Source: Eremomyces bilateralis CBS 781.70 (taxonomy: Eukaryota; Ascomycota; Dothideomycetes; Eremomycetales; Eremomycetaceae). Taken from it: a stretch of 64,000 nt of DNA. Position 1 is the stretch's first letter. Every line of letters starts with the position of its first letter. Shown here piece by piece: positions 1 through 64,000 of the stretch. Under the pieces are notes generated by a model. That model worked only from the letters and a program-made list of their open reading frames with translations. It did not search any database and was not told the origin of the DNA. A program made the translations under genes and the position numbers. The stretch is taken from NCBI RefSeq assembly GCF_010015585.1, contig NW_022985072.1, forward strand, positions 1,431,429 to 1,495,428. The letters run 5' to 3'.

Positions 1-2214
1 CCGCAACTTGCCCACCATCTGGTTGATCTTCCGCTTCAGCTCGTCCATCTCGCCGGATGCCTCGATGCTGATCTGCGTGAACTTGCCCTCCGTCGCGGCG
101 TTGGTGATGTCGCCGAACGCGCGCACCTGCGACGTCAAGTTCTGCGCCATGGTGTTGACGTCGAGGGTGATCTCCTTCCAGCGGCCCGCGATATCCCGCG
201 TCTCGGCCTGTCCGCCCATCTTCCCGTCGACGCCGACCTCGCGCGCGACGCGCTTGACGCTCAGCGACCAGTTGTCCAGCCGCGTCACCATGTCGTTGAT
301 GGTGTCTTTCAGAAGAAGGATCTCGCCTTGCGCGGGCACTTCCACGCGGCGGCTCATGTCTCCGCGCGCGATGGCCTGCGTGACGTCGGAAATACTGCGC
401 ACCTGGGTAGTCAGGTTGCGAGCCATCGTGTTGACGTTGTCGGTGAGGTCTTTCCATTTGCCTTCGACATTTTCCACCACGGCCTGGCCGCCCAGGAGTC
501 CTTCGGTTCCGACTTCGCGCGCGACCTTGCTCACCTCGAATGCGAAGGCATTCAAGCGGTCCACCATGGTGTTGATCGTATCCTTGAGCACCAGTATTTC
601 TCCTTGCACCTCAGCGGTGACCTTCTGGGTCAGGTCGCCTCGCGCGACAGCGGTCGTGACTTCGGCGATTTCTCGCACCTGGGTGGTAAGATTCATGGCC
701 ATGCCATTAACGCTCTCCGTGAGATGTTTCCAGGTTCCTTCGACCCCATGCACCGTCGCCTGGCCACCGAGCCGTCCCTCCGTACCGACTTCTCGCGCAA
801 TCTTCGTGACTTCCTGCGCAAACTGCTGCAGTTGATCCACCATAGAGTTGATTGTGGTTTTAAGCTGCAAGATCTCGCCCTTGCAGTCCGCTTGGACTTT
901 TCTCGTCAAGTTCCCTTTCGCCACGGCCGTCGTCACCTCGGCGATGTCTCGCACTTGGGTGGTCAAATTGTTCGCCATGGCGTTCACGCTCACCGTTAGG
1001 TCGTTCCACATGCCTTGCACGCCTTCGATTTGGGCCTGTCCGCCGAGGACTCCCTCTGTTCCGACATCACGGGCGACTTTGGTGACTTCCGTTGCGAAGG
1101 ACCGCAATTGGTCCACCATGACGTTAATGGTCTGCTGCAGTTCAAGTATTTCTCCACGGGCGGGTCGTTCGATCTTGCGACTGAGGTCACCGTGGGCGAC
1201 GGACGAGGTAACGGTGGCGATCTCACGCACTTGGTCGGTCAGGTTCTGGGCCATCAAGTTGACTGTATGTAATTAGCGCAATGCGAAGGACCATTGTTTT
1301 CAAGACTCACCATTCTCGGTCAGTTCTGCCCAGATCCCGCGAACGCCGGGGACTTGCGCCTGGCCACCCAATACGCCATCGGTACCGACTTCTTTCGCCA
1401 AACGTGTGACTTCCTGGGCGAATTGCAACAATTGATCCACCATGCTGTTGATGGTGCGCTTGAACGATGTGATTTCCGGATCCATCTCTTTGGCATAAAC
1501 AATAACTTTTTTGCTCAAATCGCCATTGGCGACGGCGGTGACGATGGTTCCGATCTCCCGTAGCGATTTCTGGAACGCGAAGTTGGCCTGCTGGTGCTTC
1601 TGCAGCTCCCGCTTCATGGTTCCGATGTCCTCGATACCATGCTTCAGCGTGACCTCCTGGTCGGTTTTCTGCTGCAATATCTGCGCCGACAGGTGCTCGA
1701 TCTGCTCGCGTTGGATCTTGATCTGGTCCGCCTGCTTGTCCACATGATGCCGGATATACCCCAGTTCCTGCTCGCCGACGGGCCCGACACGATCGGCGCT
1801 GATCCCTCCCTCCTTCGATGACAGCCAGTTGTTCACCCACGCGGCACGCTGGTCTTTCGATGCGGCGGGGCTCGGGCGGGCCGGTGCCAGCTCACCGTTC
1901 CGCCCGATCTCCGACGTGGGGGCGGCGGTATCATTGTGGAACGGGGATGGAAGGCCGGGTTCGCCGGGTGTGATGGGGAACGACTTGTCGTGAGCGACGG
2001 CCTTCGCTTCCAGGAGATTCACGCGGGCGGCCAACGCAGCGAGTTCGTGCTCGATGGCTCTCTTCTCGTCTGTGTCGGGGCCAGGCAGATGGATATTGGC
2101 GGCGCCGCCATTACCGACCGGAGCGCCAAAGGACGCGGCGCTGGCCGGGTCATACTGTTTGGCGAGGTTGGAAAGGAAGTGGAGCAGAGCCTGTGATGCC
2201 TCGAGATGAGGCAT
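1..2214 (-). CDS. NIK1: Group III HAMP-repeat hybrid histidine kinase, N-terminal part (runs off left edge)
   Basis: Exons 2214-1311 and 1262-1, with a 48-nt intron at 1263-1310 (GTGAGT...TACAG). This gives 722 residues before the gene leaves the window. After an N-terminal region with a predicted coiled coil (about residues 150-210), the protein is built of repeats of about 92 residues. The underlying DNA has a clear 276-bp period: the same motif recurs near positions 1240, 963, 687, 411 and 135. Tandem HAMP repeats of this length define the cytosolic fungal Nik1/Os-1 family, which senses osmotic stress and signals to the HOG MAP kinase pathway; family members are the target of dicarboximide and phenylpyrrole fungicides. 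The kinase, ATPase and receiver domains must lie outside the window. The start is the first in-frame ATG of the long first exon. Family assignment is confident; integrity of the missing half is unknown. Confidence 0.93.
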
Positions 2215-5200
2215 GGTGATGCCTGTGGGGAGAAAAATCGGTCGGAGATGGCTATGCCAGCATTGGGGTGGTTACGGGTGATTTCGCCTGACGTTGAGAA
2301 GCTTTCGGCTGTACCGGAACCGATTTCCCCGTGGTTATTCGTCCTGAGGGACGTCGAGATAGGCAGATTGAGGCTCCTGGTTGACTTTGAGGTCGTGGAA
2401 GAACCTGGGCACCTGGTGGATGGAGCGGGGCGGGGGCGTGGGTTACAAAGCTGCCCCTTGGGTAACCCTGAGGGTGTCGGGCGACACGGTCAGCGACGGA
2501 GAAGATAGCTGTCAGGATGAGTCAGATAGCGACGTTGTCGATGGGAGGGGGTCAAATGGAGAGTGGATGGGTGTCGGGCGATAGCACCAGGGAGATATGG
2601 AGGATTATGGACGATGGAAAAGAAAGGTTGACATGCAACAAGTAGTCAGGCGTAGAAGAGAGATCCAGTGAGGAGGTTAGGACGGGGAATAGTTTGCTGA
2701 TTTGCTAGTGGCTCCTGGTAGTTGGTAGTTGGAGGCGAGTGAACGAGGGAGATCGGAGGATCAGAGGTTCAGAGATCAGAGAGAGTTTAGTGCGGACAGT
2801 GGAGAGTTCCTAGTTAGTAGGGACTTGAGGGAATGGACTGGACTGTGCTCGGCAGTCAGGTGGTGTGTGTGGGCAGTGGGAGGTGGGTGGTCTGGTGGCT
2901 GTTAGAGTCCGCAAGCTTATTAATCCTGTTCAGCAATAAATGTGAGCCATCTCAACACACTTAACAGTTCGCATTTAACAGCTTGAATTCTCCAGAAGGG
3001 GTTATTAATATTGTAGAGTGAGATATTGGATTGGAGCAGAGCATCGCCAATCGTGGTTGGTGGTAACGTACTTTGGGGTGTAGAGTTAAACTAACTATAA
3101 ACTGCAGTAATTACTAGAGACCTCCGCTTACTCATGACCGTCTAGCATGGAAGTAGCAGCGTATCGCCCCTATGAACTCGTCGCATATCCCATAGGAAAT
3201 CCGATCTATTTGTCTGGAAATGGCTGGATTGTTATATACAGGCTTAAATAGCCTCAATACCTACTGCATAGAAGGAGAACATAAGGTATGGCATAGAGAT
3301 TAACTTACGAGTCTCGAGTATCAAAACCCGTTAAGGCACAGGGCACAAAGGCGCTAAGGCATGGAGGCACAAAGGCTCCAAGGCACACAGGCACCAACAA
3401 CGCCTTACCTTACCTACAGCTAAGCCTTGGGTCCAGACTCTGATGGCCTCCGCCTTCCTCCGCTCCGCCCTGACCGTCTCTCCTCTACGCTCGTTTCAAA
3501 TTTCCAAAATTCAAACGGCTTGAAAGTCTGAAACTGCATTTGTATATATCCAGTCCCATCAAGATCCACGAGTCCAGGCCCTTCCATGTTTAGGAAAGGT
3601 GGTGTCCGACTCCGGGTCGCACCAGACGGGGGTGCCCCTGAGGGGGTGGCAAAGCCGACGAAGGAGGACGCAGCAGAACAGATGACAGAACAACAGAAGA
3701 CCGGCCTGGAGCATCGGAGATTCACAGGTGGCGGGTACAATATCAATAGCGGGCCCCTCCCGAACCCCGAGGGCGGAATTCCATGTTTGAGTTGTGCTAC
3801 TGTGCCTCGTCCAGTCCGTGACAGCTTGGACAATGGGAGGTTCATATGGTTTGGTTATTGCTGTAATTCTTAGAGGGATGATACGGAGCGATGAAATCAC
3901 TCAGGCACTTCTCAGTTCCCCTTCCAATAAAGTCCCTCATCCCATTGTCAATAGTTGCCGAACATCCTAACTCTGCTCGCGGCTGACCCGGAGACGGTTA
4001 CACACCCCTCTCTTAGCGACAGGAGAATTCTTCGGCGGGGCTCAACGTAGCCATAGTCATAACTCATACCAACGCCACCGCCTAAATGCCTCCCTCCCGC
4101 CTCTCACCCACCAAAGCCTCAACGGTCACCAATAAAGCACCTAGCATCTACAAATTCCCAACCCTCGGATCCCTCCCCTCCCTCCCAGCAATCCAGCGCC
4201 CCTTTCCCTAATTCCCTTCCGTAATTGACGTCGCCTTCGCCACTCTTCCCACGCCCATCACGCCCCTAAAATCTCCATGAAACATGTTTGGCATCCAAAG
4301 CGGCCCATCGCACGGTCGATCCGCGTCCTTCGCGTCGGGTCGACCGCCTTAGTTCGCGGAGATCGGGTCGTCGTGGCGCGCTCGTCGCAATAATCGCCAG
4401 CCACGGCGATTGCCCGCTAATACCCAGCCGGTCGAAACGCCCATCTGGCATCTCCACTGGTCGCCGCGCTATGACAGGCGGTTGGCGATGATTGGCGCGC
4501 TCAGTGCGCGGGACCGTTTGTCGAGAAAGATGCCGTCGTGCTTCCGGATGCCTGGTCGTTCCAGTTGTCAGTTGTCAGTTATCTAAGGCGTTTTGGCACG
4601 CAAACATCTGAGGAGATGACACGACCGGATGTGCAGGCCCGTCGCACGAGTCTGGTTGATAGCTGTCAATATGTATGTTGTCGTTTTTCCGAATTACGCG
4701 CAACTGCCGCAAGTGTCACGGGCAAGATTAGACCCGAGTCGAGACTCGAGCAAGTCCAGACCCGGGATCAGGAATGGGGATCTCTGGTCGGCTTGTGAAT
4801 TGCGATGCAGACGACTGGCGCTGGTTGGTGGCTGGCTGTCGCTCGAGACGAAAGGGGAAATGATCGGCGAGTTGGGGACAGGGTTCTAGCAGCTCAGGGT
4901 AGCACTGCAGGAGTATCAGAATTCATATGTCTCTCAATCCTCAGTGAGAGTCTCAAACTCTCAATTGGGTTATGCGAGGTATCGATACTAGAAGACCTGC
5001 GTAGTGGCGTAGAGCGTCTCCTCTATCATCCCCTTTATCCTTAGTAACACTGCCTTATCCCCCCAATCCACTGTTTCCGTCCTCCTTAATGGAGATCTTC
5101 GTCTATCAGTTTCAGGTTCTTGATGATCCAAAGACATAAACCAAGCCGTTTTCGCTCTTCGTAGCTACTTCGCATATCTCACTCGCGTAATTCGTCCATT

Positions 5201-5934
5201 GTAGTACCCAATGGATAAATGTTAAGCACCAGCTGCTTCTCGCCTAAGATGTCCCTTTCCATTCCCAGGATCGGCTTGGTGATCGGTACCTACCACACCT
5301 ATCCAATGAAACCTCCACTGCCGTGCTCGCTTCCGGACATGGCGACTGGCGAGACTGATGGATTTCCCCATCACCAACAGGCGCCAGTCCGCCCCCCAAA
5401 TCCGGACGCAGGGAATGTGCTATGGCCTATGGATGCTCACGACAGTCTAGGTGACCTTGGCTGCGCGCTGCCGTGACCCTATGATCGACGTACCGTGACC
5501 GCGATACAAGAGTGACAAGTGACCTCACCCGCGACACGTCCGAGAATAATCGAGTCAGTCCGGCAGTGTGGCAGCGGAGAAAGGTCGATCGTAATCGAAT
5601 CGTGCCCGTGGCGCGCGGTTTCAGGCCCCTGGATGACGTCAAGCGAGGAGGAGGGGGGATTTCATAAAAATGTTTCGACGCGGAAGTTTCCCAAGGGGCT
5701 GGGACGCGTTGTGGTTTGTTGATGGGATTGGCGAGATGGGTGCTTGGAGTGAATCTGCATGACGAGCATGCGCTGATGCGAAGTGACGAAAGGGCGTTCT
5801 CGAGCCGCTCAGTGTGTGCTACCGAAGAGTGAAGCAGGAGTAATCCAACAATTCAGTCATATGAGTAGGTATATGGAACTAAAGCAGCCTCGAGGGAATT
5901 CCAAAATCTTCCAAGACTTCCCCTCCGCTCTTCC
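2215..5934. other. Gene-poor stretch between the histidine kinase and the amidase
   Basis: No convincing gene. The first kilobase upstream of the kinase is purine-rich and could be promoter and long 5' leader. At 3333-3396 there are about five degenerate copies of a unit resembling AAGGCACAGGGCAC. Open frames at 3420-3900 exist on both strands over the same bases, have no recognisable motif and no flanking splice signals, so I do not call them. The stretch 4266-5900 holds only short random-looking frames. Confidence 0.5.
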
Positions 5935-7836
5935 TCATGATCTCTCCCCCTTCTCCTCCGCCAACCCCACCACATCTACCCACGCCCCCGCCCTCTGCCG
6001 TCCCCCTTCCCACCCCTCCCTCAGCCACCCCTCCCCATCAAACCCCCACCGAATCAACTCCTCCTCTGCCCCCCACTCCCCCATCCCCATCAACCCTACC
6101 GGGATATCCCCCTGCCCCGTCCCCGGCGCCACATACCCCACCGGCATCGACAGCGCCGGACACCCCGTGAAGTTCGCCAACCACACGTACTCCATGTTCC
6201 GAATACTCCGATCCCCATCGCTCACCCCGTCGCTCAGATCCCCATCCCCAATCGCCCACCCCGCCAGTGGCGTCGTCGGAGTCACGATGATCAACCCCGG
6301 ATGCGCGCGGTACAGATGCGCCAGATGCTGCATCAGCGCGTTTCGCACCCGCTGCGCCGCGAGGAGGTCCTGCGCCCGCGCCCGCCCCGCCACCGCGAGC
6401 AGCACCCGGTTCGCAGGCGTGAGGTTCGTGGCCCGCGCGCTGGGGAACCCCGATGCTATCTCCGAGAGGATGGTGATCGCGTGCGCCTGCCCGCCCTCGA
6501 CGAGGAACGGGATGCTGATGTCGACGAGCGAGTAGCCCTGCTGGCTGGTCATGTGGTTGAGGGCGGCCTGGCAGACGTCCCGCACGGCGGGCTCTGCGCG
6601 GTCGAACCATGGCTTATAGATGCCAAGGAGCTTGCGTGGGGGGTCGTGGGGGCGAGCGGGGGGGAGGAAGGTGGAGGAAAGGGAGTGGGAGGGATCGGGA
6701 ATGGCCATGACGCGGTAGGCGACTTCGAGGTCAACCATGTTGGCGGCCATGGGGCCGGCGACGCTGTTGGATATGGCGAGGCTGGCGGTCGGACGGATGG
6801 AGACACGGGAGTGGGAGGTCTGAATAAGACGTAAGTCATCACGTGTTGTAAGGAGTCGCGGAACGTACTTTGAGGCCGTAGATACCGCAGAACGAGCTGG
6901 GGATGCGGATCGAGCCGCCTCCATCGGCCCCGAGAGCGATAGGGATCAACCCGGCGCCGACCGCATATGCGCTTCCGCCTGACGAGCCGCCGGTGTAGAA
7001 GTCCGGGTTATGAGGGTTATGAGGGGTGCCGTGATTCGGGTTGTTGTTTGTAGTATCTACACCGCCGTCAGTCTGAGTCTTCAAGTAGCTGAACGCATTC
7101 TCCTACCTAATCCGATCTCATGCATGCTCAACTTCCCCACCACAACCGCCCCCTCCTCCTCCCACTTCGTCACGCAATAACTCGTCGCGTCCAGCGGATG
7201 CGTGTGGTCGTCCTTCGTCCCTAAGCACCGCGTGTACCCTTTCAAGTCCACCTCATCCTTCACCGCGACGGGCACCCCATCTAGGATCCCAATCGGCGTC
7301 CCCGCTTGATACCGCTTCGTCGCCTCCTCCGCAGCCTTCCGCACCAACTCCACCTTCGTATCCATCCATGCGACGGAGTGGCTCGTCGGTTCCTCCACAT
7401 CGCGTCGAATCAACGGGAGCAGCGCCTCGGCGACATCGGTGGGGGTGAATCTCCCCTCTGTGTACGCCTTGTGGAAGTCCAAGACCGAGTAATACCTCCC
7501 GGCGCCCGCATCCGCCTCCACGGCACCAAACTCACTCGGCCGCGTATACGTCCCCGTCTCGACCGTCGCACTCGCATCTTGCGCCGCCGGGATGACAGTA
7601 GGGTCGAACCGGCACTCGACCGCATCCAACCCCTTCACCTCCTGCAGGCGACTGAACCCGTTGCTGTTGTAGAGGAATTGCTGGATCGCGCCGACGGAGG
7701 TGATGAGCGAGGCGCCATATCGGAGGAGGAGACCGCGGACGACGGGGTTCGTGCCGGGGGGAGGGGCGGAGAAGGGCTGGTCGGTCGCGACGGCGGGGGG
7801 GTAGTGGATGAATTGGCGGGTTGGTGGAGAGGACAT
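5935..7836 (-). CDS. Amidase signature family hydrolase
   Basis: Exons 7836-7107, 7056-6869 and 6819-5935 encode 600 residues. The introns (7057-7106 and 6820-6868) have GTAGGA...GTAG and GTACGT...TCAG borders and remove stop codons. The amidase-signature catalytic triad is present: Lys about 193 (VPVAVKDE), the cis-Ser about 268 in GGSSGGS, and the nucleophile Ser about 292 in GADGGGSIR. The 24-residue Ser-Ser spacing equals that of fatty-acid amide hydrolase. The family hydrolyses amide bonds and includes FAAH-like enzymes, acetamidases and GatA; the substrate cannot be read from sequence. The protein is longer than GatA, with an N-terminal extension of about 110 residues, as in other fungal amidases of this group. 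I chose ATG 7836 because the frame upstream of it is non-conserved in appearance. No signal peptide or membrane segment is obvious, so it is probably cytosolic. Confidence 0.88.
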
Positions 7837-8417
7837 CTTTGGAGAAGGGTGGTGGAGGTGTGTATAGGGACGACAGCTGGAGTTGAGATGCGGGACTTCA
7901 AGGTTGTCACTTGCATGTGATACTTGCAGTCTGGGGCCCTTCAATCCAATACCACGGCAAGGTATGTAATAGAATAGTAAGAAATTTAGAGGTGGATTTT
8001 GGAAGTTAGTTCCTAAACCATATTAGAACTTCGTATGAGCTTGAAGACGGAGAGCGGTGGCATGTATATAACATGGATTCCTGATGCTGACTTAATACGG
8101 CACTGGTATGGGCTACTACGATGCCTTATATCGCCTTGGCCATGAATTATCAACGCTCAACCCATCACGGAGTGCAGTGTAGTGTATTAGGACACAAGGA
8201 TCGAGTGGATTGTTCCCCTGACAGTACTATGTGTCCATATTCAACATGCTATCTAGCTACGCTTGTAAAAGACGCCTGAACAAGAACAAGTCGTGAGCTC
8301 TCCATACACGATGATTTTCATACCCTCCACACCTACACCAACCCTTCTTCTCTCCTTGTTGAGCCAGCGGTAGAAGCAATTCCCACCTCGTACTTGTCGT
8401 GATCGGATTCCTCGCGT
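7837..8417. other. Intergenic stretch
   Basis: Nothing gene-like seen. It holds the promoter side of the amidase and the 3' flank of the BAP31-like gene. Confidence 0.5.
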
Positions 8418-9206
8418 CTAGCGATCTTTCTTCGGGGCCTCGTCCTGAGGAGAAACTTGATCTCCCATCCGGTTGTATTCACGAGACAGGCCCTCCATCT
8501 GCTTTTTGAGGGCTTCAATGTCCCGGTCCTTCTTCGACAGCTCCTTCTTCAAGCGGCCGATGTCTCCAGCTCCCGCCGCATTGTCGAGACGCTCGGAATC
8601 CTTGGACTTGAGGGCGTCAGGGTCTCCTTTCATCCGCTTGACCTCGTCTTCCAAACGCAGGATGTCGAGGATGAAGATGTAGGTGCGGTTAAGGATTAGG
8701 GAGAGGAAGAGGGTGAAGCCGCAGAGGTACATGTTGCGTTGGGAGTAGAATTTGCGGGCTTGGACTTCGAGACGCTCGGTTCCGACAACACTACTTTCGT
8801 TAATATCGAGACATCTCAAGTTTCCCGGCTTTGTCCTTACCTTGCACGTTCGTTGCCATGGGTGAAAGAGGATACTTCCATTTGGACTCGGTAGACACGG
8901 TTGACGCTGTCGACGAAGAGGATGAGAATGAATATGAAGGTAATCTGAATCTCGTTAGCTCTGCCATTGCGTCGTTTGGTCCTCTTATCGTACCTTCAAG
9001 CCATATTGGAGCCGTGCTATGAGTGGACTTTCCGATAAGAACGTGAACATCTTTCGCTTCAACGAGTATGGCATGGGGACGATCAACAGCATGAAGAGGA
9101 CCATCTCTGCCATCAGCAGGAGGAAGACCTATTAAGGTGTTAATCGGACGTTGGTCGCTGTACACTTGAACCGAATACAACGTACAAGACTGTAGTAGAG
9201 CGTCAT
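8418..9206 (-). CDS. BAP31/Yet3-like endoplasmic reticulum membrane protein
   Basis: Four exons, 9206-9186, 8994-9128, 8841-8944 and 8418-8790, encode 210 residues; the introns are 57, 49 and 50 nt. The N-terminal half has three hydrophobic segments: FLLLMAEMVLFMLLIVPM, a segment around ITFIFILILFVDSVN, and one in YLCGFTLFLSLILNRTY. The conserved block ERLEVQARKFYSQRNMYLCG is diagnostic of the BAP29/BAP31 family. A charged coiled coil follows, and the extreme C-terminus is KKDR, which fits the dilysine KKxx ER-retrieval signal. Family members (yeast Yet1-3) are ER proteins linked to membrane-protein export and lipid regulation. The first exon encodes only seven residues; it is supported by the in-frame ATG and a perfect GTACGT donor. 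Confidence 0.9.
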
Positions 9207-9930
9207 CTTGCCCAGGTCAGGACCTCTGAGAAGAAGTCTGGATGAGAAGTTGCTGTACAAAAGGGCACAAAATCTTGTGCTTAAGTTCAGAGAGGAATAC
9301 ACAAAGGTATTTCAAGGACAGCTTTCGGAATATTGCAAGTGAGATGAAGGACAGGTGTTTATAAGAGAAGTTGAAGTGTGAGGCTTGGTTTGCAAAGAAG
9401 GATCACGTTGCTCTCTCCATGGTCTCTGTGTGTTTACGTCACTTCCAGTCTGATCACTCAGTCAAACTCTCCAGTGTTTTCAGGGGTGCTAGTCAATCAG
9501 CCAATCAGCTGTTGATTTACAGAACCTTACCTATTCTGCAGGGTATTACTTAGTAAGCCAGTATTCAAGACATGGCACCTTGGCATAAATATGAAGAAGT
9601 GAATATGTATTCGGAATAATATTCCAGGTGAATTTATTCTAGGAGATAATTCGTCTCCTAGTTAGAAGTTCAGGTGAAGTTAAGCGGGCAGTCATCTATT
9701 GCTCAATTGCTACTGTTCAGCTTGCTAGCCCCATCAACGCTTCGCCTCTCGCCCCTCCATAAAATTTTGACGAGATACGCAATTCTTTGCAGCTCTCACA
9801 TGCAGTTATTACTGGCGGCATTTATTCTCTACGACTGGTATTTTAGGCCGAGCGTTTAAATCATTCTTAATTTCATCCACGGGGCCTCTCCGATAAGAAA
9901 CCCCATCATCGCCTCCCTAACGTAGCAACG
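9207..9930. other. Divergent intergenic region between the BAP31-like gene and DUS3
   Basis: The two flanking genes are transcribed away from each other, so this 0.7 kb must hold both promoters. I see no coding frame with supporting features and no strong motif. Confidence 0.5.
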
Positions 9931-12224
9931 ATGGAAAATGAATCCGTCGATCACCCTGTCTTGCCAAAAGTCACTCGCGCTACGCATGGTTTGGACTCGG
10001 AAGTTCAAGAATCACCGTCGAAACGGGCCAAATTGGACAATGGAGTCTCAAACAATGACCCCAATCCTGGAACCCAACGTGAACCTGCTCCTAGAGAGAA
10101 GGGCGTCGCGCCGGTGAAAGCAGAGTACGCCCTCCATTGCCTAAAGTCATGGCAAAGCACAAATTAACTATTAGAATAGATACCTGATCTTCCCGAAACC
10201 GGAAGAAGGAATAGTCAAAGGCCGTCAAGCTGACGATGATGCCGCCGAGCTCACGGGCAACCATGAAGTGGAGCGGCATCGAGGCGAGAAGCCCCCGGCC
10301 AAGAAAGACAAGAAGTTCAAAGATAAGAAGTCTAAAGACAAGGGGCAGAACAAAAGCCGCAAATTCGGCAGCTCACACGATGCGTTGAGGCTTTGCACCA
10401 CAAGAGCGTTGTATCCCGAGTTCTCCCCTCGAGAGTGTCCTTTCGGAGAGAAGTGCAAAAACGAACACGATATCAGGAAGTACCTCGCCGAGGGAAGGCG
10501 TGGGGACCTAACTACCTTCGACGGACAGTGCCCCTTGTTCGATGAACTCAATTTCTGTTCCTATGGCTGGAAGTGCCGGTTTGTTGGATCCCACTCGAGC
10601 GAACGGACGTTAGAAGACGGGAGAAAAGAACTCTATCTAATCGACAATCGTACCGAGGAGGCCAAAAAAGCGACATCTACCGAAGATCATGAGCATGGAA
10701 TCGTCAATGTCATCCCCACACAGTCGCGATTCGACCTGTCACGAAAGCGGCTCAAGACTGAGAAATCGGACATTTATCTGCAGTATCTCTCCGGCCTTGC
10801 GGACTGGAACGAAATCCGAAGAGAGGGCGGGAAGGGGCCGGCAGATGAAGCGTCGGAGAATGGCGACGCGGAGAAGGCCGAGATCGAGGACAATCGCGCG
10901 ACATACAAGGAGCCACCGTTCCGAGCGTCCGAGAAGAGGAAGCTTTATTACGGAACCGAGACGCCGATTCTTGCGCCATTGACGACCCAGGGCAACCTAC
11001 CATTCCGAAGACTTTGCGTCGGACTGGGTGCTCAGGTGACCTGGTCGGAAATGGCCATGGGAATGCCGCTGGTTCAGGGCGAGAAAGGAGAATGGGCACT
11101 TCTGAGGGCCCACGAGTCCGAAACCAAGCCACCAGCGTTCCAATCCAAAGGAACGGTGGTCCAAGACTATGACAACGCGCGAGATTTGAAATTCGGCGCG
11201 CAAGTAGCGGCTCACAAGCCATGGGTTGCCCTCAAAACGACCGAGATCCTACAAAAGTACTGTCCATCACTTCGGGCCATCGATCTGAACTGTGGCTGCC
11301 CCATCGACCTTGTCTACGAGCAGGGCGCTGGATCCGCCCTCCTGGACCGGTCCGCGAAACTGGAGACCATTCTGCGCTCGATGAATGATATATCTGGTGA
11401 GATCCCCATCACGGTCAAGATCCGAATGGGGACGAAAGACAAGGAGCCAACGGCACACAAGTTGGTGAAGCGATTGATGCTTGGGGGTGTCGAGGCGCCT
11501 TACCCGTGCGGTGTGGCGGCAATTACGCTCCATGGCCGGAGTAGAGAGCAGCGATACACCAAGCGAGCGAACTGGGAATACATCGCAGAATGTGCGGCGG
11601 TCATCAAGCGAATGAACCAGGAAATGAACGAGGTCGCCGACACGGTTCGCGAGCCCGATGCCCGCAACCTTCCGAACAACAACGTCTATTTCGTCGGCAA
11701 CGGAGACGTCTACTCGCACGTCGACTACCAAGAACACCTGACGAACGGTCTCGTCGATTCCGTCATGATCGCCCGCGGCGCGCTCATCAAACCGTGGATC
11801 TTCGAGGAAATCGAGAAGGGACAGTACCTCGACAAATCCGCCAGCGAGCGACTCGCCTATATCGAGCAATTCGTCCGGTATGGGTTGGAGACGTGGGGCT
11901 CGGACGAGATGGGCATTGGGAGTACGCGTCGTTTCTTGCTGGAATGGCTGTCGTTCAGTTGGAGATATACGCCCGTCGGGCTCCTCGAGCATCTCCCTCC
12001 GCACATCCAGGATCGACCTCCTCGTTACCGGGGACGGAACGATTTGGAGACGCTGATGGCCAGTGATAATCACAGAGACTGGATTAAGATCAGGTAAGGG
12101 ATTCACTTCGAAAATGAACTATCGCCAACTAACTGTCTGCAGTGAGATGTTCCTCGGCCCTGCTCATCCGGATTTCAGATTTGAGCCAAAGCATAAGTCC
12201 AACAGCTACGATGTGCAAGGCTAA
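9931..12224 (+). CDS. DUS3: tRNA-dihydrouridine(47) synthase
   Basis: Exons 9931-10124, 10180-12093 and 12143-12224 encode 729 residues; the introns are 55 and 50 nt. After a lysine-rich basic stretch come two CCCH-type zinc fingers ([12 protein letters not shown] and a second around [13 protein letters not shown]), which distinguish Dus3 from the other Dus enzymes. The FMN-binding TIM barrel follows, beginning [11 protein letters not shown]. It contains the catalytic Cys in LNCGCP, the VKIRMG strand and the [11 protein letters not shown] phosphate-binding loop. The enzyme reduces uridine 47 in the variable loop of cytosolic tRNAs using FMN and NADPH; in yeast and humans it also modifies some mRNAs. 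Length is normal for fungal Dus3. The short third exon is needed to reach the family's usual C-terminus. Confidence 0.95.
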
Positions 12225-12524
12225 ATCGTGATCAACGATCAGGGGTATTTAGATGCGAGAGGATAGAGGCTGGGGATCAGCTGTCCGAATTACTTGCATT
12301 AAGCCTTGCGGTAGGCTTATATAGTTCTAATTCGGAACTTGTACATAAGCTCAGCTTTAGTCTTCCAGCCGCCATCAAAACCCAAGTCTATAGAGGTTAT
12401 CCCATTACCGTAATATGTATCTGTTCCAGAACACCCGTTGCGCATCAAGACCTAGAGTCTGTATCCCCTAGGCACGAGTGCCGATTTATCCGTATCCAAT
12501 ATGTGCTCTCGCTCCTCATGTCGC
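12225..12524. other. Convergent 3' intergenic region
   Basis: DUS3 and the xylitol dehydrogenase gene end towards each other here. Only 3' flanks are expected and nothing else is seen. Confidence 0.5.
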
Positions 12525-13733
12525 TCATTCCTCCGGGCCAGCAATTAGAATCTTGATCCCCTTAGCCGCATTTACGTCCTTGAAAGCATCCTCTGCTTCC
12601 TTGAACGAGACCTTCTTCGAGATCAGTGGCTTCACATCCAGTCGATCCGAGGCGACCAGCTGTATAGCCAACCGATAATCATCTTCCGCATACCGGAACG
12701 ACCCCTTAATATTCAGCTCCTTCACGCACATTGTTGTGATCGGGAATGTGATCTCCGGCTTCCCCATCCCTGCCTGGCAAAACGACCCACCCGGCCGCAA
12801 CGCATGCATCGCCATTTGAATGCAGTACTCCGCCCCCGACGCATCAATCGCCTTATCCACTCCGGCACCAAAGTCGCCCTCCTCCACTAACCGCCTCCCC
12901 GCCTCCTCCGCGCTCTCCCCCCTCTTCGACATAAACCCCTCCGTCGCCGCATACTTCTTCGCGAACTCCAACCGCTCCTCATTGATATCCACGCTCACCA
13001 CCCTTGTAGCCCCGAACGCCTTCGCCACCGCGCAGCACAGCAACCCCACCGGCCCCGCCCCGAACACCACCATCGTGCTCCCCGGCCGCACGTCCACCTG
13101 CTTGCACACGTGCACCGCCACCGCCGCCGGCTCGATCAGCGCACCCTCCTCCAACGACACGGTCTCCGGCAACTTATAGCAGAAATCCTGCGGCAGGACA
13201 TAGTACTTCGCTAGCGTGCCGTCGTACGGCGGGGTGGCCGCGAACCGCATGTCGGGGCACAGGTTGTAGCGGCCCTCCTTGCATCGCACACAGCTGCGAC
13301 AGGCGATGCCGGGCTCGAGGGCGCAGCGGTCGCCGGGCTTCACGGAGGTGACGCCGTCGCCGACGCGGACGACAACGCCGGCGGATTCATGGCCGAGGAC
13401 GATGGGGGCTTTGACGATGAAGGAGCCGATGGCGCCATGGGTCCAGTAGTGGACGTCGGAGCCGCAGATACCGGTTTGCTTGACGGCGATGAGGACGTCG
13501 GTGGGGGATTTGAGGTCGGGGACCGGGCGGGACTCGTAGGCGAAGTTGCCGATGGATTTGAGAACGAAGGAGGGGTTCTGGGAGTTTGTCAGAATTGCGT
13601 TCAGGCATAGATGAGAGGTAGGAAAGGCATCTTGTTAGGAGAGAATAGAAAGCTCCAGATGGCGGGGTATAAAATGACAAGGCGGGACGCAGATTTCACC
13701 AGAATTGAGAGTTTCACATACATCGTTTGCCAT
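12525..13733 (-). CDS. xdhA: Xylitol dehydrogenase (zinc MDR family)
   Basis: Exons 13733-13722 (four codons) and 13577-12525 encode 354 residues. The 144-nt intron at 13578-13721 has GTATGT, a CTGAC branch site and CCAG. Catalytic zinc ligands are visible: Cys 42 in GICGSDVHYW and His 67/Glu 68 in GHES. The structural zinc lobe has CRSC..C..NLC, and the NAD-binding loop is VVFGAGPVGLLC. The sequence FAATPPYDGTLAKYY is typical of fungal xylitol and sorbitol dehydrogenases. The enzyme oxidises xylitol to D-xylulose with NAD+ in pentose catabolism; sorbitol is a common secondary substrate, so an SDH role cannot be excluded. Usual family length is about 350-360 residues. The tiny first exon is supported by frame, splice sites and the NPSFVL start of exon 2 seen across the family. 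Confidence 0.9.
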
Positions 13734-14208
13734 GTTGTTAGTTATGAGGAACAGATTCGGGTCTCTAAGCAGGTTGATGAGATATAGACAGAGACAGAAG
13801 AAGCGAGTGTCGTGAACATCGCTTCTCTCTAATGTGTGCCCTCATGAAGAAATGGCTTATTATAATATGACGAACCCTTCAAGCATGGATCATGGTCTAA
13901 AGGCCTTGATGCTGGAAATATTGCATCTGCTGGTCCGCATTTGGGAATTTGAGTGGAACGGAAATGGCATTTAGCCTTTTATGATTTGATGATTTTATCC
14001 GACTCAATCGGAAGTTCCCCTGGACCAATCCGGATATTAGTACGGTATCTCCATGTTCAAAGTAGTAACGACATGCATACACGATGGAATTTGCCGACGA
14101 TTTAGTATCTTCGAGAGTTTAAGAATTCTATTGCGTATCTACTCTCTAATGAATCTATCGTTCTATGTCGTTTAACGGATATCCATTACATGTCCATCAT
14201 AGCAATAA
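13734..14208. other. Promoter-side intergenic stretch of xylitol dehydrogenase
   Basis: No gene or clear regulatory motif recognised. The right part is the 3' flank of the methyltransferase gene. Confidence 0.45.
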
Positions 14209-15385
14209 TCACGCCCAAGTCCAAACCGACCACCAACAACGCACCTCCTCAACTTCAAAGTCATCCCCCCAATCATCCCGACCAACATCTTTCCCTTCGT
14301 CGACAACCTTCAGACCGACCCGCTCAAAGCAATCCCGAAAATTCGTAATCTCCTTCTGATATGCCACCCGCATCGGCAACTCGACTACGACCCGAGCTTC
14401 GGGCTTTCGCGACAGCCACGCGGTGACCGTATTGGCAAGCAGCATGCCGTGCTCCGTCGAATACACCGAGTCCGTGGCGACGATTGTGTCGAACAGGTCG
14501 ACGGACTTTTGGACCGGAACCCGCCCTTCGTGGTAGTCGAAAACTTTGGTCGGATCCGTCCAGTCGAGGACGGCCACGGTTGCCTCGCCGCCTCGGCTTT
14601 CGATTAGGTCTTTGTTCAGTCCGGAATTGCGCTGGAGGTTGGGCACGATGTTAGGTAGGTCAGTGAGGAGGACCTCACGCCCGAGGATGGCGCTGGCCGC
14701 AAACCCGACGAGGCCCGTCCCGGCACCCAGTTCAAGGATCGGTCCGCTAGAAAGGGTGAATGGTGATTCCGACTTCTGGAAATGCCAGTAGAATATTCTG
14801 CGCGCCAGGACGAACGCGGACGCCCACGTTTTCCAGCCGAGATTATCGGCAGTGAGGGTAGGTTCGTGGATGATCATGTCCAGATTCTGCTGAGGAATCT
14901 CATGATTGAGCGGCTGGATGCGGAAGGTTCTCGTCATTGCGACCATCGCAGTCCTTCCAGAGCGTTCAGATAGTCGAAGACTTGCTCGCTCCCAGACGCG
15001 TTCTTGTTCGGACTCATCCCTGATCCACGCTAAGGGGCTGGAAATGATGGAAGTCAGATACTGGGTCACCCCTTCGGACCGGACTCTTGGTCTCTGGCTC
15101 TTCTTCCCAGGAGGATTTTCCGATTCTTCGTCCCATGATGGCAGCTCGACACATAGGAGTTCCAGTGCATCCAGTAGATCTACCGCCGATGGCTTTGTAT
15201 AAAGCTGCGGCAGATCAAACACTAATAACCGGGTTAGCAACAAATCACGATGAGCAGAGAAATCGAGCTAGATCACAAAAATGGAAAATTTTGTGGATTT
15301 CCTGGATTTCCTGGATTTGCCACTTACCATGAATGGTCAGCTCGTCCTCGTCGCACTGCGACTGTGATAATTGCACTCCAACCAT
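14209..15385 (-). CDS. Family-16 (seven-beta-strand) protein-lysine methyltransferase-like
   Basis: Exons 15385-15328 and 15221-14209 encode 356 residues; a 106-nt intron (GTAAGT...TTATTAG) separates them. The S-adenosylmethionine site is ILELGAGTGLVG, preceded by the LGWKTWASAFVLARR block typical of methyltransferase family 16 (EEF2KMT, METTL-type and fungal Rrg1-like proteins). Further downstream IVATDSVYS fits the DxxY/S motif at the end of strand 4. An in-frame stop lies just before the chosen ATG. Family members methylate lysines on translation factors or chaperones; I cannot tell the substrate. The intron contains three copies of a 9-bp TGGATTTCC unit (15294-15319), apparently neutral. 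Gene call is firm, target assignment weak. Confidence 0.83.
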
Positions 15386-15588
15386 CGTATATCAAATATC
15401 GCTATCTTGGACAGTATATCACCAATGATTGCGAGCAACATCAAGGTTGAAATATTAAACAGGGGCGAATATTCGGAGGGCGTCAAGCTAACAATTTTTG
15501 TCCGGAAATTTAGCTCGCTTCCTAAAAGGGTATAGCCGAGGCGAGGCTGGTGCATCCAGACCGCGAGATAATAAGGGTCATTTTAGGG

Positions 15589-16406
15589 TCATTTTCTGGT
15601 AAGCGTGGTTTTGAAACCATTGTAGGCCTGGTTCATATCGAACGAGAACTCTCGGGCTTGATCCTCCGTGAGCTTTTCCGCCGCTCGCATCTGGTTGAGC
15701 GTGATAAGCCATTCTACGATCTTGCCCTTGTTGTCGAAATCTTTGTCGGAGACTTCATTGACCGCCTGAATGATGTCGACTAAGAGGGGATGAAGTAGGT
15801 CTTTCTCGACCATGCCGACTTTGATGGCATCGAGCAACGTGATGAAGTTCTCGGTGGCTGCAACAACCAAGGTCGCATTGGCTTCGCTACCTTGGGTCGC
15901 TGGTCGAGCGGATGGATGCTCGACTGTGGCTGGAAGGCCTACTCGCAACCGTTCAGTTGCTCGCGGGCATTCGATCTGGTACCTTTTAGCAATAGATTCG
16001 GAATGGATAGTCTGCTTGACTGACATCCCATGCACCCTTGAACGTTTCAAGATCCACGAACGCTTTGGATACCGTCTCATCGGACAAGTTGGACTTATAC
16101 TGCTTGAGTAGACGGTTACACGTCTCCGTGTACTCAGCATCAGTCACTGAGTCTTTTAGATAGGCTCTCTCCAAGGCATCTAGAGTGACGATGATGCTAT
16201 ACACCTCCGCGAGAGACTCGTATAGGTCTCGTTCCGCACTTGTGGTGGACAACTTGACTTCCTGTAACGACATATTAGCCACTCCAGTAAATCCAAACCA
16301 ATTTCTTAAGCCTCTATACCTCATCCAGGTTTATTGTAGCTGATAGATTGGATGTTGGAGTGTATGAGTATGGCGTCGGGGCGTAGGCCAACTGTCTCCT
16401 TGACAT
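15589..16406 (-). CDS. VPS28: ESCRT-I subunit Vps28
   Basis: Exons 16406-16320, 16261-16025 and 15975-15589 encode 236 residues, the usual Vps28 length; the introns are 58 and 49 nt, the second with a GTCAGT donor. The N-terminus (LAYAPTPYSYTPTSNL, then INLDEEVKL), the central ECPRATERLRVG block joined across intron 2, and the C-terminal helical bundle ending in MNQAYNGFKTTL are all characteristic. Vps28 is part of ESCRT-I, which sorts ubiquitinated cargo into multivesicular endosomes; in filamentous fungi it also takes part in ambient-pH (Pal/Rim) signalling. The gene is divergent from NOC2 with 344 bp between the start codons. Confidence 0.95.
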
Positions 16407-16750
16407 GATGGCGGTTTCTATGTGATGGCGGACTTCCCATCAACAGCATCCGATAAGGTCGAGATTGTCCAGTATTTCGCAGGATTCAATTTATTGGATA
16501 TTACCCGTATCTTCACCAGTTTCATTAAACGAAGTAGAAGATTGAAACATGATAGTAGACGACTCCAATGGATGAATACGTCAGGGTCAGAGGTGCGGAG
16601 AAGTGGCCCGGCGACAACATCCCTGTCCAAAATTTTCGACGAAGAATTTCGCTTTCCCAACTCTTCACCACTGTACATCCGATCCCTATGAAACCTTCAT
16701 TCACGACCACTCCCTAAATTCTACACCCGGAGTCCATCCGACACGTCAAG
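16407..16750. promoter_or_regulatory. Shared divergent promoter region of VPS28 and NOC2
   Basis: These 344 bp separate two start codons pointing away from each other. An AAAATTTT core at 16629-16636 resembles the RRPE element of ribosome-biogenesis genes, but a single short AT-rich match is weak evidence. Confidence 0.4.
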
Positions 16751-18994
16751 ATGGTTCAGGGCAAATCGACCAAGAAGTTCGAGAAGAAACATCTGAAGGA
16801 TGTCCTCAAGAACCGCAAAAGCTTCGCGAAAATCAAGCAACGCCATCAGCTCTCCGACAAGAAAAAGGCCAAGCGGGCAAAGGATGCCGCGAATGGCGAG
16901 GATGACGAGGCCAAGCAGCACGATGCCGCCGCGAATCAGGCTTTTGAGAACATGACCGTGGACGAGTTCTTCCAGGGCGGGTTCGAGATCCCCGAGGCGC
17001 CGAAGAAGAAGAAGGGTTCAAAAGACAAGTCGCCGCTTGGGAAACGGAAGCGAGACCAACCAGTCGAAGATGAGGAAGCGGACGAATCATCGGAGGAATT
17101 CTCCGACGACATGGGATCTTTGCAGGATGAGCCGGTCCAAGACGAGAGCGCATCGGAAGATGGGTCCGCGCCCGATGAGGACATGGACGACCACCAAGAT
17201 CAGCTGGAGGCGCTGAAGACCAAGGATCCGGAGTTCTACAAATTCTTGCAGGAGAATGACACCGAATTGCTAGATTTTGAGAAGAGCCAACTCGGCGAGG
17301 ACGAGGACGACGATATGGTTGACGAAAGCGCCGCTGCCGCTGCCGGGGCGGAGGAAGAGGGGGAGACCACCGGACAAGAAGAGCTGACACAAGCGACTTT
17401 GGACAAGTGGAAAACAGCCTTGAAAGAGAAGAAGTCGCTGCGCGCGGTGCGAGAGATCACCGTCGCGTTCCGAGCGGCAGCACATCTGAACGAGGAGAAC
17501 GGGAAGGTCTACCGATACTCGATCACGAACTCGGATATATATCACGACCTCCTGGTCACGGCATTGAAGGAGATCCCCCCGGTCCTCGAGCACCACATCC
17601 CCGTCACCGAAGCGAAGAACGGCAAAACCCGCGTCGACATGAACTCGAAGCACTTCCGATCGCTGACCGCGGTGCTGAAGTCGCACATGATGGCGATGCA
17701 GCACCTGATGCAGAACCTCTCGGACGCCGCGACGTTACGCCTGACCGTGTCTTCCGCCGTCCCGCTGCTGCCGTACATCCTGACATTCAAGAAGGTCGTC
17801 CGCGAGATCGTCCGCACGATCGTGGACATCTGGGCCGATGCGTCCAACGCCCAGGCGACGCGGATCGCCGCATACCTCGTCCTCCGCCGGTTGACTGTCA
17901 TCGGCGACCCGGGCACGCGGGACGACGTGCTCAAAACGGTGTACCAAGGCCTGGTGAAGGGCAGCCGCAACACGACAGTGCATACGCTCCCGGGCATCAA
18001 CCTCATGAAGAACTCGGCGTCCGAGCTCTGGGGCATGGACGCCAGCGTCGGGTACACGACGGGCTTCACTTTCATCCGTCAGCTCGCGATCCACCTGCGC
18101 AATAGCATCAAGCAGAACGCCAACGACTCCTACAAAGCCATCTACAACTGGCAATACGTGCACTCCCTCGACTTCTGGTCGCGCGTCGTCGCCGCCCACT
18201 GCAACCCCCTCGCCCCTACCTCCGACGCCACCGACGCCCCTCTCCGCCCCCTTATCTACCCCACCGTCCAACTCACCCTCGGCGCCCTTCGCCTCATCCC
18301 CTCCCCACAATACTATCCCCTCCGCTTCCATCTCCTCCGCTCCCTCCTCCGCATCGCCGCATCCACCAACACCTACATCCCCCTCGCCCCCGCCCTCTAC
18401 GAGGTCCTCAACTCCCCCGAACTCCGCAAGCCCGCCAAGGCCAGCACCCTCAAGCCCCTCGACTTCGACGTCGCCATCCGCGCCCCGAAGACCTACCTCC
18501 GCACCCGCACCTACCAGGACGGCGTCGGTGAGCAGGTTGCCGAGCTCCTCGCCGAGTCGTTCGCGCCGTGGTGCACGAGTGTCGCGTTCCCGGAGCTTGT
18601 CCTCCCTGTCACGGTGACCGTCAAGCGCTGGCTGAAAGACGTCGGCAAGGGCAGTTCGGGGAACAAGAACGGCAAGGTCAACAGCCTGGTCAGCATCGTG
18701 GTGCAGAAGCTGGAGGCGAACGCGCGGTGGATCGAGACGCGGCGGGCGAAGGTGGAGTTCGCGCCGAATGATCGGGCCGGGGTGGAGGGATTTTTGAAGG
18801 GGATAGAGTGGGAGGGGACACCGTTGGGGGCGTATGTGGCGGGTCAGAGGAAGGGGAAGGAGGAGAGGCGGAAGGTGGTGGAGAAGGGGAGGAAGGAGGA
18901 GGAGGGGAGGAGGAGGAGGGAGAAGGAGGTGGAGAGGAGGGAGAAGATGGTAGAGGCGGAGGGGTTTGGGGAGAGTGAGGAGGAGGACGAATAG
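16751..18994 (+). CDS. NOC2: Nucleolar complex protein 2 (ribosome biogenesis)
   Basis: A single exon of 747 residues. The start GKSTKKFEKKHLKDVLKNRK and the following lysine-rich and acidic tracts (about residues 1-215) are typical of Noc2. The conserved helical Noc2 domain covers roughly residues 230-690, with the recognisable ASELWGMDASVGYTTGFTFI and NWQYVHSLDFWSRVV segments. A basic/acidic tail closes the protein. Noc2 pairs with Noc1 in the nucleolus and with Noc3 in the nucleoplasm to move pre-60S particles outward. The second half uses C-ending codons heavily, which opens long meaningless frames on both strands. Length fits the family. Confidence 0.95.
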   Translation: MVQGKSTKKFEKKHLKDVLKNRKSFAKIKQRHQLSDKKKAKRAKDAANGEDDEAKQHDAAANQAFENMTVDEFFQGGFEIPEAPKKKKGSKDKSPLGKRKRDQPVEDEEADESSEEFSDDMGSLQDEPVQDESASEDGSAPDEDMDDHQDQLEALKTKDPEFYKFLQENDTELLDFEKSQLGEDEDDDMVDESAAAAAGAEEEGETTGQEELTQATLDKWKTALKEKKSLRAVREITVAFRAAAHLNEENGKVYRYSITNSDIYHDLLVTALKEIPPVLEHHIPVTEAKNGKTRVDMNSKHFRSLTAVLKSHMMAMQHLMQNLSDAATLRLTVSSAVPLLPYILTFKKVVREIVRTIVDIWADASNAQATRIAAYLVLRRLTVIGDPGTRDDVLKTVYQGLVKGSRNTTVHTLPGINLMKNSASELWGMDASVGYTTGFTFIRQLAIHLRNSIKQNANDSYKAIYNWQYVHSLDFWSRVVAAHCNPLAPTSDATDAPLRPLIYPTVQLTLGALRLIPSPQYYPLRFHLLRSLLRIAASTNTYIPLAPALYEVLNSPELRKPAKASTLKPLDFDVAIRAPKTYLRTRTYQDGVGEQVAELLAESFAPWCTSVAFPELVLPVTVTVKRWLKDVGKGSSGNKNGKVNSLVSIVVQKLEANARWIETRRAKVEFAPNDRAGVEGFLKGIEWEGTPLGAYVAGQRKGKEERRKVVEKGRKEEEGRRRREKEVERREKMVEAEGFGESEEEDE

Positions 18995-19310
18995 GCGTTG
19001 TAATTGTATATATCAAATACGGTGGGAGTGTTCGACGCTCAGCATCGAAAAGCGAGCGTGTAGACGACGTTGGAGAATATTGGCTTCAATTCATGTCTTT
19101 TCCGTGTCTCATCCCATCTATCCGGACTCCACCTATGCAATGCTAATAATACAATCCACCGTGAACGTCCAGTGTTCGTTAAGTTCATACGCATCTTCCT
19201 CATCATAAACCCAACTTTTCTCCTTCCATCCCCTCATCGCCTCACCACCAAGCATCCCAAATCCCTCCATCCCAATATCCTGTCTCCACAAGATCTTTCC
19301 CAAGACCATC
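18995..19310. other. Convergent 3' intergenic region
   Basis: NOC2 and the GH76 gene end towards each other. Nothing else is seen. Confidence 0.45.
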
Positions 19311-20843
19311 TCATCGACCCAACCCCCCCGACATCTCCGCCGCCGTCGCCGCCCCCACAATCGCCCCCACAATCCGACTAATCGGCACCAACGCCCCCGG
19401 CCTCACGTTCTCCTCCACTGTCGCCGGCCCCGTCACGCTCGATGACGACCCCGCACTGCTCGCCGACCCCGGATTCGCCCTCCCCGGCTCCTCGGCCGGC
19501 GGGCCCGGAACCTCGCTGGGACCCGGAAGCCTGACCGCAGGATCGGTCACGTTCCCCGCCTTCCTCGGTGCCCCTCCATTCGCGACTAGCAGCGCCTGCA
19601 CGGCCTCCAGGGCGCTCATCTGTTCGCCGAGGCCCTCCATGCCGTCCCAATCGCCGGTATCCCAACGATGTCCGCAGGTGACACCATCGTCGCCGCCGGA
19701 GCAGGAAGTCGCGGCGGCGCGGGCGTTGGTTTCGATGAGGGGGCGGATCTGCGCGGCGAGGTCGGGGAAGAGGAGGGAGGCTTTGGCGAGCCAGCGGAAC
19801 ATATAGGCCTTGAAGGAGCGCATGTCGGTGTTGCACGTGTCGTAGGGCTCGCAGGCGGCCTCGTACATGATGTCGGTGGCGTTGGGGGCGGGGGTGAAGA
19901 AGGTGGAAGTGGCGGAGACGAGGAGGCCGCGGGTGCGGTCGGACCAGGTTTGGGTGTCGGGGGAGGTGGGGTCATGGGCGGCGGAGATGTTGTAGAGGTG
20001 GGCGGCACCGTGGAGGTAGACGGCGACGTTGTAGCTGAATTGCAGGTGGTTCAGATCGCTGCAGTTTTTCTTGTCGTCGGTGCCGTCGAAGACTTGGAAG
20101 GAGGGGGAGATGAGCCCGATTGCTTCGGACCAGTTCCACGCCTTGTTCGCCCACTCGATGTAGGTGGTGTTTCCGGTGTAGCGCGCGAGACGAGCCGCCA
20201 TCTGGAAGTAGGCGCCGTTGCTGATGGCGTTCTTGTAGTTGTATCCGTAGTCATTCTCCGGGTATATCTGCCACTTGAGCCCACCTCCACAGGACCCCAT
20301 GTCCCACCGTGGCGTCTGAGTGTTGATCAATGCCTCCACCAACTGCAACCAGCTGGGTTTTCCGGTCGAAGGTGGAGGGTTGGGGAAACCATTCTCAATG
20401 CAGTTCAAGAGAGCGAGTCCCCAAAATGCTTGATCATCGTTCCCCTCGTCGAATTTATGCTCGGGGACCATATAGTCGTTGTCCGGACCTGTCTGTGCTA
20501 GAAGCGCGGTCGTGGTGGTCTCGACATATTGGGTATCTCCAGTGTATGCCGCATAGTCCACCAGTCCTCCCCATGCTGCACCAGACTGCCACCAATAGTA
20601 GGGAGGGTATTCGAAAAGGCCGACTTTCGCTTGCTCGGCGTCAGGACCACCGTTAGGGTATAGAGAAATCAGTTTGCCCGCTATCGTTGAAGCAGCCTCC
20701 TTGATCGATGCTGAGATGCATGAGTTTGATGGTTTACATTATCAAGAACGACATGCACACAACTCACTTTCATTTTGTATGTCGAGCTCCAACCCCAGGG
20801 TTAGTGACAAGAGGGGCAGAAAAGAAGCAAGAAGACGAAACAT
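19311..20843 (-). CDS. GH76 mannan endo-1,6-alpha-mannosidase-like protein (Dcw1/Dfg5 family)
   Basis: Exons 20843-20768 and 20710-19311 encode 491 residues; the intron is 57 nt (GTGAGT...CTCAG). Residues 1-19 form a signal peptide (MFRLLASFLPLLSLTLG). The GH76 fold is clear: YYWWQSGAAWG near the N-terminus, the catalytic Asp-Asp in EGNDDQAFWGLA, and the NGAYFQMAARLARYTGN and MYEAACEPYDTCNTDM blocks. Dcw1/Dfg5 proteins act at the cell surface, probably transferring GPI-anchored mannoproteins into the wall. The C-terminus is Ser/Gly-rich, then weakly hydrophobic (ISRIVGAIVGAATAAEM), a poor GPI signal that ends in GGLGR; either this is a secreted form or a last splice event is missed. Several N-glycosylation sequons are visible. 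Confidence 0.87.
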
Positions 20844-22264
20844 GGCGGGGCGCTCAAAGAGTCAACAAACGAATGAAGGACGAAACAGCGAGGGTGGTTG
20901 TAATTGTTTGTATCAAGTATAGCGATCTCTGAAGACAAATATCTATCGCCAAAAAGAAGGATTGTATTGTGTGGCAACTCAACACGAAAGGAACGAAGGG
21001 ACCAGCCTGGCAAAAGGGAAAGTGTGTGATGGTGGATTGCCACGAGGCGCCACTGGATTTTCGTACCTCTAACCCGTGAAAAGCGGAGGTGAATGCCAAT
21101 GGACATGTGAACAATGACTCAATCACTCTGCGTCGGATCATTCAATCATAATGGAACAATTGGAACCGCAAACCCACACCCAGCGCAGCATGCCACGATA
21201 TATGAAGTGAAGTCCGAATGTTTGGAAGCGGTGGCAAAGCGACGGTGCATCTCTGCTATTCATAGTTCAGGTCCAGGTGTCTAGCAATCCAGACCATCTC
21301 GGGATCCAGGGCAAGAATACGGGCCCTTCCGAGGCTGCTACAAAGAATCATCATGGCATTTTGTGTATCGGCGGTTGCGAATGGTCGTAGACATGTGGTT
21401 GAGTGGTGGTGAGGTGAGGAAGATGAAGGATGGGGAGGACAAGGATGTTTCGAAACGCTGGTGGTGGAACCAATCGGCGCGAGTCATGCGGAGAGATGCT
21501 TGGTGTTTGATTCACCATTCGTCCTTAACCGCTGCGTGCACACGGAATACTGTCGCGTCCAACTGAATGCCTCTCATCATGATCGTCATACATAATACGA
21601 TACACGCTAAAGCCCTTCTCCCTTCCTCGCGCTGCGGCGTTGTTACTTGCCTCCCATCGAACTCCCATGAGATAGTAAGCCATCAGGATCACTGGTACCG
21701 ACAACCACACATGCGGATCACCATCCCAACCGGTGGTTCGCCAATCCATTCGCCACCCGATCCAGGCACCCTCCGCCTCCCATTGGTACCCACCCGTTTC
21801 ATCACGATGCATGCGCCTCACCGGAGTCGTTTCGAACTGATGGGTGGCGCCGGGCCTGGAATGGCAGTCGGGGATGCGGTCACGCTCGGTACGAGCCAGA
21901 TCATCAAATGTGAATTATGACTTTACTTTATGAGGGCTTACGGCCGGACGGTGGACATTGGTGTCCAATGAAATCCACGCCAGAAGGATTGCGAATAGGA
22001 AATTAGTTATGTACAGGTGAATTGGATGGAAAGAAACAGCCCGCAGCAAATGCCCTAAGTGGGTATCAATACCTGATCAATTTCTGGCCGATGGGCAGTT
22101 CAGCGGCGACCTGGAGAGTTTAAAAAAAGTATCTGGAAATTTAGACATAGGATAAAGTGAGTGGAAACCCGGACTCGGGTCGTCGGGACTTGCGTGGAGC
22201 CATCCAGGACTGAAATGCCGGCCGGCGATAGCGGCCACGACTTCGAAATGGCCGTGATACGAAA
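20844..22264. other. Intergenic region with one weak minus-strand open frame
   Basis: The frame runs on the minus strand from about 21878 to 21525 and includes a Trp-rich hydrophobic stretch (DPHVWLSVPVILMAYYLMG), but no family is recognised. It has no good in-frame ATG at its 5' end (the first is MHRDETGG) and an in-frame TAA just upstream with no acceptor between. It could be a small unrecognised gene or a relic. The rest appears non-coding. Confidence 0.25.
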
Positions 22265-24388
22265 TCAATGGAAGAATGGTCCGATGGATTCTCCGATATC
22301 TTTGACATTGTCGGGGTACACATAAAAGGCGATCGCGATGATGATATACCTATTCGATGTATCAGTTCCCGCACGCGTGGCACTCGATGATACGAAAACT
22401 TACATCGCCAGACACAGGACGCCCTCGAGGTAGTTGCTTTTGCCGTCCTGGATCAGGTAGTTGACCACCAGCACGCTGAGGAAGAAGCAGATGGTTTCGA
22501 AGCCTTGGAAGTGGAGAGTCATGTTCTGGCCGATGGCCCAGCCGAGCAGGACCATGAAGGGTGTGACGAAGAGCGCGATCTGCATGCTACTACCGATGGC
22601 GACGTTGATGGCGAGATCCATCTTGCCTTTGTAGGCCACGATGCATGCGGTGACGTGCTCTGCGGTGACGTTAGAATAGCTTCCATGACGGGAGGGGAGT
22701 CACGTACCAGCGGCATTGCCGACGATGGGGATGAGAATTAGACCGATGAACGTTTTGGAGATGGCGCCGGTGGCGACGATGTCATCGACACTACTTTGGT
22801 TAGTGACATTCATAACAACGGCCTCGAGAGACATACGTAGCAACAAGATAGTCTGCGCAAAGCGCGATGATGAGCGTGACGACAAGGAGGGCAATGGATG
22901 CCGGAATCGGCTTGAGGATCACCTCGGTTTCCTCGCTGTTCTCCTCATCCGTCCGCTCCTCGTCGAAGAGGTACGCATGCGATCGGAGCTGGAAGAAGAG
23001 GTAGAGGATGTAGATGAATAGGAGAACGATAGAGGTGTAGTGGGAGAGGACGAGGATGTTGTTGTCGTTGGATGTACCGCCGTCGACGACGGAGTACAGG
23101 GCCGCCGGGATGATCAATGCGCAGACGGACACGAACATAAGCGAGCTCATGGTGCTTGCGACGGTCTCGTTGAACTGAAAGCGCTCGTTAGGACTGGCTC
23201 ATCAGTGAATCTAACATATGTACTCACTCTCTGCTCGCCTCCGCGGATCCCTGCCGCGAGAAAACAGCATCCGAGAACCAAAAGGATATTCGAGAGGATA
23301 GAACCAAGCATGGAGGCTTGGACGATTCGAATCTCGCCTCTCGCGAGCGCGACAATGCTAACCTATCCACCCATATCCGTTAGCGACCGTTTACTCCATC
23401 CTCAACAAGGATCCCTACAATCAACTCAACCGCATTCCCAAACGTCGCATTCATCAACCCCCCCAATGTCTGCCCAAGTTTCACGCTCAATTCCTCGGTT
23501 GCAAAGCTCAGCAGCGCCGCCAACGGCACAATGGCCAGGAAGTTCAGCACAAAGGTCGGTATGGGTCCCCAGTTCAAAGCGCCCGACAGGATCCCGAGCG
23601 GGACAAAGATGAGCAGCACGTTGACGTAGTTGCTCGAGAGGGTCAGCCACGTCAAGTGCGCCGTCGCCTTCGGGAAGCGGGAGAAGATGCTATGGTCTGC
23701 ATGACCCCAGATACGGGAATCGCCATGGGGAGTGGCGCCGCTGATGGTGCTGTTCGGGATCAAAGGCGCCCGTTCGCCGTTCGTGGGATGAGTCGCTGGC
23801 ATCGATGCGGTGTCGTGATGTGATATGGAGTCTCGTCGATCGCCAGTCGGCTGTCGCGCCAATACTGCACTTTGACGTCGGAGTTTGTCTACGTGATAAG
23901 CGCAAGAGGGGCGCCGGCGGTTAGTGATAGAATCATGAAGTCCCAGGACGCTTGGAAAAGGAATTGACGATAAAGCGGGAATGGATCGACGCTAATCGGC
24001 TCGTATGAGGTCACCGGCAATTGATTCAACGGCAACGTTTAGGATAGAAGGTATTTACGGCAGCACGCAAAGTCAATGTAGAAGCAAAGAACAAAGGGAC
24101 CAGCAGACTCAAATGAATTGAAGGAATGGGAGGAGTGTGTGATTGATATTGTCTTTGTCTGGATAATAATACAAAGGTGGCTGAGGTGTTGCGCGGGTTG
24201 TCGCCGTCTGAGTAAGACCCTGCAAATCTGCAACGATGCGGACATGCGGCGATCAATCCATAGGTGCAACCTAATGCCGTGGCAAGAGCTCGGCGACGTC
24301 ACAGAGGAACGGTGAATTGCGAACGGGACGGAGGATGATCCAAAGGAAATGAAGAATTGAGTTAAAGGGACAGCAGGGACTCACTCAT
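22265..24388 (-). CDS. VCX1: Vacuolar Ca2+/H+ exchanger (CAX family)
   Basis: Seven exons: 24388-24385, 23888-23419, 23362-23228, 23174-22837, 22790-22708, 22659-22404 and 22349-22265, encoding 456 residues. Both CAX cation-binding repeats are present: the c-1 region [20 protein letters not shown] (completed across intron 2) and the c-2 region IVGNAAEHVTA (completed across intron 5). About eleven hydrophobic segments surround them, with an acidic loop [13 protein letters not shown] in the middle. The protein exports cytosolic Ca2+ into the vacuole in exchange for protons. Exon 1 is only four bases (ATGA) followed by a 496-nt intron with a perfect GTGAGT donor and a CTAAC branch site; it fits the frame exactly. 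If that exon is wrong, the first ATG is at 23802 and the protein is 29 residues shorter. Confidence 0.92.
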
Positions 24389-25588
24389 TTGTCACAAGGG
24401 AGGCTGGGTCGATGAATATCAACGGTGCCACGATCCCTGGGAATTCTGCGAATGCCGAAGCGTCGGGGTTGCGATTTCGCGCGGAGGTGGAATTCCTGAC
24501 ACTGACCAAGCCTCGTTGCTGTGACGAAACCGAAGGAGTGGAGGCCTTGGTGATGCGACAAGACCTGGGCCGTGGGATGGGAGCTGTGATGGCGAGGGGA
24601 AGCGTGTGCCGTGTGAACGGCAATCTGGAATTGGACCTGGATTATGGAAGAATTACACAATGGGGCTGTGCAATTGCTTGGAACTCGAAACCCAGACGCG
24701 CGGGAATCCAGACGCGCGGGAATCCAGACGCTCTTGGTATCTTGGTGGTCGTGATCGGCTTGCATTTGAAGGAAGTGGTGAGGTATGGAGAACGGGGGAG
24801 CAGGAGAAACCACACGATTGGACTTAGCGAGATTTGTATGATCGACGACGGACAATCCATCGTCGTGCTGCGGACTAACTTGAGCTTGGCCTGGGAAACG
24901 TTTGGGCCTCTGATCTTTGAACGTGTTATCGGCCCACATTAACCAGGGTAGCTCGCAGGATGACGATAGATGGTGGCACTAACTAAGATTTGGTTGATTT
25001 TATTGCGCATTGGTTTATCCTAGGTAGATTCTAATAAGACATTAATATTCACATTTAACCCCTAAAGTCCAACTCAAGAAAAGCAATCATAACATTAGGA
25101 GAGGCACAGAGCAACCTACTGGCTATGTGGACAGCAGTGTAAAACAGTGTAAAGCCGGAGGGGAATTATGAGCGCAGCTACATGGACTGGACTTTTGCCA
25201 GGTGCGCGACTCCTCGTTGCTGAGACTACAGCCCCAAACCCCAATCCTACACGTCGATCAATGGTCGCATTGATACATACTGTAAGTCGTTAGCGGACTA
25301 CCGGGATTTGTTGAGTAGTCGAGACGAGTCTACTCCGTACGGAATATAGGTACGGAATACGGAATACGTTTATTCACTTGCTACCACATGTACGCCCTGC
25401 ATTCTACCAGCAACCAACTAAACTTTGGCCAACCCATGGTGGAAGACACTAATGGTCTTTGGCTTTTGACGTCCTCTAGTCTATAGAAAAGGAGAATCGT
25501 ATCGGCTTACTAGGAGGGGTTTCGAAGCTCCAGGGATACGATTCAAGGCCACCAATGATCAATTTCTTCCTCTCCAGAAGGTCCTTGA
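24389..25588. other. Intergenic region with a short GC-rich tandem repeat
   Basis: An open frame of 176 codons on the plus strand (24412-24942) has no recognisable motif and overlaps equally long minus-strand frames, so I do not call it. It contains the 16-bp tandem repeat listed separately. From 24950 to 25588 I see only AT-richer non-coding sequence with short GGAATACG-type iterations near 25340-25370. Confidence 0.4.
24692..24731 (+). repeat. 16-bp tandem repeat, 2.5 copies
   Basis: The unit CCAGACGCGCGGGAAT occurs at 24692-24707 and 24708-24723, with half a unit at 24724-24731. The copies are identical. Function unknown. Confidence 0.9.
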
Positions 25589-26166
25589 CTAAGGAAACTC
25601 AAACATGGCCTTTTCACGATCTCGCACTTGTAAAGTCATGTCATGTCTCTCTTTGTGCGAAGTTTCCTTCCAATACAGAAGCTCGAAGTCTTGCGGGAAA
25701 AACCCAGCCATCTCCCAATCAATGATGCAAGTAATCTCAAAGGTGTTCGGATCCACGAAAATGTTCTGACGACCTAGATCGGTATGGATATGGCAAACAC
25801 ATAATCGGCCGTATCTTTGAGCGTGGACGGCCAGACACGCTTGTCTTTCCACTCCCAAAGCCTATGGGGAGGGATGACTGGAAGTTTTGGATCGGGACCT
25901 CCCAAGGTATTCCGACGTAGTTGGCGAAGCTGAGGAAGAATTGTTGACTCTAGCTGCTGAGTAACTCACTCAATTGCGGAAGGACGTAGGGGCTCGTCTA
26001 TTTCTCCAAGCTCTACGCCAGTTTCACAAGTGCGGTTTTAAGATAGACGACTCCATTGTCCTCCCATAGGTCGAGTAACCTAGGGACCGGAATGGTTGTG
26101 TTTACTACAATGAATTGTAGGGCGGCGGCTTCATTGCGGAGGCGATTGGCGATGTAAGGTAAAGTA

Positions 26167-27465
26167 CTAGGACAAAAGTCTGTGCATGCCCCACACCAAA
26201 ATCAAAACAAGCTGAACAACCACCAATCTTCAACCATCAATATTATCATCAAAATGAGGTCATTTGGGCAAGAAATTAGTGGTAATCGACAGAGAAATCG
26301 CGAATTAAGCGAACGTCAAAGAGCTGCGATTTTACAGGCCGTTGCGGACGGTAGAACTAAGGCGGAGGTTGCGGAGGAGCATAATGTCGTTGTTCGCACC
26401 GTATACAATACCATCAATCGATGGAACCACCACCACGTCACTGCATCCTTACCCCGTAAGGGGACCCCCCGAAAACTATCGCGGTCTAACGAACGACATA
26501 TCGTCAAAATTGCACGTAGATTCCCAAAGATAGAGTATACAGAGCTCCTCGAAAGCGTCGAATACCTCCGGATCTCGAAGAGGACTATCTACCGAACCCT
26601 TAAGAAATATCACCTTACGAAGTGGCGAGCGAAGGAGAGGCCCCATCTTAGGCCTCACCACGTCAAAGACCGGCTCCAATTCGCCCGCGAATTCGTGAGA
26701 TTCAACTTCTCAAGGACCCACTCTACAGACGAGTGCTCTTATGAGAAAGGGGCCGGCGAAAAACAGGTTTGGGTATGGCGCCTATATCACGAGGCATACG
26801 ACCCAAAGATGGTCGAGCCTAAGACCCCTGGCAAGGCGATTTCGCAGATGATTTGGGGCTCAATCTCGCGTGAAGGGAGGTCGGAGCTGGTGATCATGGA
26901 CCGCGACGAAGACTCTCTAAGACAGGGCTATTCCGCGAAATCTTACATCGCTGCGTTAGAGGAGGGGCTGCTCCCTACGTACGAACCCGGGGATGTTGTT
27001 ATCCAGGATAACGCAAAGATACACACGGCCAAAATCACCCAGGAATGGCTGGAGATTCACGGCATCCGGGTCATCGATTGGCCAGCCAATTCTCCGGACC
27101 TCAACCCTATAGAACACATGTGGCATGTGCTGAAAACGATGGTCAAGAAGCTCTACCCTGAACTAATGCGAATGGGGGCATCAGATGAGACACGGGAGGT
27201 AATGAATAAGGCGTTAAAGGAGGCGTGGTGGGCGATCCCTCAGGAGAAGATCCGGGCACTGATTGACTCAATTCCGCGACGTTTACAAGCGGTGATCAAG
27301 GCAAAGGGCTGGCATACGAAATACTAGGCTAGTACTAATTAGGCAATCAAAAAAGCATACACTGATCGCTTCCTCTGCGGTTTTGAGCGTATCTCACGAT
27401 GGGGATGGTGGTGGTGGTGAAATCACGTGGTTGACGACCATGCACAGACTTTTGTCCTGTCAGTG
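26167..27465 (+). mobile_element. Tc1-like DNA transposon, apparently complete
   Basis: The element is about 1.3 kb. Inverted terminal repeats of 20 identical bases lie at 26169-26188 and 27439-27458 (AGGACAAAAGTC... and its complement). TA dinucleotides flank the element at 26165-26166 and 27466-27467, as expected for Tc1/mariner target duplications, although the outermost few bases differ between ends, so exact borders are uncertain. One intact transposase gene lies inside. It is inserted in a minus-strand APH-like pseudogene. Identical repeats and an unbroken gene suggest a recent insertion. Confidence 0.87.
26254..27327 (+). CDS. Tc1-like DD34E transposase
   Basis: 357 residues, uninterrupted. 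The N-terminal helix-turn-helix DNA-binding domain covers about residues 12-110 (LSERQRAAILQAVADGRTKAEVA and a second HTH around ISKRTIYRTLKKY). The DDE catalytic residues are visible: Asp in STDECSYEKG, Asp in VVIQDNAKIHTA and Glu in SPDLNPIEHMW. The last two are separated by 34 residues, the DD34E spacing of Tc1 proper. The enzyme cuts and pastes the surrounding element. I chose ATG 26254 as the first ATG; the open frame extends upstream without one. All catalytic residues are intact, so it may be active. Confidence 0.92.
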   Translation: MRSFGQEISGNRQRNRELSERQRAAILQAVADGRTKAEVAEEHNVVVRTVYNTINRWNHHHVTASLPRKGTPRKLSRSNERHIVKIARRFPKIEYTELLESVEYLRISKRTIYRTLKKYHLTKWRAKERPHLRPHHVKDRLQFAREFVRFNFSRTHSTDECSYEKGAGEKQVWVWRLYHEAYDPKMVEPKTPGKAISQMIWGSISREGRSELVIMDRDEDSLRQGYSAKSYIAALEEGLLPTYEPGDVVIQDNAKIHTAKITQEWLEIHGIRVIDWPANSPDLNPIEHMWHVLKTMVKKLYPELMRMGASDETREVMNKALKEAWWAIPQEKIRALIDSIPRRLQAVIKAKGWHTKY

Positions 27466-27700
27466 TATTACCACTGGATTGCCGTATATGTCGTCGCCGC
27501 ACTCATCGTCACGAGGTTGCCTCTTTATGAACACCTTCGTCGTGTAGTAGTAGGAAATACTACGGGAGACGACTTTCGTGACCATCGTTCCATCATCTGG
27601 CTTTAATTTTCGGGGGAAATTTGTCATCCATGGGACACATCGCTCGGAACCTCTCAGCATATTCAATGGCATTTTTCATGTGCTGGCTGACCTGGGCCAT

Positions 27701-28812
27701 TGTCGAGGAGGGAAAATGGGATATCGGTGAGTTGGTGACGTTGAAATACAAGCGGAGACCCGGGGGGGGACCTAAGTAAACAGTAAACAGTGAACAGTGA
27801 ACTAATGACCAAATGAAGTCCAAAGCGAAATGAAGAGTGGAACGAAAGGTAGAAGTGGACCATAGGTAGGTATGAGATGATGAGAAACGAGGACAGAACA
27901 ACATAACAGGAGAAACCCCTTGAATTTTGATACTCAGCGTCTTGGATACCATACGGGATGCTGGATAGTGTCTTAGCTTTCTAAAGGACTTGGAATCCAT
28001 TGTACACAACCAGAGGGACTTAGGTATCTCATCTACGAGGAGTTCAGTGAGTCGAGGTTTATCAACAACCCCGGATTCGGTTCTGAGCAACCGAACCCAT
28101 ATTAATATGGACAGTTTGATGGGTTTAACTATAAGTTTTTAATGTCGAACTACGGCTACAAGCAAGAGAGTGGGTACTGGGCGGTTACGCTGCCCAGACT
28201 AGGCACCTACCAGCCCAAAATGGGTACTGGCCCTCCCTAACACAGCTGCCCAACCACCCACCTCCAGTGAGTCCAGCCTGCACCTTTGACCTAGCGGCTA
28301 GCAGCTTACTGCGGGCGCCACGCTAAATTACCCGCTACCACAGGGGCAGTCCCGCCTAGTTTGGAGTGGGGCCGGTGGCATTTGACCCGTCAGCGACTGT
28401 TCCCTCATCACTTCCAATTCTCAAGTCCCAAGCCCAGAAACCAGACAGGATTCAAATCTCCTCGTAGGATTTTGTGCGATTCTGATTATTATGCTTAAAT
28501 TACTAGCTGCTAATTGCGTGACTGGCGAAGGTTGCATAGGATAAATGTCAAATCGATTCTAGGAGGGTGACCGCAGTTCTAGTTTAGCCTCACACCGTGT
28601 CGCATGTCTGAGGCAAGGATGAATAATGCTTGGGACTCTGTACACTCATTATCGTTGGATTCCGCTCAAATCGAGCATCAGGAGCCGTTTTATATATCCT
28701 AATAAATGCCCCTAACCGTCGTCCCTGCGTATATGTGAAATTCACCGCCCCCGATCCCCAAAACGCCATAATCCAGCCTGCGTAAAGACTTGCGCTCGAA
28801 ATCGGCCTGCGC
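27701..28812. other. Intergenic region with a G/C-patterned block
   Basis: No gene seen. At 28170-28240 the string GGGTACTGG occurs twice and flanks an imperfect hairpin (TGGGCGG...CTGCCCA at about 28177-28196). The base composition of 28150-28400 differs from the flanks, as an old transposon fragment might, but no coding remains are recognisable. Confidence 0.35.
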
Positions 28813-30632
28813 CTACCGCTCGTCAATCTCCATCCGATCCGCCCCCACCAACGTCGCCCTTCGCCGACTCGGACCAAAGATCATCTCCAACACCTTCGAC
28901 TTCTGCCGCTCCCGTAGCTCCTTCAGATGCTCATGTGTTCCCTGGATCCCACGGATCTGCTCCGCGACGCTTAACGTGCTGCTCTCATTGCTGCGCACCA
29001 GTGGATTGATCAGTCGTCGCCTCAGATTCTCCAGACGCTCCTGAAGTTGTCGTAAGCGCGCGTTGTGCTCCTCGAGGACCTGCTTGTTGCGGACGGTGCG
29101 CGCGCGAATCGAGGTCAGCAGGCGCTTGTTGCGTTCGAACTTGGCGAGGGTGCGCGCGTTGGCGCCCATGACCTTCGTCCAGAGGGAGGAGAGCAGCTCG
29201 CTTTCCTCGCGGTCCTGCTGCGCGGACTCGCGGACGACGATGCGCTGCAGGTTGAGGAACTTACGGTCGACTTGCTCGAAGAGGGTGAAGAGCGCGGCGC
29301 TGTATTGGAGCTCGTTGTTGATGGACTCTTCGAGGACGTTAAGGAATTCGTGGAACGTGCGTTGGAGGGCGCCGCGGGTTTTTTGTTGGGGGGTTGGACC
29401 GAAGAAGGCGGTTAGGACGCGGCCTAAGGCGGTTGGTCGCCCAGTGTGCGCGTTTTCCAGGAGACCGATGTCGGTGAGCATGGAATGGAGGTTGGTATAT
29501 GCGGACGAGAGGGGCGACGTAGGTGCCGATGAATATACGGACAGCTCACGCCTCGCCCACTCCATTACAATAAGAACGCTACCGGTTGTTAGCAGCGTGT
29601 TTCATGGACAAGCGATATGGTCACGCACCTATCGATGTCGCCATCGACATTGGCAAAGAACTTGGTCAACTCAATTGCCAACCGCTTCAGTCCGTCGCCC
29701 AGCTCGTCCAACTCTCCGACAATGATAGCAGCGCTAGTCAGGTTGGTCTGCCTAATTGTTTCCCCCAAATCCCACACGGCCACGCCCGTATCTTGCAGGT
29801 CCTCGATCTGCTGGACACCATGCTCGCTGTAGTAAATCATCGGCTCCAATGACTTGGCGATGCCGGCCACTTTGACCAAGTCCGGCACGTATCCTTGCGA
29901 AGGCAATGTGAAGAGCACCCGAAAGAGGAAGATGGAGAGGAAGGCAATGCAGACCGCGACCACGGCGTTAGTTCGCGACTTTGTGATGAGATCGACTTTG
30001 TGTCTGATCCAAGTGACAACGGCTTCGATTGGTTCTGTTCGCTGCTGTACTTCCGCTCGAACGGCGAAACGAATGTCTATTCAATTGAAAATCGTGGTTA
30101 GTAACTATACCAGGATATTGCGTTCAAATGCGTCAGACTCACAATTGTTATTCAACACTTCGGGGGCAACACTTTCCGACCGTTCCCTCTCATATTCCCT
30201 GCCGTGTCCCGCAGTGTCCCGCACTGGGGACTCTCGCGGCGTCCCTTTCTCAGGACTTGCCGGCAAAGGCACCATGGCCGGTAAGGTGAGATCTCCTTCA
30301 TCCGCGCTGGCATACTCGGCGCTCCGCTCCACTGACTGACTATTGCTGCGACGGGGGCTAAAACTGGACCGCATGGGGCCACCTTTCCGTTCGTACCATC
30401 CACTGCTGGCCTTCCTCCACGCGGGAGGCGACCATTGAGAGGCGGCTGGATCGCTCTCAGGTTCTGAAGATCCGACAGAGTGTCCAGATAAGAAGCCGCT
30501 GTGCGCGGAGGGAATCGCCCATAGAGGCGATCGTTCTCGATCGGACGGTTCAAAGTCTTCGAGGGATGCGGTGAGAGAGGGGTGGTCAGAGAAGTGGAGA
30601 GAAGAGGGCCGTCCTGAGGCCAGTGTGCCCAT
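28813..30632 (-). CDS. Conserved-looking fungal single-pass membrane protein of unknown function
   Basis: Exons 30632-30143, 30076-29629 and 29578-28813 encode 567 residues; the introns are 66 and 50 nt with CTAAC branch sites. Residues 1-165 are Ser/Pro-rich and low complexity. One strong transmembrane segment follows at about residue 200 (AVVAVCIAFLSIFLFRVLFTL). The remainder is helical, with a long charged coiled coil near the C-terminus (rich in Arg, Glu and Leu; ARLRQLQERLENLRRRL). I do not recognise a named family. The architecture, with a cytosolic disordered N-terminus, one TM and a long helical domain, would suit an organelle- or plasma-membrane tether, but that is a guess. Frame continuity and splice sites make the gene itself convincing. 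Confidence 0.8.
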
Positions 30633-31428
30633 TGTGACGCGTGCGAAGAGATACGTCAATGACGGCTGATACGAAACCGGCGCTTAACTGATACAGTTCA
30701 TATAAGGGGCCGTTGGAACTTTTGAATCCAGACAGTTGTACGAATAAATTTTAGAAGAGAAAAGAACAAAACTGAGAGTTGGACAAAACTTCTAAACCAG
30801 TGACAGAACTCGACAAGGCGAGGCTGGTATCCTCTGATTCACCGATATACCCGAGCGACTCTTCCTGTCAAGAAACCCACTACTGATGCCACTGACACAC
30901 GAGATTCTTTCAGGGGTATGGACGTTCTTCCCTAGTTCTTGACTCGATTTCCAAAACGAACGGATTTTGACCGGAAAGCAAACGGAATATACAGACCACA
31001 AATCGACTACAGCCATCTCCAGCAAGATGAAACAAGAAATGGGGAGGTTGGTGGAGGGATTGGTGCATGATGTTCCCTTGATTGCTGCGTTGGCGGGGAA
31101 GATACGGGAGGATGGGGGACAATGCTGGGAAATGCAGTTTCGACGCGTTCATTGGACGAGACGGACGGGATGGTTGCACCAGGGAACCTGACTAAGGAAG
31201 TGATTAGATGCCTCAGGCAGTTTATTACATTTATGCCTCAGGCTTCAAGGCAAACAAAATCCAACTTCGAAATCAATCAATCAGACCTCAATTTGTTCAT
31301 TGTTCGGTCTCCAGGAATACTTTTCCGCGATTGAGATGCCACGACATCCAACCCGTGCATCGAATTAAGGCCAAATATACCGTTCCCATCCAAACAAAGT
31401 CTCTCATCACAGGCTAAAGCCGGCCACT
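30633..31428. other. Divergent intergenic region upstream of the unknown membrane protein and uS7m
   Basis: Must contain both promoters. Short open frames on both strands look random and no motif is recognised. Confidence 0.45.
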
Positions 31429-32469
31429 ATGGCAAATCCACGAATCTTCCGGTCGTTCACCGCGATCGCTCTCCCTATCCGACCACAGACAGCTCGGTGT
31501 GCCTCGCAAAGATTGGCGCCGGTTTCGATTCAATGCCGACGGTCCACGCGTGCATCGTCGAGCAACTCAGGAGAAAAACGACCGAAGGGACCCGATACTG
31601 ATTCATTGCCCCATGTGTCCGAGGAAGCGGCGGCGACGGCCAAAATCACTGGAGACAAAGGACCGGATATCCAGCAGGGAACGCCCGTGCAAGAGGTCAT
31701 CAAAGGCAAGAAGGAGCTGCACGACAAGCTACCCAAGGTGATGCAAGACGAGAAATCATCTACCGAACCACCAAGCGGCACCCGATCATTCTCCACCGTC
31801 GCGAGGAGACAAGAAGACCTCCAAACCCTTCCCTCCACACCATCCTCCCTCCCCCCAACCCTCATCCCTTCCTCCTCCCTCCCCCTCTCCACTGGCGTCA
31901 AATTCGGCACCCCCACTCTCCCCCTCCCCCCCCAAACACACCTCAAGCACCGCGACGACCCCATCGTCCAACAAGTCACCACCCTCCTCATGCGCCACGG
32001 CAAGCTCTCCGTCGCCCAACACAACATGTCCTTCATCCTCTCCCACCTGCGCACTGCGCCCCCCCCCAAGCTCAACCCCGCCCGCCCCCTCGTTGCCGGC
32101 CACCCGCCCCCGCACCAGCTCCCCCTCGACCCCGTCATGTACCTCACCCTTGCCATCGACTCCATCGGGCCGCTGGTGCGCATCCGCAGCCAGAAGGGCG
32201 CCGCGGGCGGTGGGCAGGCGTTGCAGATCCCCGTGCCGTTGAGGCAGCGGCAGCGGCGGAGGCAGGCGGTGATGTGGATTTTGGCGGCGGCGGAGAAGCG
32301 GGCAGGGAAGGGGGGGACGAAGAATATGTTCGCGCAGAAGGTGGCGGATGAGGTGGTGGCGGTGGTGGAGGGGAGGAGTAGCGTATGGGAGAGAAGGAAT
32401 CAGTTGCATCGGATTGCGGTGTCGAATCGGAGTAATGTGGGTTATAAAAAGCAGCCGGGGAGGAGATAA
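31429..32469 (+). CDS. RSM7: Mitochondrial small-subunit ribosomal protein uS7m
   Basis: A single exon of 346 residues. The N-terminus is rich in Arg and Ser with few acids (RIFRSFTAIALPIRPQTARC), a mitochondrial targeting sequence. A low-complexity linker follows. The S7 domain covers about residues 180-346: DPIVQQVTTLLMRHGKLSVA, LAIDSIGPLVRIR, IPVPLRQRQRRRQAVMWIL, FAQKVADEVV and SSVWERRNQLHRIA. uS7 nucleates assembly of the 30S head and contacts mRNA and tRNA in the decoding region. The coding strand from 31820 to 32170 is extremely C-rich. The family match is strong over the last 160 residues. Confidence 0.9.
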   Translation: MANPRIFRSFTAIALPIRPQTARCASQRLAPVSIQCRRSTRASSSNSGEKRPKGPDTDSLPHVSEEAAATAKITGDKGPDIQQGTPVQEVIKGKKELHDKLPKVMQDEKSSTEPPSGTRSFSTVARRQEDLQTLPSTPSSLPPTLIPSSSLPLSTGVKFGTPTLPLPPQTHLKHRDDPIVQQVTTLLMRHGKLSVAQHNMSFILSHLRTAPPPKLNPARPLVAGHPPPHQLPLDPVMYLTLAIDSIGPLVRIRSQKGAAGGGQALQIPVPLRQRQRRRQAVMWILAAAEKRAGKGGTKNMFAQKVADEVVAVVEGRSSVWERRNQLHRIAVSNRSNVGYKKQPGRR

Positions 32470-33063
32470 GTGGGATTTTGGGAGCTGGATTATAGGATGC
32501 GTGGGAGCCTTTGGGGACGAACCGCTATTTGGGCGCTGGCGGTTGAGATACTTGTATATTTCACCAGCCATGTCCTTCGTTCGCGAACTAGTCAGGATGA
32601 GGTGAAGGAGAAAGTTGTTGCCAGTCATTTAGAATCACTATGACGCCGGAAGCATGTAAATCATTGGATAGATATCGGGACGATTCAGCCCGCCCGCACA
32701 TTACTGTACACTAGGATAAGACTTTATATACAAAACTTAAAAGGAGCTCGAAGCCCGGAAAACGATTCTCATATTCATACATCAATCCCGGTACGTCCAA
32801 AGGGAATATCCCACCATTTCCATCCAGCCGTTGCAACATCATTCGCAACCGAAATCCCGCCCAACCATTTTTCCAAGCATCATTATAAATACCGAAACGC
32901 CGTCCAGATGCGTGGAATGCAGAGACCGCACTCTCGTTGAGCCTCGTAAACGGTACTAGGAAACATCGACAAAGGAGATCGATACATAAGAAATCCGTGA
33001 ATGGGTATCAAAAGTTACATTATCGGACGAACCGGGATGTCTAGCAGAGTGGTCCCGCTCCTT
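32470..33063. other. Convergent 3' intergenic region
   Basis: It lies between the ends of the uS7m gene and the C2H2 regulator. Nothing gene-like is seen. Confidence 0.45.
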
Positions 33064-34925
33064 TCATGCGCCGGTCAGCGGCACCTCGTCGAGTGACATC
33101 AGCGACGTCCGATGACTTGCCGTCTGCGCTTGTGACAGCGGCTGTGTCCCCTCCATCGGGGTGTCGAAACCGCCGAACACGCGCGGCTGCATCGCGCTCG
33201 TCGGCGTCATCATCTGCTGCATATGCTGCAGGGCCTGGGCGGGCGGCTGCGGATGATGCGCACTGCCGTGGCTGTGGCTGCGGCGGAGGGACAGCGAGGA
33301 GATGCGGCGCAGCTTGGAGAGGGTGGGGTGCTGGGGTTGGGGGGTGGTCTGGACGCTCATGCTGGTGGGGGAAGAGGCGGAGGTAGGGTGGAAACCGTGG
33401 CGCATGCTGTGGTGGAGGTGGGGTTCGAGGGATTTGGCGGAGAAGCCGGGGTGGGAGCCGGCCGGGGGTGCGCTGAGGGACATGGCGAGGGATTGATTAA
33501 AGGGGTGGGCCTGGAGGGGGAAGGGATCTCGGGAGGGGTTGTACATGTGTGGCGAGTCGAGCTCCTCGGGGGCTTCGTGGACCTGGGAAAGGACCGGGGA
33601 GGAAGGGTCGGACATCATGGGGTGGGATAGCAAGACGGGCTGCGGGAACAAGGGATGGTCGGCATGCTCTGAAGGAGTGGGTGGTTGAGTGGAATTGAGG
33701 CCTCGAGGGGAGTGCAGCATCGGTTCGTCGAAGTAGAAGCTGGACTCCGAGTTGGCAAACGACGCGGGGGTCATGACGCCCGCATCGGCGTCGGGGATGA
33801 ACTTGTCCGTAGACATTGGCAGCGGCTCGGCGAACTCGTATAGTTGGCGGAGGAACGTTCCAATGTCGGGAGCAAAGGATGAGGTCTCGAGTCTCTCCTT
33901 GAACGGGGCGGTCCGCTTCGGGTCCCACCTCAACTTGGGCCAGTTCTTATGCTCCTTCGGTCCATGATACAGTTCCAGGAGCTTCCTCCACTGAGGCGCC
34001 ACCAGATCCTGCGCGAGCAGGTTCCGGATCTCAAGGGAGTAATCCCATTGGTGCTTCTTCAGCCTCGACTCGGTATAATGCTCGTCTCCGATATGGTTGA
34101 ATCGAGCCTTCTCGGACGCCAGCAATTTCTTGCAAAACCCGCATCCCCAATACCGCTTCTTCTCCAGGTTCAGAACCAAAGGTTGCGGTAAATAGCAAGG
34201 TCGTCCCGGGTGATGGCTGCTGTCGTGAAGACGGAACTCATCTAGGTCTTTGAACGCGACGAAACAGTCATCATGGGGGCAGTGAACGATGGATGAGGGG
34301 TTATGAAACTTGTTCTCGTGCTTTTTCCAGTCGGATTTCTTCCCGAATCCGGTGTCACATTCTCGATGCGTGCAAAAGAACAACTTATTTAGACTTTCGT
34401 GGCCCGCTTCGGAAGGCGTCTTACTCGTCGCCGACCTGGGGTTGACTTGCGATAGCTCGGTTGGGGCAGGCGAGCCTCGCTGAGTTACAGGGCTTGCGGC
34501 GACTCTGTTATACGCACAAGCCCGAGCTACGGACCTCGGTGCTTGAGTCGTGCCGGATTGGACAGACCAGTTACTTGATGCTGTGCCGTAGGATAGTGAG
34601 GAACGGACAGAGTCAAACGTGCACACCGAAGCTCGAGGATCTGATGATGACGATGTGCAGAGGCTTGGAACTGAAGGGGTTGTTCGACCACTATTGCTAA
34701 TGAATTGAGGATCTAAAGATCATCAGTCTTCGGTTTCCCACCCGTATGCATCGCATGATCTGCGGTTTTCTAGGGCTGAGTGGTGGAAATAAAATCGGAC
34801 ATACCACTGGTAGCTTGATAGACTAGGCTCATTACAGCCTGAGGCCCGAGATCTTGTACAAGAGCGCAGATGGTCTGCCAGTCCTCAGGCGTTGGATTAC
34901 GTGGATAGGAGGGAAGGTTCGACAT
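33064..34925 (-). CDS. C2H2 zinc-finger transcription factor
   Basis: Exons 34925-34805 and 34712-33064 encode 589 residues; the intron is 92 nt (GTATGT...TTTAG). The chosen ATG gives a folded-looking N-terminus (YPRNPTPEDWQTICALVQDL). Finger-like elements follow at about residues 150-270: CTHRECDTGFGKKSDWKKHENKFH, with canonical C-x4-C...H-x4-H spacing; CPHDDCFVAFKDLDEFRLHDSSHH; and CGFCKKLLASEKARFNHIGDEH. The C-terminal 300 residues are Ser/Pro/His/Gln-rich, as in activation regions. I recognise the general C2H2 type but not a named regulator. The start lies next to a 3.9-kb region without supported genes shared with another putative regulator. Confidence 0.83.
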
Positions 34926-37900
34926 GGTTCATGGAAGAATCGGGGCTTTGTACCGATGTCCTCGATTTCCCGAAATGCAGGTCCAGTGCGACGTTAGAAG
35001 TACTCCAAGCTAGAGATCGCGATCGGAGGCGTGCCGCGGGGCAGTGGAGCCGGGCGCAACAGGACACAAAAAGCAAAGGGACTTAAAGATGGAGCGCGGA
35101 TAGACCAGACGAGCGCAGTAAAGACAGGATAGGATGCAGATGTGATGCGCAACGAGCCGACGGCAAAGGGTGATACAACGCGAAGCAATGGAACAGTGGC
35201 GAAGGAAAAAGGGAAGGGGAGGTACAGAACAATTGATATTTGAATGGTTGGACACGATATCTTAGACAAGCTGCTCGAGGCTACGGTGCGGTGCCCCATG
35301 GTGGACTTGGGGGATGGTGTAAGGATGGACGGGACCATGGTCCATGGGGATGCGGATGGGGGTGCGTCTCATCTGTAGACTTTTGGGCGCAGAATTCAGT
35401 CCACTCGAAGCCTCGAACCACCTGCAGTCATGACAGGCCAAACAATGAACTGTCTAAACACCACTGCATCTGCGCTTCTGCAGGTGCAAAAACCGCTGAC
35501 GCGACCCTGCCCATTCACCTGCAGGAGGTTAGCACTTAGCCTGTCGTCGTCTCGTCGAGGAGCAGGCTACGGGGTGAACCAAGTGTTAGAGAATTTTCCA
35601 TGGCTTCTTCCATGCTTCTGGCGTGGCTTCTGGAAGCTTTCCCCGTTCGTCTAGTAACCTTTCGGGAACTCGGAGACGCTGTGGGCCGACTGGGGTAGGC
35701 CTGGGGGAATCGATCGCGAATGGAGACTGGCGTGCTGCCAAACTCAAATGCTGCCCACTTCTCAACCGGCTCCTAACTTCGTTCACTATACAGCGGCAGT
35801 CCGTAGAAAGTAGAGACTCGGAATTGACCCTCTTCGCCCGCAGGTATTTGCGTGGAATAGGTAAGCAGCAGTGGTATTTGGAACGGTGAGCGTTCTCCTT
35901 TCTGGCTTCATCTAACCCAAAAGTCGGAACACCACCGTGACAGGCACCAGTTCCCGCCAAGAAGCCCAAGACGACAGCAGCTTTTTGGCTTATTGCTCGT
36001 GCAGAAACGTACTGGGGATGTCATATGGTGAGGTGCAGAAATTCATCTATCTGCGACACACCACACAGACGGGAAATGACGAGAGGGCGCGAAACGACCA
36101 GTAGCCGCTCTTGGCACGTCTTCTAGAAGATTGCCGGAAGGGTTATAGGCTGATGCACGTATGAAACGCTCCCTCTATCGAAACCGGTGATTTGTTCATT
36201 GGCTCGCCCGTCTTCGCGTTTCTTGTACTCTATCGAGCCCCTGACCGGGTTCGTTCAGCCTTGTGGTGCAGGTTTGATGCGTCACCTCGCCCTAGTGCCG
36301 GCGGTCAGATCTCGCCGCAGCCTGTGACCGACATTCTCACTTTACCGTCGGTTCATCGTGAATTCATGGCCCGGATTCCAGGAGAAATGCGGGTGGACCA
36401 GGCGATATACCATGTAGGCGGCCAATTTTTAGAGTTTGGAATGGAACGTTTGGAAGCTTCTCGGAATACTCAGATTCGCCTAATAGCGACAAGGTCCAGC
36501 GGCACACTGAGGCACGGAGGTTCGCCGTTGTGACATGCTGATTATAGCCTTCGCCGGATGCTGGTCCCGACTGGATAAGCTCTAGTAGTCTGTATGACTT
36601 GCATCATCGCTTAGAAGAATTGTATGGCCTTCAAAGTTTCAACACGTTTCGAGCGATTCATCCATAGTCTGACAGGCTTCTGACACCAGAATGCCTTAAG
36701 ACGTTGTTAAATGACGGCGAACCTGCATGCTATCCCAACACTCTCGCGTTCCCGGTAGACATAATTAATATTATTACGGAATATAGTTACCCCTAACATG
36801 TGAACTGTGGCTTCAATTGCTATATTCTAGCATCTGATTCTCGCAAGCGACGTCGGCCTAACCCGCCAGAAACGGCAAGGCTGCCGACCGGTTTGATGGG
36901 TAGTCCCGACTTCTAATGACGCAGCAATTAACTTCAATATCAACGACAACGGTGGATAAACTACCGACCATGGATTCACATTGAGGCTCCGCAGCTGTCA
37001 AACAGCCGTCATCCCATGCTCAATATACCACAAACTGGTGGCTTGTGAAACGAGTCGGAAAAAGGGGTAACGAATCGCAGCTCGATCGCGGTCGAAGATC
37101 ACGTTGAGACGATTGAGAGGCCACCGGGAGACTAGAAGAGCATGAATCGGATAGCTCAGTCGTATCATTTCATTCGTTTTCTTTGTTGTCTATGGTAGAA
37201 TGGAGAATGTCGATACGATAGTCGTCTGGTTTCACTACTGCACAGTGCACACAGGCTGTGGCTTGACGCGTGTGCGGCGAAGGGAAGAAAAATGGTGCTA
37301 ACTTACCTAATAACGGGCAGAAATAACGGAATGGAATAGAGGAGAACGGGTGAGCCAGTACCACCGCCCATTGCCCATCACTCAGTGTGGTAGGCTGCCC
37401 GTAAGCAGGTAAGAGGAGGGGGTCATGGGGGCACCGAGGCGCCACACAACGAAAATACGAAACAGAGAAAGAGTAAATTCCTGGTACCTGCCCGATTGGG
37501 TATGTCGAGGCAACCGAGCGGAATTTAATCCCGCCTTCTGGCTTTTACACCAGACAAGTGATAAGTGACAAGTGATGCCAACATGCGGGATTCACGTTAC
37601 CTACCTGGAGATGAAACCTCCAGTATTCGGCGGTTCAGTCTACCGTGACCGTGCTGTCAAACTCGGATAGGCATTCTGCTGTACAGGCGGTAGCGAAATA
37701 GAGTTTCAAGTTGACATCTGATGATCTCATATCGAAGTTTCACAGGAGGACATGGTTTTCCACAGATATACTCTGGTATCAGCTACAGTCAGGTATCAGG
37801 TATGCTTATGTCGCTTCCAGCTTTGGAAGATAGTTGGCTTCAAAGTTCAAACCACATGAGCAAAACCATCAAGATGCGAGAAACCTGCGGAGTTGTCATC

Positions 37901-38819
37901 CTCCTCGCAAAGTCGCGACATCCATGCGGGAAAGCGGAGCCATCGATCACAGGCGATGGCATCGAAATCGGCCCCTCCTGAGCATCTGATTATAATGCCC
38001 ATCCACAACCCGTTCTAGGTTCCAGGATATTAATACCGGCTTCCTGCACCAACATATGCAAGCAAAAGTCGGAGTCATCAGTTCGTATTCCCTTCTCTGG
38101 TATCTCCACATTGATGTCAAGATTTTGGGTCGAAACAGCGCCGTTCCCTTAGACGGGACTGGGAGAATGACCTGATTCAAGGATGTCCTCTATTGATATG
38201 AGCACCACAATATTGCGTCAAAATTCCAGTCGTCTGAAGGTTCGCAACCCATTTACAACACAATGGATGAACCGTTCCAAAGGCCAACTGGGGTCGTGGT
38301 GGTATCAACATTGCAGATCTGGTGAAGGTGGTGCAATCCATTGAGTATTATTAATCCCGCGTCTTTGCAGCATTCACACATGTTCGGTTCTGCTGCCCGC
38401 ACCCAATCCTCGTCGAGGCATCAAAGTCGAGTGCGGTGTCTCGAACGAGAATAGCGCGCCAACCTTTCGAGCGGCGGGGTTCGATCGATCGCATGGTGTC
38501 CCAATTTAGGTTGGTTCACAGCACTGCCCGCTGGAATGGCGGAGGGCGATTGAAGATTCAAAAACTGTATGGCTCCTCATCTGGAGCTGACAAACTTTTG
38601 ATTTCTTCAATTCTCATCTTCGCTCCTCGATTCCTAACCAGATCTCTTCTTGGCTGGAGCATGTTAATCGTGGCGAGTCTCAGCATATGATCTGGTTTGG
38701 GGATACCGATAGTGATAGCGAACTCTACGCGTCAAATTGACCTTATCAACATTACAAATCGTCATTTCATCCTTCGTAGACATTTATTACTATTGTTCAC
38801 AAAACAAAACGTTCACATC
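34926..38819. other. 3.9-kb non-coding region between two divergent regulatory genes
   Basis: I see no gene I can support. Open frames up to 127 codons (35586-35969, 36192-36533) lack motifs or splice context. A small direct repeat of AAGTGA units occurs at 37553-37575. The size is unusual for this window, where most gaps are 0.2-1.4 kb. It may hold long promoters, upstream leaders or non-coding transcripts. Confidence 0.4.
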
Positions 38820-41009
38820 ATGTTGGATCAATCTCAGCGAGTTGTTCCCACGCGCAATTTCGTCGTCTACCGGGCATCATTAGATCCGGCAGACCCGTAT
38901 GATGCGTGCGCTCCCCTCGAATTCTATCCTGAGCGTGATTCGGACGAGCTGTTCGAGGCTCTAAGGGAGGCTTTCCCTCATGTTCGTACCCACAAGGAAC
39001 GTGTCCGAGATGCAGTCATCGAATATCTCCTCATGGAGAAGGAAGAGCTTAGGAAGCAAGAAGATACGACCATGCCGTCCGCCTCCAATTTCGACTTCGC
39101 CATGTTCCCCACCCCCACGGACAGCTTCACTGAGGCTGGGCCTTCAAATCCGCTTGGGAGCATGGACATATTCCCGCAATCTTCCAACATGATCCCGTCC
39201 CTCTCTGCAGACGGCTTCGAACTCGACCTCTCCCTCACCTCCCCATCCGATTCTTTCCTCTCCTCCCCCGATTCTTTCCTCACCTTCACCACTCCCGACA
39301 TGACCCCATTGATGTCGGCTCCTTTCGACTCTTTCCCAAGCGACGATGCCTCCCGGAGCGTTTCACAGGCGTCCTCAGTCGCCGGTCCCTCGGCCAGCGC
39401 GACACCAGCCATGGAGCAGTTGACCACGGTGTGGAGCATCTCAAGCGAGCCGCAGCCGAAAAGGCGGTCTCGACGAGCCATGACCGAGGACGAGAAAAAG
39501 GCGTACCGAAAGAAGAGGGTCGTTGGCGCATGTGCCGAGTGCCGGAGGAAGAGGAGGAAGGTTAGTCACTAAGATCAATCGTGTTGAATCCAGGCTAATT
39601 CAGTTCAGTGCCAACATACGGGCGTCGAAGCCCAGTATGCGAAGGTGGCAACCAATGATCAGATACCGATCAGGTATAAAGTCCGTCAGCCAGACAAACC
39701 ACAATCTGTCCGACTCGATCGCTCCAGTCCGGGAATGGTGTCCGATCGTCTTGTCAGCTCCGCTGGCCTCGCAAATCTTCCCTCCAGCGACATCAACGAA
39801 CCATGGCAGGCCATACCATTCAAATCGGAAGGCGACCTTGAGAGGCATTACGAAGACCTCTATCTCACCCCGATGTCCACCAGTTCGGAAGAGAGCGCAA
39901 ACCAAGTACTCCAGGACGAATTCGGCCTCAAGCAGAACGCCATCAACATGTCCCACAAGGCTCCAGGGGCAATAGTCATGAGAAACCAGCTCAGCCGCAA
40001 TCCATTCCCACTCCCAACCGACGACAGCTCATCGCTAGATCCCCGTGGACTATCGCCCGGCTTCGTTCGGCCTCCTGCCGCTACATCGATCTCGGAACAC
40101 TCGTCTCCAGGACTTGGGTCGTCATTTACGGACCTGTCCTTTTCACTGTCGGGAGACCTTCTCCATACCAGTTCTCTCCGTCCAACCGCTAGCCAAGGAA
40201 TCACCGGCCTCGGGGAATCCGTTGGGCTCAGCTCTTCCTCCTCTTCCCAGTTCACCGATGAAAATGTCCGACGTCGCCCTCGTTTGTCATTCCCCGCTAC
40301 GGATGGCCTCGGGGATGCGGCCCGCACGGCTCACGTCTCCCGCCAATCCACCGCCGGGCTTACCGACTCTGTTTGGCCAAGCTCCTCCCTTATGCGGCAA
40401 CTCACGAGCGACAACGTTCGGCGTCTTCCTTTGGCGTCCGGCACTCCGGATGTTCACCAAGATTCTGTTCGCGGGGTTCCCGTCTCCCGCCGCGTAATGG
40501 CCGCTATCTCTCTCCCCACCCCATCCGCACCGTCAGCAGCGCGGGAATCAAAGGGCGTATCCGCAATCGCCGGCCTCCCGCTTTCTGCCTCACCTGGCGT
40601 AACCGCTCCCTCTCCTTCCCCCACGACCTCAGTGTCGTCAAATGGTGGACTTATCTCCACCCCGTCCTCCGTGGCCATTCGACGGTTCAAGAACCCCTCC
40701 CCCCCTCTTCCGGTTCTTTCATCCCCGGTGGCCACGGCCGTGTCCGGCAGCGCCGACAAGCGCGCTGCCACGACCCAAACGGTCGCCTCCCTGGCCCACA
40801 GTGGTGTCATGGGCGACCTGGTGTCGGCGGCGAAGATTTACTTCGCCGTCATGGGCGCGCTCTGTGTGCTCTGCAATATCATGAGTCAGCAGAATGCGCA
40901 GGCCAGGAAGACAGCGCGGATGCCGATCGACAGTGTGTGTCGTGCTGTTCGTGTACGGTCAGGCAGGATGTTCTGGGGGTCAATGCACGGTCCTATCGCT
41001 GTCGTTTAA
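38820..41009 (+). CDS. Putative regulator with a half Zn-cluster motif
   Basis: Exons 38820-39560 and 39609-41009 encode 713 residues; the 48-nt intron (GTTAGT...TTCAG) splits the motif. Residues 238-248 read CAECRRKRRKC, i.e. C-x2-C-x6-C with the basic spacing of a fungal Zn2Cys6 cluster, preceded by an Arg/Lys-rich stretch. The second trio of cysteines does not follow; the next 100 residues contain none in the right spacing. N-terminal residues 1-110 are globular in appearance. Most of the rest is Ser/Pro-rich and low complexity. A hydrophobic segment lies near the C-terminus (AAKIYFAVMGALCVLCNIM). I do not know a function. It may be a DNA-binding protein of a half-cluster type or a decayed regulator. 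In the second exon, long overlapping frames make the exact 3' end less certain. Confidence 0.68.
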
Positions 41010-41501
41010 CCCTACTGGTAAACATTTGCCGTAGGTGGGGTTGGCCTGGTGAGCTGGGGTTTACTTTGATGCTTTGCTCTTTAGCGTGGCGCTTGGTGTC
41101 GTGACTCGTTTTCAACCGTCACATTGGACTGTCTCAACGAAGTCTAATTCCCCATTGAAATCGATTTGGTTTTATGTATCGTAGGCCTTGGTGGCGGTTC
41201 TTAGCTGCCAACCGTGATGTATTACATCGACCTGAATGAATCTATAACTGAGGCTAGAATCTATCTACATGTAGCCTGTAGTGCGAAAGTGAGCCGTAAA
41301 CGCGGCGTATTCCGTCCAGGGAGATGATCGGTCATTTCCCGGCGCGGTCAGTGCCTGCCCATGATCCCAATGACTTCCTTGCGACCGGCAGTGTATGTAG
41401 CTTGGTGTGACTCCATTCACAGGTTCAGCTAGTCCTAAAGCCAACCTCAATGGAATTCAGGTGAAATAGGTAAAAGGGTATCATCCCAAATCTTCTTGTT
41501 T
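41010..41501. other. Intergenic stretch
   Basis: 3' flanks of two convergent genes. No feature recognised. Confidence 0.4.
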
Positions 41502-41986
41502 TCAAAACGGACTTGCGGCTTCTAAAAGCCCGGCCGCCTTGAATGTCCGAGGCGACGAGATGACCACTTCCACGGGGTATTTCCACTCCATATACTTCCC
41601 CCAACCTAAAGCGCTGCGGTCAGCCGGCGATCATCCTAAATCAGCGACGTGAAGTACATACCCCAATAAGCACACTTCCTCCCAAAATACTTCCCCACAT
41701 ACGGCACCACAACCATCGTCAACAGCAGCTCCAACTGCTGCAAGCTCTCCCTCCACTCTCGCTCGGCGTCGCTCTCGTCCCCGACGTCGGTGTCAGATCC
41801 GTCGTCCGTTGTCGCCTCGGACGGGAGGGAGTCGAAGTCGTTCTCGGAGGAGGGCTGCCGTTGCAGGAACTGGGAGGGGCTGTAGGATTCGTGGGGGGAC
41901 GGGAGCTCGGAGGGGGTGGGGAGGATGTAGGATGAGGAGGTGGTGGTGGAGGCGCGGGAGGGGGGCGAGGGGGATGGGTCGGTCAT
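41502..41986 (-). CDS. Mim2-like mitochondrial outer-membrane protein
   Basis: Exons 41986-41662 and 41605-41502 encode 142 residues; the intron is 56 nt (GTATGT...TTTAG). An acidic, Ser-rich N-terminus (DDGSDTDVGDESDAEREW) precedes a hydrophobic helix around LELLLTMVVVPYVGKYFGRK. A Trp/Tyr-rich segment (KYMEWKYPVEVV) and a short tail follow. I recall this pattern from the small fungal protein Mim2, which with Mim1 inserts helical proteins into the mitochondrial outer membrane, but short length makes the assignment tentative. The gene is divergent from RFC2. The chosen ATG removes a basic, unlike-looking N-terminal extension. Confidence 0.65.
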
Positions 41987-42314
41987 TGTGTGGAAGGATA
42001 GGGGTGGAGATATATGCTTTATAACATCATGGACTTGAGATGGGAAGGCCCAGTTGCGAGCTGCGCAAGAGGATGGTTCAAGTGTCGACGTTGCTGCTGA
42101 GGTGAGCTCTCCACATCCTATCACGGGGATGGGGTTCAATTCACGGTCACATGACTGCCAAGGCTTTGCATTAGCTCGACGCGTCTTCGTCTTTAAACGC
42201 GTCGGACTTTAGTGCTCGGATTTCCACTCATCTTCCAGATATGCTGAAATTCCCAGCCCATGAGACACGCTTCAATCCACACCAACTTATACGATCAGAG
42301 AATTGAGTCACGCA
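41987..42314. promoter_or_regulatory. Divergent promoter with two ACGCGT (MCB) boxes
   Basis: These 328 bp separate the start codons of the Mim2-like gene and RFC2. Two exact ACGCGT hexamers lie at 42179-42184 and 42197-42202, 18 bp apart and about 115-135 bp upstream of the RFC2 start. ACGCGT is the Mlu1 cell-cycle box bound by MBF, which drives DNA-replication genes at G1/S in yeasts. Presence of the sites is direct; their use here is inferred. Confidence 0.6.
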
Positions 42315-43529
42315 ATGGCCAACTTCTTCGATCTCAAGGCCCGCAAGGCCGCGGCAAGCGCTGGTGCATCATCAAAAGGAACGCAGAAAGCAGACCGAAG
42401 CTCACTCCAGCCATGGGTCGAGAAATAGTATGTCCTTCCTATGCACCGATGCCAGCCAGCACCCGTTCTCACACCTCCCAGCCGTCCTAAATCCCTCTCC
42501 GAAGTCACCGCCCAAGACCACACCATCTCCGTCCTCCAACGCACCATGCAAGCCTCAAACCTCCCGCACATGCTCTTCTACGGGCCCCCGGGCACCGGCA
42601 AGACCTCCACAATCCTCGCCCTCGCCAAGCAGCTCTACGGGCCCGAGCTGTTCCGCTCCCGCGTCCTCGAGCTCAACGCCTCCGACGAGCGTGGCATCGC
42701 CATCGTCCGCGAGAAGGTCAAGGACTTCGCCCGCCAGCAGCTGTCGAACCCGCCCTCCGGGCCAGCAGGGGTGGAGTATCGGAAGCGGTATCCCTGTCCG
42801 CCGTTTAAGATCATCGTGCTGGACGAGGCAGATAGCATGACGCAGGACGCGCAGAGTGCACTGCGGAGGACGATGGAGACGTATAGCAAGATCACGCGGT
42901 TCTGTCTGGTGTGCAACTACGTCACGAGGATCATCGATCCGCTGGCGAGTCGGTGTAGCAAGTTCCGGTTTAAGAGCCTCGATCATAAGAATGCGAGTCA
43001 GCGGCTGAAAGACATTGCGGGGACCGAGGGCATCAGGGTGGGTGATGGGGCCGTCGATGCATTGGTCAAGTGCAGTGAGGGCGACCTACGACGAGCGATC
43101 ACGTATCTCCAGAGCGCCGCACGTCTCGTGGTGCCGACGAAACAAGCCGCAAAAGGGGAGGATGAGATGGACATCGACGATGCCGAGGGGTCGCAGCTGG
43201 TCACGGTGACGATCGTTGAAGAAATCGCCGGAATCATTCCGGGGCAGACGATCGAGAGTCTGCTAAACGCCATGCGACCCATGCCCAAAAAACAGGCGTA
43301 CGACTCCATCGCGACGGTGGTGCAAGATCTGATTTCGGACGGGTGGAGCGCGTCGCAGCTGTTAAATCAGATGTACGAGAAGGTGCTCTTCGACGAGCGG
43401 ATCGCGGACATACAGAAGCAGACCATCGCGATCGTCTTCTCCGAGACGGACAAGCGGCTCGTCGACGGGGCGGACGAACATCTCGAAGTGCTCGATCTGG
43501 CGTTGAAGGTGTCCGAGTGCATGGCATGA
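42315..43529 (+). CDS. RFC2: Replication factor C subunit 2 (clamp loader; human RFC4 orthologue)
   Basis: Exons 42315-42427 and 42482-43529 encode 386 residues; the intron is 54 nt (GTATGT...CCCAG), and its removal restores the conserved PWVEKYRPKSL. Walker A is GPPGTGKT (residues 72-79), Walker B is IIVLDEAD, and the SRC arginine-finger motif is ASRCSKF. The block [12 protein letters not shown] and the sequence of the collar domain match yeast Rfc2/human RFC4 better than the other small subunits. An Asp/Glu-rich insert (about residues 275-290) interrupts domain II. The pentameric complex loads PCNA on primed DNA; small subunits are shared with the Rad24, Ctf18 and Elg1 complexes. Confidence 0.95.
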
Positions 43530-43786
43530 GGAGTCCATGAAGCATACATGACCGTCACGAAATGAATGGGATGCACGGCGTTTCAACATTTCATTATCAT
43601 CTGCCGAAGTCCAGGTTGTGATGAATCTTGCCAACTATCCAGGCTGACCTTCCTCTACACAAGACCCCTCGTTATTGCCTTGCGGACGCATTCGCATGCT
43701 ATGTATACTGCGCTCGAACGGACCGGAACGATCTAAGTATGGGTTTGGGCCAAGATGTGGTCGACCGATCGGTCGGTATCGTCAAT

Positions 43787-45834
43787 CTATTTCAAGCTAA
43801 ACCCCTTGACCCTCTTAGCAAGCTGATCGGTAGAAGGACTGGCAGTGGCAGTGCTGGGGCTTGGGGTGTTGTCGGAAAAGGGCTGATGGTCTGAAAAGGG
43901 ACGCTTCGGGGGTCTCTCACCGCTGTCATGGACAATTGTCCGGAGTGTGGCCCAACCGGGAGCGTTCTGCAACTGGTAGCCGTCGGCGAGGTCGTGCTTG
44001 GATGCGAGGCGGCACAGGACCTCCTCCTCCTCCTAATCGAATAATATTAGCGAGATATAGACAGCGAATGAAACGTGTACACACCTTGCTCAGAATGTTC
44101 AGCGAATGGATGTAGCAGAGCAAGTGGAAGTCCGAGACCAGGTTGGTCCCACCCGCCTGGTTCAGCAACGGCGCCGACGACGAGGCCTGGATCTGCTTGG
44201 CTAACGCATGGAAATCCTGCGCCGCTCCCAGAATCTCGCGGTTCTCGATCGGGAACCCGGTGTGCGTGAATTGCGGCTTTCCATCCGTCGGGAAGCCATG
44301 CGTCAGGGCGACCAGCAGATACTCGACCGGGAACGCGGGCTTCGCGTTCTGCTGCACCTTCGCGCCGTACTCGTTCAGCTTGCGGTAGAACACCTCGGGG
44401 ATGTAGCGCACGCGGCCCAGCGACTGGTCCTCGGTTTCGTTCTGCACGAGCATCTGCCCCGGCTCAGCGGATGGCTCGATGATATCCGCGTGGACCATCT
44501 CCACGGCGGAGTTGCTGGCTTGGTACGCGGAGATGCCGATTTGGCCCGATTGGTCGCCGCTGACGACGCAGGTGACGAAGTTGGATCCGAATTTGCCGGT
44601 GTCGCTCCACTTGGTCGGTCTCGGATACCGGCCCTGGTATCGTGCTGCGAACACGATCTCGAGTGATGAAAGGAAGTACGAATCGATGTGTCGTTTGCAC
44701 ACGACCGTTCCATCGCCCGCTCCAGCGTCCAGCAAATCGGTGAAGATCACGCCTATCCTCTGCATCCCGCACATTCTCGCCACCTCGTCCACTGCGTCTT
44801 CGTTCGCCCACTCTCCCAGACTGATTCCGTCCACTTCACAGACTTGCGGGGGTTCGTAGATCGCCTCGACGACCGCTTTGGTCCCGAGCGGCACTTCTGT
44901 GTATTCCTCGCATCTGCCATATAAGAAACCCAACCGCTGGGACCCCGAGTGCCTCCAGAATTCTAGCAACGAGTTGACCATTCCCGACGAGGAAAACTCC
45001 ACGTGGTCGACCATCCGGAATTCCTGTGGTTGTAGTGTGATTGCGCTAGGCTGGCATTTCGTACAGATACCATCCGGCCATGGTGGATGACCGGAGGGAC
45101 ATTCCGGCCGTACTCGGAAATAGGGCTCGGTCAGTGGAGGCATATATGACGAGCCGGACTCGGGTTTGTTCTTGCCGTGGTTGATCTTTCGGAGATAGCT
45201 GTGGAAGGAGAGGTGTTTGATGTTCTTCTCTTTTAAATGTCCGGCATCGTATGGCTCCAGCGGCATGCAGTAGTCGCACATGCCCTTCGCGCCGTGGCGG
45301 CACATCTTGACGTCTTTCGGCCGCGAGATCTTGCCGTCTTGCTTGTCAAGGGCGTCATCCAACGGGGATTGTTTCACGACGTCCCACGGATTCCTTATGG
45401 TGGTTGGTGCGGTGTTTGACGAAGTGGCCGTGGCGGTACTTGTGCTTCGAGCCGGCTGTCCGTTTAGACTTCTCCCTCCTTCGGGTGCGGAGCCATTTGC
45501 ATGCCCATTGCCGTCGACGTTGGTGGTCGCATAGTCGTAGTATAGCATATCTCCATGGCTAATGACAAATGTTAGCCGTCTCTAGATACTGGTGGTATGA
45601 GGCATTATAGCCCTACCTCAGTCCCACTCTCTCAAAGCTGATCCCTTTGAGATCCCGGATCGGCCTCTCATCCCCACCGCGGGGCTTATTACTGAGCGTT
45701 ATAGAACTCTTATCGACGTTTGGCGGTAGCTTTTCGGCAAGCTCATTCTGGATGGACGGAAAATCCCCCTTGGGATTGACATTCAAGCGGAACTGGCCAT
45801 CACGACCTTGGAAGCGGAGGATTATCTTGCTCAT
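43787..45834 (-). CDS. NPL4: Npl4, ubiquitin-binding cofactor of Cdc48
   Basis: Exons 45834-45617, 45558-44085 and 44032-43787 encode 645 residues; the introns are 58 and 52 nt. The N-terminal ubiquitin-like domain (about 1-80) begins [16 protein letters not shown]. The zf-NPL4 region starts near residue 150, with [12 protein letters not shown] and later [16 protein letters not shown]. The MPN-like NPL4 domain follows ([31 protein letters not shown]). The final exon encodes the helical end and a Pro/Ser tail finishing KRVKGFSLK. With Ufd1, Npl4 recruits the Cdc48 ATPase to ubiquitinated substrates for ER-associated and chromatin-associated degradation. Length is close to fungal homologues, and all domains appear intact. 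Confidence 0.95.
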
Positions 45835-46404
45835 AGGGGGATGATGGGCTCTCGCTGAGCCAGGCTATGGGTATCAGATCGGAGCAGAACGAGAATGAAA
45901 AGTCCAGAACAGCTACTTTTAGTTATGTGAGGGTGTTTGAGCGGTGTTTAAAATGGGAGAATGGGAGAGATAAACTTCGGAAGAGGCAAGAGGCAAGTTG
46001 TCAAGTGTTATGTATTAGAACCGAAGCTCCAAGTTGAAGCTCCAAGTCGAGGTCGAAGCTTTGCGTCAGCGCGTTGCCTAATTATTTACTCCACAGTCCA
46101 CACATCGCCACTATCCAGGTTCACTGTCACTGGCTCAGTATCAGAACCTCTGCCGATGTGATCACGGACATATTCATTCACAGACATGTACACATAATCG
46201 CCTCGTCAGGTGTTGATAGAATCTACTGTTGTGTACCTATTTCCTACGAAGAAGCTGCAACACTCACCAGAATGGGCAGTGCATTTCTCCTACAGCATTG
46301 TGTATGCGATTCCTATCACCTCCATCGTTGAGCTGCGAACCCGCCCTGCACCCTACCAAGCTTCTAGGTCGCCTTTGATGCGTGTTTCCTAGCTCCCATT
46401 GACA
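45835..46404. other. Divergent intergenic region upstream of NPL4 and the small ARM-like gene
   Basis: It contains short local duplications (GAAGCTCCAAGT twice near 46020-46045; AATGGGAGA twice near 45953-45970). No gene is seen. Confidence 0.45.
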
Positions 46405-47161
46405 ATGGCGTCCAGCGATCGATGGATATGGCTCGGAGTTGGCGTGTTGACCTTCGTCGCTGTCAAGAGCGTCTCCTACGCCCTCGGAGACATCCTGCGC
46501 TTGACCGAAATTCAAGACCATAAACGAACTCCAGGTGTCTCGCAGGAGACGGAAGATGGTATGTATGCCACGTCTTGATATCCAGAACTACGGCTCACAT
46601 TTGCCTAGCGATCAACCTCGAGTCGCTATATCTTCTTGCGACCTGCCCAAATGTCGATATCCGGAAAGCGTATGTATCCCTTCGGTTTGCATCGCAGCAA
46701 CGCTAACCTGTCCCAGCGCTCTCAAGATTTTCTGCGACCGCTTCTCCCAGAACAACACAGCCAAGATGCTCCTAGGCGACGATCTCCTCCACCCCGACCC
46801 CGAAACCCGCACCATGGCCGCCCAAGCGGCCGCCGTTTTGGAGAAGTACGACGTCTCCCACGCTATCCACCAACTGCCACTCCCCTTTCTAAACCCGCAG
46901 AACCCGAGCGCGCGGACGCGGACGCGGGAAGAGAATCCGGAAGAGCTCGCGCTCCGGCGACGACGACGGGAGGCGATGGTTCTGAACGAGGGGGATCACC
47001 CGGTGCGGCAGGACGATATTATTCAACGAGGGGGGCGGGCGAGAGACGACGAGACGGCGATGACGGAAAGAGCTTTGGCAAGTCTGTCGGAGGAGCCTTC
47101 TGCTAGTACCTTAATGAACCGGCGTCGGGGGAGGCTGTCGGAGGAGACCGTCGGCATTTGA
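46405..47161 (+). CDS. Small membrane-anchored fungal protein, armadillo-like (function unknown)
   Basis: Exons 46405-46558, 46609-46669 and 46717-47161 encode 219 residues; the introns are 50 and 47 nt with GTATGT donors. An N-terminal hydrophobic segment (WIWLGVGVLTFVAVKSVSYAL) suggests a signal anchor. Helical repeats follow (ESLYLLATCPNVDIRKAALKIF), resembling a single armadillo/HEAT unit, and then a basic and acidic low-complexity tail. I believe similar proteins occur widely in Pezizomycotina, but I know no function. The model is supported by frame and splice signals. Confidence 0.72.
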
Positions 47162-47931
47162 TATGTGATGCCATGCTTAGATGTCGTCCAACGGCACTCC
47201 ATTTGTTGCGACTGGCGATCTATTGAATGGGCATTCATGAGACGACGCGATACCCCATTACCCTAGGGGCTTAACAGTCATGCGTTGCGGGTCATGGCGA
47301 GCAACAGGACGCTTACACATTACACCGAAGCAATCCTCCAGCCTCCAAACCACTGAAGATTGCATGTTGGCGTGCTCAGCTCACGCCAACACTTGGACCT
47401 CGAAATCACAGTTCGAGGCATAAGACTTTGGCTCGAAGCCCTCCATTTCCGAATCTCGAACTCCTGGTTGCAGATGCCATTTACACTGACCAATCTAATG
47501 AGCCTCGGAGCTCAGCCTGCGCTATCTACTTCATGGGCATGGCGGCTACTTGTAAGATCCCGTAACGGGGCCGGTAGATTCCCTACCGCCATGACTTCGG
47601 ATCCGATAGCCGTTTATTATGCTCTTCGAAGCCCACCCTCATGGCTTCGCAACATCTTCGACGAATCTCTGTGGATCCCCCGTTACTGTTGAGACGACAG
47701 TTCTTTAAAGATGATCAGCTACCCCGCTCGAAGCGATTAGCTCAACAAGATGTATGGACAGGCACAACATTAGAGCGTTCTCTTCATTAGTGAACTATTC
47801 ACTCGGAACACGGATTGGACCGATGTCTATTGAAGCTAGCGTCTCTCCACGGTGGCGTTCGAGGGCACACCCAGGCTGTCGATACGACCGAGCATGTATT
47901 CCATCATTCGATACGCGGCACTTGGAGCGAA
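47162..47931. other. Intergenic stretch
   Basis: 3' flanks of convergent genes. A 110-codon plus-strand frame at 47360-47692 lacks any recognisable feature and is not called. Confidence 0.4.
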
Positions 47932-49623
47932 CTATTTATCCGCATTAGCGATTCGATGCATCTCAGAGAATGCTGGATTCAAAAAACTCGCCTGCGGAAT
48001 CATGTGGCCACTCAAGGATATCTCTACCCAAGTCAACCCTCGCTCCGTCCTCGTGTTCCCCACCGTCCCCGTCGAAGCCAACCCAGGGACATAGTCGTAA
48101 TTCTGATTCCAGTACGTGTCCGGAACGTAGACGGGGTCCGACGGACGCTTGGTGAAACCCTGGACGCCGTTCCAGGTCATGTTTTGGATGGTCATCAACG
48201 TGCCGTTCGTGAGCAGGACATAGTCGAGGTTCCCGTGGACGATCATGGTGCGGTTGGTCTTTTCGATCACCCGGGGCAGGACGCTGATGCCGCTGGGGTC
48301 CGAGGTGTCGATGTCGAGCACACCGTCTGAACATTCTTCCCATAGGCCGATGGGCGCGTTGATGGCTTTTTGGACCTCTGTTGCGAGGTTAGTCGGCGCC
48401 AACATCAGTGCCTAGGAATATCCCTACCTTCCCGATTGAAGAAAATCTCCGTGCCTGGGGGGGTGTACGCGAAGCTGCCAGGGAAGCCGAGAACATCCCA
48501 TAGGACGGGGCACGTCGTTGAGATTTCATAGACGCTAAAACAGGGGTTGATCAGAGAGACCGCGGTGTAGATGTCACCCCAGAGGTCGCAACCGGGATCG
48601 TTGCCGGTTTGGGGCGGAAGATCCATCTTTCCGACGGGTGGGAAGGTAAAGTACTTGTTGAAGTAATCGGTATAGCCGCAGGACTCTGCGCGAGCATGAA
48701 TGTCGGCCATGAAAGTCTCGTTTAAGCTGAACAAGTGGGGCCAATGATCAACGAATGGTACGGCAGGAACTGGAGCAAGTCAGTGATTTACGCTGCTATA
48801 TACGACTCGAAGCCATACTCTGAGTTGCAAAAACGTCATCTCCAATGACGGGACTGCGGAAAGTTAGTGTACGGGTTCAAAGTCTCTATTCTGCCACTCA
48901 CTCGTAGATCGTAATGCCTTGGACATCGAAGTACTTCTCATTCGTTTCGTTGAGCATGGCATCCGCGATATACGGAACATAGTATCCAGCATACGATTCT
49001 CCCACGACGTAGATATGCTTGTTATGGAGCTTGAACGTGTCCATGAAGTTCTTCCAGAATCCAAGGAACTGTTCCGCAACTTCTTCCTCTGAGGTGGCAG
49101 TGGGCGTACCCTGAGAGAAGCCAGTGCCGACGGGTTGCTCCACAAAGACGATGTTAGTCAGATTCTTGAACGCCCACGGATTGTAGGACACGCCGGCGGT
49201 GCCCCATTGCCAGAGAAAGTGGCCGGACTCTTGGAGCAGACCTTCGAGGGAGCTGCAGCCCGGTCCGCCGTTCAGCCAAATCGTGACATCATCTTTCCCG
49301 ACGGGATTGTCGGTTGGGAAGTACCAGAAGTAGAGCTGGCTCGCATTCTTAGACTCGGAGATTGGCATCAGTCCAGCGTAAGACTCTCCTATGTCGAAGG
49401 GGACATCGGGAATCTCCTTTCCGTTGACTTTGTACTTCCTCGCTCGGTCCGTCTGTTCAACATAGGGCTCTCTGGGGGCCAGCGGGGCTGTCCGTGGCTT
49501 GATGGGCTTAGGATGCGGTCGCTCCGGCAGCTTCTTCCTCGTCCCAATGTTCTTCGAGCTACGTGCAGCAACGTCGCTGAACAAGACTCCAAACAGCAGA
49601 AAGAGGGAGATGAGATATCTCAT
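47932..49623 (-). CDS. Secreted serine carboxypeptidase (peptidase family S10)
   Basis: Exons 49623-48902, 48853-48819, 48769-48428 and 48377-47932 encode 514 residues; the introns are 48, 49 and 50 nt. Residues 1-20 are a signal peptide (MRYLISLFLLFGVLFSDVAA). The substrate-binding motif is WLNGGPGCSSLEG and the catalytic Ser is residue 210 in GESYAGYY. The Asp lies in HGNLDYVLLTNG and the His in LSGHMIP, so the triad is complete. Several N-X-S/T sequons are present. The enzyme removes C-terminal residues from peptides in acidic surroundings, either outside the cell or in the vacuole. A short pro-region (residues 21-55) is rich in Lys and Pro. Confidence 0.93.
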
Positions 49624-51070
49624 TGTGACCGTATGGATCTGAACACCTATGATTGATCTTCAGAGTGTTGCATAGATGGAAGTCGAAATCAGAGGAAGGG
49701 GCCAAAGAATATCAAATCGGATTCAGGACCTCTGTGGTTTGAGAAAGCCGGTGGTACTCAAAGTGCCACTCCAGGCTAAAGCACCTGTAAATCACTGATG
49801 AGGCTCGAAACGAATTGACAGAACTGAAAGAACTGAAGTAAACTGAGGTGTTAAACGGATACCTAAGATTCCATCCGCCTACCTGGAACTATATGGGATT
49901 CCTGCAAGGTGAACATCGACTGTGACTTGTGTTAGTCCCTTACGTCCATCCAGCATCCCCAATATTTTCGAACCAACATGCTGATCATTGAAGCAGACTC
50001 CACCGACGGGAAGCAAACAAGAACAAAGCTGCCCATGTTTACTATCATGCTAGGATGATTATCGGGATACTGGCGTAATATTGCATGTGGATAGTCAATG
50101 GGACCTCCCAAGATGGGGATAGTTGACGGCAGGGGGAAGACTAGCAGACGATAGACGGGGGCGCGCCGGCGTAGAGCTGCAACATCCTCCTGCTGATCGG
50201 CATGATGAGATACGTTCTAGGTAGGACGCAAGGAAACTTAGCAAAGATTGAAGGGCTGAAGGTCACGATGGCATTGACGAATACGAAGTGCTGGATTCCT
50301 GGAGGCTGGAGATAAGAGACTTATCCAAACCTAAGGGCCAAGACTTAGGAGTTTGGAGAATGGAAGCTAAGCCTGTGGGAAGCAGACAAGCTTTGGCTCC
50401 CCCGCTTGAGGTCCCAGCATTGAGCATATTACTATATACTACGAAGTAGTATATACATAGGGCAGAGATAGATGGGTAGTTATGTAATTATGAACTACCT
50501 TACGGAATACGAACCGTTCATAGTATGGTTGAATAAGTAGAGATATGGTTGTATGAAAGCTCCCAGATTTGGCTCTTTCCCTGTTAGAGGTATCCTTCTT
50601 CGACTTCCCCACCATGGTCGAATATGAAGGTAGTACGGGAGGTAAAGCAGCATATTGCGAAAGGAATGCCGTCGCGAATCAACTTAGGCAGGATTGGTTT
50701 CCATGTAGAACTTGAAGTCCCTCGCTGACATATGAGCAAAGTGCTGTCGCAAGCGGCCTGAAATTTTTCCAGGTCTTCAACTATGCTTATGCCTTATGAT
50801 GCTTCATGATGCTTCGAATCAGCTGCAGGAGATGAGCGACCGCGAGAAAAACGCGTCAAGACTTGCAATTCGACGCCACGCGACAACAATTGGGGTATAT
50901 CGCAATTAACGATTTCCTACAGACTGTGCGCTGGGCTGGTTGACTCGGGAGTCCCTTTTCCCATCCGTTCCTATCTCACATGAAGCTGGCATAGCAAACT
51001 ATGCCCAATCGTTCAGGCAGACTCTAGCTTGCCCATCTCAAAAACCGGCCTGGTGTTTCTCTAACGCTCT
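49624..51070. other. Intergenic stretch at the left margin of the accessory region
   Basis: No gene is supported. It contains a perfect inverted repeat at 50433-50455 and otherwise unremarkable AT-richer sequence. It marks the change from core-type genes to the NLR and transposon-rich end of the window. Confidence 0.4.
50433..50455. repeat. Perfect inverted repeat, 10-bp arms with a 3-nt loop
   Basis: TATATACTAC, then GAA, then GTAGTATATA. It could form a hairpin, but it lies in a gene-poor region with no neighbour close enough to make it a clear terminator. Confidence 0.85.
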
Positions 51071-54000
51071 TCATACTGGCTTTTCCCCGTGCTTTTGCTC
51101 TACCACCTGCAAGTCATGGCATGGGTGCATGTCCTCGGCAGTAACATTACACATAAGACACAAATCGAAGTCGTTGCATACAGTACAGTGAAAGCGGGGA
51201 CCATATATATCCTGCCTTGCAGTTAGAAGAGTCTTCTGGTTCCTGACTGGACTTACATGGAAACAGCAGTTACACCAAAAGGAATCATCACCACGAACAC
51301 CTTTCGTCGCCATTGCTAATGTCGAATTAGAACTGGACTGCGCAATGAGAGACGAAGATTCGGTTGTTCCCAACACTGCGGACAGTGACGCTTCCGTCCC
51401 AGGTTCAAAATTGGGGTTCCTGTGGAACAGAGCCATAGAAACCGGGCTCCATATTCCTGGAGGGCGTACGGTATGAACCAATGTTTCATAACCACCATTC
51501 TTAATCAGAAGCTTGACGACATCCAGGTCGCCGGTTCTGCAGGCCCAATGCAATGGGCTCCATTTGTTTGCATCCGGAACCTTGATGGGATCGAGTTCCA
51601 ACACCCTCTGGATGACCTCTATCGAACCACTAGAACAAGCATAGTAGATTGTGCTATTGCCCGCGAGGTCAACATCGCTGCAACGGAGCCCTTGGCCTAG
51701 CAGATAATTTACGCAGTGGACGTTCCCACCGCGAGCCGCCACATGAATCGGCGTGCGTCCCATTCGATCCCTAATGGTGATATCAGCCCCGTAGGTTTCC
51801 ACTAGAGTCTGAAGCACTGTAAGATAGCCTTTAAATGCTGCAGCGTGTACAGCGGTACCATAATTATCGCAAGTGGCGTTGATATCGAGAAGGGGCTGGA
51901 GCGAAGAGTCGATAGGCGGAACTTTTTGGCCAGCTAGAGATCGGCCTGATGAATTGCGCGGTACAGTCTCCGGTGGGACCGTGGAACGATGTCTGATACC
52001 GAAGAGAAGGTTCACAATTTGGATATTCCCAGAAAGCGCTGAAGAATGTAATAGACTCTGTCGATTTTTGGTTAGAGTATTCGCTTCCGCTCCGCGGTCG
52101 AGCAGCAGCCGGACCACTTCGATGTGGCCGCTATCAGCTGCTGCGTTTATAGGCGTCCATCCGTCCTTGTTTGGAGTGTTGGCATCTGCTCCGCGGTCGA
52201 GCAGCAGACGGACCACTTCGATGTGACCACGGTTCGCGGCTGAGTTCACAGGCGTCCATCCGTTACTGTTTGGNNNNNNNNNNNNNNNNNNNNNNNNNNN
52301 NNNNNNNNNNNNNNNNNNNNNNNNNNNNNNNNNNNNNNNNNNNNNNNNNNNNNNNNNNNNNNNNNNNNNNNNNNNNNNNNNNNNNNNNNNNNNNNNNNNN
52401 NNNNNNNNNNNNNNNNNNNNNNNNNNNNNNNNNNNNNNNNNNNNNNNNNNNNNNNNNNNNNNNNNNNNNNNNNNNNNNNNNNNNNNNNNNNNNNNNNNNN
52501 NNNNNNNNNNNNNNNNNNNNNNNNNNNNNNNNNNNNNNNNNNNNNNNNTTCGATGTGACCACGGTTCGCGGCTAAGTTTACAGGCGTCCATCCGTTACTG
52601 TTTGGAGCATTGGCATCTGCTCCGCGGTCGAGCAGCAGCCGGACTACATCGATGTGGCCGCTATTAGCTGCTGCGTTTATAGGCGTCCATCCGTCCTTGT
52701 TTGGAGTGCTGGCGTCTGCTCCGCGGTCGAGCAGCAGACGGACCACTTCGATGTGACCACTGTTCGCGGCTAAGTTTACAGGCATCCATCCATCGTTGTT
52801 TGGAGTATTGGCGTCTGCTTCGCGGTCGAGCAGCAGCCGGACCACTTCGATGTGACCATGGTTCGCGGCTAATTTTACAGGCGTCCATCCGTTACTGTCT
52901 GGAGCATTGGCATCTGCTCCGCGGTCGAGCAGCAGCCGGACCACTTCGATGTGGCCGCTATCGGCTGCTGCGTTTATAGGCGTCCATCCGTCGCTGTTTG
53001 GAATATTGGCGTCTACTCCTCGGTCAAGCAGTAGCCGGACTACGTCGATGTGGCCGCTATCAGCTGCTGCATTTATAGACATCCATCCGTCGTTGTTTGG
53101 AGTATTGGCGTCTGCTCCACGGTCGAGCAGCAGCCGGACCACTTCGATGTGGCCGCTACCAGCTGCTGCATTCATTGCTGTGACCCCGTACTTGTTTGTA
53201 GTTCCGATCTCCGATCCTGCCACCAACAGAAAACTGACGACGTCCTTGAAACCTTTCTTCGCTGCTGTATAGAGCGCTGTCCGTCCCATAGAGTCTTTGA
53301 GTTCGAGCTTGGCGCCGTTGCTGGTTAAGGCTATGACCATATCCTCGAAACCTCCAGCTGCAGCAGCAACAAGAGCCGCACCAAACTCGCCTCCTTCAAC
53401 ATTCACGTCTGCACCCCATCTCATCAGCATCTCGAATGCCTTGTTGTTGTGCTTTGCGCAAGCCGCCTGTAGAGGGGTGCCATATCGACCACCCAAAACA
53501 TTCAGTTGCGTCTTATCTTGGTTCCAGATGGATTCCAGTGTCATAAGAAGATTGAATAACGTGGCATAGTATATTGGGGTTCCAGCTACTTTCTCTTCGC
53601 CATCCTCAGCATTTCGGCAAGACTCAAAGTACTTTGCCCACCTGCTGAACTTCGAATTTCCAGTATGTAAGAAGTCGGTCACGATCCGTGACGCCCAAGG
53701 ATCCTCTTTTACTACGTTTTCAAGGTGCAGTTGCCAAAACCTTGAAGCATAGTCAAGAAATGAATATCCACTGACATAGCTTTGATTATTATCTGAATCA
53801 TTCCAGATGTTGTTGTAATTCAAATATGTCAGGCAAACGGCCGAAAGATAACGATGCTGATCAGCCGGATTTGCTGCGCACTCAGTTGTGGATGCTTCAT
53901 CTGAGAGCATTTGCCGATGCTTTGGCAGAACCGATAGGAGAAACTCTCTGACTGATGGATGAACGAGGTGGATGGTTTTGGAGGCGGACTGATCCTCGGA

Positions 54001-56299
54001 ATTTGCTCTCCTGACTTCCACCAAAGAGCCGCAGATGGCTATAATCTCGTTTTCGATATACTTCTCGTCGATGTCGTCGGGGAGTTCATCTAACGGTAAA
54101 CTGCTACACTTGGCGTAAGTGTTAACAGCTAGGACTTCCGAAATCTCGGATACGGACAGTGGCCGTAAGGAAAATGTTGTCCAGCGCAAGATTGCAAATG
54201 CACGGTCTTGGTCATCTGCGGGCTGACGTTTGATGTCTTCCCAGTTCTTCTTGTACGTTTCAGTAAGTCCAATTGGCATGTTCTCAACGATATTTTCTAG
54301 TTTCGTCTTGCTTTTAGTGTCGCGCAGCTGTGGCTGCTGCATCTTGATCCACTGGAACATTCCCTCACATTTCTGAGTGAGTTTATCTGCCAGCCTCACT
54401 CGAAGGTTCTCATCCTTTCTTGGTAGCGTTTTATCCACCACAGATCTGGAGTAGAGTTTGAGATCGTCGTCGACATCTTTCTTCGTAATCTTGTATTTAA
54501 GAATGACTTGCTCTGATGATTTGACCGTTGACAACTCTACTTTAATATCAGTTTCTTCCCGGCTGGTTATGAGAATTCTCGTTGCGGTGCCGGCAGCCAC
54601 GCTCTTGAGCTTTTGCAAGAAACTGACACGAGCGTCGTCTGTTTTGGAGTACTCGTCGAGCCCGTCAAGGAAAAGAGCGACACCCTGCTTCTGTGCCAGG
54701 ACAGCTTCAAAAGCAGACCAGACCTCAGAGTCCAACGCTCTGGCTCCAACATCAGAGCGCTTGGCGTAGCCCCAGATCAGTTCGAGGGTGTCAGGATCTG
54801 GAGCTGCTAACTGTGCCATCCAAGACCGAATGATGAAGCTCATATCGCCTGTCGGAGCTGATGCGGTGTGAAGTGAGGAGAAGAAGAAAGCCACCAACCA
54901 CTCATGCTTAGCCTTAAAACGTTCAAGTATTTTGGCGCAAAGGACGGTTTTGCCAAACCCAGCAGGCCCACATACCCACAGTAGTCTAGGTGCATCGCTG
55001 CCGGAATCATCAGAATCCCAGGCAAGGTATTCAGGTTTGTGAAAGATCCAGTTGCATGTGCCATGAAGGTACAATGACAACTGCTTATCATATTGCTGAT
55101 GCATGTTGTATAGTCGGTTGAAGTTTGTCATATCCAGCCAGTCGATGGTAGCCGCCATCGCTTGCTCCCTGGCTTTACGTCGCGCATTATCAAAGTACAA
55201 TTGGATACTGCGCTGGAAGTTTGGGGACGCGGATCGGCCTCGTGTAGGTTGGTCTATTGAAAAGGTCATGAGCGTCATTTTCAGTACATCGCGGACTCTA
55301 CATACCACCAGCGGGATTTATCAAGATTGTGCCTGGTCGGATGGGGTATGGCCCAATGTTGATTAGCTCTGCGATGTTATAGGATGCGTGGACTCCAGAC
55401 TCCCTCCTGCCAATCAGTGCCGTCGGCGTATCCCAAGGCAGCGTTCCATTATCGATAACCTCTGCATCGCGATCAGAAGGAGCGGTCATTAATTCGCTGT
55501 AGGCAGGGCCCCATTGATGCGTAGAAGCGAAATTGGCCTGTAAGTTGAGCTGAGTATTGCTTGTGCGTTTGTAGATCTTCTCCTTCAGCCGACGCAATGC
55601 ATGTTCAGCTCCTTCCCCATAATGAGGCGACATGAATATGTTGAATATGCCCAATAAAGAGTAAGCCTTGTCCTCTTCGCGCTTGGTCTCGCGGTTATCG
55701 GCCCACGAAAAGCGCTCATCGATGCTGAACTCGGAAAGACCATGCCCTTGTAGAGCTTCGATTTTGATCTTTGTTATCTCGTGAAGTTGGCGTTCCAATG
55801 ACTGCTTGTCACCGAGGTGTTGCCCTTCTGAGGAGAAGAATTCGACCGACGTCGGTGCAATGAGCTCTTGGAGCGTCCAACCACGAGTAAACCATCTGCT
55901 TCTCCGAAAGGCAGGTTCCCAGAAGGATTGATCCATTTGGTCATAAGTATTCATCGAGACGTCTTCCAGATACACGTAACACTTGATCGCATTACGGTAC
56001 CAGTGAAACATGGATGTAATAGCCTCTGAAAGCTCTGCAGAGCTCGATTTATCAATACAGCAAGTATCCACCCAGATGTGCTGGAGGCCATCGCGAATGG
56101 CTTGCTTAGCACAGAACCGAATCTTACTGTATCCAACCTTTGCCTGCCCAAGGCCTTCGGTCATATCTCCAAAGGTGACTTCCTCCTCCTCATCATCATC
56201 TCTCCAGGTGTGCGAAAGTATCGCATATCTGGGGATATTCCTATGCAGATCTTTGGTCAGGCTGAACTCGCCACTTTCCGAAACTCTTAAGAGACGCAT
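51071..56299 (-). CDS. NLR-type protein: HET - NACHT - ankyrin repeats - ZZ zinc finger (contains assembly gap)
   Basis: Exons 56299-55306, 55253-51257 (with 275 N inside) and 51211-51071; the introns are 52 and 45 nt. Order of parts: HET domain, residues about 20-200 (YAILSHTWRDD, WVDTCCIDK, SRWFTRGWTLQELIAP); NACHT NTPase with Walker A GPAGFGKT (about 427-434) and Walker B GVALFLDGLDEY; helical linker; then ankyrin repeats. The central units are almost identical (DGWTPINAAADSGHIEVV, RLLLDRGADAN); more diverged units follow. The protein ends in a ZZ finger (C-x2-C, HCTVC, DLCLMC, HPCH). HET domains trigger cell death in vegetative incompatibility; NACHT-repeat proteins are fungal counterparts of NLR receptors, with the repeats recognising ligands. 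No lesions are seen outside the gap. Confidence 0.92.
52070..53190 (-). repeat. Near-identical 99-bp ankyrin-coding tandem repeats
   Basis: At least nine 33-codon units are visible on either side of the gap. They differ at only a few positions, mainly at the residues after DAN (TPNN, IPNS, APDS, TPNK, APNS) and at the helix start (NAAADSG, KLAANHG, NLAANSG, NSAANRG). Unit-to-unit identity at DNA level is far above that of the diverged repeats further along the same gene, which points to recent duplication or gene conversion within the array. Confidence 0.92.
52274..52548. other. Assembly gap (275 N) inside the ankyrin array
   Basis: Unsequenced or collapsed repeat. The frame resumes on both sides at codon boundaries, so the true length must be divisible by three; 275 is not. 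From the repeat phase, missing sequence should be 42 bp plus a multiple of 99. Confidence 0.98.
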
Positions 56300-58129
56300 T
56301 ACGAAGATTGAAAGCGAACACTGAGAGTTTATAGAGAAAAACGTTCAAATTTTCAAAAAGAATATCCTATGCAAAATTGTCCTGATTGACAATGCATCGT
56401 AAGGGTCGAGATTAGGGAAGTTGAGAATCTGTGAGTTGAGAAGTGGGGCCTCCTTCAGAAATCAGTGAGGGGCATGACCGCATGAGGCTCCCCGATTTAT
56501 TAATATCTCGATGCCTACGGAGTATCCGTGCCCTTGGACCCACCCACCACCTCAGTACGGGCCCTACGGGGGCAGTGCTCTGAGAAGCAAAGCAAAGCTG
56601 TGGCTGAGTTTCAAACTTGCACGTGCACGGAATTTACACAGAGAGATATTGGGACGGAGATGCCCTACGTACCTGCCTATAGCCCGGCCATTATCGAGGG
56701 CCTCAGTTTTGCCGATCAGCGACATGAGAGGATATTCGAAGCGCACCCTTAGGAAGGCCGTGATACATACCTCAGGTGCAGCAGCAGAAGACGTGCACTG
56801 CGCTGTCGTGTCGAACTGTCGATTACCGGTAGTCAAGACACGCTCACTTTACTGGTGTTTGCAGAATGAAACCATTTCTAACTATATACTTAGATTATTC
56901 TTAAATATTGCCGCCGCATTATCCGCCTTTTAAAGTACTGATTTGAATTGCAAATAATTCTGCACGCCCGCGAAGTCCAACTGTACGCGTCCACGTCACC
57001 GCGGGTGGAAACATTGATGGAGAAGAGTTCTCTATTGATGGCTAAGTACAGTGGCGATGAGAGAGACGCACGCGTCGCGCGTGCAGGTCGCAGGTGTTGA
57101 GCGTAGTATCGCCATACCACCAACACCAGCACGACTGTGTCTACTGCCTCCGCTTAGACACGGTGTCCTTTCATCAAGGGAGGCCTCTTGAGGGATACAA
57201 AGGGATACGAAAACCATCCGATAGGGGTCTATCTAGCTCGCAGCTGGATCCGGAAGCCTAACTTATCATTAGGTGGATGAGGACGCGTCCTAGGCCTCTA
57301 ACAGGACACCCTCAGGCTCGCCTACTCTGGGGTTACGCGTGAGCAACGAGCTGCGCGTAGCGAGGCCTTGGAACAATCCTAATTCTAAAGAACTTGTTAA
57401 GGCTAACTTGTATAAATCTAGGCGAACTCTGTTAAGGCCGGAGGGCCTCTTCGCAACGGGAGCGCTTGTTAAGGCCCCTCTATCGGAACCTGTTAATACC
57501 ACAACGACACGAGCTTACCGGGCGTAACAAGCACGACAGCTTACGGAACTGGAGTCACAGGCCAGTCGATAGAGGAGAAACACAGGTATGCTCCTGGTGG
57601 AGGCTTGATGGAGACACAGACCCGTCGCGTGGATCTATACAATGGGAGAATCACGGGCCAACTTAAGATGATGGAGGACACGAGCTTGGTTAGTAGGATA
57701 AGGCTGCTTGCGTTGCCCGGAGCGGAACGAATGCGTACTGCCTTATCCTGCAAGACACGGTCGGCCAATCAGAGGGAGACCTCTATGGGCAACGCGAAAC
57801 GGCTACTGTTTACAGTAGTCGCGGGGCGTAGTGCGTGGTAGCCACTGCTGGCTCCAAGGACCTCATCCCTTCAATGGGCTCTGACCCTTGGTGAATCTGA
57901 AAGCAGACGGGATCAAACCCCGGCCGGAGAGACTACCATGTGGCTCGAGAGAACGGATGCGCGTGTCGGTATACAGAGAGACAGGACCAGTCGCTAGGCT
58001 GGAACGCTGATGATGTATGCTTAAGGAGCATACAGGCGTTACACAGGCAGAGACCCTTTTGGTTCGGGGGCGACTGTGGACGAGCGAAGTGCAGATGGCA
58101 CAGCTCAGAAAACTGTGGCAGGAGTCTGG
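56300..58129. other. Gene-free stretch with degenerate sequence
   Basis: No supported gene. Around 57395, 57430 and 57467 the motif TGTTAAGGC recurs at 35-37 bp steps. Many short frames exist on both strands, none with a recognisable domain. The right part may be decayed 5' sequence of the adjoining LINE, but I cannot show it. Confidence 0.35.
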
Positions 58130-58736
58130 ATAGGCAGACTGGTGAAACCTGCGATTGTATACAAACACAATATAATGTCCTGTCCCCCGGCCCGAACCAG
58201 TTAGGGGATATCAGACACAACAGCGAAAAGGCCCGCACCGGATGATTCAGGACGAGTATCGAGCGAAATGGAGGGAGAGATGGCAAGCCGAAGCGGCCAG
58301 ACCAGGAAGGAGAGCAAGGACATGGAAGGACCCGTGGGAAACCCAGTGCCTTAACCGGTTCAATGGCCTTCAGAAACACGAGGCCTCGGCGCTTATGGCA
58401 CTACGGACTGAGGTAGTTGGAGTTAAAGGATGGCCTGCGAAAATCGGTGTCCCGGGAATCCACCCAGCGTGTGAGTGCGGTGCCCCCCGACAGTCTCTCT
58501 ACCATCTCCTTGCGTTTTGCCCGCAGCGGACCTACCAGAGGATCGCGCTCCTCCAACGAGCTGGAACAACGGACTTTAAGAGGATATTGCATGACAGGGA
58601 CAAGGTGCGCCACGCAGCAAGGTGGCTGATCGATGCGGGAGGCCTAGAGCAATACCGGGTGGCCAAGGAAGTTGAGAAGGAAGTAATAGAGGACTGGAAA
58701 CCGTTCCAGCTCCTCCACGACGTGCCAGAATAAGCT
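58130..58736 (+). mobile_element. 5'-truncated LINE remnant (Tad1-like), C-terminal part of the reverse-transcriptase protein
   Basis: The open frame ending at 58733 encodes about 180 residues that match the end of fungal non-LTR retrotransposon polyproteins: a YRAKWRERWQ helix, the block GLQKHEASALMALRTEVVG, and a zinc-knuckle-like CECGAPRQSLYHLLAFCP (C-x-C...H...C). The reverse transcriptase core, endonuclease and ORF1 are missing. Upstream the frame is broken by stops. No poly(A) tail is obvious after the stop. It is a dead fragment. Confidence 0.6.
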
Positions 58737-59066
58737 CTCCGCGTCGGCGGAAACACCGACCCGTGCGGAAAGATGAACAATGATTGAGATACTCTACTAA
58801 GGGGAGGAGGCGGGATTTTACGTACCTGCAGCCTCGGCTGGGGGGAAACTTTTGCCCGCGACAGACCAGATAGAATATCGTGCTCATAGACCCGAAAGGG
58901 ATCCAGATAGTACGTTAAATTGATTCTTATTATTAATAATCTAATAAGCAACTGTATTGCTACTCGCGTGATAAAGTACTTCGCTGGTCTCACCTTGTGT
59001 GCGCTGACATAAATACTCCTGAAAGTAAGAATAGAATGAGTCGGAGAATATCTGAAGACAAGGTCT
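58737..59066. other. Intergenic stretch
   Basis: Nothing recognised. AT-rich towards 58920-58980. Confidence 0.35.
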
Positions 59067-61525
59067 CTAGTTTCGGGACTGTGATTGAAATAGCGGTACT
59101 ATCGTTTCGAAATCGAGGTTCGCCTCAGGATGCTCTTTTTTAACATGCTGTACCAACGATTTCTTTGAAAAGTATCCACCAACTCGACTACATCCATTAA
59201 TAGGACAAGGGTATGGAGACTCGTCATGTATATGCCTCATATGCCTGGCATATTCTGAAGAAGTATTGAATGCATGCCCTTTAAAGTCTGGATGGAGTCG
59301 ATCTAGGCGGAATTCCTTACAATCCATATGATGGCAGGAATATCCTACACTAGTGACGCCAATCCCATGGAAACTGCGTAAATGTGACTCTAGATGGTCT
59401 TTCCGCTTGAAGGCGTTTACGCCACTGTAACGGTTGCAGTGAAGGCATGGAAAGCGAGGCGCATCACTCCTATGATCGAGCAGGTGTCGAGACAGAGTGT
59501 CTATCCGAGCATAAGACTTCTGACACCCTTTAAAACCACATCGACAGATCTTGTGTGATGTTTCTTGGGCATGGATATTTGACAGGACTAAGGAGTCAAA
59601 GTTTTTCCTGCATTCAGAGCACGTTCTGCCACAGGAACTTGACTTCAGGTGTTCCAAGAATTCTGATGAGCTCTTGATATCGTTTTGGCAAATTGGACAT
59701 ATATAGATGTGTTCTCCGATGTTTTGGCTGAGTTAGGGTGTCAGAATCTACTACTGATAAATACCCTTCTAGTCCTGAACTTACCTTGACTCAATTCCTG
59801 TTGTACTAGGCGGGAAAACCTCAGCATCGCTATCATAGGCGGCATCACCAGGCTGAATATGAGATGCCGACGCCAGCGTCTTGCCGTCTGGCGAGAACGC
59901 CACGGCCCCGACGGTCTCCGAATGGCCCTTGAGCGTCTTCAGCGCCGCTCCCGGGAGGAATAACGATTCATGGCTGGTCCTCGGAATTTGTAAGATTGAT
60001 GGATTACCATACATCCATTCCGGTTGAGTCTGGCCTCGACCATTTTGAAATGAGTCTGACGACTGGGCCGGTCTGTAGTGGGTTGTTGTCTGGGGAGATT
60101 CATATTCTGGATTTGAGAGGTTCGTCCAGCTACCCGAAGGATTTGTGACAATATCAGACCGGATGAATCTCGGTAAACTGTTTTGCTCCGAGTTCAACCT
60201 AGCTCTTCAAGGGTTATGCGCTGTGACTCTATCCAGCGATGTTCAAGGCACTGGGTTGTAGTCATTCGCATATTAGGGCGCATCCCTATGAGATTACAGA
60301 TAAATTCCTCCCCATCGCCTCTAGCAGATGACGGAAGTTGATCCGATGGGAAGGGCCGCTTTTGTTGATAGTATTCCATTAATTCCCACTCGGACTTAAA
60401 TGTGGCATTGCCAGTCAGCATACGAAAGGCGATTTCTCCCAAAGCCCACATATCTGCCGCCTTAAAGTCAGAGATATGCTTAGGTTTAGTAAGATCAGGG
60501 AATCCGAGTAGCTCCGGCGCCATATACCCTTTCGTGCCTTGGATCGTAGTAGTAGGTGCGTTACTCTCCTCGTCTCGTTTACTGATACCGAAGTCAGCGA
60601 GTACTACCCACCACTTCCCCTCCGGCGGTTTTAATTTGATAAGGATGTTCTAGCGATGTTACTAAATAATTGCTTAACATTTATATCGTACTTACTCCGG
60701 GCTTTAAATCCCTGTGCGCAAATTCATTCTTATGCATATGATCAAGGCCTTCGAGTATTTGACGCGTCACTTGTTGAGCTTCTACCGCGAGCAGGGAACG
60801 TTGGTTGAAGAGGTAGTGATGAAGGTCACCATAATGGCAATATTCCATAGTAATGAAGATTGAGCTCAAATCTTCATACCATCCGAACGACTTTACGAAC
60901 CAATGTTCATACTATAATACTAATATCAGCTTACGTTAATATATCTCGAAGTAATTTAACTCACTCGTTTATGAGAAAATTTTGCAATCGCTTCTAACTC
61001 TCTGTTGAAATTCGGGGACTTGTTGATGACCTTCACCGCGCGGAGAGCATCCTGCTTTGCACCGGTGGTAACACATATCTGCAGCAGAACCGCTCCAAAT
61101 CGTCCGTATCCAAAGTTTCTATCCCATTTCCAGTATTCTTTTCGGTAGGATCGAGAGCCTGCTTCGTCGATATCGTGAACTGCATGGATGGTTGCGGAAT
61201 TGCTAAACTCCGTAATAAGTTTGGAGTCCGACACGAGATCTGGTGTTCGAGGCATTATTCGAACCTATAATATTGTTAGCCGCGAAATAATAACTATATC
61301 GAAAGTTAAACCGAGACTGACTGTGTGGTATCCTTCGGATACATAGCTTTGTTGGCCGATGAAGCTCACCTCGAATACTCTGCAAAGACCGAGACACTGA
61401 AAGACGAAGAAGTCCAAGAATGTTCCGATGCAAGTCTCTGGGGTAATATGGTCTCTGAGAATCGAGGGGAATAACAAAGTACACCGCCATCTCTACCTAT
61501 ATCGCATTGCTCTCAGCTGACGCAT
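59067..61525 (-). CDS. Composite protein: serine/threonine kinase - single WD40 unit - C2H2 fingers
   Basis: Exons 61525-61497, 61454-61370, 61264-60965, 60911-60696, 60649-60199, 60106-59785 and 59727-59067 sum to 687 residues. The kinase is complete: glycine loop GYGRFGAV, Lys in RAVKVI, Glu in NRELEAI, HRDLKPGN, ADFGISKR, GTKGYMAPE. A Ser/Gln-rich linker leads to one WD40-like unit (ALKTLKGHSETVGAVAFSPD, then GKTLASAS) of the kind repeated in fungal NWD receptors. C2H2-type elements follow (CPICQNDI...; CSECRKNF; CGFKGCQKSYARIDTLSRHLLDH; CHHMDCKEF...; CPINGCSRVGGYFSKKSLVQH). Weakest points are exon 1 (42-nt intron) and the junction after the kinase (donor GTTGAA, 92-nt intron); without the first two exons a start at 61255 remains. 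Role unknown; its position among NLR-type genes suggests an accessory signalling protein. Confidence 0.72.
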
Positions 61526-61878
61526 TCGATTGGCTGGATGTGAGGTAGCACAGTAGGGGGCGAAGCTCCGGCTGTGCTGGGCATACTATGTACTATGTTT
61601 TGGACTGAGAGTCCGCCATGGACTGGGACAAGTCGTGTTGCAAGATGCCCTGTTGGTTTCTACAGCCACCTAACATTCCTTCACTGCCCTCTACCCCTGG
61701 GCTAGGCCTAATCAGGACTCTTCAGTCTTCTCCATGTAATTAAGTTATCTTCATCCGGCTTAGTTACTAGCTAGATCTCCTTTTCTAGACAATGGGAATC
61801 TTTAATAACTACCAATTCGCGTTAGTTAACTAAGTTAGTTATGACTCTACAGTAACTGAGCTTAAGCAGCGACCGTGC
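61526..61878. other. Intergenic stretch between the composite kinase and the recombinase relic
   Basis: AT-rich and without recognisable features. It must contain the kinase promoter if that gene is expressed. Confidence 0.35.
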
Positions 61879-63560
61879 TTAATCATCATCCCCGCGAAAT
61901 GCGACAGTTGCATCAACGGGCATTGCATCAATGATGACGTCGCTATTCGAAATCGGCGACTCGGTAATAGTAATATTGCCGCCCAGCGCCTGTGCATCTT
62001 GTACCTTGCGAGAGTACCGGTCCAATAGGTTGCGCTGTCCTGTCTTATGGACCTAAAGAGCTTGGACATCTCGTCTCTCAAGAAGCTTTTTAAACTCTTC
62101 TTCACTCAGGTGGCATAGGGCAAAGGGATCCGCCGTAGATGATAAGTCCGCCAGGAGAGAGAAAAGGGCATCTTCAGGAGGTGCGAGCACACCCAGCATA
62201 ACCCGCGCTAGATTCTGAGACACATAATCCGGGAAATAATACTCCTGTTGAGTATTCGATTTGTGCATAAGCATCCAATGCCCAAGCAACTCGCCGAGAA
62301 TTCTAATAATTTTGCCCCCGGAACCGACTCGCATAGAGTAGGGGATCGGAGGATTCTCCATGCCGGCGACTTCGCACCAGCGATACCATATCCTATAGAA
62401 CTGCGACCCGCTGATATCGACGAATGGGAAATCGTCCAGGCCTTGTGCCCAAGGAAGGAAAAGGACTTTGCAACCTCGAAGGTTGGGCCGGGTCAAAACT
62501 TGATCAAAGGACGTATATCCGGCCCGGAAGCACGCCGTGCTAGAGCGCGGCCAATGATGTGACTCGCAAGACAGACCAGTCGGCATGGCAAAATGGCCAC
62601 GGCAAACTCGCGCCCGGGGCTCGCAGGCTTTATGGAAGCCACTCGCAGTTTGTTTTCTGGCATTCGGATTCGTACGAACGCGTTCGTTTTCCCGCCAACG
62701 TTGACGAGTCCTATCCTGACTTCTGCATACTTCAGGTTTCTAGGACAGTCGATCCGGAATCCGCCAATAGCTATATAGAGCACGATCATGGCGAAGTCGC
62801 TAAGTTGCGCCGTAGAGTGGAGGATATCGCTATAACGATTCAGGAGAGCCTACATGATGACTACTCTATCCTGAGCAGTCGTAGCCCGCTTTTGGCGCTT
62901 GAGTGCGTTAGAGATACCGGTAAGGAAAGGAAGGTCGTGGACAATCCACTACAGGGACGTTAGTATCCTTCTCCGCACAAATAGAGGGCAGACCTCACAT
63001 TGGAAACCACCCACACGGGCCCTGAAATAAGTTTTCCACTTGGATTGACGAGCCTCTATTGCCTCGCGGTTTGCCTGTTCTCTCTTCTTTTGGGTGTAAG
63101 GACTGCTTCGTCCCCTTCCTGCACAAGCGCTCTCCACACTATCAGGACGGTGGATACTCGATTCACCTGTCGGACCTCCTCGTATTCTTGATCTCCTAAC
63201 GCAACCCCGGAGACCGAAGAGTCGGAGACATAGGTCTGGAGAAAGGCACGACATGTATCCTGAGCCAAGGCTACCTCCACTGGTGAAGAGCTGCAAAGGG
63301 ATAACCAGGTGTTTCGTACTACTTGAAGAGCCACATCGCGTAGCCGCGCTTGTATGTAGTTCTGTCCGACACTGGGACCGTATCGTCGAGGGGCTTGTTC
63401 TGGAAGCTAGCTAGACGCTCCTTTGCCTCTTGTTCTCCGGCTTCGCCCTTTCGAATAGTGCGTCGTGGCACCATAGTCAAAGACGTATCTTGGAATAGAC
63501 GTCGAGAATTTTGGCTGCGTGTAGCATTGATAGCGTCGACTACCTCCGAACCCGATGGAA
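61879..63560 (-). pseudogene. DUF3435-type tyrosine recombinase (Starship captain-like), frameshifted
   Basis: Homology continues through several frames. N-terminal part, about 63560-63340: MVPRRTIRKGEAGEQEAKERL, then KPLDDTVPVSDRTTYKRGY. After a shift near 63330: VVRNTWLSLCSS, CRAFLQTYV and VLIVWRALVQEGDEAVL. After further breaks: LKYAEVRIGLVNVG and CLASHIIGRALA near 62540. After another shift: LFLPWAQGLDDFPF, GMENPPIPYSMRVGSGG (with the recombinase Arg), GELLGHWMLMH and LSEEEFKKLLERRDVQAL. The tail ends at 61879. The order and the YxxR / L-H / RxDVQxL signature resemble DUF3435 recombinases, which are the captains of Starship giant transposons. Stops and at least three frameshifts make it non-functional. 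It reads away from the 5S gene. Confidence 0.7.
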
Positions 63561-63893
63561 CTGGAACTGAAGAAGAGTACTGTAGAACTGCAAACGGAGC
63601 TCCTGACCGAGGGCGAGACTGTAGAAACTGCGAACAGGACTCATGACTGAGAGCGAGACGGGAAATCTAGGGAGAATGGGCATCTTTACGATCCTTACCA
63701 GAGTGCATTTTCGACGGGCCCTCGTCTTTCGGCGGTATTGACCCTCTGTTTTCGACCTCGTTTATATCGCTGGGAGACCATAGGGGAACTCCTATTGCTG
63801 CATGTTTTTATTTTTATGACCATTATGTCAAGTTTTTCAGTGGGCGGATTGGATTTATGGTCGTTTATGATGTAAAAAACTTCAATTTCTAGC
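63561..63893. other. Spacer between recombinase relic and 5S rRNA gene
   Basis: It contains the imperfect duplication GACTGTAGAAACTGCGAACAG / TACTGTAGAACTGCAAACGG at about 63577-63643 (43-bp spacing, including GAGCTCCTGACCGAG / ACTCATGACTGAGAG). If a transposon edge exists here it should lie in this 330 bp. Confidence 0.45.
63577..63655 (+). repeat. Imperfect 40-45-bp tandem duplication
   Basis: Two adjacent copies share TACTGTAGAACTGC and GACTGTAGAAACTGCG as starts and CTGACCGAGGGCGAG and ATGACTGAGAGCGAG as ends. It lies between the recombinase relic and the 5S gene. Confidence 0.7.
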
Positions 63894-64000
63894 ACATACG
63901 GCCACATCAACCTGAATATAGGGCATCCCGTCCGCTCTGCCGTACTCAAGCAGGTTAGAGATAGAATAGTACTACGGTGGGTGACCACGTGGGAACTCCT
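63894..64000 (+). rRNA. 5S ribosomal RNA gene (cut by window edge)
   Basis: Starts ACATACGGCC, the standard 5' end of ascomycete 5S rRNA. It continues with GGGCATCCCGTCCGCTC (the conserved loop B/C area), CCGTACTCAAGCAGGTTAGAG, and GGTGGGTGACCAC (box C of the internal RNA polymerase III promoter). About 107 of the usual 118-120 nt are inside the window. The stretch GATAGAATAG replaces the more usual GCCGGGTTAG, so this copy may be diverged or a pseudogene. In Pezizomycotina 5S genes are dispersed, which fits a lone copy. Confidence 0.85.

Follow-up and report, generated by a model that had tools for sequence, protein, structure and literature searches.

The disrupted recombinase gene that lies near a 5S rRNA gene at the right-hand end of this DNA raises the question of whether the two are neighbours by chance or form the edge of a transposon, and, if they do, of what kind and in which target. 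The window (the whole 64,000-nucleotide stretch under analysis, C6:1431429-1495428) ends where contig C6 ends, at 1,495,428 bases. The genome to which it belongs comprises 62 contigs and 26.6 Mb, and its HET genes and captains suggest a filamentous fungus; everything reported here comes from this one genome, and contigs and loci carry working names (C6, L032 and so on). The locus is very probably the 5' end, in truncated form, of a Starship-type transposon inserted at bases 98-105 of the upstream one of two tandem 5S genes, with its captain, a DUF3435 tyrosine recombinase, placed 309 bp inside the edge and reading inward.

A split 5S gene at the end of the contig

The features at the right-hand end of the window, from the contig end inward, are as follows.

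63894..64000, plus strand: neighbouring 5S rRNA gene, bases 1-107, intact up to the cut at the contig end (Rfam RF00001)
63807..63893, plus strand: T-rich 5S end and spacer of a former tandem 5S pair (match to the intact pair on C13)
63784..63806, plus strand: 3' remnant of the broken upstream 5S, bases 98-120 (edge alignment, core position and match to the C13 tandem pair)
61911..63783, minus strand: probable truncated Starship-type 5' end, made up of a conserved end block, a 309-bp leader and the broken captain (identity to L032 and L033)
61911..63474, minus strand: captain relic, DUF3435 tyrosine recombinase, with stops and deletions and the C-terminal part lost
61636..61910, no strand assigned: dispersed repeat, about 271 bp long, adjoining the captain's cut end

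The 5S gene at the window edge stops where it does because the sequence runs out. It matches RF00001 at 61.6 bits over model positions 1-106, and 105 of its 107 bases (98.1%) are as in the 5S of L009. The 23 bp at 63784-63806 are the last ones of a second, broken 5S, and their opening 8 bases, GGGAACTC, are the common core, or direct repeat, of the family of elements described below. From this remnant to the neighbouring gene the sequence differs from the intact tandem pair at C13:226835-227160 at about 10 of about 118 columns, by an eye count that takes in the core; tandem 5S pairs occur on C2, C9, C13 and C20, with spacings of 187 to 206 bp. Since both the remnant and the spacer match the intact C13 pair, which serves as a paralogous empty site for the window copy, the element appears to have gone into the upstream gene of such a pair and to have split it at bases 98-105, the intact 5S being the neighbouring gene. 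The association with 5S in the original prediction stands to the extent that a 5S gene adjoins, but the target is the second, broken 5S, which had been overlooked, and the element lies inside that gene rather than beside one.

On the element's side of the edge, 61911-63783 has a local identity of 91% to L032 (C9) and 90% to L033 (C1), in two pieces each. Counted without gaps, the identities are 94.1% and 93.7%, respectively, whereas L032 and L033 show 98.0% identity between themselves in this region. That the gene here is a frameshifted DUF3435-type recombinase, as had been proposed, is borne out by an HMM search with the conceptual frame, in which the piece 62056-62739 (minus strand) had its best match within DUF3435 (PF11917; E 3.4e-7, 30 bits, cut-off 25.8). 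A six-frame search of the genome with DUF3435 matched the same spot (C6:1493418-1493813, E 2e-7), and protein matches to the C9 captain are at 84-89% identity. The frame is interrupted by stops, and it carries deletions of 80, 1 and 36 bp relative to both sister copies. Its start codon likely has its first base at 63474 (minus strand), and the 309 bp that separate it from the element edge are found in the C9 copy as well, so the proposal that the captain comes first at the 5' edge and reads inward holds for the putative starts of both. The spacing of about 330 bp from a 5S that had been given for the recombinase fits the distance from captain start to element edge, but the intact 5S is about 420 bp from that start.

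Homology of the window copy to its sisters ends at 61911, at the dispersed repeat, for which 42 matches were found in the genome (itself and partial pieces counted). With its stops, its deletions and its C-terminal part gone beside this repeat, the window copy is dead. C>T or G>A accounts for 45 of the 95 window-specific changes, and 17 of the 45 have a CpA/TpG context; no claim of repeat-induced point mutation is made from this count. As for the matching direct repeat or second 5S fragment that the original prediction suggested seeking tens of kb to the left, no far edge was found on C6, by a search that also missed two diverged 3' ends (C1:1607275 and C2:778.7k) and is hence weak. A lone GGGAACTC at position 35664 of the window gave no 3'-end match.

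One edge position and one core in many copies

A DNA search of the genome with the C9 copy, combined with inspection of flanks, provided a census of edges in which the best candidates only were taken and all counts are lower bounds. Contig breaks lie close to several of the edges. It yielded at least 19 5' edges, 17 of which adjoin a 5S 3' remnant and 2 the 3' end of another element. At least 6 further 3' edges adjoin the remaining part of a 5S, with 5S bases up to 105. At all 17 of the 5S remnants the position of the edge is identical to the base. Common to all edges is the core GAGTTCCC (5S bases 98-105) or a variant of it with one base changed, such variants being present at C2:1058.9k, C1:484989, C5:504.9k and one junction on C2. 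Conserved end blocks extend for about 83-95 bp on the 5' side and about 73-85 bp on the 3' side, beyond which several units diverge.

When 16 of the 17 outer flanks (the window's left out) were compared all against all at E 1e-4, shared sequence was confined to the four that have a tandem 5S neighbour in common (L032, L033, L047 and L048, to which L045 has an 80-bp match) and to the pair L040 and L044, which share 218 bp at 84%. As the outer flanks are mostly unshared, most of the insertions appear to be independent. Proximity of the recombinases to 5S was also counted: 4 of 21 DUF3435 loci lie less than 2 kb from a 5S match against 0.09 expected (binomial P 2e-6, or 1e-4 counting three), where the 21 loci are our own grouping of 46 genome matches and the 5S set comprises 22 matches. 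One of the four, at C5:502k, is a captain of another type, and the 5S fragment adjoining it is the edge of a different unit.

Terminal inverted repeats were not significant in the 3 end pairs tested, for which 133, 257 and 247 of 300 shuffles were as good; such repeats are recorded for 18 of 20 Starships in PMC12153272, and are therefore not universal. The last 60 bp of the 3' ends before the core resemble the 5S sense strand in five of six ends (0 to 8 of 1000 single-base shuffles as good). The C5 3' end does not (545 of 1000), and eight 5' ends gave no fit to 5S (115 to 993 of 1000). A possible mimicry of 5S by the element ends is a lead only.

Two further observations are recorded here. At C2:1676495 (L042) the core is followed by bases of the element's 5' end, after which 5S resumes; this hybrid junction might be a conversion or an older excision scar. 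The 5S fragments at L020:2622-2994 (C5) and L053:368-763 (C19) are without their first bases, and their outer flanks are alike at about 80%, which suggests that another repeat, or a duplication, adjoins 5S on its 5' side.

Bounded units and head-to-tail junctions

Edges were paired into units by their order and orientation on the contig.

C20 unit: about 9.4 kb, core to core
C2 unit: about 20.6 kb, core to core
C1 unit: about 47 kb, core to core, with 9,962 bases being N
Fourth unit, C1:1600273-1607282: about 7.0 kb, with a 5S remnant at one end, a head-to-tail junction at the other and a HET match inside

In the C2, C20 and 47-kb C1 units each edge has the 8-bp core, with one base changed at the C1 3' edge. 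When the flanks of these three units are joined and compared with the 120-bp 5S, 115 (C2), 118 (C20) and 117 (C1) bases are identical, with small inserts interrupting the 5S part in C20 and C1; the joined flanks of the three bounded units rebuild a near-complete 5S. A simple scheme for the insertion is that the captain would pair the element's core with the same core in 5S and exchange strands there. Since one core copy would be left at each end, the 5S gene would be split. The hybrid junction at C2:1676495 stands against so simple a scheme, which does not predict element bases in place of 5S after the core.

Two head-to-tail junctions, in which a 3' end meets a 5' end at a single core copy, were found: L067 (C1:1607180-1607420, at 1607275) and L068 (C2:778640-778860, near 778.7k), the latter with one changed base in its core. 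One origin of such a junction could be insertion of a second element at the core that forms the 3' edge of the first; another could be integration of joined ends, and the data do not separate the two. The last exon of the C9 captain, used as protein query, had no match in the C20 unit, the 47-kb unit or the 7-kb unit. In the first two of these, DNA matches to the captain extend over the first part of the gene only, and C20 also has one weak 48-aa protein piece. A broader proposal, which we hold to be somewhat less likely than not, is that the genome holds a swarm of 5S-cutting Starships whose mobile unit would be two short ends and the 8-bp core; C1:1600273-1607282, in which no captain was detected, would then be a mini-Starship that is non-autonomous and depends on sister captains for its movement in trans, and the two junctions would be the trace of joined ends, either circular or from insertion at an edge.

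Captains and cargo

The C9 captain can be read, with no base altered, as a protein of 793 aa whose three exons are separated by GT-AG introns 52 and 50 bp long. PF11917 matches the C9 and C1 copies at E 4.4e-16 and 5.8e-15; in the C9 protein DUF3435 is the sole Pfam match and lies in the last exon, and cysteine/histidine repeats like those of C2H2 fingers were recognized by eye. An arginine, a histidine and a tyrosine, candidate catalytic residues, align, by eye and in a partial alignment, with those of other DUF3435 proteins of the genome. A search of solved structures with the C9 captain gave four matches, none of them convincing (best E 0.41). A protein search with its last exon gave 18 matches, 15 of them at 46 to 100% identity (C9, C1, C2, C6, C24 and C34) and three weak ones at 31 to 35% (at C3:1182k and C1:2387k). 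The DUF3435 search of the genome is itself incomplete, having missed the captain at C2:1657-1663k that was seen by the DNA and C9-captain searches. The C9 captain leaves 17 of the 21 DUF3435 loci unmatched, and these are probably other captain types. Captains of other types lie away from 5S at C23, C15, C20:287k, C3:976k, C17, C7, C12, C13:209k and elsewhere, and several of their frames end in C2H2-like repeats as judged by eye.

Cargo lies between the edges of the C20 and 47-kb C1 units. The six ORFs tested in the C20 unit (L066, C20:153801-162199) match 6-phosphogluconate dehydrogenase (two), phosphomannose isomerase, a xylose-isomerase-like barrel (two) and a short-chain dehydrogenase, forming a compact block of sugar metabolism with 5S remnants and element ends on both sides. 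In the 47-kb unit, Pfam matches were obtained for 9 of 10 chosen ORFs, namely a kinase, a hydrolase, the APH family, two DDE transposases, NACHT, HET, NB-ARC and TPR. In the C2 unit a DDE_3 transposase gene separates the two parts of the captain, and Helitron sequence lies deeper inside. Four ORFs were tested there, of which one, a captain piece, was without a Pfam match.

HET genes lie near the edges more often than expected, and on the inward side. The genome has 102 HET matches, and one falls within 10 kb inward of 5 of the 19 edges (0.71 expected, P 0.0008) against 1 of 19 outward (0.69 expected), in a test that is post hoc, includes the window and ignores the closeness of some edges. At 5, 15 and 20 kb the inward counts are 3, 5 and 5 edges (0.36, 1.05 and 1.40 expected) and the outward counts 0, 1 and 1. 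The window contributes one of these genes.

51071..56344, minus strand: HET and NACHT-ankyrin frames (HET E 2.7e-11; NPHP3_N/NACHT; ankyrin), within 10 kb inward of the edge

These frames probably represent one fast-changing gene of NLR type, and it is possible that they are cargo of the window element. The ankyrin repeats of the NACHT frame are many and near-identical, and a run of 275 N at 52274-52548 lies within the array. Between these frames and the captain relic, 56966-58946 consists of two dispersed repeat pieces (44/55 genome matches), previously described as a LINE relic; they recur in the same order on C26 and C12, and the one frame tested had no Pfam match. The zinc-finger and kinase region at 59863-61279 is 67% similar to C13:374500-375891, where about 90 bp from the left end of the region recur in tandem.

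Alternative explanations

The reading as the 5' end of a Starship-type transposon draws on the homology of the captain, an edge that is exact to the base, the core at both edges of relatives, 5S sequence outside both of these edges, and the 5S that is rebuilt when they are joined; with relatives that bear cargo, these observations support the Starship assignment made in the original prediction. Against it stand the single edge of the window copy, with the weak search of C6 for a far one already noted, the inverted repeats that were not significant in three end pairs, the hybrid junction at C2:1676495 and the small size of two of the bounded units (7.0 and 9.4 kb), which fall short of the range of reference Starships in PMC12153272. 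How far the element once reached is a separate matter. If the element once extended far into the window, its cargo might include the HET-NACHT-ankyrin gene, the kinase and further genes to the left of the relic, and the inward enrichment of HET (in which the window's own gene, less than 10 kb from the edge, takes part) and the HET, NB-ARC/TPR and NACHT genes of the bounded 47-kb C1 unit speak for this. That no far edge came to light in the weak search of C6 speaks against it, and so does the cut of the captain at 61911 by a dispersed repeat, followed by the LINE-type pieces, so that continuity with the genes on the left is broken; we regard this extension as possible but rather doubtful.

A small, Crypton-like 5S transposon that consists of a recombinase only and has no cargo, its larger spans being due to decay and nested transposons, would account for the predominance of fragments among the copies and for the DDE transposons and Helitron nested in the larger units. 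The captain nevertheless matches DUF3435, the sugar genes of the C20 unit are not transposon genes, and cargo is also present in the C1 unit, which makes this explanation very unlikely. More improbable still is a spread of the pairing by duplication of one ancestral 5S-captain cassette rather than by repeated insertion. The tandem 5S neighbour common to L032, L033, L047 and L048 and the flank common to L040 and L044 are what such duplication would leave, yet the other outer flanks that were compared share nothing at E 1e-4 while the edge is identical to the base, and both head-to-tail junctions use the same core. The 5S genes are dispersed in this genome, and an old captain relic might have come to lie near one of them by chance; the excess of DUF3435 loci close to 5S and, decisively, the same edge at 17 5S remnants refute a chance neighbourhood, which can hardly be credited.

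Relation to known elements and implications

The Starship Voyager of Macrophomina phaseolina reportedly has a 5S target as well, a likeness to the elements described here. Bacterial integrative elements employ a tyrosine integrase and an RNA-gene target with a short fixed core, carry a core copy at each end, and occur in head-to-tail copies. The present elements resemble them in the fixed core within an RNA gene, the core at each end and the head-to-tail copies, which is a likeness of working only; in the bacterial elements the target gene is often rebuilt, whereas the 5S is split here.

Targeting of 5S by Starships is already in print, in PMC12153272, where the Starship 'Osiris' of Aspergillus fumigatus (Enterprise family) has 5S rDNA as its predicted target and fragments it, and where direct repeats over 6 bp are linked with 5S targeting. 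The elements described here are like Osiris in that the 5S target is fragmented, with a repeat of 8 bp. They are unlike it in size, since mean lengths there are 38 to 138 kb (reference Starships as a whole spanning 16 to 444 kb) and the bounded units here, several of which lack a readable captain, span about 7 to 47 kb. The head-to-tail junctions and the unit without a detectable captain are the fresher part. Among the matches listed in a search of the Starship literature on tandem, head-to-tail and circular forms, with most subscription papers and all bioRxiv preprints outside its reach, there was no report like the two junctions, and no claim is made that they are new to print. Within the same reach, a search on non-autonomous Starships gave no such report either, the word being used there for a nested Tc1-type element. 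According to PMC12506042, no circular Starship intermediate has been reported and the mobile form is an open question; a circle would contain a junction of 3' end, core and 5' end like those described here, and the question can therefore be put to a direct test.

It is important to emphasize what a family of this kind offers. The edges of Starships are usually called from empty sites in other strains. Here, a single genome provides at least 19 5' edges and 8 3' ends (six at 5S and two in junctions) on one fixed target, and with so many edges a comparison among them suffices to narrow down the recombination site. Broken 5S 3' ends number at least 17, and 5S matches that reach 83 bits number at least 15; these counts show a transposon eroding an essential family of RNA genes.
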